Below, piece after piece: positions 1-64,000 of a stretch of DNA of 64,000 bases. The stretch lies in the NCBI GenBank assembly GCA_026120185.1, contig JANUWF010002356.1, positions 558,001 through 622,000 on the forward strand, read 5' to 3'. Both the position numbers and the translations under genes were made by a program. The stretch comes from Voacanga thouarsii. Taxonomy: Eukaryota > Streptophyta > Magnoliopsida > Gentianales > Apocynaceae. Position 1 is the stretch's first letter. The number at the start of each line of letters is the position of its first letter. Under the pieces are notes generated by a model. That model was given only the letters and a program-made list of their open reading frames with translations, did no database searches and had not been told where the DNA came from.

Positions 1-1129
1 GTGATTGATGGTGGCAAATGCACCCAAGCTATTGTAACCCAATCGGAAGTATGGATTCCCTGCTTCTGCAGCTAGGTAGAGTGCAAGCAAGAAGCTGTCG
101 CGATCAATCCTCTGAGGCAAGCATTCAAGAATTTTGGGGATCAACAGCACATGTCCATATTCAATTGGGCTGACCTGTTAAATTTGATATTACAAAAATA
201 AGCCAAGTAAATTGAATTTCTATCTATGAACATTTAAAAACAAGCCTAGCCAGGAATTATTACGTACATTAATAGCCACCACACTGGGAGAGTTCTCCAC
301 ATCAATTGGTGCACTGGGGAAGAACCGGACTTCATTGTCCTCACTTGGTTCAAACTGAAAGAGCACCTCTTCCTGCCCAACCTTAGTAAAGTTGAATTTG
401 TTCTCATCGAAAGGCTGCAAGACCTTATCAACTCGAAACTCAGTGGGCCTCTTCTTGAGGTGCCTACCTTCATTCAGTTGTGCAATAAAGCCATATTTCC
501 CAGGAATCACCTAAACCCCAACATCCATTGTGCACAAATTAAGATTGAATTTGTAGGAAACATTGATTCGAATAATGCAATTTGCATAAGCAGAACCTAG
601 ATAATGAGTCAGAGAGGGAATAAAGACCTTGGTTTCACAGGCAGTGACATCATAGCGAAAGAGTCCCTTTTGCAAGCGATCCTCCCACTAACATGGAGTT
701 GCAAATGCCAGACGTGAATAAAGACTCCCGTAGATATAAAGGTGGTAACGTAGAGTAAAATTTAAGAGTTATTTACCTCCCCGAGGAGGAGAGAATCCAA
801 GAAGGGAACTGGAGGCTCATTGTTATCATAGGAAAGCACACCCTTCTCGTCTGCAATTTTGGTTATCCTCTTGAAAGCATACATCGGGAGCTTTGCTCCT
901 GTAGTTCAATATAACAAAACACACAAACACTAAATCCCCATTGCAATACGAAAAGGCGAGATCTTTAAGCAAGAAAATATTAGTTTTGAACTTCATTTCA
1001 TCAAATACCTGGAAGGCAACAGTTTCTGAAGCAATTTCGGCCGCATCCTCCTACTTGGCGAGCACCTTCCTCCCCCTCTTCCTTTTGGTAGTTTGAAACA
1101 ACAGTAGGAACCCTTTTGATCCTCAACAT
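1..1129 (-). CDS. VTC2: GDP-L-galactose phosphorylase, VTC2/GGP type (5' part, cut by window edge)
   Basis: Catalyses GDP-L-galactose + phosphate to L-galactose-1-phosphate + GDP, the first committed and controlling step of plant ascorbate synthesis. Five exons read on the minus strand: 1129-1009, 898-777, 687-628, 510-268 and 174-1 (continuing outside). All junctions are GT-AG and in frame, giving 240 codons. The N-terminus MLRIKRVPTVVSNYQ, the Cys-rich stretch GGCGRNCFRNCCLPGAKLP, and the block from VIPGKYGFIAQLNEGRHLKK through VENSPSVVAINVSPIEYGH are hallmarks of this family. The window stops at the first His of the expected NHLHFQ histidine-triad motif, so the catalytic site itself is not visible. 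The start ATG (1129-1127) matches the known family start. Upstream lies a long leader with a conserved upstream ORF. No frame damage is seen. VTC2 versus its paralogue VTC5 cannot be decided. Confidence 0.95.
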
Positions 1130-1261
1130 CTTGCAGATGATTTTTTTACACGGCAGCAATTAAAAACACCAAAGCAATCAGAGCTTTTTTAATTTCTTTT
1201 GGGTTAAACGAAACTACAGAAATTTAATCAACACTAAACAATAGTTATAAAAACCTAGCAA

Positions 1262-1351
1262 CTACGAGAAACACTTAAAAACCGCCGCCAGCAAGGAAGA
1301 GGAGGTCGGAAGGACTGCCGCCTTCAGAAGGCAGAGCGCCACGTCCGCCGT
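1262..1351 (-). promoter_or_regulatory. Conserved non-AUG upstream ORF in the GGP/VTC2 leader
   Basis: In the leader of the GGP gene, about 130 bases upstream of its ATG, one frame encodes a peptide containing TADVALCLLKAAVLPTSSSL followed by LAAVFKCFS and a TAG stop (1264-1262). This matches, from memory, the conserved peptide of the ascorbate-responsive upstream ORF of plant GGP genes. That ORF starts at ACG instead of AUG and represses GGP translation when ascorbate is high. An in-frame TAA lies at 1378-1376 and no ATG lies between it and the peptide, so initiation must be non-canonical. The in-frame ACG at 1351-1349 is the obvious candidate and would give 29 codons. The local GC content is far above that of the surrounding DNA, as expected for a constrained coding island. 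Confidence 0.88.
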
Positions 1352-1645
1352 GCGGCGAAGGGTTGTTGCTCTCTGTTACACAACCCTTGCGTCGTACTGC
1401 CCGGACATGTATTAGAGGGCGATTAACTCTGTATATAGCCGTGATGTCTACAACTTGTTAACCCCTGGGCTTCAACCCCACCTATCAAAACCACCTCGCA
1501 AAAGCTCCAAATTCTTTTCGTTCAAACCTTTTCTAGATCAACTCCAAACTCTTTCCTCTCAAACCTGTCGTCGGAACTGAGAAATAGAAAACTACCCTGC
1601 AATTGCTCTTGCGCTATGGTGATTTTGAGCACGCTGGGCTTTGCC

Positions 1646-1655
1646 TATATATATA
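1646..1655 (-). promoter_or_regulatory. Candidate TATA box of the GGP gene
   Basis: A run of alternating TA just upstream of the GC-rich leader, read on the minus strand. Transcription starting about 30 bases downstream (near 1615) would give a leader of roughly 490 bases that includes the upstream ORF. Position fits but nothing else proves use. Confidence 0.45.
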
Positions 1656-1659
1656 CGCG

Positions 1660-4600
1660 AAGATAAGAGTGGGTATGTAATTGTGGTTGTGGTTTTGCCT
1701 GCTGGGTTCCTTTTGATGGTTGGTTATGTGCAACTGTGGATAAAAGGACAATTATTAGAGGGAGAGGCTGAGGAGTGAGAGGGATATATATCACTATTAC
1801 AATGGTATCTCATTACTCTTTTCGCAGATTGATGGCGCCGGGGGTTGGAGGAGAAGTGACCGTCGATGGCCCCTTTTTGGCTGATTCAATCGCGTTGTCG
1901 CTTCTCTGCAGCCCCCGCCTAGTGGCTGATATGGGTTCCTTGTCTCCGGTGCAGGAAGAGGAGCCAATCAAATGTACGGATGTCTCTGGGCGGGACCACG
2001 GCGGTCGTAACGGCGTTCAGACTTTCTACGTATTACCTGCCCGAATTGAATGGTCTATTTTTTACTAATATTTTAAAAATAAATATTTCTCTTTTATAAA
2101 TTTTATAATTTACCTTTCGTAAAAATGATACAAATTTTATTAATTTATAATTCTTCCAGTGAGATAATAACTCATCTAAAAATCAAACGTTCTCACTAAA
2201 AATATTGAAATATCTACGTAATAATAAATAATACTTGTATGAAATTTGCATTTTTAGAATGAGAATGAAAATTAAAATTAATTTATATGATTTTTTTTCA
2301 AATTATTATCAAAAATATTTTTGCTTGCAAAACATGTGTGCTCACCAACCATCTCTATATTAATACAGTGATTGAAATGACATGTCGTGTTTAGGCATCA
2401 AAAAGTTTACTTAGGGCGGCTAAGCGAGGTGTTCAAAGTGTGAATTGTCAAATATAAATGAATAAAAATTAATTTAAGATAAATTTATCTAAATGTGATA
2501 AAAAAAATATTCAATATGTATAAATATAGTCAAATAAAAAGAATATAATATATTATAAATATATAATAATTTTTTTTAAAAAATAAATTAATATAAACTT
2601 TTGATTTAAAAAACAATATACCCTAAAATATACTCATTTAATTTTTATCTTTATAATTTGTTTCATAATATTTGATTATTTATACATTTGTATATATCAA
2701 TAGTTAATATTTTTTAATATTATTTTTAAATTTAATCAAGTTAAACAACTTTATAAGTTTTTTTTTTATTTTTATATTTCTCAAAAAAATATTAAATCAA
2801 ACCTCTCTTCTCTCTTTCTCTCTCTTCTCTAATGCTTCTCTGTAATTAATTAAAAAATAAAAATTTCATAAATAATTAATTACTCTTGTATTTATTAGAA
2901 ATAAAATTTAAAATATAATTCAAAAATAATTATTAATTTTAATATTTTTAATCTGTGTAAATAGTTAAAATATGATATAAGGCAGTGATGTCAACGGATA
3001 TGAAATGAATGAGTGCTCTGTCACAAACAAAGAGAATCTATATGCAAGCAGTGATGGAAGACTGATGTCACAAAGAAATAAATAATCTATTTATTTAAAA
3101 TTATATATTCACATTTTATTTGTTATTATTAAAAAATTATTATATTTTATATTATTTTTTTAAGTATTTAAACATTCGCAACGGCCTTATTCTTTTTAAA
3201 TAAACGAGTTTATTTAATCTCTTTAATTAATCGAATATAATGTTTTAAAAATCAACAATAATGTTATAATTTATTTATAATTAAATATTTTTCTAAATAT
3301 TAAATTTTAGACAAAAATGTAGTATCAAATTACGTGCAATAAGAGGTTGTACTTTTGGAAATATGCATGCCCTCGTGCTCTAGCACGATGCGTCTATTTC
3401 CAAAGAAATTTCCTTTGCAGAAACAAGTGGATGAATATCTTGACCGTAGACGTGGACAAAGTCTAATCCAACGGTAAGCGTCTCTCGTGGTATGCGAGCT
3501 ACAAATTCCCTGTGAGGGTCCACTCAACGTGGTCCCACCAGGCCTCGCACAAATTCTGCAGTCCCGTAAACGAACACGTTGTTTTATTGGATACGGCTGT
3601 TGTTAATTGGACCATTTTATTTCACATCTAACTAATATATTTTTCTAGGTATATTTAAATAATATATTTATTCCTCCTACACGCAAATTTATTAAAATCA
3701 TAATTAAATATTTTAAATAAATATTTAATTTTTTTATTACGAGTTCTCATCAAACTCTCACCACTAACGAAGCAGCTGGTCTTATATTTAGTAAATTTCG
3801 TTTTTATTAATTAATTATTAATAAATAATAATTTTGAGATAAATAAAAATATTTAATTTAGAACAAAAATGTGATAATAAAGTTTTTACAACATAACGAG
3901 GTTGATATTGGATTGGCTAAGATAAATCAGTCAAATTTGCCTGCTTTTGGTGGTTTTCGTTGACCAAATCCTAACAAATTTTATTTTTAATTCATTAATA
4001 TAAAAATAAAATTTTCAAAAATTGAAACTAAAACTGTCAATTGATTAGATATATTTCGAAATTAATCTAAAATCTATTTTTATCTTGTGTCTAATATAAT
4101 TATTTTTATTACTTGACCTAATCTGTTTACTTATTTAACATATATAATTATATTCGAATATAAAATTATAATATATTATTTGATTATTCGATTTATTTAA
4201 ATATTAAATAAAATATATTTTATATTATATATTTTACAAAATTACACCACACCGGCAACCCTACACACCACACCCCACACACACCAGTGGGCGGCGGCTG
4301 TGACAACAAGAAGAAACCGTGACTTTGAAACAAAGCCCAGCCAGCCATGGAGCGGCTATAGGCTTATAGCTACAGTTGAAGAATCCATGGACTACCTAGA
4401 ATAATAGAGAAAATCGTTGACCGGATAGTCAAAGCCATGGACCGCGATTCAATCCAAGGGCCGGCTGGAAAATAAGCCAAGGACCGGCGAGCATCTTCAA
4501 GCAAAATAAAAGAGGAAATTTTTTATTCAAGAATACATACACATATTCAGATTTTATATTTGCGTATTTAAATATGAATTTTTTTATATTATATTCAACG

Positions 4601-5684
4601 AATATTTTGATTGAATCCGAAATAAAACAATTCGGATCCTATCTGATTCGGTGTACGATTCTAATGGTAGGGAACAAATTAATTAATATTTTTTTAATGT
4701 TAAATTTGTTTCGTGTCAATTATTTTGATTCATTCAATTCGAGAAGATCCATTAAAAGTAAATTTTAGAATATTTTGTGTTTTGCGTTTCTTTTGATGGA
4801 GGAAATATTCATCATAATGCTTTGAATCTTTTATTCCGATTGCAATTATAAAAAGAAATGATAATCTTCGCTTTATATTTGAATATTTTAGTATATTATC
4901 ATTATAAATTATTGGAGTCTATTTATTTTAAAATAAAAATAAAATAGTTTATTTATTTAAAATAAAAATATTTATTTTTGGTGAGGTGAGATTGAGTTTT
5001 TTTTTTTTAATGACACCAAAATTTAAGATTAAATGTCCATCACGCAAAATGTTAGTCACTTCCTTTCCTAACTTATCGTAAAGATAAATATTATTGGCAA
5101 TATATACCTCTTAATATTAAAAATATGCAATTATACTATTTTTTGAAATTTTTTTTTACTATTATTTGAAGTTTTATTTGCTGCAATTAGGTCATTTTAA
5201 ATCATAAAAGATCAAAGTTAGACAGTTAAATTTTGCATAAAAAATATATATATAATTAAAAAATTCAGAATTTCACATGTGTTGTCGCCTGCTATTTATA
5301 AGAATAAACAAACGGATAAGTGATAATGTAATTAATTAAAAAATAAACATTATGATAAAAAAATATAAAATATTTTATTTTTAAACGGAAGCGACTGCGG
5401 TGGTGCACTTTCCCCGATCTTACTGGACACGTAGACACAGATCGGACGGATGTCAATAATGATTACGTAACGAACGATGACGAATAGACGACAAAGATAG
5501 TGGAAGTTTCATTGGCACCTGCAAAAGCACATGATCCTAAAACTGTACCCAAACGTCATCCACGCCAATTGCTTTTGAAATAAAACACCCCTTTTTCGTA
5601 CCGTCACGTTGTGGGACCCAAAACAACCAACATCCTATAGTTTATTCTTTTATTTATATTTAATTAAAAAGTTGAATGGATTAG
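1660..5684. other. AT-rich intergenic region without a supportable gene
   Basis: Apart from promoter-proximal DNA of the GGP gene, this stretch is very AT-rich. It holds short islands of higher GC (about 3345-3590, 4240-4500, 5385-5640) with no convincing coding frame. The open frames present are short, show no family resemblance and lack gene structure. Confidence 0.6.
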
Positions 5685-5908
5685 TATTTTTCATCTCTAT
5701 TAAAATTAATAATAATGGACTTGATATGAAATTTTATATAAAAATAAAAATATATAAATTTCATAATAATTTAGATTAAATTTAAGTATATAAAATAATA
5801 TATGTAAGGTATATTAATTATTTTATAATAAAAAATTTTAAAAAATATCAATTTTTTAAAACAATCTAAAATAGTAAATAAATTAATTTTATTACGATGG
5901 AATGAGTA
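5685..5908. mobile_element. Stowaway-like MITE, 224 bp
   Basis: Terminal sequences resemble each other in inverted orientation: the right end, read backwards, starts TACTCATTCCATCGTAATAA, and the left end starts TATTTTTCATCTCTATTAAA. TA lies at both ends, as for Tc1/mariner MITEs. The interior is AT-rich and non-coding. A clearly related element of nearly equal length (226 bp) lies at 63218-63443, sharing interior blocks such as the one at 5741-5770 and the AATATCAATTTTTTAA block. Confidence 0.6.
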
Positions 5909-6432
5909 ATTAATTATCATGAAACATTTTATTCAAAGATTATGTCCTATCAATGCACGGTGACAATAGAAAGTCCAAATTCATAGCACTCCAACACTAT
6001 AAAAATGATCGGTACCTATTATTAATATGTGTGATTAATTATTATATTTGGTATCTTTAATGAAATTGAAATTTAAATGTTTAAATAAAACATAATTTGA
6101 CTTTATTGTGAATTTTATAATACTTTATATCAAATTTAAATGTATAAAAATAATATATATGAGGTATGTTAATTATTTTATAATAAATTATATAATAAAA
6201 ATTTCTTTTTAAAAAAATAATTTAAAATTGTAAGTAGATCAATTTTATTATGATGGAAAGAGTAATTAATTATCATGAATCGTTTTATTCAAATATTACG
6301 TCCTATCAATGCATGTGACAAGATAAAGTCCAAATTCATAGGTCTCCAACACTATAAATTGATCGGTACCTATTATTAATATATATGATTAATTATTATA
6401 TTTGGTAATTTTAATGAAATTGAAATTTAAAC
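5770..6432. repeat. Imperfect tandem duplication, period about 356 bp
   Basis: Sequence from about 5770 to 6076 recurs at about 6128 to 6432 with substitutions and small indels. Shared blocks include GAGTAATTAATTATCATGAA, GTCCTATCAATGCA, AAGTCCAAATTCATAG, CTCCAACACTATAAA and GATCGGTACCTATTATTAAT. The unit contains the right part of the MITE at 5685-5908 plus its right flank, so the duplication happened after the MITE inserted. Confidence 0.75.
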
Positions 6433-6782
6433 GTAAGATGACTTTATTATGAGACAATCGTGTTATTAATCTTCCTATATTTTTGCTAATAATGATTAAC
6501 GAACTAACTGTTGATTTATAGTAAGAAATGTTGAATGAATTATAGCGTATAATATTTTTCTAAGGAAGGGAAGAATTTGGGATTATTTCATACTAATGAT
6601 AGTTTTAAGCGTCAAATTTTGTATTGTGAAAATGCTAAACCATAAAGAATATCAAATAAATTTATTTCTTTCTTTTTCAACATAGTTGAATGTATTTGTT
6701 TCTATACTTTATATTCAAATTTAAATATTTTATTTTAATTTATTAAACAATCTTATACACCGATTTAACTATGTGTGTAAGT

Positions 6783-7068
6783 TACTCTCTTTGTTTTAAA
6801 ATATATTTAACTATTATACAAGTCACATATATTAGGGAAATTATAATATTTGTGAATTTTTTTAGAGAACAAATATTGAATTATTCTAATTGAAAATTAT
6901 ACGGTTTGTTTTGAAATACAATTAACATGAAGGTTTCGTCAAATAATAAATGATAATAATACAATTGAGAAAAAAATAAAGAATATATTATTGATTTCGC
7001 AAAATGACAGAAATATAAAATATAAAAAATTTACAAGAGCGACAGATATTTATGAAATGGAGAGAATA
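6783..7068. mobile_element. Probable degraded Stowaway-like MITE, 286 bp
   Basis: The left end TACTCTCTTTGTTTTAAAAT and the reverse complement of the right end, TATTCTCTCCATTTCATAAA, both look like the CTCCCTCCGTTT-type terminus of plant Stowaway elements, with TA at each edge. The interior is non-coding and AT-rich. The ends have diverged, so this is less certain than the neighbouring element. Confidence 0.4.
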
Positions 7069-7599
7069 TTATCTTATTCTTATTAACTAAATAGATTAAT
7101 AGTTAGACCAAATATATGTGAAGCTTATATTTTTCAATAAAGAAAGTTAGTTGTGAAAGTTTTAAGGAATAATGGGTTTGTTTTAAGTTAACAAAAAATA
7201 AATTTGAAATATTTCAAAATAGAAACATATATATTAAAATAGTAACAAAATTGATTATTTTGGGATGTAAACGAAAAAAAAAACATTTACTTTCTTAAAA
7301 TAATTTCTTTAATTCATGGGATACAATCATAAGTCTTCTTCCTAACAAAACTATGATCGTTTTATTAATATTGAGTAAGACGGTAACTTACATAAAATTA
7401 AATATTTTTATAAATATGTATATTAAGTAAAAATTCAATATTTAATTTTGAATAAAATTAGTCACTGACTTAAACTTTGAAATTATATATACTAATGTAC
7501 CTATACTATTATAATCTGGTTAAAAACTAATCTCATAATATTAAATTAACTCGTATTAACAAATTTTTAATAAGAAAATAATTATTTTTTTATCAATTA

Positions 7600-7850
7600 A
7601 ATTAAGCCCCAAGCCTGACGAATGAAGGAATAGTGCTTTTGCCAAAAGGTACGAACGGGGAATTTAGAAAATGCCAATGAAGGAAAGGGCGGGTTATAGG
7701 CTGCAGACAGTGACTCAGTGGGAACGTGGTCATGTGTCCCCTATAACCAATGGTTAGGGGACACGCAACGGTCGCGTACGGTCCACATCAGGAGCATGTA
7801 AAATGGCCAACTTTCACGTGACCGGAGTGGGATCTATTACTTGTTTGGCT
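7600..7850. other. GC-richer non-coding island
   Basis: A stretch of more balanced composition between AT-rich repeats, with ACGT-core motifs such as CACGTG near its right end. No open frame or recognisable product. It may be old single-copy DNA left between transposon insertions. Confidence 0.35.
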
Positions 7851-7873
7851 GATCTTCCTTTTATCTTACTTGT

Positions 7874-8174
7874 TATTCCTTCGTTTTAAAATATTTATTT
7901 ATAAAATTTTTTAATTTTATTTTAAAATATTTATATATATTTAAAATTAATAATTAATTTCTTTTCATTTTATTCTCATTTATTTTAAATTAACTACATA
8001 ACTTTTCAAAACTCTTATTTCTTATTGCTTCTTAGACATCTTCACCGGTCAATAACTATCATATTTTTAATATGAATAGAATATAAACTGTATCTAAATT
8101 GTAGTATTGATTTCAACACTCTTAATCTGTGTGTAAAAAATTTTATGAATAAATATTTTAAAACGGATGGAGTA
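7874..8174. mobile_element. Stowaway-type MITE, about 300 bp
   Basis: Terminal inverted repeats of about 30 bp are clear: the left end carries CGTTTTAAAATATTTATT and the reverse complement of the right end carries the same word after TACTCCATC. TA target duplications flank both ends. No coding sequence. The typical terminus identifies it as a Tc1/mariner-derived MITE. Confidence 0.75.
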
Positions 8175-8179
8175 CTTTG

Positions 8180-9215
8180 TATACGAATGTAAACAAATTG
8201 AATATTATATTTTTGAATGTGAGTTCGAATTCGACTAAAATTAAATAATATATAAGTTTGCTTGTTTATGAATTAAATTAGAATTTGTTTGATTATTATT
8301 TGATAATATTTAATTTTGTTTGAGTTTAAATTCAAAAAACTTGATTTTGATTTGTTTAAATTCATTTATTTTATAATTTTTATTATGATACTTATAAAAA
8401 TTATAATTAAAAATTTATAAAAAACCAAGTCCAAATATTTTCAATACATTATAATGATAAAACAAAATAAATTTCAACACAAAATTATAAAAAAACTAAA
8501 ATTAATTAATAGTCATAAAATACAATGAAATAATAAAAAATTTATCTTAAAACAATTTAATAAACTCCATAAAAGAAACTTCAAACATCCCTTATCAATA
8601 TAAAATAAATATAAATATAAATATTATAAAATTTAAAAAGAGAATAGTTAAATTTACACTCCTAAAATCTAAATTCACATCTCTAAATTATAATTACCTT
8701 GTGTAGTTATTATTATTATTTCACTCTTCTATTTTCAAAACATTAATTTTTAAATTTCCAAACTACTCATTTTAATTAGAAATGAAACTTTGCTGGCTTC
8801 CAATTCTCAACTAATAAGCAAAACTTACTAGTAACTATATATGCTAACTTCAAATTAATGGATGTTTTTGGTTTTCACATTTTCTTAATGGAGCATTGTT
8901 TTTTTGTGTTACTTTCCTAACAGAGACAATATATATTTTTTCTTCTAAGTAAAATGAGAAGTTTAAAAATTAAAAAATAAAAAAGTTGAAAGATAATAAT
9001 GACCATAGGGCAATTATATTTAGGAGTATGAATTTAGATTATAAGAGTATAGATTTAACCTCACTCTTTCTAAAAATATAATATGTTACTTTAAAATATG
9101 TTCAAATTCATTTATTTATTAATCAATCATAATATTTTGTTCGAGCTTAAATTGAATATTAATTAGATGAGTCTTATTCGAATATGAACGAGCTTAATTC
9201 ATTATCCTGTTGAGG
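8180..9215. repeat. Old decayed hAT-like repeat related to the element at 42896-43499
   Basis: The two edges follow the same sequence order as the younger element at 42896-43499: an opening near GTATACGAATG, a central TTTGATTATTATTTGATAAT block and a closing GAGTCTTATTCGAA block. Here the many TTCGAG words have become TTTGAA, as expected from long-term deamination of methylated CpG. It is split by a foldback element at 8647-9060 and directly abuts the MITE ending at 8174. Confidence 0.55.
8647..9060. mobile_element. Foldback MITE with inverted arms of about 140 bp
   Basis: The left arm (8647 to about 8790) and the reverse complement of the right arm (about 8915 to 9060) align over most of their length. 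Shared words include GTTAAAT, ATCTAAATTCA, CTCCTAAA and CTCATTTTA. No coding content lies between the arms. The target duplication could not be fixed, so the superfamily is left open. It sits inside the hAT-like relic. Confidence 0.65.
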
Positions 9216-9705
9216 TGAAGGCGAATTTTGTAAGGCTCTACTTGGATTGTTATTCAATCAAGATTAAAATTTTAATTTAAATAGTTTATGTTTTTACTAA
9301 TTATTATTTTATTAATATTATACTAATTTTACCTATTTTTAAAATTTTAATTCCAACAAATCATTTTTAAAAAATTAGAATCCGAATATACCATAAGTTC
9401 TTGAATGGACAACCGCATTGAAATTTACCCATTTTTATATAATGAAAAATTTATTATATTTATAATTTTAATTTACTTAAATTTATATCTCTTATTTTAA
9501 ATTGAATATTAATATTTAAATTTAAACTAAATAATAAAATATTAAAATTTATTTACTTATACAAGAAATAACAAATAATTGTATTATATCAACTGTCTTT
9601 AATAATTTTTTTATATATGATGATAGACATATTGATCAAATCCATTTTACTTATTATATGAGTGTATTTTTATAATTGTAATTTATTTTTCAATTAGAAT
9701 TTGAG

Positions 9706-9754
9706 AGGGGTTAAATCCACACACTTCTAATCTAAATTCATATCCTTATCTATT
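9706..9754. repeat. Arm fragment of the same foldback MITE family, truncated by copia-1
   Basis: The sequence GGTTAAATCCACACACTTCT and the following ATCTAAATTCATATCC block match the arm of the element at 8647-9060. The similarity stops at the CTATT target duplication of copia-1, so the retrotransposon apparently landed in this arm. A weak continuation may exist to the right of 24733. Confidence 0.5.
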
Positions 9755-11773
9755 TGAGGGAACCAAAAATAGAGAGCATGCACTGTACGTTAAAAAATTT
9801 CACAGAGAAAAATAAAACCAAGCCTTAAAGGCTATACGGAAGCGTGAAGATCATACATTTGCGCTCCTTAACCCTTATAGGTTGAGTAAGAGCGGATTGA
9901 ACGACTAGAATCGCCTCGCTTTGCCCACTTGAAGAAGCTTCCGGTTGAACATCCGCTAGCCTTCTACTTCGCCTTGTTCGCATTAACGCCAAGCTTTCCA
10001 ACTCTCGAAATATTCCTCAGCCTAACCTCTAGTCGGTGAACACTATGATGAAGAGGAACGGTCTCAATTCTCCTTGATTCACTTGCTATTGGTTAGCAAA
10101 GAACAAGGAGTAAACCCAGAGGAAGGAGAGAGACGTTGAGGGAGAGAGACTCACGTGAGGCTTTGATAAGCTTAGGAGGATTAGGGTTTTCTTCTACCAG
10201 AGACTAGTTTATTAGTTAGCCAAAACTAGGTCTCTCATTATCTGATAAACATATCCCCGGAATTTCATATTTCAAAGCACCCGGATGTTATTCTGATAAT
10301 CTGTTTGGCCTAACCCTAAACTCCTCCTAACCGTATCTGGAAAACCCTAAGGTCCAAGCTATTGGGCCAGAAAAATATTTATTATTTTTCTTGGACCCAA
10401 AAGGCCCAAAATAATAAACATTAATTATTTATTTCATGTGCTTATATAAATAACCCAACAAATAATTAATGAGCCCAAATGAACCAAAATAATTAATTTT
10501 TAATTATTTATTCCTTGGACCTATATAAATAACCCAATAAATAACTAAACATTAATTATTTCCCCTAGTTTAAGCCCAGGTTAATTTTCTAATTATTCAT
10601 ACTGGACCTAGGCCCTGAATAATTAATTAACCAATTAAACTAGATAATTAATTTCTCTCAACTCCTATTTTAATTTATTTATTTATTTTATTCCAATCCA
10701 ATAATAAATTAGACTTCCTGAATAAAATTAAATAAAATCAACTTCAACTGAGACCAATTCCTCAACCCAAAAGTAGTTAGGACTTACGGGCTATTCCGAG
10801 GACCAAAAAGACACATCGCCTTGGTTGCTAAAATGACCAAAATACATCTGTTATATAAATAGCTGTATTTTACATTTTAAATATTTCATAATATCACCAT
10901 AAGGAAATATTGACCCCAAGAACAATGTTGCATTAGCAAAGTCTCCGACCTACAGGTGAAATGACTAAAATACCCCTCTACACATCGCCGTACATTTAGG
11001 GAGGAAGAAGTGTACTAACACCCCTCTAAATGACATCTACCATCCTTAGGCTTCTAGTCAAATGATCCACGACTTCCTGGAGTGTTTCCACTTTTCAAAT
11101 GAGCTACCCTAAAGCAAACATCCAAGTCATGTTTCCCAGGGCCCTAGACATTTTAGACCATTCGAACAACCACAAGGGGCGATATAGTGCAGAAACTATC
11201 TTGTATAAGTCTGTCTTAACTAACTAGTCACACATACCTAACATGCGAGTATATTGGCCCTACGATAGAACCTCAACTATAGCAAATCAAAGTATATGCT
11301 CCCAACTTCGCCAGACCACCAACTCATACTCAAGTCGTAGAGTACTAGTCCACGCTGTAGCAGTAGTAGTCTAGGTTTCTATCATATAGTACTTTGAGAA
11401 ACCACTACTACAGGTCATGTTCTACGTATTCGAAATACGCTTATGTCATGAAGTGAGTGGACTACCCATTGACTAAAGGTAAGCCATTCCACATTTGGAA
11501 TTCATAACATAATAACCTAAACATGATGAGATTCCCAGTCTCATCAATAGGTTAAGAACAAAAGTTTACGTGTTAAATAACCCGTGATCCATACCTTACT
11601 GTGAAAGACCACCATTCACATGGATCACTTATTTAAACACAATGGGTCTGTTCCAAACGAAAATCGTACACAAACAAAAGTAAATTCACAAACAATTTCT
11701 GAAAATAAATTCTTTTATTAAAATATTCGATTTTACATCAGAAACCTAGTCTAAGAGGGCATACAATCCAACA
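9755..11773 (-). repeat. 3' LTR of copia-1 (2019 bp)
   Basis: Near-collinear copy of the 5' LTR. It contains an internal duplication of an AT-rich block ending in TATATAAATAACCCAA at about 10424-10470 and 10498-10544. The adjoining internal sequence at 11774-11783, read on the minus strand, gives GTGGGAGAT, a polypurine tract for plus-strand priming. Confidence 0.93.
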
Positions 11774-11779
11774 ATCTCC

Positions 11780-13202
11780 CACTTGCACTCTAAGACTAGG
11801 TAAGTCCATAGGTGCCCACCCCTATGGCGTCTAAGTGTCTCTTGAAGACTCTCTCAGCCAAATGTTTGGTAAATGGATCTGCTAGATTGTTTTCTGAGGT
11901 AATATGTTCCACCACGACTTCCCGTCTCTAGATGAAATCCCGGATCAGGTGGTACTTCCTCTCGATGTGTTTCCCCTTCTTGTGGTTCCGAGGTTCCTTA
12001 AATTGTGATACTGCTCCAGTGTTGTTGCAATACATCACAATCGGCCTGTCCATATGTGGTACGACTCCAAGTTCTGAAAGGAACTTCCGGAGCCAAACTG
12101 CTTCCTTGGACGCCTCCGAAGCAGCCACATACTCAGCTTCCATGGTTGAGTCAGCAATACAAGACTGCTTGATACTCCTCCATGAAATTACTCATCCAGA
12201 CAAGGTGAAGACATATTCACTAGTGGATTTTCTCTCATCCTTATCCGCCTGGAAGTCTGAGTCTGTGTATCCTGTAGGAACCAAATCATTAGCCCTATAA
12301 ACCAGCATATAATCTCTCGTTCCCTTGAGGTACTTGAGAATATGCTTTACAGCTTGCCAATGAACCTCCCCTGGGTTTTACTGATATCTGCTAACTAAGC
12401 CCACGGCAAAGCAGATATCTGGCCTAGTACACAGCATAGCGTACATGAGACTTCCCACTGCCGAAGCGTAGGAATCCTACTCATTCTGTCATTTTCTTCT
12501 TGAGACTTAGGACAGTCCTTCGAAGAAAATGACAACCCATGTCTGCAAGGGATTAGAGCTCCCTTGCATGAGTCCATGCTGTACTTGGCCAGCATCTTGT
12601 CAATGTATGTTACTTGGGATAACCCTAACATTCTTTGCTTCCTATTTCTAAGAAGCCTAATCCTGAGAATGTAACTGGTTTCTCCCAAATCTTTCATACT
12701 GAATTGACTAGACAACCAAACCTTTGTAGATGACAATGTCCCTACATCATTTCCAATGAGTAGAATGTTATCCACATACAGAACAAGAAAAACCACATTA
12801 ATGCCTCAAAGTTTCCTGTATACGCATGGTTCATCTTCGTTTTGAATAAAACCATAAGACTTTACAGTCTCATCAAAACGAATGTTCCATGCTCTCGACG
12901 CCTGCTTAAGTCCATAAATGGACTTCTTAAACTTGCAAACCATATATGTTCCTGGCCTTCAGCAATGAAGCCTTCCGGTTGAGACATATAGATGTCTTCA
13001 CTAAGATGGCCATTTAAAAATGCCATCTTGACATCCATTTGCCATATCTTGTAGTCATAGTGACATGCGATGGCAAGGAGGATGCGGATAGATTTAAGCA
13101 TGGCTACCGGGGAAAAGGTTTCCTCATAGTCGATACCTTCTTTCTGAGTATACCCTTTCGCCACAAGCCTAACTTTGAAGGTTTCCACCTTCCTATTCGC
13201 TT
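11780..13202 (-). pseudogene. copia-1 reverse transcriptase / RNase H remnant
   Basis: Reads as copia RT (VRLVAKGYTQKEGIDYEETF, then WQMDVKMAFLNG) followed by the RT active-site loop and RNase H (MEAEYVAASEASKEAVWLRK, then HIERKYHLIRDFI). The active-site motif is YVDN instead of the usual YVDD, and several frame breaks and stops separate the pieces (open pieces at 13188-12862, 12796-12395 and 12143-11928). The element cannot make its own RT. The upstream part of this domain is cut off by the MITE at 13203-14103. Confidence 0.9.
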
Positions 13203-14103
13203 AGGGGTGGCAATATTGAACACGACATGAAAACGATACGGTTATAGCGGGTTAGGGTTGGGGTTTCGCGAGTTCGGGTCGAAACAGGTCGATCCGTTTA
13301 ACTTTAAATGTGTACAGGTCATAAACGGGTTCAACCCGTTTTAACCTGTTTCAACCCGCGAACCCGTTTAACTTTTTTTAATATTTATATTTAATACTTT
13401 TTGTAATACCCTACAAATTTCACTATAAAAAAATTAGATAATTTAATTTGTTATATGAATTAATTGAATTAAAATTTATTATATGAATTTATTATATTGT
13501 TTGTGTGTCTATTTTATTTAATTATATGAGACCTCTTAAGAAAAATAAATGATGTTAATGCGGCTATTTACTTGATATATAGTAAATGAATCATTCTTAA
13601 TTAATTATTATTTAGTGTTTATAATAATATTATTATTACAAGGACTTTTAGTTAGAGAAAATAGTTTTTTGAACAATCCAATTTTATTGCAAAACTACAT
13701 TTGTTTAAATTTTTAAGATTTAATCTTATGAATTTATTAAGATCTCTAAATATTGAGTGGGATAGTTTGTTATTTTATTGGGTTTTTATGACTTTATGGG
13801 TTGTTTTATTAGTTTTTTTTTTAATTTTATATGATTTGATTTACTTTTGTAAAATTTGTTGTGTAATGGTGCACAAATTGGTGGGTTTAGTAAGTATTCG
13901 GATTGACGGATTTAATAATTATATATTTAATTTTTGTGTCTAATCGTATCAACCCGTTTTATAACACGAACACGACACGAGAATAAACGGGTTGACACGA
14001 CACGACACGTTTATTAAACGGATCGTGTTCAGATTGACCTGTCGAGTGTGATTATCTCAAGTTGACACGACCCGCCAACCCAAACACGACACGATTGCCA
14101 CCC
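13203..14103. mobile_element. Non-autonomous hAT-like MITE inside copia-1 pol, about 900 bp
   Basis: Ends are inverted: left AGGGGTGGCAAT, right ATTGCCACCCT. Subterminal regions are rich in CACGACAC, GGGTT and CCCGTTTAA words in both orientations, a common plant hAT-MITE pattern. The flanking 8 bp (ATTCGCTT and TTCCGCTC) match at 5 of 8 positions, fitting a decayed 8-bp target duplication. It splits the copia RT frame between the KRKRGA motif and VETFKVRLVAKGYTQ. The interior has no transposase. Confidence 0.8.
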
Positions 14104-15784
14104 TTCCGCTCCTCTCTTCCTCTTGTATACCAATTTGCACCCAATGGGTTTTATCCCTTCAGGTGAAGTTATAAGATCCCAAACTTGATTGAGGTACATA
14201 GACTCAATATCGGCTTTCATTGCTTCATGTCACAGATTTGCATCGGCATCAGCAATAGCCTCCTCGTATTTAGTGGGGTCTTATTCCTGATGGTCGGAGA
14301 CCAGCTCAAAGGCTTCTCCTGTCCATCTATCCGGAACCCTAGACACTCTCCCACTACGACGAGGCTCCATTTGCACAGGCTCTTGAGGCTGTGCCTCTTC
14401 TTGTTCCAGAATCGAGTTAGAAGAAGTTGATTCCGTAGATAACTTCTCCTAAAGTTCCAACCTCGTTGAACCTTTAGTGGAAATACTTTGATCATCTTCC
14501 AAGTATCTAGCATTGGTACTGACTAGTACATTCTGCTCCTTAGAATGATAAAAGTAACCTCCTTTTGTCCCTTTTGGATACCCAACAAAATAGCATAATT
14601 CTGATATTGGTTCCAACTTGTCTCCCTTGATCAATACATAAGTTGGACATCCCCAAATCCTGAGATGATTCAGACTTGGCTTATGCCCAGTCCACATCTC
14701 ATAGGGAGTCCTAGGTACTGATTTGGAATGCACCAAATTCAGAATATATACCGCTATCTCCAGGGCATATCTCCAAAAGGACACTGGAAGAGTATCATTA
14801 GACATCATGTTTCGGACCATTTCCATCAACGTCCTATTCCTTCTCTCAGCTACTCCGTTCTGCTGGGGTGTTTCTGGCACAGAGAGTTGGGATACTATCC
14901 CATGATGTACCATGTAGTCTTTGAATTCACCTAGGAGGCACTCTCCATCACGATCCGATTGTAAGGTTTTGATTAATTTACCTGTCCGACGCTCCACTTC
15001 AGCCTTAAACTCTTTGAACTTGTCAAAAGAGTTAGACTTGCGTCTCATCAGGTAAATATAACCATACCTCGTACAATCATCCGTGAACGTGATAAAGTAC
15101 TCAAAACCTCCCCTACCTGGTGTAGACAACGGACCACACACATCAATGTGAACAAGACTCAACACCTCTTTGGCTCTATCTGCCTTTGGCAGGATTCACA
15201 CTGAGGTCAATTTTTCAATCTCAATGAGCCCAAAGGCCCATCATGGATTAGCCTCTGAATCCTGGTTTAGTTAATATGACCCAACCTTAGATGCCAAATG
15301 TATGAATCATTGATATTGGTCTTTCTCTTCTTAGTTAAAGGTTTAGACAGAGCGTTATTTGATTGGTTATTAATAGGGTTTAAAAAGAACAGATTACCAT
15401 ACATGTGCCCAGTACATAAAATTTCTCCATCTCTACTGATAGAAATACCAGAATGGAAAGATACAGAATATCCTTGATTAATAAGTTTCGCAATTGAAAT
15501 CAAACTCTGACGAAAACCAGGTACATATAAAATGTCTTTTAAAATCACTATCTTATTACAATAAAAAATGAGATCCAACTCTCCCACTGCAAGGGCTCAG
15601 ACTTGTGCTCCATTACCCACTCGAAGCCCATGTTCGCCCTTCTTGAGTCTTTTTATCTTCCTAAATCCCTGCAAGGAGTTACAGATATGATCAGTGGCTC
15701 CTGAATCAACAATCCAAGTGGAAGTTGATCCTACCATTGATATGGACTCTAGATAGTAAACAGTACCTGTGGGGTTTTTCTTGG
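14104..15784 (-). pseudogene. copia-1 protease-integrase remnant
   Basis: The protease motif WIVDSGATDHIC lies near 15686-15720. It is followed by the pre-integrase WHLRLGHIN block near 15270 and an integrase core open from 15165 to 14449 with HIDVCGP, SDRDGE and NGVAERRNRTL, supplying the D, D and E catalytic positions. In-frame stops occur between gag and protease (around 15783) and again after the pre-integrase block. The integrase core itself is still open over about 240 codons. Confidence 0.88.
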
Positions 15785-16571
15785 CCTGAAGATCTGGACA
15801 CTATTTTTTCCAATGTCCCTTCTTCCCACACTTGAAGCACTTGCCCTTTGGTTTGTCCTTGGGCTGGGTCTTGGGCTGGGCTACTACATTTCCCTTCTTC
15901 CTCTTGAACTTTCTAGGTTTAGGTCCAGTTCTCGAGGAAGAAACCTTAGCAATCATGGCCTTTGACTGCGGCTTCATGACCTTCTCCACCATCTGGAGCT
16001 CCTTCATCAGTTCAGTTAAACTCATGTTCAACTTGTTCATGTTATAGTTTAACTTGAATTGGGTGAAAGAGCCCAGTAGAGATTCGAGAACCATATCCAC
16101 TTGGCTCTCGGGGTCAATGACAGCCCCTAAGATTTCTGCCTCCTCGAAAGCAGCAATCATCTTGAGCATATGCTCTCGGACTGATGCTCCCTCAGCCATC
16201 TTAGTGTTTACAATAGTTCGAAGAGCCTCCTGCCTTGCGGGCCGGCTCTTGTCTGCGAACATAGTTGTCAATGATTGACTTATGTCATATGCAGAAGCCA
16301 TGTGCTCGTGTTTTGACTGGAGCACATTAGACATGGAAGCTAACATACAGCAACGTGCCATTTCGTCAGCTTTCTTCCATGTCTTTTAAGCCTCTCGCTC
16401 TTCAGCGGTGGAACCTTCCCCGATAATAGGGCAGGTTTCGTAGAGGACATACTTATACTCCTCAACTGTGAGTATTATGTCCAAGTTCCTTTTCCAGTCC
16501 ACATAATTTGGACCCGTTAACTTATTTTCCCTGAGAATAATGGCCAATGGACTAAAAGAACCTCCCACCAT
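15785..16571 (-). pseudogene. copia-1 gag remnant
   Basis: Starts at the ATG 16571-16569 (MVGGSFSPLAIILRENKL), includes TGPNYVDWKRNLDI, and ends in a zinc knuckle CFKCGKKGHWKK. A TAA near 16386 interrupts the frame after EEREA, and a TAG replaces a residue directly behind the knuckle. Gag forms the retrotransposon particle and binds its RNA; this copy is broken. Confidence 0.88.
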
Positions 16572-18369
16572 TTCTGAAAATCGAAAATAAAAGAAAGAAT
16601 TTAGTTTGTGAAAACAAAATAAAATTTGTGCACTGAAAATAATTTGGAAAACTGACATAGCTTCTTGGGAAGATTAACAGTTTCCTAAGCTAAGTGTATT
16701 AACCACCACAAATTAATTTCCCTTCTAGATAATGGTCTAGAGAATAACTCCATCGTGGGATGGCCGTTTCCTCTCATTTCCTATGGACATACCTCGCACT
16801 ATAACCTCCAACATGGGCTGGCCGATCATAGTACGTGCCACGGGTTATTAATTACATCATTCCATTAGATCTAGATCCTTGTGGTATCCCCATCCTATAC
16901 GGGTTCACTCCCAGGGTGACGCGAGGGGACTCACGATCTCTAATGAGGACCGTGATAGAAGCTGTGGGGCTGTTGGAACCCCTCTCCTACTTAGTCTTTT
17001 AAAATAAAGGTTTTCTGGAAAATATCCTTTTGAAATTTCCATTAGGTTTTTCCTTAACTCAAAAATAAAATATCTAAGTCCAATAAAATATCTATATCAA
17101 GGCTTATATCCTATGAGAGATTTTCTCCATGAACTAATTTTATTTAAGTTAAAACTTAATGATTTCAAAAATTTTCCAATTAAAACTTTCTAGAGACTTT
17201 AGTCTCAACTTTATTTGACAAAATAATTTTTCTAGTCCAAAACAAAACAAAATGGCTCTCCATTTTAATTTACAAAAATATCTAAATCCAATATATTTTC
17301 TATATCAATGATTAAATCCTTTGAGAAAATATTCAAGGATTAATTTTTGTACCAATTAAAATAACCATTTAATTTTTGAAGAAAAACATTTTTCTTGTCA
17401 AAAATGTTCCCAAAGACTTTGGTCTTTGGGAAAAAGCACACATAGGTACATAAAAAAATAGCATGCTCAAAACAATAAACGTTTTTATGCTTTTCTATTT
17501 TTAAACCTAAGTGTCCAAATAATAGAATTACACACATTAATTAATTAATTAATGATCTTGTTTTATCATAAAATCCCTTACTAATATTTTTCATGCAAAT
17601 ATATTCCAAGAATATAAATATTGCAAAAATATTAACTTCGCCTGGTATGAGACCCAAAACGAAAAAGAAAAAAAAATTATAGAAAAAACGCTGGCGGTCC
17701 ATTGCACCGCGCCGCACCGGATCCACGCCCACGTGGCCTGCGGTCCATCGAGGCCGCGGTGCACCGTGCCGCACCGGATCGCACTCCTGCCATGACCCGC
17801 GGAGCCAACCCGCGAACCGGCCCGCTTCTCCTCAGCGTTGACCCGCGCTTCAACCCGCGTAAGGACCCGTTTTTGCACGCCCGAGCCGCTGCATGACCCG
17901 TGCAATTGAAGTTTCAATTGAGCAACGAAATCGGCTCAATTTCCAGCAATTGGCTCTGCTCCAAGGCGCAGCAGCCAACCGGCTCCCCTCATAAAACAGC
18001 AGCAGCTCGGCTCGGCGGTTCGGCTCCAACGCGGCGGCTTATAAACAGTTTTCTTCTTCGTTTTTTCTTCTGTCCGTGCGCGAAATTGCAGAACCTTCTC
18101 TTCTTCAATTTTTGCTTATTTCTTTGGCTTCTTTGGACATTTTTACTTACAAAAACTCATCCAAAAACAAAACCACAACCGCCTATACCGTTCAAATTGG
18201 GTTTACACGATGTTCTAGCAAAGCAAAAAAAAAATTTACAGTGTGCCTATGCTTCAACAATGAAGCTCACAGAGATCCTATCCCATACCAAAACAGTGAA
18301 GGATCACAGGTATAATCATCTTCTCCATTTAATTAACTATCATACTCTCTATATTGATAAAAAACCAGT
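16572..18369 (-). other. copia-1 untranslated leader between PBS and gag
   Basis: About 1.8 kb without coding sequence belonging to the element. It contains a GC-rich patch at 17690-17900 with an imperfect double repeat built on CCGCACCGGATC, then an AT-rich part. Open frames across this patch have no family resemblance. Confidence 0.6.
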
Positions 18370-18382
18370 GGCTCTGGTACCA
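18370..18382 (-). other. copia-1 primer binding site
   Basis: Read on the minus strand the sequence directly after the 5' LTR is TGGTACCAGAGCC, one base away from the classic TGGTATCAGAGC complement of initiator tRNA-Met that many plant copia elements use to prime minus-strand synthesis. Confidence 0.85.
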
Positions 18383-20228
18383 CACTGAGGGAACCGAAAA
18401 CAGAGAGCATGCACTGTATGTTAAAAAATTTCACAGAGAAAAATAATACCAAGCCTTAAAGGCTATACGAAAGCGTGAAGATCATACATTTGCGCTCCTT
18501 AATCCTTCTAGGTTGAGTAAGAGCGGATTGAACGACTGGAATCGCCTAGCTTTACCCACTTGAAGAAGCTTCCGGTTGAACACCCGCTAGCCTTCTACTT
18601 CGCCTTGTTTGCATTAATGCCAAGCTTTCCAACTCTCGAAATATTCCTCAGCCTAACCTCTAGTCGGTGAACACTATGGTGAAGAGGAACGATCTCAATT
18701 CTCCTTGGTTCACTTGCTATTGGTTAACAAAGAACAATGAGTAAACCCAGAGGGAGGAAGGAGAGAGACGTTGAGAGAGAGAGACTCACGTGAGGCTCCG
18801 ATAAGCTTAGGAGGATTAGGGTTTTCTTCTACCAGAGACTAGTTTATTGGTTAGTCAAAACTAGGTCTCTCATTATCTAATAAACATATCCCCGGATTTC
18901 ATATTTCAAAACACCCAGATGTTATCCTGAGAATCTGTTTGGCCTAACCCTAAACTCCTCTTAACCGTATCTGGAAAACCCTAAGGTCCAAACTATTGGG
19001 CCAGGAAAATATTTATTATTTTTCTTGGACCCAAAAGGCCTAAAATAATAAATATTAATTATTTATTTCCTGGGCTTATATAAATAACCCAATAAATAAT
19101 TAATGAGCCCAAATGAACCAAAATAATTAATATTTAATTATTTATTTCTTGGACCTATATAAATAACCCAATAAATAATTAAACATTAATTATTTCCCAT
19201 ATTTTAAGCCCAGGTTAATTTCCTAATTATTCATACTGGACCTAGGCCCTGAATAATTAGTTAACCAATTAAACTAGATAATTAATTTCTCTCAACTCCT
19301 ATTTTAATTAATTTATTTATTTTATTCCAATTCAATAATAAATTAGACTTCCTGAATAAAATTAAATAAAATCAACTTCAACTGAGACCAATTCCTCAAC
19401 CCAAAAGTAGTTAGGACTTACGGGCTATTTCGAGGACCAAAAAGACACATCACCTTGGCTACTAAAATGACCAAAATATCCCTGCTATATAAATAGCTGT
19501 ATTTTACATTTTAAATATTTCCTAATATCACCATAAGGAAATATTGACCCCAAGGACAATGCTGCATTAGCAAAGTCTCCGACCTACATGTGAAATGACT
19601 AAAATACCCCTCTACACATCGACGTACATTTAGAGAGGAAGAAGTATACTAACACCCCTCTAAATGACATCTACCATCCTTAAACTTCTAGTCAAATGAT
19701 CCACGACTTCCTGGAGTGTTTCCGTTTTCCAAAGGAGCTACCCTAAAGCAAACATCCAAGTCATGTTTCTCAGGGCCTTGGACATTTTAGACCATTCGGA
19801 CAACCACAAGGGGCGATATAGTGCAAAAACTATCTTGTACAAGTCTGTCTTAACTAACTAGTCACACATACCTAACATGCGAGTATATTGGCCCTACGAT
19901 AGAACCTCAACTATAGCAAATCAAAGTATATGCTCCCAACTTCGCCAGACCACCAACTCATATTCAAGTCGTATAATACTAGTCCACACTGTAGCGGTAG
20001 TAGTCTAGGTTTCTACCATATAGTACTTTGAGAAACCACTACTATAGGTCCTATTTTACGTATTCGAAATACGCTTATGTCATGAAGTGAGTGTACTACC
20101 CACTGACTAAAGGTAAGCTATTCCACATTTGGAATTCATAATATAATAACCTAAACATGATGAGATTCTCAATCTCATCAATAGGTTAAGAATAAAAGTT
20201 TATGTGTTAAATAACCCGTGATCCATAC

Positions 20229-22545
20229 TGTAACACCCATCTGCCTAGGCCCGCCAGGGCCGGGGATGTCGCCCCGTCCAAAGGACAAGGGGTCTTTATA
20301 ACTATGTCACACAAATAAAATTGTTGAAATAAAATAATACTTAATTTGAAAATTTATTACAACCCAAAAATAATCCGAGAGTAAATCCATGAAATTCCAA
20401 AACAAAAACCATAAATAAAATTATCCACTCTCGCCTCCCCAAAGTAATACATAAAATCAAAAGACACATTCTCTTCCAAAGCAGATATTACTAGCCACTC
20501 AACTCCACAGCAGGATCATCCTGAAATCATGATAGAAAGATGATGAGACAGAAATCTCAGTAAGTCCGTGTGTGCTTTGGGTGTTTAGAGAAATCAGTTC
20601 ATGGATGCAAAGTGTGAAACTTTAATATGAGAAACATTGGCAAGCAATAAACATTAGTCAAAAGCAAGAGTGGCGTTTTGGCTTATCTAGCCGTACATAA
20701 GTAATGAAATCAACCACTCGAACGAAAGGGATATGGGTTACCACACGTTGGGCCCCATAACCGGTCAGAATGCCGACACTTTGTGCAGATTGACAAAAGT
20801 AGGTGATCGGCCTACTGGGCAAGATACTCCTCATTCTCTATACACAAACAACAACCGGGTATCCATTCTGAAAAAACACAGTCACTTGACTGAAAACAAA
20901 CTGCTAGCTCGGACCGGCACGACTCACTGGACTGACATCTTATCCGGGAAGGACTCACCCCTCAGAGGTGGCCACCTGTTGAGAGGCTTACCCTAACCCT
21001 TCAAAGACTAGTCCTAATAGTCCACCCCTGTTGAGTACTCAACGACGTTTCCCACTTGGGATAAAATAAACGAAGCATTGCTCTTCATGAAAATAGCAAT
21101 TTAAGGGTTTCCAAAATTTTGGGAGAAATCAGTTTCAGAAAAAGTTTTAAGTTTGGAAAATCTGCTTAGTAACTTTCAAATAATTTAAGTGTTGGAAATA
21201 AGAACAAATTCAACCCTCAGTTGCCTTCAAATAAACGAGTGTCCATATACTCCATATTTAGCTTGCCATAAGAAAAACATTTCACATTGATAGGTTTTAT
21301 GCAGGAGCTTACCTGATTTTTGCTCACAACAACAAAGTCTCGAACAGCTGACCTAACCCCACATGAGTAAATACAAATCTTAATCAGATTCAAGCTACAA
21401 TCCACTTCCTCAATTTTAAATCAACTCAATTCACTACTACTATGATCCTAATGTCTCAAGCTTTAAGGCAATACACTAATTAAATAGGTTTATAATCTAA
21501 GTTTAATTTGTTATTTAAAATAATTAATGGTTTGGGAAATAAAGTCTAATAAGCTGAAAGTTTACATCTTGTTAAGAAAAATCTAGAGTTTATTTGATCA
21601 AGAGTCATAGGAGGTACTAGGTAAAATAGTGATTTAATGATAATTTAGTTGTTAGAAAATAATTGATAGCTAAAACTAGTTGAGATTAGATTGAATAAGC
21701 ATTTCTTGAAAAATAATAAGTAAATCCTTAAGGGTTTTGATTTAGTAAATATTTTACTAAGCATAAATCTTTTTTATAAAGGCTTAAATTGATTTCTTTA
21801 TTTTAAATAATATTTATTTATTTTACTTTCTAGCAAAATTATTATTTATTTGGCTGAAATATCCTTTATGAATATAAGAATCCAAATCTACCCTTCCTAG
21901 GGTTTTTGAAAATACTAGGAAATTATTTTATTGAGTATTTTATTCATGGAGTGAAAATTACTTTTAGAGACAACTAGATCATGGTCAATTTCTATGGCCA
22001 ACCTTAATCAAGAACATGCACAATCCTTCAATTCATCAAATCAACCAAATCTTGCATCTAAGCATATATCTAAATTTATTAAGACATGCTTTAACCTCTG
22101 CTAGCGTAAATATGACCATAGCTTAAACAATCCCATATGAATAAAAATTCTATTCACCAACGGTGGCATAATCTCTGGCATACTTTATCACAAATACTAC
22201 CTATGACATGCATCAAACCTCAAATCAACATACAATCAACCAAGATAAACCTTTCATGCATAAATCCCATCTTCTTCACAATCATACAATTGCTCATGCT
22301 TCAATCTCAACAATAAATATATATATACTCAAATCCTACCACCATCCACCTTTTAGCAACGACATCCTAGAGACATGATTCTAGAGTTTAAAAGAATGAT
22401 TGAAGGTACTTACTTGGTTGATGAATGCTTTGAAAGAGTTTAGAATAGATCTCAACTCCTAGATGGCTAATCTTGTCCAAGAGAGGTGGCGAAAGCATGG
22501 TCATGGAAAAAGAGACCATTCGGCCAAGAGAGGGAATTTCGGGCC

Positions 22546-22612
<67 letters not shown>

Positions 22613-24543
22613 TGTGTGGAGAAGAGATCATCAGTATGTTCATTCACATAAGTTCTCATTGGAGATCAAGTTTGAAGAAGATGAAGTTGATAGAGTAAGT
22701 TTACCTCGAAGATATTCTTGACCTTCACAAAAATTTCTAGTTTTGATCCAAAGTAGCAAGATGATTTGTGGAGTTTGATGTTAATAATGGTGTCGATAGA
22801 TTCACAGCAAAGAGTAGATCAAATCTGGAGATTTTCGTGAGGGCTTGAAGTGGTTTGAAGGTGTATTAGGTGAAAGAAGGTAGTAGGTGTTCTTGGTGGC
22901 TAAAGAAAATCGAGAGAGAGAGGTTGGGAGCAGCTGCCGATTTTCTGTGGAATTAGGGCTGCCGAAATTCTGTAGGGTTTAGGAGAATGTTTTCTCTGAT
23001 TTGAGAGGGAAGAGGAAAGGTTAGTTGTTACAATCCTTGAAGAATATTTTTGGGAAGTGAATTTGGAAACTAAATATTCTAAGAATATCTTGATTGTTTG
23101 GATAGCTTTGAAGTCTCCTATGGCCGACTGGTTGTGTGGCTTGTCTGAGGAATTAAAGCTGGTTCTATAAGGCTTATGATGGCCGAAACTAAGGGGTACA
23201 ATGATGAAGAAGAAGTCTGGTCAATTGAGTAAGATATCATGGAAGGTTGCTAAATAAGATGACTGGAATTTTGGAAAGTAATCAAGCTAAATTGCAGGGA
23301 TTTGTTGGAGAGATTTTCGGACAGCCATTGCTGGCTTTCGTCCAAAAGTTTGAGGGAAACAATGGAGCTCTATTAATGGTGGTTTAAGGGAGGTTTTGAC
23401 AGAAGTAGGTTGGCATTTTCGGCTGGAGGAGAAATAGGAAGCAAGCTGGAAAATTTTCCTGCACAACAATTTCGCTGCACAGGAATTTTCTGGCAGAATT
23501 TCGTCCACCACTTCCAGCTGAGATGCAGCAAGTTTGAAGGGGGGTTTCAGGGGTATTCAAGGCTGGTTTCCATCATTCTTCATGGAGGAAAAACATGGCT
23601 AAGGTGCTGCACAAAATCTGGAAGAAAACAACTTGGTTTTAAGCCTCCAAGGTAGCGATTTGCCTAGAATTTTTTCACTGGTTTGTACAGCTATTGAGCA
23701 GTTCGAAAATGGCAGAAATAATTCATGTTTCAAGCTGATCTTAAGGACATTTTTCTGGCAGCATTTGGAAGAAAATGTTAGCTAAAAAGTTCGACATTTT
23801 GAAGGTACACAAGTTGAAAAATTTCAGCTCATTCCAAGAAGAAAGGTGAACTAGTTTATGATGAAATTTCACCAAGCTCACTAGAGGGATTCTTCCTCTT
23901 GGAATTTCCCACAACTCTTCCATAATTTTCAGACTATAAGAAGTCTTTTACCAAGACACTTTGGTTCTAAAAGACCTCAGCACTTTACTGAATTTTCTGG
24001 AAAGAAAAAGGCTAGAACATCTTGATCAAACTAAGGAGTTGAGAATTAAGAAAAACTAAAGATCAAGGGAGAATGAATTCCCTTTAAGAATTTCAAGTAG
24101 AGCAAATGAGTGAAATGAGTATTCTCCTAACATGTCTCTCCTAAGTCATTATCACCACCTTACTCTAGGCCCTTAAGGCCGAAACCAAACCTTCCTAAGC
24201 AAAAATAAAATTTTAATCAAACTAAAGCTTCTATGATGGAATTCGAACCCAAGACCTAAAGAATTAATTTCAAGGCTCTAACCACTAAATCACAACAACT
24301 TGTTGCTATTTTTACTAGAAAATTAATTCACATTCCTTCCACAAGCTATCTCCCTATTTTCATCCCGGGCAAAACTTACCATTTTACCCATCTCACACAA
24401 TACTCACTAACAAGACTTCAAGACAATAAAAATCAAATCCAAAGCACATAGAAATCATATGAAAATATATTTAATTATGGAATAAAGTATGATATGCATC
24501 CCAACCCCCTTACTCTAAGGTTGGTTTTGTCCGGGGTTTCACA
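20229..24543. mobile_element. Nested solo-LTR-like insertion (4315 bp), probably Ty3/gypsy
   Basis: Begins TGTAACACCC and ends GGGGTTTCACA, i.e. TG...CA, and is flanked by the 5-bp duplication CATAC (20224-20228 and 24544-24548). No gag or pol frame is present and no pair of LTRs is seen inside. It is therefore read as one long solo LTR or a non-coding LTR-derived element. The TGTAACACCC start and the large size resemble long LTRs of chromoviral (Tekay-type) Ty3/gypsy elements, but that lineage is an inference. It contains an AG microsatellite and purine-rich sequence. Open frames inside are short and unrelated to proteins I recognise. Confidence 0.8.
22549..22610. repeat. (AG)31 microsatellite
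   Basis: Uninterrupted AG dinucleotides followed by four TG units, inside the nested solo-LTR-like insertion. Confidence 0.97.
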
Positions 24544-24976
24544 CATACCTTACTGTGAAAGACCACCATTCACATGGATCACTTATTTAAACACAATGGG
24601 TCTGTTCCAAACGAAAATCGTGCACAAACAAAAAGTAAATTCACAAATAATTTCTGAAAATAAATTTTTTTATTAAAATATTCGATTTTACATCAAAAAC
24701 CTAATCTAAGAGGGCATACAATCCAACACTATTAATATATATTAATTAAATAAACGTATTATTCTCCTCCTTTAATTTTAAAACCTTGTTTTATTTTTTA
24801 TTTTTGAAAATTTATATCTTTTGAGTAAATATCAAATTAATCTAAATACATGAAACTATGTAAGGTTTAAATAATTAAAAATAATGACTTATACGAGAAT
24901 TAAATTTCTTATATTTATTATATATTAAAATTTTATTTTCTTATTTCGCATTCATACTCTATGAAATTTGTTAAAG

Positions 24977-24978
<2 letters not shown>

Positions 24979-25073
<95 letters not shown>
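24979..25073. repeat. (TAA)n microsatellite, about 31 copies
   Basis: Uninterrupted TAA trinucleotides just right of copia-1. Confidence 0.97.
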
Positions 25074-25074
<1 letters not shown>

Positions 25075-26029
25075 GTAATATTTTTAAATTTGAATGAATT
25101 ACAGTTAATATTTTTAAGTTTTATTTAAAAATGATAATTGTGTTAATCCCCACTTATAATTATTTCATCAGTGTCAAGTTTTGCTTGGAAACGCCATCTA
25201 TAATTTAACTTATCATAATTAGACTTACAAAATTAATTAAAAATAGAAATAAAAAATATCCTTTTTTACATATATGATGTTTGAATTTATATTTAAAATT
25301 TGAAGATAAATAAAAATCTAAATTAATTTAATGGTACAATCCATCAAAATACAAAAATAAATAATAATACAATTTTAAATAAAAATACACAAAAATGAAG
25401 TTTTACAATAATTAAAATTATTTAGATTTTAACTTAGAAAAAATTAATAATACAAATTTATTTGGAATTTTTAATTTACTAGGGTTGTTTAGAAAAATTA
25501 AAACCCGAACTAACCCGACCGACCCAATCCAACCCAAATTTTGATTTTTTGGATTGATTTGGATTAAGAAAATTAAGAATCGATAATTTGGTTCGGGTTT
25601 TTTAAATTATATAATCCAACCCAATCCAACTCGAACCAATATAATTAATTAAATTTATTAAAACATTAAAAAATAAAATAAGACAACCCCTGAAATCTAA
25701 ATACCTTTTTAGATAAAATCACTTCAAGGTCACGAGCCTCTCTCTTTCTCTCTTTCTCACATTCGGTCGTTTCTGTTATTCTGCTGCTGTGCTACTGATC
25801 TGAGATCTCCAAATCCACCATCTTCTTGCTCTTCTACGGTGCTGCCTATGCAAAGAAAGTCTCCATCAAAACTAATTCAAGTCCATCTCTAAAGTTGATC
25901 AGTCCTTACTTCTTGATATATAAGAAAAATGTGTAATTGTATAAGTCAGCATTTTTGTCCTAAAAATACATTTGACTTATATTTTTTGTACTCTACATAT
26001 AAAAATTGAGTTTTCAAGGACTATCAATT
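25074..26029. other. Intergenic DNA with a CCCGAAC/CCAACCC repeat
   Basis: AT-rich. At 25487-25650 it holds a repeat with AAACCCGAAC-type words and their complement (GGTTCGGGTTTT), probably an old MITE. A CT-rich stretch at 25735-25780 could be an old promoter or 5' leader. No intact gene found. Confidence 0.4.
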
Positions 26030-26033
26030 CAAG

Positions 26034-26183
26034 ATACCAAAAAAGGTGTCTCAAAAATTTTTTACACAGAGAGTATCAAAGTAAGAAAAGGCCTTGAGAT
26101 CGCAGTAAGAACAACTGCTTCAAAGAACATTAAGATTGAAGTTCACAAGCTATTGGGTTTGACTTTGGGCAAAAATGCATGAG
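26034..26183 (+). pseudogene. Possible exon remnant of an unrecognised gene
   Basis: One frame reads KKGVSKIFYTESIKVRKG, then LEIAVRTTASKNIKIEVHK and LLGLTLGKNA, then a TGA, then GSVVIT. It is followed at once by a strong splice donor GTGAGT. The coding-like composition and donor suggest an exon, but the in-frame TGA points to a broken copy. The family was not recognised. Copia-2 lies 580 bp downstream and may have split the same locus. Confidence 0.3.
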
Positions 26184-26766
26184 GTAGTGTGGTCATCACG
26201 GTGAGTTTCTTAATGCCTATCTTGGTAATTTGATCGAGTATTGCATTTCTAATTTTGGTAGTAATTAGTTGGGAAATCGCTAATCGGGTTGTAGAGGGTA
26301 GTGAGAAAGTTAGAAAGTTGAGTTCAAAAGCTGCTTCTCTAAAAGCAAGTTCAATTTCATTGTAACCTCTTCTCGACAATTTTTTTTTTATTTAGTGGGA
26401 AAGTTAGAACAAATGAAATCACACATTCTCTTATTTTTTATCTTTTGATAAATGATCCACTGTTACACTACGGGGTTTAATTCACTTGTTTAACTTCTCT
26501 AATTTGGTAAAAGAAGTTTGAGCATAGAAGCTACTGTCAAATAGTATAATTGTATCATTGTATTTAACCTTCTTTTCTACTGATTGATAAGTTGGCCAAA
26601 TTGATTTTGTAATATTGTTAAGTTTGGGATTTTTACAACTGAAAATGAGTTAGTATAAGATGGATGATGATATTCTTATTGGTATTGTTTAATGTTATTC
26701 TGTCTGTTTATGAGCTTTTACAAAGAGTTCCATTTGATTTACAGATAATAAATAAAGTATTGAGAT

Positions 26767-27120
26767 TGTTATGAATTATTAGAATCTTTATTAATTAGTG
26801 GAGGCTCCACTAATTATGGATTTATGTGAATTATTATAGAAGATTTTTATGGATGTCCACCATTTAGTGGAGACACCACTGATTGAGATTAGTGGAAGAT
26901 GATGTATGCCATGATGTAATCCACTAATTAGAGCTCTATAAATAGAGCTATTCTCTAAGCTTGTAAGACACCATTATTTTGTGAAAGAAAGATTAGTGAA
27001 AGAAAGATTAGAGAAAATTGTGAGAGAAAAGAAAGAGAGAAATTCTTGTGCAAAATAGTTACAGTTTTATTAGTGTGTAGTGTGAAGATTTTATTCTAAC
27101 ACTACCCTAATTTTATAACA
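26767..27120 (+). repeat. 5' LTR of copia-2
   Basis: Starts TGTTATGAATT and ends TTTTATAACA. It carries a near-perfect palindrome (TTAATTAGTGGAG, one base, CTCCACTAATTA) and a TATA box embedded in another palindrome at 26931-26949. The sequence after the LTR is CGTTATCAGCACGAG, which is not the usual TGGTATCAGAGC primer site. Confidence 0.95.
26937..26944 (+). promoter_or_regulatory. TATA box of copia-2 5' LTR
   Basis: TATAAATA sits in the middle of the palindrome AGCTCTATAAATAGAGCT, at the place expected for the U3/R boundary. The same motif is kept in all four LTRs of this family, with one base changed in two of them. Confidence 0.75.
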
Positions 27121-27221
27121 CGTTATCAGCACGAGTCTCTACCGAGTACAAAAGCCGGAAGACTAAGCACGAGTTTACGCCGTTACCAAAGCCGGAAGAC
27201 AGTACGCATTTATTGATCTCT

Positions 27222-30200
27222 ATGGCTAACATCGCTAAACTCGAATTTGTAACCCTTGATATTTACGGAAAAAATTATATGTCATGGGTTCTCGATGCGA
27301 AATGCATCTAAATGTCGAAGGCCTTAGTGAAACTATTCAAGCAAATAATAGTGCATCTGCACAACACAAGGCTAAAACTTTGATTTTTATTCGTCGTCAT
27401 CTCGATGAAAATTTGAAAATGGAATATCTTACCGAAAAAGATCCATATGGCCTGTGGGTAAATTTAAAAGAAAGATTTGACCACCTGAATTTGACCACCT
27501 GAAGATGGTCGTACTACCTATTACACGGTATGAATGGTTGCACCTGAGGTTGCAAGATTTTAAAACCGTGAATGAATATAGCTCCGCAATGTATAAAATT
27601 ACATCTCAATTAAAATTATGCGGAGAAAAAGTGACTGATGAAGATATGTTGGAGAAGACATTCTCCACCTTTCATGCCTCGAATATTGTCCTGCAGACAA
27701 CAATATCGAGAAAAGGGGTATACAAAATAGACAGATTTAATTATCGCCCTCCTCATTGCGAGAGAAAAATAATGAGTTATTATTGAGAAATCATGAAGTC
27801 GGACCAATCGGCTCAACGAGCACTCCTGCAGTGAATGCTGTTGGCTCCAGTAGAAGCCATCGTTATAGTCGTGGTCGTGGCCATGGCCGTGACCGTGGTC
27901 GTGGTTATGGTCGTAGATACGCTCGATATTTTCCTTATCACAATTATAATCAAACTGTGAGAAATACTGGCCACCTGAAGTGGAACAGAAAAGATCAAAA
28001 GGGAAAAGAAAAAGAAATTGAAGAAAAGCATGATGATATATGTTATAGATGTGGCATGAAAGGTCATTGGTTACGAAACTGTCGTACGGCTAAGCATTTA
28101 GTTGAATTGTATCAAGCTTCATTGAAAAATAAAAATGTGGAAGCAAATTTTTCTCAACATCCAATAAATAATGTTGAGGATGATGATATTGATCCTGAAG
28201 ATCTTAATATCAATATTACCCATATGGATGTATCGGATTTTTTTGAACACCCAGACGGTAGGATAGACCATTTAATTGGTGATGGCGAGTGTCCGGAAGA
28301 ACTAAAGCCTCACCCTGATATTTTTGTATTTTCATTTTCATTCTATTCTAATAATATTTACGTTTACATATATATATTTGTGTTCAGATGGCTGTTGTTA
28401 ATGATGATGTATGCATTATTGATAGTGGAACTACACACACTATACTAAAAAATGATAAATATTTTTCTGATCTCAAAATGGGAGAAATAAATATTTATAC
28501 GATAAACGGTAGTGAAAATGTAATTGAGGGCTCCGGAAGAGCTAATATATTGTTGCCTAAAGGAACAACAATTATTATTGATAAGGCACTATTTTCCTCA
28601 AAATCCAGAAGAAAATTATTGAGTTTTAAAGATATCCGCATAAATGGGTATCATGTTGAAACAAATGAGAAAAATGGAATTGAGCATATTTTTATTACTC
28701 AAATGCATTTGGGTAAGGAATCGGTATTAGAAAAACTGCCGTCTTTTTCTACTGGTCTATATTTTGTAAAAATACGTACAATTAAAATTCATCATCTAGT
28801 AAAGTAGAAGTTTACTGATCCTATTACTTTTAGCATTTGGCATGACCGGTTGGATTATCCGGGATCTACCATGATGAGAAGAATCATTGAGAATACACAT
28901 GGTCATCCTTTAAAAAATAAAAGGATATTAACATCAGAAAAATTCGCATGTACTGCATGTTCCCTAGGAAAATTAATTGTTAAACCATCACCAGTAAAAG
29001 TAGGAGCTGAAAGTCCTACATTTCTCGAACGGATTCACGGAGATATTTGTGGACCGTTCAAATATTTTATGGTCTTAATTGATGCATCATCCCGATGGTC
29101 ACATGTATGTTTATTATCTACTCGCAACCTTGCGTTTGCGAGATTTCTTGCTCAAATAATTAAATTACGAGCACAATTTCCAGACCATCACATTAAAAAT
29201 ATCCGTTTGGATAATGCTGGTGAATTTTTATCACATGTTTTTTATGCATATTGCATGTCAATTGGGATTAATATTGAACATCCTGTAGCTCATGTTCACA
29301 CACAAAATGGTCTTGCTGAATCTTTGATTAAACGATTACAATTAATTGCTAGACCATTATTAATGAAAACAAATCTCCCAACATCTGCCTGGGGACATGC
29401 TATTCTACATGCCGCAACACTTGTACGTATAAGACCAGCCTAGTTATCATAAATTCCTCCTTTTGCAATTGGCTTTTGGGTCGAACCAAATATTGCTCAT
29501 TTAAGAATTTTTGGGTGTCTTGTATATATTCCAATTGCATCAAACCAACGTACAAATATGGGTCCTCAAAGAAGAAAGGGGATATACGTTGGATATAATT
29601 CTCCCTCTATTATCAGGTATGTTGAACCCACGACAGGAGATGTATTCACGACAAAATTTGTTGATTGTCATTTTGATGAATCATTATTCCCTAAATTAGG
29701 AGGAGAACCAAAACAGCATAAAAAGGATCTTGCTTGGACAACATCATTAAATTATCTTGATCCGCGCACAAGCGCATGTGAACTTGAAGTTCAAAAGATA
29801 ATTCATTTGCAAAACATTGCAAATCAAATGCCAGACGCTTTTGTTGACTCCAGAAGAGTTACAAAATCGCATATTCCGACTATAAATGCTCCTATTCGAA
29901 TTGAAGTTCCAGCAGAACAAAATATTATACCTATAGTTGCTTGAGTCAAAAACACGCCGAAGCGTGGCCGACCTCTTGGTTCTAAAGATAAAAATCCTCG
30001 AAAGAAAAGAGGATTAAATGATCCAGAAGATCATATTGAAGAAAAGAATGATAAAGACCAAGAGATAACCGATGACAAAGAACCGGAAGTTGATGAAAGT
30101 AACACTCGAAATTTCTATCAATTATACCACTTCGGTAGAAGTTGGAATCGGATAGAAACTGTTATTGATAATATATTTGCATACAATATATCTCTTGATG

Positions 30201-31859
30201 TTACACGGGATAATGATGATCCTGAACCAATATCGATTGATGAATGTCGGCATAGAAAAGATTGGTCGCAATGGAAAGATGCGATTCAATCGGAGTTAAA
30301 TGCAACGACAAAACGTGAAGTCTTCGGACTGCAGTCCGAACACCGGAAGGTGTAAAACCCGTTGGCTACAAATGGATATTTGTGCGAAAGCGCAATGAAA
30401 AGAGTGAAATCGTTCGATATAAAGCGCGATTAGTAGCCCAAGGTTTTTCACAAAGACCAGGTATTGATTATGATGAAACTTATTCTCCTGTTGTTGATGC
30501 TATTACACTCCGATATATTATCGGATTAGCGAGTACATGAAAAGATAGATATGCACCTATTAGATATTGTCATCTGCTTACTTGTATGGAAATTTAGAAA
30601 ATGATGTTTACATGAAAATCCCGAAGGATTTCATATGCCTGAAGCATATAAACATTATTCTCGTGAAAATTACTCCATCAAGTTGCGAAATCATTATATG
30701 ACCTGAAGCAATCAGGCGCATGTGGTTCACACGTCTTAGTGAATATTTATTGAAAGCGGGATTTAAAAATGACCAGGTATGTCCATGTGTTTTTATTAAG
30801 AAATTTGGTTCTAAATTTGTGATATTAGCTATATATGTTGATGATATTAATCTTATTGGAACTCCTGAAGAGCTCCAAGAAACAATTGATTATTTAAAAA
30901 GAGAATTCGAAATCAAGGATTTTGGTAAAACCAAATTTTGCCTTGGTTTACAAATTGAACATTTGGAGAGTGGAACATTTATTCATCAATCAACATATAC
31001 AGCAAAAGTGCTAAAAAGATTTTACATGGACAAAGCACATCCATTGAGTATTCCAATGATCGTCCGATCATTAAATGTGGATAAAGATCCTTTCCGACCT
31101 CAAGAAAATGATGAAGAACTCCTTGGTCCTGAAGTACCATGTCTCAGTGCAATTGGTGCATTGATGTATCTTGCTAATAATACATGACTTGATATTGCTT
31201 TTGCTGTCAATTTATTAGCAAGATTTAGTTCTTCACCAACACGACGACATTGGAATGGAATTAAACAAGTCATTCGATATCTCTAAGGTACAATTGATCT
31301 CGGATTATTTTATTCAAATAATACCAGTCCAACATTGATAGGTTATGCAGATGCTGGTTATTTATCTGATCCACATAAAGCACGTTCTCAAATGGGCTAT
31401 CTATTTACATGTGGAAATACTGCTATATCATGGCGTTCTACGAAACAATCTATAGCAGCTACTTCTTCAAATCATGCTGAAATTATAGCCATTCATGAAG
31501 CAAGTCGAGAATGTGTATGGCTAAAATCCATGATTCATTATATATCCGAGAAAGTTGTGGATTATCATCAATCAAAGGTATTCCAACTCCTCTTTATGAA
31601 GACAATGCAGCTTGCATAACTCAATTATGAGGAGGATATATTAAAGGAGATCGGACAAAACATATTTCACCAAAATTCTTCTTTACTCATGAACTCCAGA
31701 AGAAAGGTGAAATTGATGTGCTACAAATTCGGTCATGTGATAACCTCGCAGATATTTTTACGAAGACTTTACCGACTGCAACATTTGAAAAGTTGAGATA
31801 TAAAATCGATATGCGTAGGTTTAAAGATTTAAAGGAATTATCTCATCAGGGGGAGTAAT
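27222..31859 (+). pseudogene. copia-2 gag-pol polyprotein, broken by stops and frameshifts
   Basis: Starts MANIAKLEFVTLDIYGKNY at 27222. The Gag zinc knuckle CYRCGMKGHWLRNC lies near 28040-28080 and the protease motif CIIDSGTTH near 28410. The integrase core lies at 29035-29440, with HGDICGP, RLDNAGEF and NGLAESLIKR giving D, D and E. The RT has the intact active-site YVDD near 30835, and RNase H runs from about 31335 (GYADAGYLSDPHKARSQ) to the end near 31859. Damage includes a frameshift near 27290, a TAG at 28806, breaks at 30340-30720 and stops at about 31185 and 31285. Proteins could not be made full length from this copy. Confidence 0.93.
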
Positions 31860-31983
31860 AAACAGACATATAGAATAGTGTATTCTTTTTCCTTCACTAT
31901 ATTTTTTTTCCCACTGGGTTTTTATCTAGTAAGGTTTTAACGAGACATATTCTTTATGTAATGGATGGACATCCAATGGGGAG

Positions 31984-32337
31984 TGTTATGAATTATTGGA
32001 ATCTTTATTAATTAGTGGAGGCTCCACTAATTATGGATTTATGTGAATTATTATAGAAGATTTTTATGGATGTCCACCATTTAGTGGAGACACCACTAAT
32101 TGAGATTAGTGGAAGATGATGGATGCCATGATGTAATCCATTAATTAGAGCTCTATAAATAGGGCTATTCTCTAAGCTTGTAAGACACCATTATTTTGTG
32201 AAAGAAAGGTTAGTGAAAGAAAGATTAGAGAAAATTGTGAGAGAAAAGAAAGAGAGAAATTCTTGTGCAAAATAGTTAGAGTTTTATTAGTGTGTAGTGT
32301 GAAGATTTTATTCTAACACTACCCTAATTTTATAACA
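31984..32337 (+). repeat. 3' LTR of copia-2
   Basis: Same length as the 5' LTR with 7 differences by eye. Preceded by ATCCAATGGGGAG, the polypurine tract. Confidence 0.95.
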
Positions 32338-32342
32338 GAGAT

Positions 32343-33200
32343 TAATTTGTATCATTCTTTCTTAATTGTAATACTTGACTATATTTATTTATTATAGAAT
32401 TTTTAAATTCTTCATGCATTGAAGCACTTGAGGCATTTGGAGAAACAACTCTAGTTGTTGGTGATTGAAATTTGCCTTTCATGTCTAGGTTAATTATAAT
32501 AGTAGTCCAAGTAAATACCTACGAGGAATTTTCAATTTTCATCATTTTTTACTACATTTACTAATAGACTAATCTGTTTCTGCATGGGCATGCATTCATA
32601 TGCTTGATACTTTTCATATTACTTTTTATTGGTATCTCTCATATGCATATATTGTATATAAAATCAGAAGTATGTTTTAAGTGGGAAGTTAAAACTTTAC
32701 TTGATAAATTATGTATAAACTAATCAAACTAAATTAAACCAAATCAAATTAACTCAAACCGAATACAATTCAAACTGATATTTAAAAATTTAAATAGTTT
32801 GATTTGAATTTAAAATTTTAAATTAAAATATTTAAATTAGATTAAAAAATTTAAAAAATCGAACCAAATCAACACAGCCAATTGAGGCATGCTTTTTACC
32901 CATGAATAACTTCTTCCTGCGGGTCGATTTGCCTCGTGTGGTATATCAAATTCCGATCCCCGTTACAGTGCGGTATTAAAAAGCGAGCCTATTTTAGTCA
33001 AAATCCCTCTCCATCCTCCCCATCCCAGAAGGAAATTTGACGATAATGTAAATTTGTTTATTTATTTATTTTTGGGGCTGGGGTGTGGCCGTGTGGGGTA
33101 AGATTTTCCCACCCTACTCACGGGATTTTGCAACCAACGCTGACTTGCGCTTGGCCGCGTGACATTAACGCCCGCGCCACGAAATTCCGTCAGCGCTGAG
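32343..33200. other. Intergenic DNA and promoter of the DUF212 gene
   Basis: AT-rich sequence with an inverted AAATC/GATTT-type repeat at about 32715-32880, then more GC-balanced promoter and leader DNA from about 32880. No separate gene seen. Confidence 0.45.
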
Positions 33201-33375
33201 CATAAAAATTTAGAAACAGGGAAAGAGTCGTCAACCACCGTCGTCGCGCCGTCCTCCGCCGGATCGACATCCGACGACGCCGTTGTAGATCAGGAGCACT
33301 ACACGATCTTCTGAATCTGTTCTTACCTCGTCATATTGGCAAGCATTTCAAAAACTCTCTCGATCCGTTATTCGA

Positions 33376-36254
33376 ATGGACGAGGTGATGACGGGGGCTG
33401 ATGCGTCTTCAAGCTTACGGACCTACTCATCGCAATCCTCCCTTGCACCTTCAAATTTTCCGCTCGTTTCTGCTTTCCTTGCCTGTGCTATAGCTCAGTT
33501 TCTCAAGATCTTTACCCACTGGTATTTTTCTTTTAGATTCAATACGTTTGTCGTTCTGAAAAGTTTGTGTCTTTATTTTTTTTTTGGTGTTAATTGGCTT
33601 TAATAATGTATAATATTGATTAGGTCGGTTTTATTAGTCAGAAATTATTCTGATTTGGTGGGAAAGAACTGGTAAATTTTAGTTCATTGTTGCTAAATTT
33701 GGTAGCATTACATCTACAAAGAGGTTGGTTCGGTATGCCTCAAGATTGTTGCCTTTTAGTTGTTTTTGTTGTTGATGAATATGTGAACCTTTGTTGCCTC
33801 ACTGGCCCCAAGTCAGAGTGTTTGATGGCCGGATTCAGTAGCCTCGGGAGGATATGGTGATAGGGATTTTGGTTAGATGGTTTTTTGTGCAAATTCTGAT
33901 GATGACATTTGTTATTTAAGCAAGCATTTCGTCAAATTTACCAAGTATTCTCTTTCTATCTCTATCAATTGGGATTCAGTATTTTCTTTTAGTTACAGGA
34001 GAGACTGGCATTTATGGTATAGGTTTTACTTTGAAAAAGAGAGAACACTTTTGTGCGGGAAAATAGACACGACACAATTCGCTCAGTTTCCTGTTCAGAA
34101 ACATGTAAGGAAGATGTTATGATAGGTACTGGGATGGCAGGGCAACAGAGTGCAGTAATGAAGGGTATAAATGTGAGGAATGTGAAGTTGGATCATTTGA
34201 TATTTGGCATTAATTTTTGAGAGTTTCAGTGTTTAAAGAAATTTCTTTTGCTCTTCAAGAGTATTCTGAATTCACTGTCTACTGTTATGATCTCTTCTCA
34301 TCCTATTTCACGTCTTGTATTTCTTGCTTGATATTTCAATGAATCTCATAGTTTTGCAGGTTTAAGGAGAGGAAATGGGATTCAAGAAGACTACTTAGTT
34401 CTGGTGGAATGCCATCATCACATTCAGCCACTGTTACCGCTCTTGCTGTAGCAATTGGTATACAAGAAGGACCTGGAGGATCAGCATTTGCCATTGCAGT
34501 CATTTTGGCATGTGTTGTATGTAATTTTTAAACCAGGTTTTCTCCATTCTTTTGGATTGCCATGCTTGTTGACATATGTTTTCCACCCCTTATGGAAAGA
34601 TATAAATGGTGTGATCTCAAGTATCTAAGAAGGAACTCTATTAATTATTATTATTTCTTTTAAGGCATTCAAAAATATGTATTGACCACTGAAGCCAACC
34701 CAATGTCCTTCCACTATTCTCTAGAATTGATTTTGATTGCTAGTTTTTGAATAGCATGTTTTGCATTTTTCTCTTCCCTTCATATTTCCTTGATTGTTAC
34801 ATTCTTGCCACTCAGAACCTTGCATGCTTTCTAACTGTTTTAGAAAATGTTCGCAAACATTGTATGCTGAGAGTAGAGATTTCATTCTGAATTAATTTTA
34901 CATTTTTTTTTAGGTAATGTATGATGCTACTGGTGTTCGATTGCATGCTGGTCGACAGGCTGAAGTAAGATCTTGTTTTATAATAGCATAACATTATAGA
35001 TTATTAAATCTTGATTTTCTCCATTTCAGTATTAGCAGACACGGTTATTTTGCAAAAAGATGGACTTCTTTGAACTTCTCTTCAAATGTTTTTGGATGTC
35101 GTTAACCTGATTAGCCAGTGCCAGTCATGCTTATCTTCAATTGCAGGATGTGGCTTCTCTTGTTAATACCAGTTCCTCGAATGGCTTTTCTTATTTTATT
35201 TATAACATATGTCTAGCCATGCTTTTCTTATGATATATCTATTAACCACAGAATTTGTTTTGCTATTTTCCCAGTTATTGAACCAGATTGTGTGTGAATT
35301 GCCTCCTGAACATCCCGTAGCCAATGTTAGACCTCTTCGAGATTCACTCGGTCACACTCCTCTGCAGGTTCAATTATAACCATACTAATTATGTTTACAA
35401 ATTTCTTGCCATTTTATTCGTGTTTTTTGTTCGAATTTGTGTTTTGTGTATGCCAGTATGCTGGGAGCAGTGTTATACAACCTGAGCTCGCTATATTGGG
35501 CAGCAGCTCAGTTCATTGGGTTGTGTGAGCCAATGAAGCAACGAACTCTGTTTCTGGGCTGTTACTCTTGGTTCAATTTTTTATGCTGTATCGATGTTTT
35601 ATAGCCATTTCTGTTTACTGAATTTAAATCCTTTACATATGATGTTCTTTCTAGGCTTCTTTGTGATATTTTGTGCTTTTTGATTGCCTTAATGGTCTCT
35701 TTGGTATAGATATTTATATTTATTTCTGGCACAGTGTCAAATGACTTGGTGACTATTTTTTTCACTTTTGTACATACTGTACTATTCAATGTCATTGACA
35801 CAAGTGCATATGCTTTAGGTTTATTTTTCTTGTTAAGAATTGCTATCAGATAAGGAACTATTGTTTGGATATAGTTATTTCAGTATGTCTGGACTCCTGC
35901 AATAATATTATTTGGAAAGATCTTATTGTTAATACTATTTGGATGTTCTTTCAGACGCTTGCCTATCAAAATGACTTTCCCAGTATGCTAGCTGTTCTGT
36001 ATTCTTCAGAAAGTGAAGTTCTTTATCCAGTTTCTTTGTAACTTTGGTATTCCTCTCCATTTGTTTGATTGAGTTTACCGGATGTAATGTTGGGAATTTG
36101 GAGAGAAAATTATGAATTTGGCATTGTTCTTTCAATTTCCCGATTTCCTTTGATGTATCCTTACTGTCCTTTCATGGCGCAGGTTGTTGGTGGTGCCTTG
36201 CTTGGAGGTGTGGTTGCATATCTTACGAGTAGCTCTACTCACAGAATGATCTAG
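33376..36254 (+). CDS. DUF212 family protein (acid phosphatase / vanadium-haloperoxidase-related), 172 aa
   Basis: Small membrane protein of the DUF212 family found in plants and bacteria; its biochemical role is not established despite the haloperoxidase-related name. Exons 33376-33521, 34360-34516, 34914-34964, 35275-35367 and 36183-36254 join in frame (519 nt with the TAG). All introns are GT-AG. The N-terminal hydrophobic segment VSAFLACAIAQFLKIF is followed by the family signatures WDSRRLLSSGGMPSSHSATV, VMYDATGVRLHAGRQAE and LRDSLGHTPLQVVGGALLGG, and a C-terminal hydrophobic helix. The length is normal for the family. The start ATG is the first in frame after a GC-rich leader. No damage was seen, so this gene is probably functional. 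Confidence 0.93.
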
Positions 36255-37150
36255 CTGACCTTCAAAGCCAAGTACAAGTACACTTCTAAACTTTTTGAGG
36301 GTGGCAGGGGGTACACCTGGTGTTATACAAAGAAGAATGCAAGGAAAACATGAGAAGGAAGGTTCAAGTCCTGATCACTGGAAGATATGGTTGTATCCTT
36401 GGGAGATCTGGGATGATAGGGAGCGGTGTGGGGGGGGGGAGAGGAGTGAGTACAAGTGTTTATTAGTGAGCAATTTGTGTATAAATTTTATCAACTAGTA
36501 TTATGAATAATTTTTGTAACATATTTGATCAACAGATGAAGGAACGAGCTCAAGGCAGTTCCTCTCTTCTATACTTGTGATTGTGATACACATCATTTTT
36601 GCTTACTGTGGTTGATTTTAGAATTGATTTATTTTTGTGCTTCTTGTTGATTTTGCCTTCCTAAAATACAACAAACTTGTGATTTCTTATTTTTATTTGA
36701 AAAGCTATTAAATATTTATTTCATGTGAGAATAGTTCAAAATATTTTTTTTTCCCAACTTTTTTCTTTCCTTAACTATTTTATTTTATTTTATTTCATGT
36801 GAGAGGGTTTTTTGTTTTTTGCCCTCTTTTTTACATGAAATTACTTTATAAACCCAATGGTTGAAGAATTGTTCAACCACAACATTTTTGTTTTTTCTTT
36901 CATAGTTATTTTGCAATAAATATTCAACATATTGTGTTCCGAAGCCTCCTTAGGACCCTTTTGGTTTTTGGGTAAATGTGGGGACTCTTTTAAGAATTTC
37001 TATATTCCTATAGGCCAAGATAGTCATCGGTGGGGCCGCCAAATTTCCCGCCTAATACTGAAACGTCGGCGTTTGCTTCCGCTTCTGAAACTTTTCTCCT
37101 CCTCTGCAAATTCAGTTTCAAATCCGTCGTGCGGTTGCCAGAAACCTCAG
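36255..37150. other. 3' flank of the DUF212 gene and spacer
   Basis: Untranslated sequence with a poly-G run near 36430, then T-rich spacer. No further gene supported. Confidence 0.5.
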
Positions 37151-37175
37151 AAATCTTCCCCACGACTTTCCAATG

Positions 37176-40100
37176 GTTGAAGATGAAGTAGTATGCCATA
37201 AGAAGCCTCCAGCTCCAGTCTCATCACCTTATCTCCAGTCGGAGACCATCCCATTCTTCTTCCTCTCAAACGACGATCAACTGGAACACTACACTCGGCG
37301 GCCGCAGCTGCAGTTCGTCGGAAAGTGATGGCCTCGGCTACTACTGCATCTTCTTCCACTCATTCTGGTCATAGCCTTACCAAGGATAAGATCACTGTAT
37401 TGTTCCGAAACTGTATCAAATTTGCCTTACAAAATGTAAAGCAATTCCCCTCTATCTAAGAGTAAAATTATAGAAATACTCTTATTTTGATATATATAGA
37501 AATACTCTTATCTATCTCTTATTTTGTTAATGTACTCTTTACTTGGTATGGTATTGTAGAAGATAAACCAAAAGAACACCTGGGAGCTGAAGCTTATCGA
37601 TCACTTAAGCGAGATAATCAAGGCAGAAATAGAAGCTGATACAGAGATAAATTTTGAAAAGGTTCGTATTCATATCGTTGCTGTTCTTTACCCTGGGGTG
37701 TAATATATTTTTTATTTTTTTACGAAATAATGCCGGCAATAATAAAGTAGAGCTTTTGACTAATCGGACATTTTTGAATTATTGCTATGCAGGCAAGTTG
37801 TATGCTAGAAGCTGGTGTGAAAATATATTCCTTCAGGGTGGATGCTGTGCATTCTCAGGCATCTAAGTTGCTTGCTCAGATTGTTACCGGTTTTTCTTCT
37901 CATTCCAAATTTGGAACGTCTCTAAAGGGAATGGCTCCTCTCGAATACTCATGTAATTGGACATCTTTATTGTGTAATAACTGTATGGGAACACGTCATT
38001 TCGTAGTAATCCATATGCATATAATTCACCCACATCATCTTACATTTTTCTCTTAACTACCTCACTAGTGGAAATCCTTTTTCTATCTCAATCATCAAGG
38101 ATAACTACTGTTGATATGGTGTGTTTTTATGCAAATAAGGGAGATCCACAAGTTTCGTTAGGATTGGAGACGAGCCTTTCCCATCTTTGAGAGGCTAGAA
38201 ATTACTTGTTTAAGCTTATAGTTAAGCCTTTGCAAAATTTGATTTGGCTATCATGATTCTCTAGTAGAAAGTGTATTCCTTTTAATGATTTGCAGCGGAG
38301 GATTGGGTGCTGTATATCTTGATTCATTTTTCATTCAACTGTCTATTAGGTTTTACTTTAGCAATTCAAAGCATTGGAATGTATTGATTCACAGTATAAA
38401 GAGAACAAAGAGTGGATTAGCTTGAGGGATAGTAGAGAACAAGAAAAGAATTCACAATAAAGCTATCCATTACTTCATGAATCATGCAATATTAAATATT
38501 TTGTCTCTCATTCATAGGGTTCACATGTATCATGCCTGCTACCTTGTTACCTAGAATCGTAGAATTATTCATACTAATCACTTTGATGAAACTATGATGG
38601 GTGCAGAAACTATGGAAGCAGTTGACAACTTCGATATTGAAGGTGAAAATAACTCCGAGAAAGATGGAGACCAAGGTTGTTAGTTAATTTGATTGAATAA
38701 CTAAAGTAAACTGACTAAGCCTGACTCATGAAACACAAACTCATTGTAGTTGTTTTGCAGATTTCAACTGTGGTAACAGTGGAGCGATCTTTTGAAACTC
38801 TCCATATGAGGAAGCCTGATGGTAATGTCATTCAGATTACTTTGTGAAATGCTATGTACTTCTAATCAATGAACAGTTTCCATGTTTCTGATAATTCTGG
38901 TTTTTCGGCTACATTTGTAGTCGAGCTTGATTATCATCAGAAATCAATCCCATTTGATGATGGTGGCATAAAGGGACTCTTATTATATAGCCTTGGTGTT
39001 TATGGAAATTGTAGAGTGCTTTTAGATTCCATAGAAGACCCAAGCATTTGTATATCAGGGTCCAAACAAGCACCAAATTTGGATACTATTGACCTGTCTT
39101 TGGGGTTTGAAATTTCCGTAATTTGAATATTTCGCTTGTATCATATGAGTCATTTGTTACATCTGTTGTGAATTTTCCTTGTTCTATTCTCAGAAGACAT
39201 TGTGCACATGATAATCAACATGCACAGGAAGAACAAGATTACTCCAACTCTCAGCACCATAATTTCTCAATATCACAGGCATAATCTTTGCTGCTTAAAT
39301 CCATTCAATGGAAGTCCAAAATCAGCAGCAAGAGCTGACGTAGTTGATGAGGATAATATTTAGCCAGATGGTAATTGGTCGTCCTACTTTGAAGGGCTTC
39401 TTGTTCGTATGATTCAGAGACAAATGTTGTCAAAGAGCACTTAATCTTAGAAGACCCCACTCCTCTAAGTCATTATAAGGTACTGGTGCTTGCTCTGTTC
39501 TATGTGATATAACAAAGTCAAAACAATACTGCATAGAAAAGATTCTTGAAAGTTGCTCCTAGTGCCAAGTCCCAAATATTTTGCATGTCCTGCTTTAAGA
39601 GGAACAAAAATAGAAAACGATGAGGATTTTGGCCATGCGATAAATGGTTTGTTTTTTGTTTTTAGGGAAATAATTCTTACACGGTATGCCAACCTGAGGT
39701 CAATGGAAAATATGAAAAATTTACTTCATGCTTGTTACAAGGCCTGGAATTCCCTTCAAAACAGAACACATGGAAAGACACTGATCACTGGAAGTACCAG
39801 AATCCCAAAGATTTGTATTGGAGAAGGAAGACCTTGGCCTAAGATATACAATCACTTTGTGTTCACTTGCTGTGAGGGCTTCTCATATTGACTCTGATGT
39901 CTTATCTATAGGTTCAGAAGAGGTTTCTGCTACAAAACGGAGATCAGATTCCAAAGTAGAGAGATCAAAGAAAAATGACTTGACATACAATGATATTTAT
40001 TTCACTTCTTTTCTGGGTGAAGATTTGTCTTGTATCTTTGCTCCCCCCAGAAATCCAAAGTCACTTCTGCTTCCTATAGATAAAGACTCTTTCCATAACG

Positions 40101-42290
40101 GACTTCCTGAAGATTGTTGCTGTCATCCTGAAGATCTATTAAAACTGTTTCTCTGTCGAAATATGAAGGCGTTTGTTTATCTACTCAGATAGTTATGAAG
40201 TGTCTGTTCTGTTGAGATCCCTTGGCTGGCATTTCCTCCATTTTAAATGGCAAGTTTGTATTCAACCTAGCTCTAGCACAATAAATTTGTCTAAATTAAC
40301 ATGTATGTCTCTTAGTGTAGGCTTCTCCATACTTGTTACACTGGAATATTCTTATTGATAAATTGACACTTACTTTATTGCAGTTCTTTGAGAAATAACA
40401 TGTATGTCTTTTAGTGTAGGCTTCTTCATACTTGTTACACTGGAATATTCTTATTGATAAATTGACACTTACTTTATTGCAGTTCTTAGAGAAATAACAT
40501 GTATGTCTTTTAGTGTAGGCTTCTTCATACTTGTTACACTGGAATATTCTTATTGATAAATTGACACTTACTTTATTGCAGTTCTTTGAGAAAAGACAGG
40601 TGGATCCACCAGGTTTGTGAAACCTCCTTGTTCTTTGATAAATTGATGAAACCTGTTTCTCTATGTTGAATGAAAATTTGCCTTGCTAGTATTTGACGTG
40701 CTGCTTCCAATTAGGACAATGAATTTGAAATGTGGGAAGTAGCATTTTAACTGTTCAAGTTTATAACTAGGATCTTTTATCATGTTGTTGGCAAACACAA
40801 CCGTGTAACTTTAGTTGCTATATTCTAGACAATAACTCAAGGCAGCAAAGCACTAGTTTGAATGATGAAGCATCAATGTGGGACAATGAAAATGGATATG
40901 AAGGGCCACATAATGAGGAGTATGTTGAGAGTCATTTGGAAGAGTCTCCTCCGCTTGTTTCTCAGCCTTGTCAGGTTTGTTTCTGCTCTCGAAGTACAAT
41001 ACTAATTTGTGCCTTCTGCTGTTATGGTTGACCAAAATTTGCACAGGCAAGTTTTCCCCATGGTAATAGAGTCCATTTAGATCAGTTTTTCTCTATAGCC
41101 AACTTGGCTTCATCCCACAACGTAAGAATCGAAACAAAACCTTAGTTTCCAAGATGGTGCATCTTTTAATATAACATTATGGACTGGACTTTTATTTAAT
41201 ACGTATATAGGATTTTGCATCTGAAATGAACAGCTTTTTGAGTTGCATAATCATTTCTGATTTTAACAATTGAAGGTCCTGCAGGGTGAAGTTCAGTATG
41301 ACAATTGACAAGTCTCCTAAACAAACTGATGTGCATATTCTGAAGAAAACTCTTTGGGATTGCATACAAGAATCTAGACAAATGCCTCAACTGGTGAGAT
41401 CATCAACATATTTCAGCATAATTTCTGGACGTGTGACATAAGATTTTAGAGGTTAAGCTTCATTTAGCTATTAGATTACCCTTGCAAAAGACATATCATT
41501 GTTCCAGCATTCTTGTCAGGTCATCTGTCAATAAAATCCCTGTGAGATCTTTTGTTATTATCATGGAAAATTAAATGTTGACATTGTAGATGAATTCGGA
41601 AAGCATGTCTCAATTCATTCGAGGTATATATTTGATGCCCTTTAAGCACGTTAAAGAATGCAGACAAACATAAGATGATGCAATGACCTGGATATTTAGA
41701 ACAAATACATTTAGGTAATAGTTACATTAGCTGGAGCATCACAGGATACTTTTGGGTGAAAAATAAACTAGGTGGGCTTTTACTCTTCACAAAATATGTA
41801 TTTTCTGTAAACTAATTAGCAGTTACCTTGATATAATTCATACTAGTAACAGTTAGCCAATTCCTGGATATTAAGACTTCGTCTGCAGAACAATCTCTTC
41901 GCCAGAAGAGTGCTTTTTTTTTATTACTTAAAGCTTGCAAATCGCTTGCATTTGTGTTTGAGCTTGGAAGCTGGATATGGAATGCGAAATACCCCTTGGT
42001 AGATGTCTGTGTTGGTAATAGATACCCCACGAAATGATCAGCATTGATGTGATCCGAGCATATTTTCTCTTTCTATGGATTATCTCTTGCTTCCAGGTTA
42101 GAAAGGATCAAATATCTTTCAAAGATGTTTTAGCTACTTTTCCAGCAGCGACAATATGGGACATTATTTCTCCTCATCTCTGTTTTATCTGCTTGTTGCA
42201 TTAAGCAAGTAAGCACAGTTTATGCGTCAAAGGTAACCCCAACTTGGATGATCTGACCATACTTACCTCCTTGTGCAAACATGTCTTAAC
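37176..42290 (+). pseudogene. Condensin complex subunit 2 (CAP-H / Barren) pseudogene
   Basis: CAP-H is the kleisin subunit of condensin I, needed for mitotic chromosome compaction. Collinear exon-like pieces match plant CAP-H: FFFLSNDDQLE near 37255, KINQKNTWELKLIDHLSEII (37561 on), LEAGVKIYSFRVDAVHSQA (from about 37805), DDGGIKGLLLYSLGVYGNCR (near 38960), DHWKYQNPK (near 39785), IFAPPRNPKSLLLP (near 40040), then CVKGNPNLDD-type C-terminal sequence near 42220. Introns are retained, so this is a duplicated genomic copy, not a retrocopy. Breaks: a frame shift in the first exon leading to TGA at 37326-37328, an in-frame TAG at about 39361, further shifts near 39410 and 39840, and a triplicated exon border at 40298-40594. 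It cannot encode full CAP-H. A heavily re-spliced transcript cannot be excluded. Confidence 0.85.
40298..40594 (+). repeat. Three tandem 99-bp copies of an intron-exon junction
   Basis: Units 40298-40396, 40397-40495 and 40496-40594 are nearly identical. Each contains a splice-acceptor-like TTTATTGCAG followed by TTCTT and AGAGAAA- or GAGAAA-type sequence, so a CAP-H intron 3' end and the first bases of the next exon have been triplicated. The first unit is the most diverged (CTCTTAG against CTTTTAG). Confidence 0.95.
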
Positions 42291-42758
42291 TGATCCAAAC
42301 TTCGTAGAAGTGTCACTTATCATTATTAAGCATACCCCCTGGAGGACATGAAAGGCCAAGCTTTCTGTTTTTTTAGTCAGTTCTGCTCTATTTTGTGTAT
42401 TATAGTGCTGCTTGCTACAAGTGTATAAAATTGAGAAGTTAACAGCATCCTTTTTGTAGTAAGTTCTGCTTTATTTTGTTTTCACGGGGACAAAGTTTGA
42501 ACACAAATTTGGAGTAGTCTCCAGCTCCCTTCTAGTTGTTCTACAACGTTTTACAGGATCTAATCTTATTTAAGCAATAGAAAATCTGGCATTTCATTGA
42601 ATAGGGAGAAAATAATGTGAAATTTTGATTAATTGAAGGTACTTATTTTTTTCTGCCTTACATGCAATTTTTAATATCTAATAATAATAATGACCACATA
42701 AAGTTTGGTAGATATTTTTAGTCAGGGGAAAGGACTGCCAAATGTCTAGCAACAACAT

Positions 42759-42775
42759 CCCCCCCCCCCCCCCCA
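42759..42775. repeat. Poly-C tract
   Basis: Run of about 16 cytosines followed by an AAATA repeat, downstream of the CAP-H pseudogene. Long homopolymers are often assembly-uncertain. Confidence 0.8.
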
Positions 42776-42895
42776 AACACAAATAAATAAATAAAGTCCT
42801 TTGATATGGATTCCAACTCAAGTCTTTCTAAAAGTGTCTCTATGTAGAAGGGTGACATCAAACGGTTGCTAAAATTGAGCCTGCAGGGTTGTGAA

Positions 42896-43499
42896 TAGAG
42901 CTGTATTCGAACGCGGACGAATCGAGCATCATATTTTCAAGCTCGAGTTCGAATATAATCGAACGCTGTTCTAGTTCGTTCGTTTATTATTCGAGCTCGA
43001 GTTCGTGTTCGAGTTCGTTCGATTATTGTTTGATAATGTTCGAGTTCGTTTAAGTTCGAGTTTAAAAAACTCGATTAACGTTCGAGTTCGAATTGTTCGA
43101 GTTCGTTTATTTTATATTTTTTATTTTAAAATTTATAAAAATAATAATTCAAATTTTAATTAAAAATAATTGAATATTATAATATTAAATAAATATATAA
43201 TAATATTATTAATATTAATATTAATATTATAATTATAATATAAGATTTATTCTTAATAAATCTTAATATTATAAAATATAAATAAAATAATTAATAAAAT
43301 ATAATTAATTTAAATATATATATAATATGTTCGCGAACGTTCGAATATGTTCGTGAACATATTCGAGTTCGTTCGTTTATTATTTGAGCTTGAGTTCGTG
43401 TTCGAGTTTGTTCGTTTATTAAACAAACGAGTCTTATTCGAACACGAATTAGCTCGAACGAGACTTTGTTCGTAAACGTTCGGTTCGTTTACAGTTCTA
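42896..43499. mobile_element. hAT-like MITE, 604 bp
   Basis: Left end TAGAGCTGTATTCGAAC and the reverse complement of the right end TAGAACTGTAAACGAAC are terminal inverted repeats. Flanking 8-bp sequences GTTGTGAA and GTACTGAA match at 6 of 8 positions, fitting a hAT target duplication. Subterminal zones are dense in TTCGAG/CTCGAA words; the centre is AT-rich and non-coding. A strongly decayed relative is at 8180-9215. Confidence 0.8.
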
Positions 43500-43904
43500 G
43501 TACTGAAGGAATTGAAGTACCAGAACACAATTTCCTCAATCTCATAGCTGCCGTCGATTTGAATAAACTCAACAAGGGATGGATATCCTCTAATCCTGAC
43601 CGCTTACTTGTTTCAACCCGTGCGCAGACATCAAATCAGGTGTCATTTATCGATGCTTTTTGTCTATTCACGTAGAGCGTGTAAGTGGGGCAAAAGTTTG
43701 TCGTTTAGATTTATTTTTTATTTAAGAAAAAGAAAGGGACTAGAGGGCCTATATTTAATTAAAAATATTTATTTTAAAGATAAATATAAGTAAAAGAAAA
43801 AGATTAATTATGATATTTTTATATTAATTAAAATATTTATATTCATACAAAATATAAATTAATACTTTATTTTTTTCTTCTATAAAATACAATAAATATT
43901 TATT

Positions 43905-44256
43905 TGTTATGAATTATTGGAACCTCCATTAATTAATGGAGGTTCCACTAATTATGGATTTATGTGAATTATTAGAAGATTTTTATGGATGTTCACCATT
44001 TAGTGGAGACACCATTAATTGAGATTAGTTGAAGATGATGTATGCCATGATGTATTCCACTAATTAGAGTTCTATAAATAGAGCTATTCTCTAAGCTTGT
44101 AATACACCATCATTTTGTGAAAGAAAGATTAGAGAAAGAATTGTGAGAGAAAGAAAGAGAGAAGTTTGAAGAGAAATTTTTGTGCAAAGAATAATTAGAA
44201 TTTTCTTAGTGTGTAGTGTGTAGATTTTATTCTAACACTACCCTAATTTTATAACA
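43905..44256 (+). repeat. 5' LTR of copia-3
   Basis: Starts TGTTATGAATT and ends TTTATAACA, with the same TATAAATA box. It is followed by CGTTATCAGCACGAG as in copia-2. Confidence 0.94.
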
Positions 44257-44875
44257 CGTTATCAGCACGAGTCTCTGCCGTTATTAAAGCCAGAAGACAG
44301 GTACGCATTTATTGATCTCGCTAAATTCGAATTTGTAACCCTTAATATTTCTAAAAAAAATTATATGTCATACAAAAATGCATCTAAATGCTAAAAAAAA
44401 GTAGATCTATATGTCATATGGATAAAAAGAAAGATTTGACCACCTGAAGATGGTCGTACTACCCACTGCACGGTATGAATGGTTGCACATGAAGTTGCAA
44501 GATTGTAAAATCGTGAACTTCGTGATGTATAAAACTACATCTTAGTTAAAAATTTTACGGAGAAAAAGTTACTGATGAAGTTATATTGGAGAAGTCATTC
44601 TCCACTTTTCATGTTCTACAGTAACAATATCGAGAAAAATGGTATCCAAAATTGACAGCTTTAACATGAGTTATTATTGAGAAATCATGAAGCCAGATGA
44701 ACTGGCTCAACAGCACTCCCAGAAGTGAATGCTGTTGGCTCCAGCAGAAGCCATCGTTATAGTCGTAGTTGTGGCAGTGGCCGTGGTTATGGTCATGGAC
44801 ACACTCGATATTTCCCTTATCACAGAGAAATACTGACCACCTGAAGTGGAACAGAAAAGATAATAAGGGAAAAAG
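44257..44875 (+). pseudogene. copia-3 gag remnant
   Basis: Fragments align with copia-2 gag (for example around TGGTCGTACTACCCACTGCA) but with many deletions and stops. There is no open frame. The zinc-knuckle end is missing because the captured segment begins here. Confidence 0.8.
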
Positions 44876-44918
44876 ATATTTCCATTAATAATAAGCATCA
44901 CATCTTTTATTCATATCA

Positions 44919-46258
44919 TTAGTGTTCATATGAACTTGAGGATACATGCTTATAGTTGCTCTTTTGTAATTGAGCTGACAAATGTAAGATGAAGGTTTGT
45001 AATTGTTCTTTTTCAATATTTACATTAGAGGAAAACAAACAATTAGTAATTATGGACTTCAACTCCTCTTTTTCTACATCCTCCTCCTTTTCTTTCCCCT
45101 TTGAGCCAGCATCGAGACTAGTAACAAAATTAGCCGTAAAATTACTGCGAAATGAGTCTTGAGATTTTATGATCTCCTTAAGTTTATTATAATTAAATTT
45201 CTTATTATATTTGGCCTTGAAGCATGCTTGTCTCAATTTCTGTGTTTGGTCCTCTAACTGCGTATTAGGACTTTCTTCCACCAACTGTTTTTCACATTCC
45301 AGTATCGCAATGGCTTCTTTCAACTTCTTCTCAGCCATATGTCCTCCTTCTTCTTTATTTTGCATCTCCTGTAAATCGAAGTGATATCATCGGTTATTTA
45401 CTTATAAATATTTCATAGTTTCATACTTGCAAATTATAAGTATGTATGAGAGAGAACTTGGACATTCTTGATTATGGTCTCTAAGTTCACCAATTTCCTG
45501 TGAGGCCATCGACGAATTCCTAACTCCCTACATCTTTTCTTTAGACGGGTTATGCCAATATTCAGTTCTTTGGCTGCGCTCTTGATTAGTAGGTAAAAGT
45601 ACTGCGAAATTGTTTCTCTTGATAGTGTTTGGGAGTTATTGCCTTTCTTTTCTCTCTGCCTCTTAATCATCTTCTTCTCCCTACGAATTTTGTCTGCAAT
45701 AATATCTTGAACTTCAATATTATGCATTTCATGAGTACTTACTCCGACTTCGTTGCCAAGACCACTCATTATTTCTCTTAGAAAAAGAAAATAATATCAG
45801 TAAAGGTAATACCATTCAAAATCCATGTTTAAATGTATAATAACCTGGAAACATATTCTGACTTTGTTCAAAATCCATTAGAGAGTAGAAAGGATCATGC
45901 ACAAGCATATCCTCATTCAAAGGAATAGCATCAAGAGGAACAGTATCAAAAGCAGTCTCTTGTAGGGGCAGATCAACTTGGTCCAAAGCAATATGTTCAA
46001 AACTTCCACTGATTTACATAAAAAACAAACCAAAAGAGAGTTTAATTTCATTATCAAGCATACTAAAAACAAATGGAATCCCTCAAAGGTATCTCACCTG
46101 AAATTAGGAGGAAGCGGTTGGTTTGGAAATGAAAACATATCAAAATCTTCTGCGTTCGAATTAGGCAGAAGCGGTTGGTTTGGAAAGGAAAATACATCAT
46201 CTGCTGCAGAAACTGAGTCAAAATTTGACCATGTCTCAAATGAATTACGAGTCTTCAT
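44919..46258 (-). CDS. RWP-RK domain (RKD-like) transcription factor inside copia-3, 363 aa
   Basis: RKD proteins are plant DNA-binding regulators of egg-cell and germline identity. Four exons read on the minus strand: 46258-46098, 46008-45845, 45774-45458 and 45368-44919. They join in frame over 1092 nt with GT-AG introns and no stop. Residues about 155-210 form the RWP-RK domain, with SRETISQYFYLLIKSAAKEL, RLKKRCRELGIRRWPHRK (core RWPHRK at 197-202) and a basic run before it. The N-terminus has two FPNQPL repeats and acidic sequence. The C-terminal exon is Lys/Glu-rich, likely coiled-coil, ending SSSSYEH. The gene lies antisense within the retrotransposon, replacing protease and integrase. 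About 245 bp of its own upstream DNA, with a TA run at 46321-46347, came along. The intact frame argues for recent capture or function. Expression is unknown. Confidence 0.78.
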
Positions 46259-46503
46259 ATCTACTTTGTGATTTTTGTTTTTGATGTTTACTAATGACTA
46301 ATAACTGAGATATATATCGATACATGTATATATATATATATATATATCTGTATGAGAAAGAAGAAGAGGTCGATGGTAGGTAGAGGGTCGGAGGAGAAGA
46401 AAAGACAAGAGAGGAAGAGGAAAAGTCGGTACCGGGAAGAGTGAAAAAAAAAAGAGATATTTTTCTTGACATTTCCTGCTTGTCATCATTTTTTTATATT
46501 TCT

Positions 46504-48700
46504 TTTCTTATTCTCTTGTGAAATCATTATTCCCTAAATTAGGAGGAGAACAGAAACAGTACAAGAAAGATCGTGATTGGACAATATCATTAAATTATCT
46601 TGATCCGCATACAAGCGCGTGTGAACTTGAAGTTCAAAAGATAATTTATTTGTAAAGCATTGCAAATCAAATGCCAGACGCTTTTGTTGACTTTAGAAGA
46701 GTAACAAAATCGCATATGCCAGCTATAAATGCTCCTATTGTAATTGAAGTTCCAACAGAACAAAAGATTTTACATATAGCTGCTGAGCCAAAAGCATGCC
46801 AGAAGCATGGCCGACCTCTTGGTTCTAAAGATAAAAATCCTCGAAAGAAAAGAGGATTAACTGATCCGTAAGATCATATTGAAGAAAAGAATGATAAAGA
46901 CCAAGAGATAACCGATGACAAAGAACCGTAAGTTGATGAAAGTAACACCGAAATTTCTATCAATTATACTACTTCCAGTAGAAGTTGGAATCGGATAGAA
47001 ACCGTTATTGATAATATATTTGCATACAATATATCTCTTAATGTTACACAGATAATGATGATCCCGAACCAATATCAATTGATGAATGTCGGCATAGAAA
47101 AGATTGGTCGCAATGGAAAGATGCGATTCAATCGAAGTTAAATGCACCGACAAAACGTGAAGTCTTCGGACCGCAATCCGAACACCGTAAGGTGTAAAAC
47201 CCGTTGGCTACAAATGGATATTTGTGCGAAAGCACAATGAAAATAGTGAAATCGTTCGATATAAAGCGCGATTAGTAGTCCAAGATTTTTCACAAAGACC
47301 AGGTATTGATTATGATGAAACTTATTCTCCCGTTGTTGATGCTATTACACTCCGATATCTTATCAGCTTAGCAAGACATGAAAAGATAGATATGCGCCTA
47401 TTAGATGTTGTCACTCGCTACTTGTATGGAAATTTAGAAAATGATGTTTACATGAAAATCCTCGAAGGATTTCATATGCCCGAAGCATATAAACATTATC
47501 CTCGTGAAAATTACTCCATCAAGTTGCGTAAATCATTATATGGCCTCGAAGCAACTGGGCGCATGTGGTTCACACGTCTTAGTGAATATTTATTGAAAGC
47601 GGGATTTAAAAATGACCAGGTATGTCCATGTGTTTTTATTAAGAAATCTGGTTCTAAATTTGTGATATTAGCTATATATGTTGATGATATTAATCTTATT
47701 GGAACTCCTGAAGAGCTCCAAGAAACAATTGATTATTTAAAAAGAGAATTCAAATCAAGGATTTTGGTAAAACCAAATTTTGCCTTGATTTACAAATTGA
47801 ACATCTGGAGAGTGGAACATTTATTCATCAATCAACATATACAAAGAAAAGTGCTAAAAAGATTTTACATGGACAAAGCACATCCATTGAGTATTCCAAT
47901 GATCGTCCGATCATTAAATGTGGATAAAGATCCTTTCCGACCTCAAGAAAATGATGAAGAACTCCTTGGTCCCGAAGTACCATATCTCAAAGGCAATTGG
48001 TGCATTGATGTATCTTGCTAATAACACACGACCCGATATTGCTTTTGCTGTCAATTTATTAGCAAGATTTAGTTCTTCACCAACACGACGACATTGGAAT
48101 GGAATTAAACAAGTCCTTCGATATCTCCAAGGTACAATTGATCTCGGATTATTTTATTCAAATAAAACCAATCCAACATTGATAGGTTATGCAGATGTCG
48201 GTTATTTATCTCGATCCACATAAAGCACGTTCTCAAACGGGCTATCTATTTACATGTGGAAATACCGCTATATCATGGCGTTCTACGAAACAATCTATAG
48301 CAGCCTACTTCTTCAAATCATGCCGAAATTATAGCCATTCATGAAGCAAGTCGAGAATGTGTATGGCTAAGATCCATGATTCATTATATCCGAGAAAGTT
48401 GTGGATTATCATCAATCAAAGATATTCCAACTCCTCTTTATGAAGACAATGCAGCTTGCATAGCTCAATTACGAGGAGGATATATTAAAGGAGATCGGAC
48501 AAAACATATTTCACCAAAATTCTTCTTTACTCATGAACTCCGTAAGAAATGTGAAATTGATGTGCTACAAATTCGGTCATGTGATAACCTCGCAGATATT
48601 TTCACGAAGACTTTACCGACTCGCAACATTTGAGAAGTTGAGATATAAAATCGGTATGCGTCGGTTTAAAGATTTAAAGGAATCATCTCATCGTGGGGAG
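46504..48700 (+). pseudogene. copia-3 reverse transcriptase / RNase H remnant
   Basis: Resumes collinearity with copia-2 at the segment just before RT. The RT is open from 47224 through the active-site YVDD (near 47680) to about 47750, where a lost base shifts the frame (EFEIKDFGK in copia-2 becomes EFKSRILVK). RNase H follows in pieces (YEDNAACIAQLRGG near 48440, THELRKKCEID near 48530). Earlier stops occur at about 46650, 46868 and 47196. No complete protein is possible. Confidence 0.88.
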
Positions 48701-48827
48701 TAATAAATGGACATATAGAATAGTGTACTTTTTTTCCTTCACTAGATTTTTTTCCCACTCGGGTTTTTATCTAGTAAGGTTTTAACGAGGCATATTCTTT
48801 ATGTATGGATGGACATCCAAGGGGGAG

Positions 48828-49179
48828 TGTTATGAATTATTGGAATCTCCATTAATTAGTGGAGGCTCCACTAATTATGGATTTATGTGAATTATTAGAA
48901 GATTTTTATGGATGTCCACCATTTAGTGGAGATACCATTAATTGAGATTAGTTGAAGATGATGTATGCCATGATGTATTCCACTAATTAGAGCTCTATAA
49001 ATAGAGCTATTCTCTAAGCTTGTAATACACCATCATTTTGTGAAAGAAAGATTAGAGAAAGAATTGTGAGAGAAAGAAAGAGAGAAGTTTGAAGAGAAAT
49101 TTTTGTGCAAAGAATAGTTAGAATTTTCTTAGTGTGTAGTGTGTAGATTTTATTCTAACACTACCCTAATTTTATAACA
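48828..49179 (+). repeat. 3' LTR of copia-3
   Basis: Same length as the 5' LTR; preceded by the polypurine tract AAGGGGGAG. Confidence 0.94.
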
Positions 49180-49184
49180 TTATT

Positions 49185-51500
49185 CACTTTTTATGGGATT
49201 ATTCACTTATTTTATTTTATTTATTTAAGTGATATTTGGATGTCAAATCTAGATATGAATATTATTCTATATACCAAGATTCTTGTTTTGTTACAAGAAG
49301 AATGATTTATAATCTCACAAATAAAAAACAAAATTTAAATACGTAGTTTATATATAAAAAAAAAATCCCACTATTGTTTTCTCTTGTCTTCTCTCTTAAT
49401 CCCAATCCAAACATATCCTGAAATATATGACAAAATATATGGAAGTTGGTGTACAAATCTAACAAAGAACAAGTGCTTGAAATCAGTTGCTACATGCTAG
49501 CATTGGAATTTCCTAATGTACAAATAGAGAAATGTTGAATTGGTTTGCTTAATGCTTTGTGCAAAAAGGAAGGACAGCCGTAATGTCACGCTCTGTGTTT
49601 GGGATCCGGAAACGTAACTATGAATTTGACAATACTCACGGTTAATTACTTAGCTGTTGTCCTCATTAGGCCAAAATAGATATCCCAAGTAACATTTAGT
49701 TTTCATACCGGCGCTGGTCCGTCGTCCTCGTTAGGTCAAAATAAATATTCCAAGTAGCATTTAATTTTCATTTTAGTTTCCATACTAGAGATTGGTTACC
49801 TTCTATGATATCAAATGTCAGATTTCATGCCCGTGGACCTGGAAGGGTAACTATGAACCTGATAGCGTCCACGATCAATTACTTGACTGTTGTTCTCGTT
49901 GAACTAAAATAAATATCTTAAATTAACAATAGGTATTTAGATATATTCTTATATACCATTGGTAATTTTCATTTTAATCTAATGTGAAATTGGCACATCA
50001 CACGTACGCCTAAAGAACGAAGAGAGCCGTCGAAGTCACGGCGGCGGTGGAGGCTGGACTTGGACAAGGGGACCGCAGAAGCACCAGGTCAAGTGGGCTA
50101 CACCTCTTTAGTCAGATTCCTTCGGAAAACTTAAGCTACCCTCAGCTCCTAAGACCTCAAAGTGGACCCAATGAATGATCATGGACCCAAGTTGCCGCCA
50201 GCATAGAGCCAACGAGTGTCAAGCTTTGAAGGCTCACAGTGTCTTCCCGTAAATGAGAAAAGAAAAACCCATGAAAATAAAAAGACGAATCCACCGACCT
50301 TATCATGAAATGTCCAATCCAATTTCAAGATCGTCCCCTTTTTGCATGTTCTTTGGTCTCCTTGATTCATGACTTCAATTAGTCATTCAAATCCAATTCT
50401 CTTTGTTTGATCATGATAATGGTTGTTGGCACATCATTTTTGATTTGTCACCATCCAAAGTTTTGCAATATGGATTCCAGGAGAGAACCTACAATTCTGA
50501 AGTTGAATTCTTGAAGATGCCCACAAAAGAATTACCAGCAGTGATTCTTGGTAGAGAGGTTATGAAACTGCTTGAAGACTTGATACAGAGGGTAACAAGC
50601 TGCAAGCATTTTGAGCAGGCAGCTGAAATGGATAATGGAACAGTGGATAACACAAGAAATTCTGCTGCATCAACTTGGCTGGCCTTTTAGCTGGGCATTT
50701 TGCCAATTGCCAAAGTTGAACCTTTTCAGACTTACTTCCAAAGGTCCCCTTCTGCTTTCAGGATTTGATTCTTCCATGTTGTCTTCAATTTGAACATCCC
50801 AAGAGGTCAAAATTTTGATTAGAGGAGGGCCATTGTATCAGATAATATCAGGTTTAAAGAGGATTCTACACTATTACTAAGGAACAGTGAGTCTTGAGGA
50901 GGAATTGAATGGTTCAATGTATCTAGTAAGAAGAGCCTTTGACGCAATGACTTGGAAGCTTTGATGGTTACCCAACTAAATTACCATATTCCTATTTTGT
51001 ATTGCTTATTGGGTTTGCTAATAGCAGTATATTCCTGAGTAATGTTCTGTCTTAATATGGTATGGAAGGCTCTTGGTTAGGCATTATACTGCTGTTCACC
51101 ATAAAAGGGCATATCCCTATCCCTATCCCTGTCCCTATCTAGGGACCGGCCGCTGTTTGTCTTGTGGTTGTGGGAAATTCTTATATGTATCTAGTGCACT
51201 AGTATTGATACATTGAGATGTTATACTATATATTGATAAAATTGTACATAATATTTGATATATAACAAATGTTGCAGATGGTACAATATATCAATGCATC
51301 CTGTGCATGTGCACCGGGTGTATATAAGAATTTCCGTTGTTGTTCTTCTGTGTTCTTCGTGTCCTCATTTTGTCGGATTCTTGTAGTGATCTCATTTTCT
51401 TGGAGGGGCGAGGGCAATGAACGAATCAGGATAAAGGGAACCAAAACGTTTCCTACGCAATCAAATAATCAGTCCCTCTCTCTCTCTCTGTGTCTCTTTA
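49185..51500. other. Spacer without a supportable gene
   Basis: Contains diverged copies of a sequence built on GTAACTATGAA, TTAATTACTT and TGTTGTCCTCATT at about 49583-49700 and 49826-49930, with a partial copy at 49700-49800. These are probably pieces of an old LTR or other repeat. A 95-codon frame at 50403-50690 has no recognised family. A short CCCTAT array lies at about 51113-51140. The last 250 bp is the promoter of the next gene. Confidence 0.45.
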
Positions 51501-51505
51501 TGGCA

Positions 51506-51515
51506 TTTTATATAG
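51506..51515 (+). promoter_or_regulatory. Candidate TATA box of the DUF4408/DUF761 gene
   Basis: TTTTATATAG lies 118 bp upstream of the start codon, after a CT-rich tract at 51476-51493 typical of plant core promoters. A start near 51540 would give a leader of about 90 bp. Confidence 0.55.
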
Positions 51516-51632
51516 GAGGCAACAGGCCCCTCCACACTCCTACCTACTCCACTCCTAGCTAAAGCAGCCTTCTTTCTCATTACCTGAAAGAAGAACACAC
51601 ACAGCTAAAGACTTCTTTTCAATAAAAAATTC

Positions 51633-52223
51633 ATGGACAAATTCAAGAAGTCTCAAATTCTGAAACTATTTCTCATTGTTACACTTCTCATCATCACTCC
51701 TCTGCTCTCTCAGTCATTGAGGCCGCCATATCTTTACTTTGTTTTCAATCTTCTCATTATTGCACTAGGTGCTGAGGCTGGCCTTCTTTCCTTTATGTTT
51801 AAAGCTGCAGAAGAGAAGAAAGTTCCTGCTACTGCTGCTCCAAAACCCGTTGTTATTTCAGAGGAAGCTCCTAGAAAAGAAGAGTCTGCCTCTAGCAATG
51901 TTGATGCAGTGCTTGAACCAGACCCTATCAAGAAAAAACCTAAGGTGGTTGAAAAATCTCATTCGGAGAAGATTGTTACTGCTTTCATGGTGAACAAAGC
52001 TGTGAAGAAATGCCCTTCTACACCAAGCCTCTTTTTTATTGGGAGTGGTGAGACAGAAGCAGAAGAGTTTGTTCACGACGATGACCAAGAGGAGGTTGGG
52101 GATCCTGGACAGGAGTTATTTCAAAAAGCTGAGACATTCATTGGAAACTTCTACAAGCAGTTGAAAATGCAGAGGGAAGAATCGTGGAAGAAGATTCATG
52201 GCTTTTACCAAAAAGCCTTTTGA
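51633..52223 (+). CDS. DUF4408/DUF761 (cotton-fibre-expressed type) membrane protein, 196 aa
   Basis: Plant-specific family of unknown biochemical function; members are often stress- or fibre-expressed. Single exon with no introns. The N-terminus has two hydrophobic segments (ILKLFLIVTLLIITPLL and YFVFNLLIIALGAEAGLLSF), as in DUF4408. A charged Lys/Glu/Pro linker follows. The C-terminal DUF761 motif is present: ELFQKAETFIGNFYKQLKMQ followed by REESWKKI. The protein is likely membrane-anchored with a cytosolic tail. The start is the first ATG after the presumed leader, and no in-frame upstream ATG is seen. No sign of decay. Confidence 0.9.
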   Translation: MDKFKKSQILKLFLIVTLLIITPLLSQSLRPPYLYFVFNLLIIALGAEAGLLSFMFKAAEEKKVPATAAPKPVVISEEAPRKEESASSNVDAVLEPDPIKKKPKVVEKSHSEKIVTAFMVNKAVKKCPSTPSLFFIGSGETEAEEFVHDDDQEEVGDPGQELFQKAETFIGNFYKQLKMQREESWKKIHGFYQKAF

Positions 52224-54282
52224 GCACCTCATATGTGTATTTTTCCAACCATTTGTCTCTACTTCTTAGTCTTCTTTTTACTGCAGAGTTCTGAAAATTT
52301 GGTTTCTGGGATTCATCATTCTCATTCTGTAAATTTGTGGTGGGGTGTGGGAATATATCATTCAAAATAACCATGCTTCTCCATAACTTAGGTTATCGGT
52401 CTGCTACCATTACTTGTCAAATGGTCACAATTCTTGCTTTCCTGGGAGAGGTGGCCATTTAGTCCTTCGAGCTATAGTGAGAGAACTCACATATAATATA
52501 AGATATGATGGGTTTGTGTATGTACAGAGTAACTACATGAATTTAGACACATCTGCCACAGGTTATGTTTGTGGTTGATGCTGTTATCTAATTTGCTATA
52601 CTTTCGATCTTCAGTTTAGTTTTTCCCTTAAACTTGTGATTAATGGGAACAGTTGATGCTGTCTGCAACTTGGGACCAATCCAAATGATGAAAAAACAAA
52701 CAAAAATCATCATCACTTCATGATTTAAGTTAAGGCTGCTGCAGGAATAGGTCGACTTCTTGTAAAAAGTCACGAAATGATTGATCAAGTTCACTGAATA
52801 GGTGGCTGCTCACCGTGCAACTGCTGCATGGCGCAGTCACGTATACTGTTTGGGCTTAATTAGCACATTCTTCTTTGTAATGATCACTCCAATGGTTATT
52901 AGGTAGCAAACGAAACATGAAGGTTGCAGGAAAAGAAAACAAAAATTCCCATCGTTTTAGCAGACGTATCAAGCAGGATAATAACACCAAAAATTACATA
53001 ATTGGAGAGTTATTCCAATGGAGATAAGTCAGATCCTGTAAGGTCTGTAATGGTATCAATACCATGACAGAGATTTCCATATTTGGTAAATTGTCCTACT
53101 TTAATTTACATTTACCAAATACTCGGTCACACGCCCTTCTTTCGGATCTTTATTTTTAAGATTTTATGTCCATTTAACATCAAGACGAGCAACATTTCTT
53201 ACCAAATATAATTGAATAGTTGCTAACTGATTTCCCTAACGAATCTTTTCCGATTCATGAATCAAGAACCAAATAGGCAGCAGGCTCTTGCATATTGGAC
53301 TGATATACTCAGGAGGAAGAGTTGGCAGCAATGTTCTGATCATAACTGCATTGATTTCTTTGAATCTTGAAAAAAGGTGAAGCCCTTTACCTTTTCTACT
53401 TAGTGGTCGTCACCCAAAAACAGGGATAAAAGACTTTTCACTTTTCATGCTTCGATGTTCAAATCAAATTCCATTTGTGTTGTGTTCTGTGGCTTGTGAT
53501 GCTCCATGAAACCCTTCAAAAAGAGAGTGCTTACGCAGCACTTATCTATGCTCTTCTTTTCAGTTTTTCCCTTGTTTCTGGCACCTGATGTTTGTGGAGG
53601 GCTGCCAACATTTTGCAGGTAGGCACTCCCTTCCGTTTCATTTGATTTTTTCTGATTTGGTGGTTAGTTTAAAAGGAACGAGGCTGTCACTTTGGCCCAA
53701 GGTCAAGAAATGCAGATCCATTAGCCATTCACAGGGCCTTGGAGGGAGATGGGCCAAGAATTGCTTTTGAGGTTTGTTTTTGACAACTCCGGCTATGAAT
53801 ATGATCCAGTCATACATTAATTTTATACATAGGGATCTTCTGCTGGCTATTTGTACGATTTAATGTTGTGTACATAGTTAAGTGAACATGGGAATAGATG
53901 TTGGCAGAAAGGACCTCAAGAACATGCAAGCAAAAGATGCTTTCTTGATTCATTAATCTTTGCTAATCAGCAAACAAATATCTGCTCTGCAGTTTCAGTC
54001 TAAAATACATCTTTCATGGCTGCCCAAACAAAGGCATGCTCTCCTACTCCAGCTGCTATATGCATTTTTATATGCTAAACCTATAGAAAAACCAAATTGA
54101 AAGGATATAAAACCAGTAGGCAACCAAGAAGAACAAAAAGAAATGGGCAATATTTCAGGGTTGATTAGACTTCCGAACATGAAACCATCCAGCAGTTCAT
54201 CTGTCATCTGCATTATTACATCTTTTATACTAAAAGCTCAACTAAGGAACTTGAAGCCCTGAACACTTCCTGTTGGCACAGA
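52224..54282. other. Spacer between the DUF4408 gene and the GT61 pair
   Basis: The 3' flank of the DUF4408 gene and ordinary intergenic sequence. The only open frames are short and lack family resemblance or gene structure. Confidence 0.5.
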
Positions 54283-56248
54283 ATGAAGGAGTCAAAGAAA
54301 CTGGCCTGCAGCCCAGCTTTGCTGATCTCCTCGCTTATTGTTTTACCATTGGTTTACAGTGTAGTTTTTCAGATTGATCAATGTAAGTTCTCTTCCCTGT
54401 CATCTAATGGATTGTCTGTTGTAAAGTTTACCTTGTGTAAAGATTTTCGAACTCATGATGCATCCCTTTTATTTTGGTTGGTTTTGTGTTCCTGAAACAT
54501 GGTAGGGATCCTATATTTAGCAAACTGGGGTGGCACAGGAAATGTGCAAGAATCTGTTAAGTTTCTTCTGAGAAAGCTAGTAAGAGGTTCGTTTATTGTC
54601 CTTAAGCTTCATGGACTTGGTATTTATTCTTAAGTAATCAAAGCATTTATCTTATTGTTCCTCAGTTAGTTCCTGTCATTATAGCTTTGTATGCACGGAA
54701 AAACAAACAAATAGGCACATATCAGTGGAACAATATGCAATTTAAAGAAGCAGAACATGAGTTGATATACTCGTGATTTCGGTTTGAGAATTGCAGTATT
54801 ATACATCTGCTTTTTAAGTCCTCATAAGGAATGTACCCGAAAATCCTTTAAAAGTCTATCAGAGAACTCCCTTTTCTTGCAAAGGATTGTTCTTTTTTAT
54901 GCTTTTCAACCAGAATCATGAATCACTAGATTTAGATGATGGCACAGATATCCTGCGTATTCTTTTGTGTTGGCATACAGATTTTGCCACACATTCTTGC
55001 TTGCTTTTTAGTGCTCGTGATATGTGAATTCAGAATTTCTACCAAAAAATTTCCTTTTGATGGTCCTCAGAATATCTTATTAAGGGAAGTTGATACATAC
55101 AAGCAGGAGAGGATCAGAGACGGCTTGAAGGTACAGGATTTGCTTGCCTGTATGATGTGCATTCTAATATCTATATTTCCAGTAAAGAAGCCAGGATCGA
55201 TACCAGTGCACAGAAAATTTACATACATTCTGATCAAACATTCCGTCAAGAAGAAGCTCAGCCATATGCATTAAAAGGAGATCAGACGGCTATGGCCTTG
55301 GTTAAGCCTGTATCAATACAAGTTGGAAACATTACTCCACCATGTTGTGGTTACACACATGATGTGCCGGCTGTGGTTTTCTCATCGGGAGGCTTTGTAG
55401 GAAACATATTCCATGAAATCAATGATATCATCATTCCCTTGTTCATTACATCTTATCATTTCAGGTCCAATGTGAGATTTGTGGTTACTGATTTCCAGCT
55501 TTGGTTCATCAACAGATACAAGAAAATATTTTCCGGGTTGTCTCACTATGAGGTTATTGATGTGCCATCCAATGGAAGCGTCCATTGCTTTCCCGGAGCA
55601 GTAGTAGGACTAAAGTACCACGGCAATTTGGCCTTAAATGCCAGTGACATTCCTGGACGTTATTCCATGTTGAAATTCAGGCAATTCCTCACAAAATCAT
55701 ATAATTTCAAGATAAAGCATGTGTCTCAGATTGAAAAGCCTGTACTGCTTCTTATATCTCGTACAAAAAGAAGAACAATCGTGAATCAGGAGGAGGTAGT
55801 GTACATGATGCAGGAATTAGGCTTTCAAGTAATTATTGTAATGCCAAAGAAAATGTTAGATTTGGACAAATTTGCTCATGCAGTGAACTTGTGCAGTGTT
55901 ATGGTAGGAGTTCATGGTGCTGGACTAACAAATGAGCTCTTCTTGCCTAACGGGGCAGTTATGGTACAGGTGGTTCCATTAGCTCTTGACTGGGCTGCAA
56001 ATGCTTACTATGGTGCACCAGCTCATGACATGGGTTTGCAATACTTGGAATACAAAATTGAACCTGATGAGAGCTCACTCTACTACCTGTATGGCCCGGA
56101 TGATCCCATAATAGCAGATCCAGAATCCATAGCAGCAAAGGGTTATCGTGCTTTCAGGGAGGTGTATCTTGAAAAGCAGAATGTGCGGATTAATGTTGCA
56201 AGGTTTAGGAAGACCCTTGCTGGAGCTATGGAACTTATTGGACACTAA
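54283..56248 (+). CDS. GT61 family glycosyltransferase (copy A), 440 aa
   Basis: Type II membrane protein of glycosyltransferase family 61. Plant members are Golgi xylosyl-, arabinosyl- or N-acetylglucosaminyltransferases acting on cell-wall xylan or N-glycans; the substrate here is not predictable. Exons 54283-54382, 54506-54586 and 55107-56248 join in frame (1323 nt). Residues about 10-30 form a membrane anchor. The stem is short, then comes LVRGEDQRRLEGTGFAC at the exon 2-3 junction. The catalytic domain has GGFVGNIFHEINDIIIPLF (about 155-173) and HGAGLTNELFLP (about 330-341), both family signatures. The splice choice for exon 3 (CAAGCAG before GAGAGG) is supported because the tandem paralogue uses the same boundary. 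No damage was seen. Copy B lies 2 kb downstream in the same orientation. Confidence 0.9.
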
Positions 56249-56308
56249 ACTATTCCTCTAAACAGAAGAAACTACTGGGATAAGTTTTTTACCCTATGTT
56301 TGGTTCAC

Positions 56309-56361
56309 AAAGGAGGGGGGAGGGGGAGAGGGAGGAGGAGGAGGAGGAGGAAGAGGAGGGG
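56309..56361 (+). repeat. Purine-only GGA/GGGGA tract
   Basis: About 50 bases of G and A only, with G runs of 6, 5, 3 and 4 and an AGG array, 60 bp after the GT61-A stop. It could form G-quadruplex or triplex DNA, or be a simple repeat in the 3' UTR. Confidence 0.7.
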
Positions 56362-58218
56362 TCGGAGAACTTTTACTTCTATCCCTCCTCTTCCATTTTA
56401 TTTAATTAGAGTGGAAATAAAATAAATGACAAATATTCTTTTGATTTATATCTTTGGACAAACTGTTTTTCTAATGTGGAAGGAGAGAGCTCCTCCTAAT
56501 TTACTTTCCTTTTGTCTTTCTTTCTTAATCAAATTATCCATTTACGTCCACTTTTATGTTTCCTCCTCTTTTCCTCTCTCTTTTTCTCCCAACCAAACAT
56601 TGTGTTAAGTTACATCCAATGAAAAGTCTCTTAAAAACCATTGACTTCTTTTTTCTACTGAAAAGAACACATTTACAGCTGGAATTTGAAACCACCACTA
56701 CTACATCCTCATTGAAAGTTGTTTCAAGGAGTATTATTTCCTTAGAAATTGCATGAAATTTTGCTTCTACGATTTTTTCTGGTAGGAGTCAATAGTATGC
56801 CCGTGTCCTAGAGCACTGACATCGCAATCTATGCAACTTTGATATCTATGTGGTTCTTCTTATTTTGTATACCAAAACAAGGTGCTAGAGTGTGAAGCTT
56901 CTATCAGGAAAGTAACAGATCATTTTTAGCATGTGAGATTTCAAACTACTGATGTGGAAATATCTTTTCTTCATTTCTAAGTGATTATCAAATCCCTGAT
57001 TCTGCTTCAGTTCCGTTCTAATATTACTGAGAAAGCAAAATAAGCATTCAACTCAGACTCATTGACACGATAAAATTTGCCCCTTTTCTATGTTCATACG
57101 TTGATTTGGATGAACTTTCTTTGTAATTTGGTTGACACTTCAAGAAATCACTGCTTTTAGGTGACAAAGCTGCAGTTGCTGTATGTGGAACGGTAATATT
57201 GGTTAGTTCTGGCAAGCTGCCATGAATTTTTACTTCAAATTAAACCCCCTTTGAAAAGACAAGTTTAAAAAAAAAAAAAACTTCTGGTGAGGCCTTTCAA
57301 TTCAGAGCTGTAATTAAAAATGTGTAGTTGGTAACTAATTCCAAAGGTAGCCAGAAGATTTTGAAGTCGAAGTCACCGAGCTTGTTTATGCCTCCCATAC
57401 TTAACGATATCTTGATTGAGATATTCTAACAAATAAGATGGTATCAGAATCAAGAAATGCATATCATGCACTTGTCTTTTGTATATTGGAATCAAAATTT
57501 GGGCCCTGTTAGGCTCTTAAAAATTGGAACGATGAAAATGACATCTCTGGTTCTTGGTTGGGATAGCTATTGTTATGCATTTCAGGACTGCAAATTAACT
57601 AAAGGCTTTCCACAAAGAGAGTTGCCTGAATCTGCCCCTAAATCATCCTCACCTCTGTTAAACTAGACTGCCTTTCTTCCCTCTTTTTTCTGGCCCAAAA
57701 AGATGTATTCGATTGAGCACTTGAAATTTGTATTATTGAGATTAGGATAATCCTTTTACTATCTAGATTAGTATCTTGGAGGTAATCTTATCTAAATTAT
57801 GGTCTCTTCCTTCTTCCTGTTATGTGTTCACACCTATCACAACAAGAAGTTAAGTATGATTTGATAATAATTTTAGTAAGATTTAACTCGTTTAGAAAAA
57901 TTTCATCATCAATCATTACATCGAAGAAGCAGCCAAGCATGTAGCCACCACTCAAAGAAGATGCCGTTCAATAGCAACCAAAATAGCTTTAGGAAAATAG
58001 CTTAAATTTCCCAATCATCATTTAATATAATAAATATACCCATCGCGAGAAAACTAGGACCATTGTAAGGGGAAATGACATGACATGAAAACAAAAAATG
58101 ACAAAGTGTGTCACGCAAGTAGACATTTCAAGTTTTCTACTGAAAATGATTCTTTTCTAGAGGTTTTCTTGCAAGTGCTGGTCCTTCTCTTGCAAGCAGT
58201 GTTATCGATCAGTGAAGG
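56362..58218. other. Spacer between the two GT61 genes
   Basis: Non-coding sequence with a poly-A run near 57270. A 69-codon frame at 57457-57666 has no family resemblance. Confidence 0.5.
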
Positions 58219-60525
58219 ATGAAGAAGCCCGGAAGGGTGATCATCCGTTTGACACACATAATCTGCTTCCTTATTCCTCTCATTGTGCTTATTCAAGATC
58301 TTTATGGATTAAAGGCCCTGCCATTTTATCAAAGTAAAGTTGTCTTTTTTGTCACATCTAGGGTGATTTTGATTTTTTTTCCCCCCTTGATTCTGTTGTG
58401 CTTCTTCCGTTGTCTTTCTGATTTGTTGATACTTTTTTTTTTGTTGGTCATTGGAAAATTGACAGGAGTACAACAAGACTATAGTTGGCAACTAAGCAGC
58501 GTTGAAGATGCTGAATCCAGTGAAGTGCAGGAGGCCAAACCACTTAGTAGTGGGGGCACAGAAGCTGATGAAACACTACTGCAAGATCCTGATTCAGGGG
58601 AAGCAAGTCACCACAGCAGCAAGCTCAGTGAAACGATTGAAGTGCAGGGGTCGAAACCACACAGTTTCGATAGCAGAGTGGTCGATGCAACAACTATTCA
58701 AGAACACAAGTCAAGTCAAGTAAGTCTGTTCAACCAAACAATAGAAGTGCAGGATTCCAGCCAACAGAGTCTTGGAAGCGGAATAGTTGATGAAACTCTA
58801 CAAGATCATGAGTCCAGGCAAGCAAGTAGCAGCAGCAGAGAGTTCAAGGAAGGAACTGAAGTCAAGGAGTCCAAGCCACAAAGACTCGGAAGCATAGAAA
58901 CTGAAGAAACTCTACGGGAGTCCAGGAAAGCACATCAGAACAGCAGAGAGTCCAGTGAAACAGTAAGCAGAGAAGAAGAAGAGTTCAGTCAACTTACTAA
59001 AAGCAGCAGAGAGCTCAATGAAACAATTGAAGAGAGGAGGCTCGAGAAACTGAGCTTCAGCAAAGAAGGGGTGAATGGGACAGTAAAGCTGCAAGAATCC
59101 GAGCAACTAATCAGAAAGGTCCACGAAGCAATAGGAGGACAGGAATCCAGGCAACCTAGTCTCATCAACAGAGAGGGCAAGAACATGATAAAAGAGCATG
59201 ACTCCAGGGAATCCCTTTTCACAAGATTAGTGAGAGGTTTGCTCTTCTCCTGTTTTGTGATTAGTGCTATTTAACATCTCTGTTCTGTTTAGTAGGTTGC
59301 TTGCCTCCAACTACTATCAACTAACTGCAAGATTCGATGCAAACAAACAGGGGAAGATCGAACCAAGCTTGAAGCCACAGGCTTTGCGTGTGATACCGCT
59401 ATTCATTCTGTTGTTTGTGTCACAAATAATCCCACAACGATTGACATGGCCACAATGACAGTGCACATTCAAGCAGATCAAACTGTTGAACCTAATCATA
59501 CTGTTGTTCGGCCTTATGCCAGGCAAGAAGATGAAGATCTTCTCAGAACTATCAGACCAGTGAATATTTTCCACGGAAACACAACGCCACCAGCTTGTCA
59601 ACGCAACCACGATGTCCCTGCTGTGATCTTCTCATCTAGTGGCTTCACAGGAAATTTGTTCCACGAATTCAATGAAATCATCATCCCTTTGTTCATCACC
59701 ACTTACCATTTCCAGTCTCGTGTTCAATTTATTCTCATCGATTACAAGCCCACATTCGTAAACAAATATAAAAGCCTAATGTCAAGGTTGTCCTCGTACG
59801 AAGTCATAAATCCAGCTACAAATCCTAGTGTTCATTGTTTTTCAGGGGCAGTGGCTGGGCTCAAGTTTCATGACAATGTAGTTTTGAACTCGAGTGACAT
59901 TCCAGGCGGCTACACCATGCACAGCTTCAGGCAATTCCTTAGACGAACATATAGTTTGAAGATCATCAATGTGTCAGAGATTAAAAGACCAAAACTGATG
60001 CTTATATCCCGCCGTGGAACGAGAAGGTTTGTGAATGAAGCTCAGATGGTTAGGATGATGAAAGATTTAGGCTTTGAAGTCATTGTTGCCACGAAACCGG
60101 ATAGAATGTCCAACTTGAACAAATTTGCCAGGGTGGTAAACTCATGCAGCGTTCTGGTTGGGACTCATGGTGCTGGCCTTTCAAACGAACTGTTCTTGCC
60201 AGACGGTGCTGTAATTGTGCAAGTAGAACCACTGGGACTGGAATGGCCATCGGCCGTCTACTACGGCGATCCGGTTGAGGCCATGGGAGTGCATTACTTG
60301 CGGTATAAAATCGAACCAGAGGAGAGCACACTTTTGCATATTTACGGAAGAAACCACCCAGCAATTACAGATCCTGGATCCTTTTTTGCTCGGGGATACC
60401 AAGCTTTTCGTGCTGTGTACCTAGACCAGCAAAATATTAAGGTCAATCTTGTTAGGTTTAGGGGGACACTTCTTGAAGCACTCAGACTTACCGGATTCTC
60501 AACCTCACAAAACAGTAATCCTTAG
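58219..60525 (+). CDS. GT61 family glycosyltransferase (copy B) with long Ser/Glu-rich spacer, 686 aa
   Basis: Paralogue of copy A. Exons 58219-58333, 58466-59236 and 59351-60525 join in frame (2061 nt). The membrane anchor (IIRLTHIICFLIPLIVLIQ) is in exon 1. Exon 2 encodes about 255 hydrophilic residues rich in Ser, Glu, Gln and Lys. These contain loose repeats on ETIEVQ..S, followed by Ser-rich and VDET-type words. The catalytic domain starts with LVRGEDRTKLEATGFACD and has SGFTGNLFHEFNEIIIPLF and HGAGLSNELFLP (about 568-579). GT61 proteins are normally about 400-550 residues, so the spacer is unusual; copy A lacks it. Intron 1 (58334-58465, 132 nt) is T-rich with good splice sites. It is also stop-free and frame-neutral, so a retained-intron isoform is possible. 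Confidence 0.88.
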
Positions 60526-61080
60526 CTTTTAAACCTTCAGCAAAGTAGCTGTCTGTGTTGATGCTGGTCTGTAAAGCAATAAGCCAATGATTTTTTTATG
60601 AATATTCTGGGTTGATGCTGTTCTGTAAAGCAATAAGCCAACGATTTTTTATGAACATTCTGGTTGCCTGCTGAGCCTCACTATAAACTGCTGATTTTAC
60701 AAGATTCAATTAACAGAAATAACATCTGGACATCCCAAAAAATATCCTCTTATACTTTTCATATCATACTGGGTCTCGTATCGCTATATGCTGCTTCTTA
60801 GAGCTTATATGCCAACTGATTAGTATGCATACCTGACACGAGTAAAAAACTGGATCCTGCACATTGTGCAGCTTCATGTTCATTTTCTTAGCAAGAATTA
60901 TGCCATTACTAATCTCAGTATTCACAGACAGGACATTATTACACACAGAAAAGTAATTGAAAATAAAATGCAAAAGCAATAGTACAGATCTAATGCAGGG
61001 AATCCTTTACAATTCCCCACACCTAAAAAGGCCAGGCACACAACATTTTTAATGTTTTCAATTGCTTTATACACAGACCG

Positions 61081-63038
61081 TCAAATATACTTCGAGTCTA
61101 GCAAACCACGGAGCATCATTGCAGCCGCAGAGTTTTCTGCATCTTTTACACGTGACTTTTCATCTCCGGTCACAAAAAGCACAGCCTCAGCAAACTCAAT
61201 TTGAACAGAGCATACAAATCTCCTGTCATGAGCAGGACCTATCTCCTTTTCAACTCTGCAGGCATTAGTGAACATCAAGAATATAAGACCCTACAAGTAT
61301 GGAGAACAGATTCATCCCCAAACCAGCACTATTCTTTCAAGCACACAGTCCGGAAATATACTATAGAATAGCTCCAACATTTTACTAATTTGGAAAGATG
61401 CATCATATTTGGCCAGGCAAAAACTTCAGTCATTTCCATTTTGAAGAAAATCAAATATACCTTATTGATACCAAAAACAAACTCCTGATTCAAGGTATAA
61501 TCTAGGGCATGATACAAGTATAAATCTGATAATTCACTTCAAAATTTCAGAAAAATCATCAGAAAACCATGCCATTAGTTTAGTTCAGATTGTGTCTATT
61601 TACCATTAAATCTATACCACAACTCAGCCCATTCAAACTGAAAACTTCATACCCGTAAATTGGTTTTGCCCATTTCTTCTTGCCACAAAGCTCATGAAGT
61701 TTCTGTTTTGCACTTTCAGAACCATTAAGTTCACCATAGATATCCAAGCCTAGTTTGTCAGCTATGCTATAAGGTAACTTTTCTAGAGCAGCTTTTGCCG
61801 CATGAAGCTTAGCATTTTCCTTCTGATCTGAAGAAGCTGTGGCAACAACCTGTCCATCCACAAAAACACTTGCAATATTCTTATCCCCTTTTCGCCAGTT
61901 CTTTATATCAACCTCCTTTCCATTCTTTTGGCATAATTCATACAGAAATGTTACAGGTTGCGGCTGCTGTTGTAGTACATCAAGAGTAACAATAGGCTCC
62001 AGTAAGCTTCTGAAGATCTGACAAAAGCCAAAGGAACAAAATGATCCACCTTTAACCAACTAAAAGTTTATGAGTACACCTTACAGCATTATATAATTAA
62101 TATAATGCCGGGGCCAGTTCTGAGAAAAACAATTTCTAATCGACAAAATCCTAGTTCAGACCACAAGAGAATGAATTTGTTAAGCTATGACATTAGACTG
62201 ATGCAATAATTCAATCCCACTCTTAATCAACAATATTTAGGCTAGAATTTCTTTTCTTTTGGAAACACTGATATTTGTAATCAAACTATGCTCCTCTCCA
62301 AGCGCAAGATTAAGAAATTAGAATTAGAATAAAAAAATGCAGTAAGTATGTACTCTGTGCCTCATACTTCAGTTTGTAATTGGGCTAGCATTTCTCATTT
62401 TCAATCCGTTCACCAAAAATTCAAGCAAGTTTCATATGGGAAGAAGAAACTGAATGACAGAAAGCACTGACCATCCAAAGATACTCCAAATCAAACCCAC
62501 AATCCACATATGCAGCTGCAGCTACCGACTCCACAACGTCTGCAAGAATCTTCGGTGCCTTCACAACTCCGCCGTACACCTCCGTTTCAACTTCTTGCTG
62601 CACTGCTATAGTGAAATCCCTCACCTAAACAATCAAAAAGCAAATCACCATCTCAGCACACCCAAGCAAAAACTCTCGAATCAACAATCAATGTCTTCAA
62701 AATTCGAACTTTTAACTTACTTTGTCATCCAGAGAAGAGGCATTGTGGCGGATATATCTATGAAGCCCATGTTTCACAGCAACCCGAGCCAACTTCTCGG
62801 TGCTAATGTTAGCAGCTCGAAGAAGAGAGAGGTCCCCAGGCTCAAGGTCAGGGTAAGCCAAATACACATAATTAGAAAAGGCCAAGCCAAGAGCAGCATC
62901 GCCGACGAACTCTAGCCGCTGGTACGAGGTGGATTCCGTGTAGGAAGGATGAGTCAGAGCATCCTCAAGAAGCTTCTTGTTTTTGAATTCGTAGCCCAGC
63001 AAATTCTCCACTGCTCTCACCGAGGTGGCCATGTCCAT
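61081..63038 (-). CDS. RTL2: RNase III-like protein (RTL2 type) with two dsRNA-binding domains, 336 aa
   Basis: Plant RTL2-type enzymes cleave double-stranded RNA in rRNA and small-RNA precursor processing. Exons on the minus strand: 63038-62721, 62624-62472, 62017-61653 and 61255-61081. They join in frame (1011 nt) with GT-AG introns. The start is the first ATG (MDMATSVRAVENLLGYEF); the same frame reaches a TGA upstream without another ATG. The RNase III signature YQRLEFVGDAALGL is at 39-52. Catalytic acids E43, D47, D135 and E138 are present; the first Glu of the classic ERLEF motif is Gln (Q40). dsRBD1 is at about 178-245 (FLYELCQKNGKEVDI to AKAALEKL) and dsRBD2 at about 260-330 (KQKLHELCGKKKWAKPIYG to AAAMMLRGLL). 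Assignment to RTL2 among RTL paralogues rests on this domain order. Confidence 0.9.
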
Positions 63039-63217
63039 CACAAACTCTGGTGTCTCCTCGTCGCCGGATGACGGCAGAGTATAAGTATACGTCACCACGG
63101 CGTAATTTCGCGGCGAGTGCCTGCTGTAGTTCAACTCAAGTCAATTCCGATACTTTCTTGTCTGTGCAAATGTACGTGAGTTAGGATGCTGCGTTCGGTG
63201 TCTATATTTGAAGATAG

Positions 63218-63443
63218 TACTCTTCCGTCGAACTAAATTGACTTCAGTTGAATTGGCATATTTTATATAAAAATTAAAATATATAAATTTCATAATATTT
63301 TATTTAAATTTAAATTTATATAAATAATATATATTAATATATTAATTATTTTATAATACATTATATATTATTTTTAAAAAAAATATCAATTTTTTAAGAC
63401 TATTTAAAATAATAAATAAATTAATTTAATTAAAACGAAAGTA
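63218..63443. mobile_element. Stowaway-like MITE upstream of the RTL2 gene, 226 bp
   Basis: Left end TACTCTTCCGTCGAACTAAA and the reverse complement of the right end TACTTTCGTTTTAATTAAA are imperfect inverted repeats, with TA at each edge. The interior is AT-rich and aligns with the element at 5685-5908 (shared ATATATAAATTTCATAATA, AATTATTTTATAATA and AATATCAATTTTTTAA words). It lies about 180 bp upstream of the RTL2 start codon, so it is promoter-proximal. Confidence 0.65.
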
Positions 63444-64000
63444 TATATTATTTCATATTTTCATAATTGCCCTCAAATTTTGAGAAATTTTCAAAACGGT
63501 ACATGGAATATTTCACAATTAAAGAAACTATTGAAGTTTAGCTGCTAATAATGATATTGTTGTAGAATTTAACATGTCTCTTGTTATGCACATTTTCACC
63601 TACCACTGAGAGGGCAAATGATTATCAGGTAAAAATTACCTTTTCCTTAAATCAATAAAGTTATTATTGTAAAAATTATTTAGTAAAAAAATCGTTATTG
63701 TGAAACTTTGAAAATTAATATTTAAGTTCCAAATATTAGATAGTCTTTGTACGAGAATTATTAGAATCCATTTGAAAATTTTAAAATTAATCAATGTCAT
63801 AATTTAATATATAATACAAGATAAACATAAAATTAAAAATAATAAATATGAACTTGATTTTTTGAAGATAACAGATAATTTAATTAATAAACAAAAAATA
63901 TTTTAAAATGACAGTTAAAAAGAAAACAGAATGAGTAATTTCTTTAAGAAAAATAGATAAAGATTTGTTTTGAAAAAAAAAAGATAATAAATACTTCCAC
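63444..64000. other. AT-rich intergenic sequence to window end
   Basis: No gene, repeat structure or regulatory site that I can support. Confidence 0.5.

Follow-up and report, generated by a model that had tools for sequence, protein, structure and literature searches.

The window analysed here is a 64,000-nucleotide stretch of the Voacanga thouarsii genome, and positions 43905-49179 of its plus strand are occupied by copia-3, a whole LTR element enclosed by two perfectly matching copies of the target site duplication (TSD) TTATT (left copy 43900-43904, right copy 49180-49184). Its 5′ LTR (43905-44256, plus strand) and 3′ LTR (48828-49179, plus strand) are 98.0% identical over 352 compared sites, so that the initial annotation of this DNA was right in describing an element with both LTRs and a perfect TSD. 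The interior is composed of a plus-strand gag remnant (44257-44876), which is shortened by many gaps relative to the gag of copia-2 and stops short of the zinc knuckle, the RKD cargo lying on the minus strand antisense to copia-3 (44877-46521, from the 3′ UTR to the 5′ UTR or promoter-proximal part of the gene), and the plus-strand remainder of pol with its reverse transcriptase and RNase H part (46522-48827; RVT_2 at 47191-48018 with E-value 7.5e-44). Two TG...CA LTRs, a short TSD, and an RVT_2 reverse transcriptase (RT) are hallmarks of Ty1/copia elements, and the integrase that autonomous forms carry upstream of RT in pol is missing, RKD being located in this region; copia-3 is a non-autonomous Ty1/copia derivative.

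The extent of the replacement is seen from comparison with the cargo-free sister element copia-2 (26767-32337, plus strand, TSD GAGAT), with which copia-3 is collinear up to approximately 44876 and then again from approximately 46522. The segment of copia-2 absent from copia-3 (28010-29678) comprises zf-CCHC, Pol_BBD, GAG-pre-integrase, rve, and most of the SH3 domain, the integrase region of copia-2 being present in pieces. Thus a block of 1.65 kb stands in copia-3 in place of the zinc knuckle, protease-like barrel, pre-integrase, and integrase of its sister, in line with the approximately 1.6 kb initially proposed to replace the protease/integrase region. Open frames on the minus strand at 14449-16385 resemble, by eye, integrase and gag of another retroelement.

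Four minus-strand exons separated by short introns join into a protein of 363 aa: exon 1 (46098-46258, with ATG at 46258), exon 2 (45845-46008), exon 3 (45458-45774, with the RWP-RK domain at about 45488-45625 and the second AG of CTAAGAG as acceptor), and exon 4 (44919-45368, with the stop codon). The only Pfam match of this protein is RWP-RK (2e-20, 72.8 bits with cut-off 29.3), and the antisense four-exon RKD-like gene with retained introns was correctly recognized from the outset. RKD-type genes are regulators of egg cells. Since the PB1 domain marks NLPs among RWP-RK proteins, the cargo, in which the Pfam search detected RWP-RK without PB1, is RKD-type by the definition given in PMC11202622. 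The 363-aa protein has no solved-structure match at E up to 1, and no relatives of exon 3 were found in viral contigs.

Family Size, Common Junctions, and Age

The search for other copies with the same cargo, suggested in the initial annotation, was performed in the plant's own assembly (1.346 Gb, 1,848 contigs) and disclosed a large family. The 30-mer spanning the RKD|pol junction has, with up to 3 mismatches, 1,231 + 1,241 = 2,472 matches genome-wide (control 0), the RKD-type motif YFYxPIxxAA occurs 757 + 735 times (control 0), and the PF02042 profile gave 3,618 candidates, all 150 of the 150 scored being above the cut-off; these copy counts could overstate the number of loci, as the assembly may hold both haplotypes. 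The cargo block was near full length in 40 of 40 scored places, the window included, which are the best-scoring among 2,946 first-look candidates and hence biased to near relatives of the window copy; the other 39 are 96-97% identical to it. Both inner junctions are common to all 39 sister copies, matching at 28 or more of 30 bases on the gag side and 24 or more of 30 on the pol side. Both LTRs are present in 38 of 39, and perfect 5-bp TSDs, of 27 different kinds, flank 29 of these. The 5′ LTR of L031 is absent from its piece and the 3′ LTR of L022 is cut at the piece edge. LTR differences across sister copies range from 0.3 to 5.4%. A host-type gene thus lies within the element ends and moved with the element, which bears out the initial idea of capture by an LTR element.

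More diverged representatives extend this picture. Three of them (L048, L049, and L051), with cargo 77-83% identical to that of the window, keep the same gag-RKD-pol order and the same two junctions, and L053-L055, compared on the gag side of their pieces, have the gag|RKD junction in common. Since diverged subfamilies share junctions, one old capture appears to have founded the whole non-autonomous family. A private, recent capture by copia-3 is rejected by the number of junction matches and by the sharing of both junctions among sister copies; the proposal of recency made initially has to be abandoned in view of these matches and of the diverged subfamilies. Differences in introns and untranslated parts between L014 and L048 or L049 amount to 10-16%. 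At the rate of 1.3e-8 used in PMC10011142 and assumed here for this plant, these sequences would place subfamily divergence at some 4-7 million years, private changes being counted too, and the insertion in the window at some 0.8 million years.

Relative to copia-2, copies with cargo have a mosaic pol: in the 300 bp adjoining the cargo, 34 of 40 copies match copia-2 at 86-90% identity, the remaining 6 at 93-97%. This points to exchange of pol sequence with copia-2-like partners, as would be expected if their RNAs were co-packaged. The surrounding gag and RT were initially described as full of breaks; for RT this holds in the window copy and fails for the family, in which 18 of 40 copies have a 161-aa RT stretch open throughout in a single frame.

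Probable Constraint on the RKD Frame

The 40 copies also allow judging how intact the gene in the window is. Its frame is open over 363 aa, as was initially supposed, but comparison reveals two suspicious changes. The YFYxPI motif of the RWP-RK domain has Leu in the window copy against Pro in 37 of 40 copies. The intron-2 acceptor, TAG|G or TAG|A in 36 of 40, is lost in the window copy, the only one with CTAAG, so that splicing needs the second of two AGs (CTAAGAG|AA), the first leading to an immediate stop in frame. The clean frame is also not special to this copy, since 15 of 40 retain it at full length, two of these 15 with a changed splice site (L041 and L044).

If RKD were a pure passenger, a neutral filler spread by LTRs and trans-acting partners only, open frames would survive merely because copies are young. 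Several observations conform to this. Private changes look neutral (N181, S67-68, with 21 stops), introns diverge no faster than exons (26 of 250 intron sites versus approximately 13% of exon sites differ between L014 and L048), and intactness of RKD shows no relation to LTR age (p = 0.46). RKD is broken in the copy whose two LTRs differ least (1 difference in 338), and breakage in copies with very similar LTRs led us to reject the requirement for RKD in cis. Six stop positions are each found in at least two copies, meaning either that broken copies moved or that mutation recurred; broken copies seem to have transposed.

The differences between subfamilies speak against neutrality, with the reservation that all p values are uncorrected and that groups B and A′ contain four and three sequences, respectively. 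Majority-codon differences are N27 S24 between A and A′ (p = 0.002 against private changes, 0.005 by other counting) and N40 S23 between A and B (p = 0.08 and 0.037 by other counting). Stops are found in 0 of 71 and 0 of 56 between-subfamily differences versus 21 of 270 private ones (p = 0.010 and 0.032), and the same differences read in the five other frames give 3-9 stops each. The lowered N/S belongs mainly to the true frame, as four of the five other frames lack it and one antisense frame has a weak drop (p = 0.07). The stem of A has N12 S13 (p = 0.008); that of B, with N9 S2, speaks against constraint. Indels between L014 and L048, whose subfamilies A and B differ in introns and UTRs to the extent given above, have lengths divisible by three in 5 of 5 exonic cases versus 2 of 8 outside exons (p = 0.02). 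The in-frame share of exon indels in other pairs is less clear-cut, being 5/6, 5/6, 1/2, 1/3, 0/2, 2/3, and 7/9 (1/3, 0/2, and 2/3 belong to A′ pairs). Within subfamily A, shared and private changes have no significant difference in N/S (p = 0.13 and 0.08); for the RWP-RK domain alone, this comparison gives p = 0.027 and for the rest p = 0.59. We consider these comparisons as moderate support for past, frame-specific constraint (purifying selection) on RKD at the time when subfamilies diverged. The chances of RKD being a pure passenger appear to be slightly below even.

RKD Genes Linked to hAT Transposase

As for the parental locus, whose search was also proposed initially, the likely source is not simply a resident RKD gene: the closest relatives found outside copia are RKDs beside a hAT transposase. 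In L050 (G000:C2:1964700-1970400), RKD lacks copia flanks and is positioned head-to-head with a transposase having Dimer_Tnp_hAT (2e-26) and hAT-like RNase-H (7e-14) domains, which identify it as hAT. The 35 candidates scored among 3,619 matching L050 provided 34 transposase halves and 22 RKD halves in addition to those of L050. Each of these 22 RKD halves is next to a transposase half, with order and strand unchanged, giving 23 loci together with L050. Among the matches listed, 12 transposase halves are without an RKD half, and two of these loci, on C545 and C471, have an RKD domain a few kb further. The motif of this lineage, NVGLTxLK, counted by motif alone, occurs 270 times (control 7).

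In the unrooted tree built for exons 3-4, two hAT-linked RKDs group as a clade (1.00) separate from the copia RKDs, with L051 as the nearest (0.91). Both hAT-linked RKDs that were read carry stops; the 65-aa RWP-RK stretch is stop-free at 135 of the 150 places listed, copia and hAT kinds taken together. L058, a fragment of a host-type RKD for which 0.7 kb were read and showed no transposon, has VGLT as in the hAT type. Because of this shared motif the copia type of RKD looks derived, and the copia cargo therefore probably descends from the hAT-linked lineage. As for hAT termini, the search for TIRs and an 8-bp TSD around transposase and RKD yielded one chance-level candidate within the 5.7-kb piece; the ends seem to lie outside it, since matches of other copies run to both of its edges.

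Discussion

The observations are best accounted for, and probably correctly, by a large non-autonomous family derived from one founder capture of RKD as DNA, with hAT-linked relatives, partner-driven movement, and some selection on the frame. In the founder, the zinc-knuckle/protease/integrase block would have been replaced once by the RKD gene, which may have entered through repair of a break with a hAT-linked gene as the template, or else through nested insertion of hAT with subsequent deletion. Entry as DNA would explain the antisense orientation and the preservation of introns. The initial account, ascribing survival of the introns to antisense capture, agrees with the orientation and with their retention, while the antisense read-through RNA becomes unneeded if the gene came in as DNA. 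The family presumably moves with proteins of copia-2-like partners; it exchanges pol sequence with them, as seen from the mosaic pol, and has multiplied RKD to approximately 2,500 copies. The RKD protein would likely act in trans, helping the elements to be expressed or reactivated in egg cells or early embryos. On the best reading, two transposon orders acquired an RKD gene as cargo, which may be of use to them as an accessory gene. It seems doubtful that it is a true accessory gene, which hAT elements and then, by transfer, copia elements keep for their opening or activation in the female germline; if this were so, a mobile element would carry a host cell-fate switch timing its own movement.

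How the gene got in may be imagined differently. An RKD-bearing hAT element inserted into a founder copia could have lost its ends and transposase, together with the protease/integrase of the host element, by deletions. Antisense orientation, introns, and promoter-proximal sequence then come free, and a hAT-linked source does exist, but at least two deletions are required, and neither inner junction shows, by eye, a hAT end or an 8-bp duplication. By eye, the inner junctions of copia-3 show neither transposon ends nor a flanking duplication, the signs of a later nested insertion that the initial annotation regarded as fatal to its claim. Nested hAT insertion, which could be one of the ways for the founder capture to come about, is rather unlikely as the actual course of events. 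Still less probable is template switching onto an antisense read-through RNA of an RKD gene within a virus-like particle: plant retrotransposons undergo abnormal template switching and read-through transduction according to PMC13317346, and such a process accounts for unspliced antisense cargo, but it calls for two switches and a special antisense transcript, and no sequence feature demands RNA. That copia-3 itself recently took up a resident host RKD gene in a single event is, for all the clean frame and two-LTR structure of the window copy, hardly credible in the face of thousands of matches to the same junction and of old subfamilies.

Gene capture by plant LTR elements is already known (PMC13317346). 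Pearl millet and other grasses have been observed to contain RWP-RK genes inside LTR elements, and in pearl millet the growth of the gene family is connected with LTR activity (PMC10011142); antisense orientation, introns, replaced protease/integrase, thousands of copies, the test of the frame, and the hAT partner distinguish the present case from that report. As with Rider and SUN of tomato, an LTR retrotransposon moved a host gene segment to a new place, but the tomato example described in PMC13317346 concerns one locus, whereas here the cargo replaces a coding part of the element and is amplified genome-wide. Bs1 of maize likewise has host gene segments within an LTR element, though, according to the same source, these are incomplete segments of three genes and not one complete unspliced antisense transcription-factor gene. 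CitRKD1, implicated in citrus nucellar embryony, is also an RKD gene linked to a transposon, in the form of a MITE-like insertion, but with the transposon upstream of the host gene (PMC6090715) instead of the gene inside the transposon. Among the open-licence papers searched, none joined RWP-RK, LTR retrotransposon, and RKD, and none joined RWP-RK, hAT, transposase, and captured; we claim no priority.

With 5 RKD and 7 NLP genes in Arabidopsis and 7 RKD and 6 NLP genes in rice, as counted in PMC11202622, thousands of transposon-borne RKD copies contrast with 5 and 7, respectively; counting the members of the RWP-RK family in this plant without masking the element copies would give a badly exaggerated total. 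Expression of even a few of these copies could change the programmes of the egg cell or embryo, or affect apomixis, and if the elements need them, transposons would appear as carriers of developmental regulators used as tools. The case makes it possible to test whether transcription factors, once captured, serve as cargo or as equipment.

Elsewhere in the window, two adjacent glycosyltransferase 61 reading frames (55094-56245 and 59296-60522) are possibly tandem duplicates, a 99-bp unit is repeated in three tandem copies at 40294-40601, and a fragment of a double-stranded-RNA-binding protein (dsrm, 1e-11) is located at 61583-62059.
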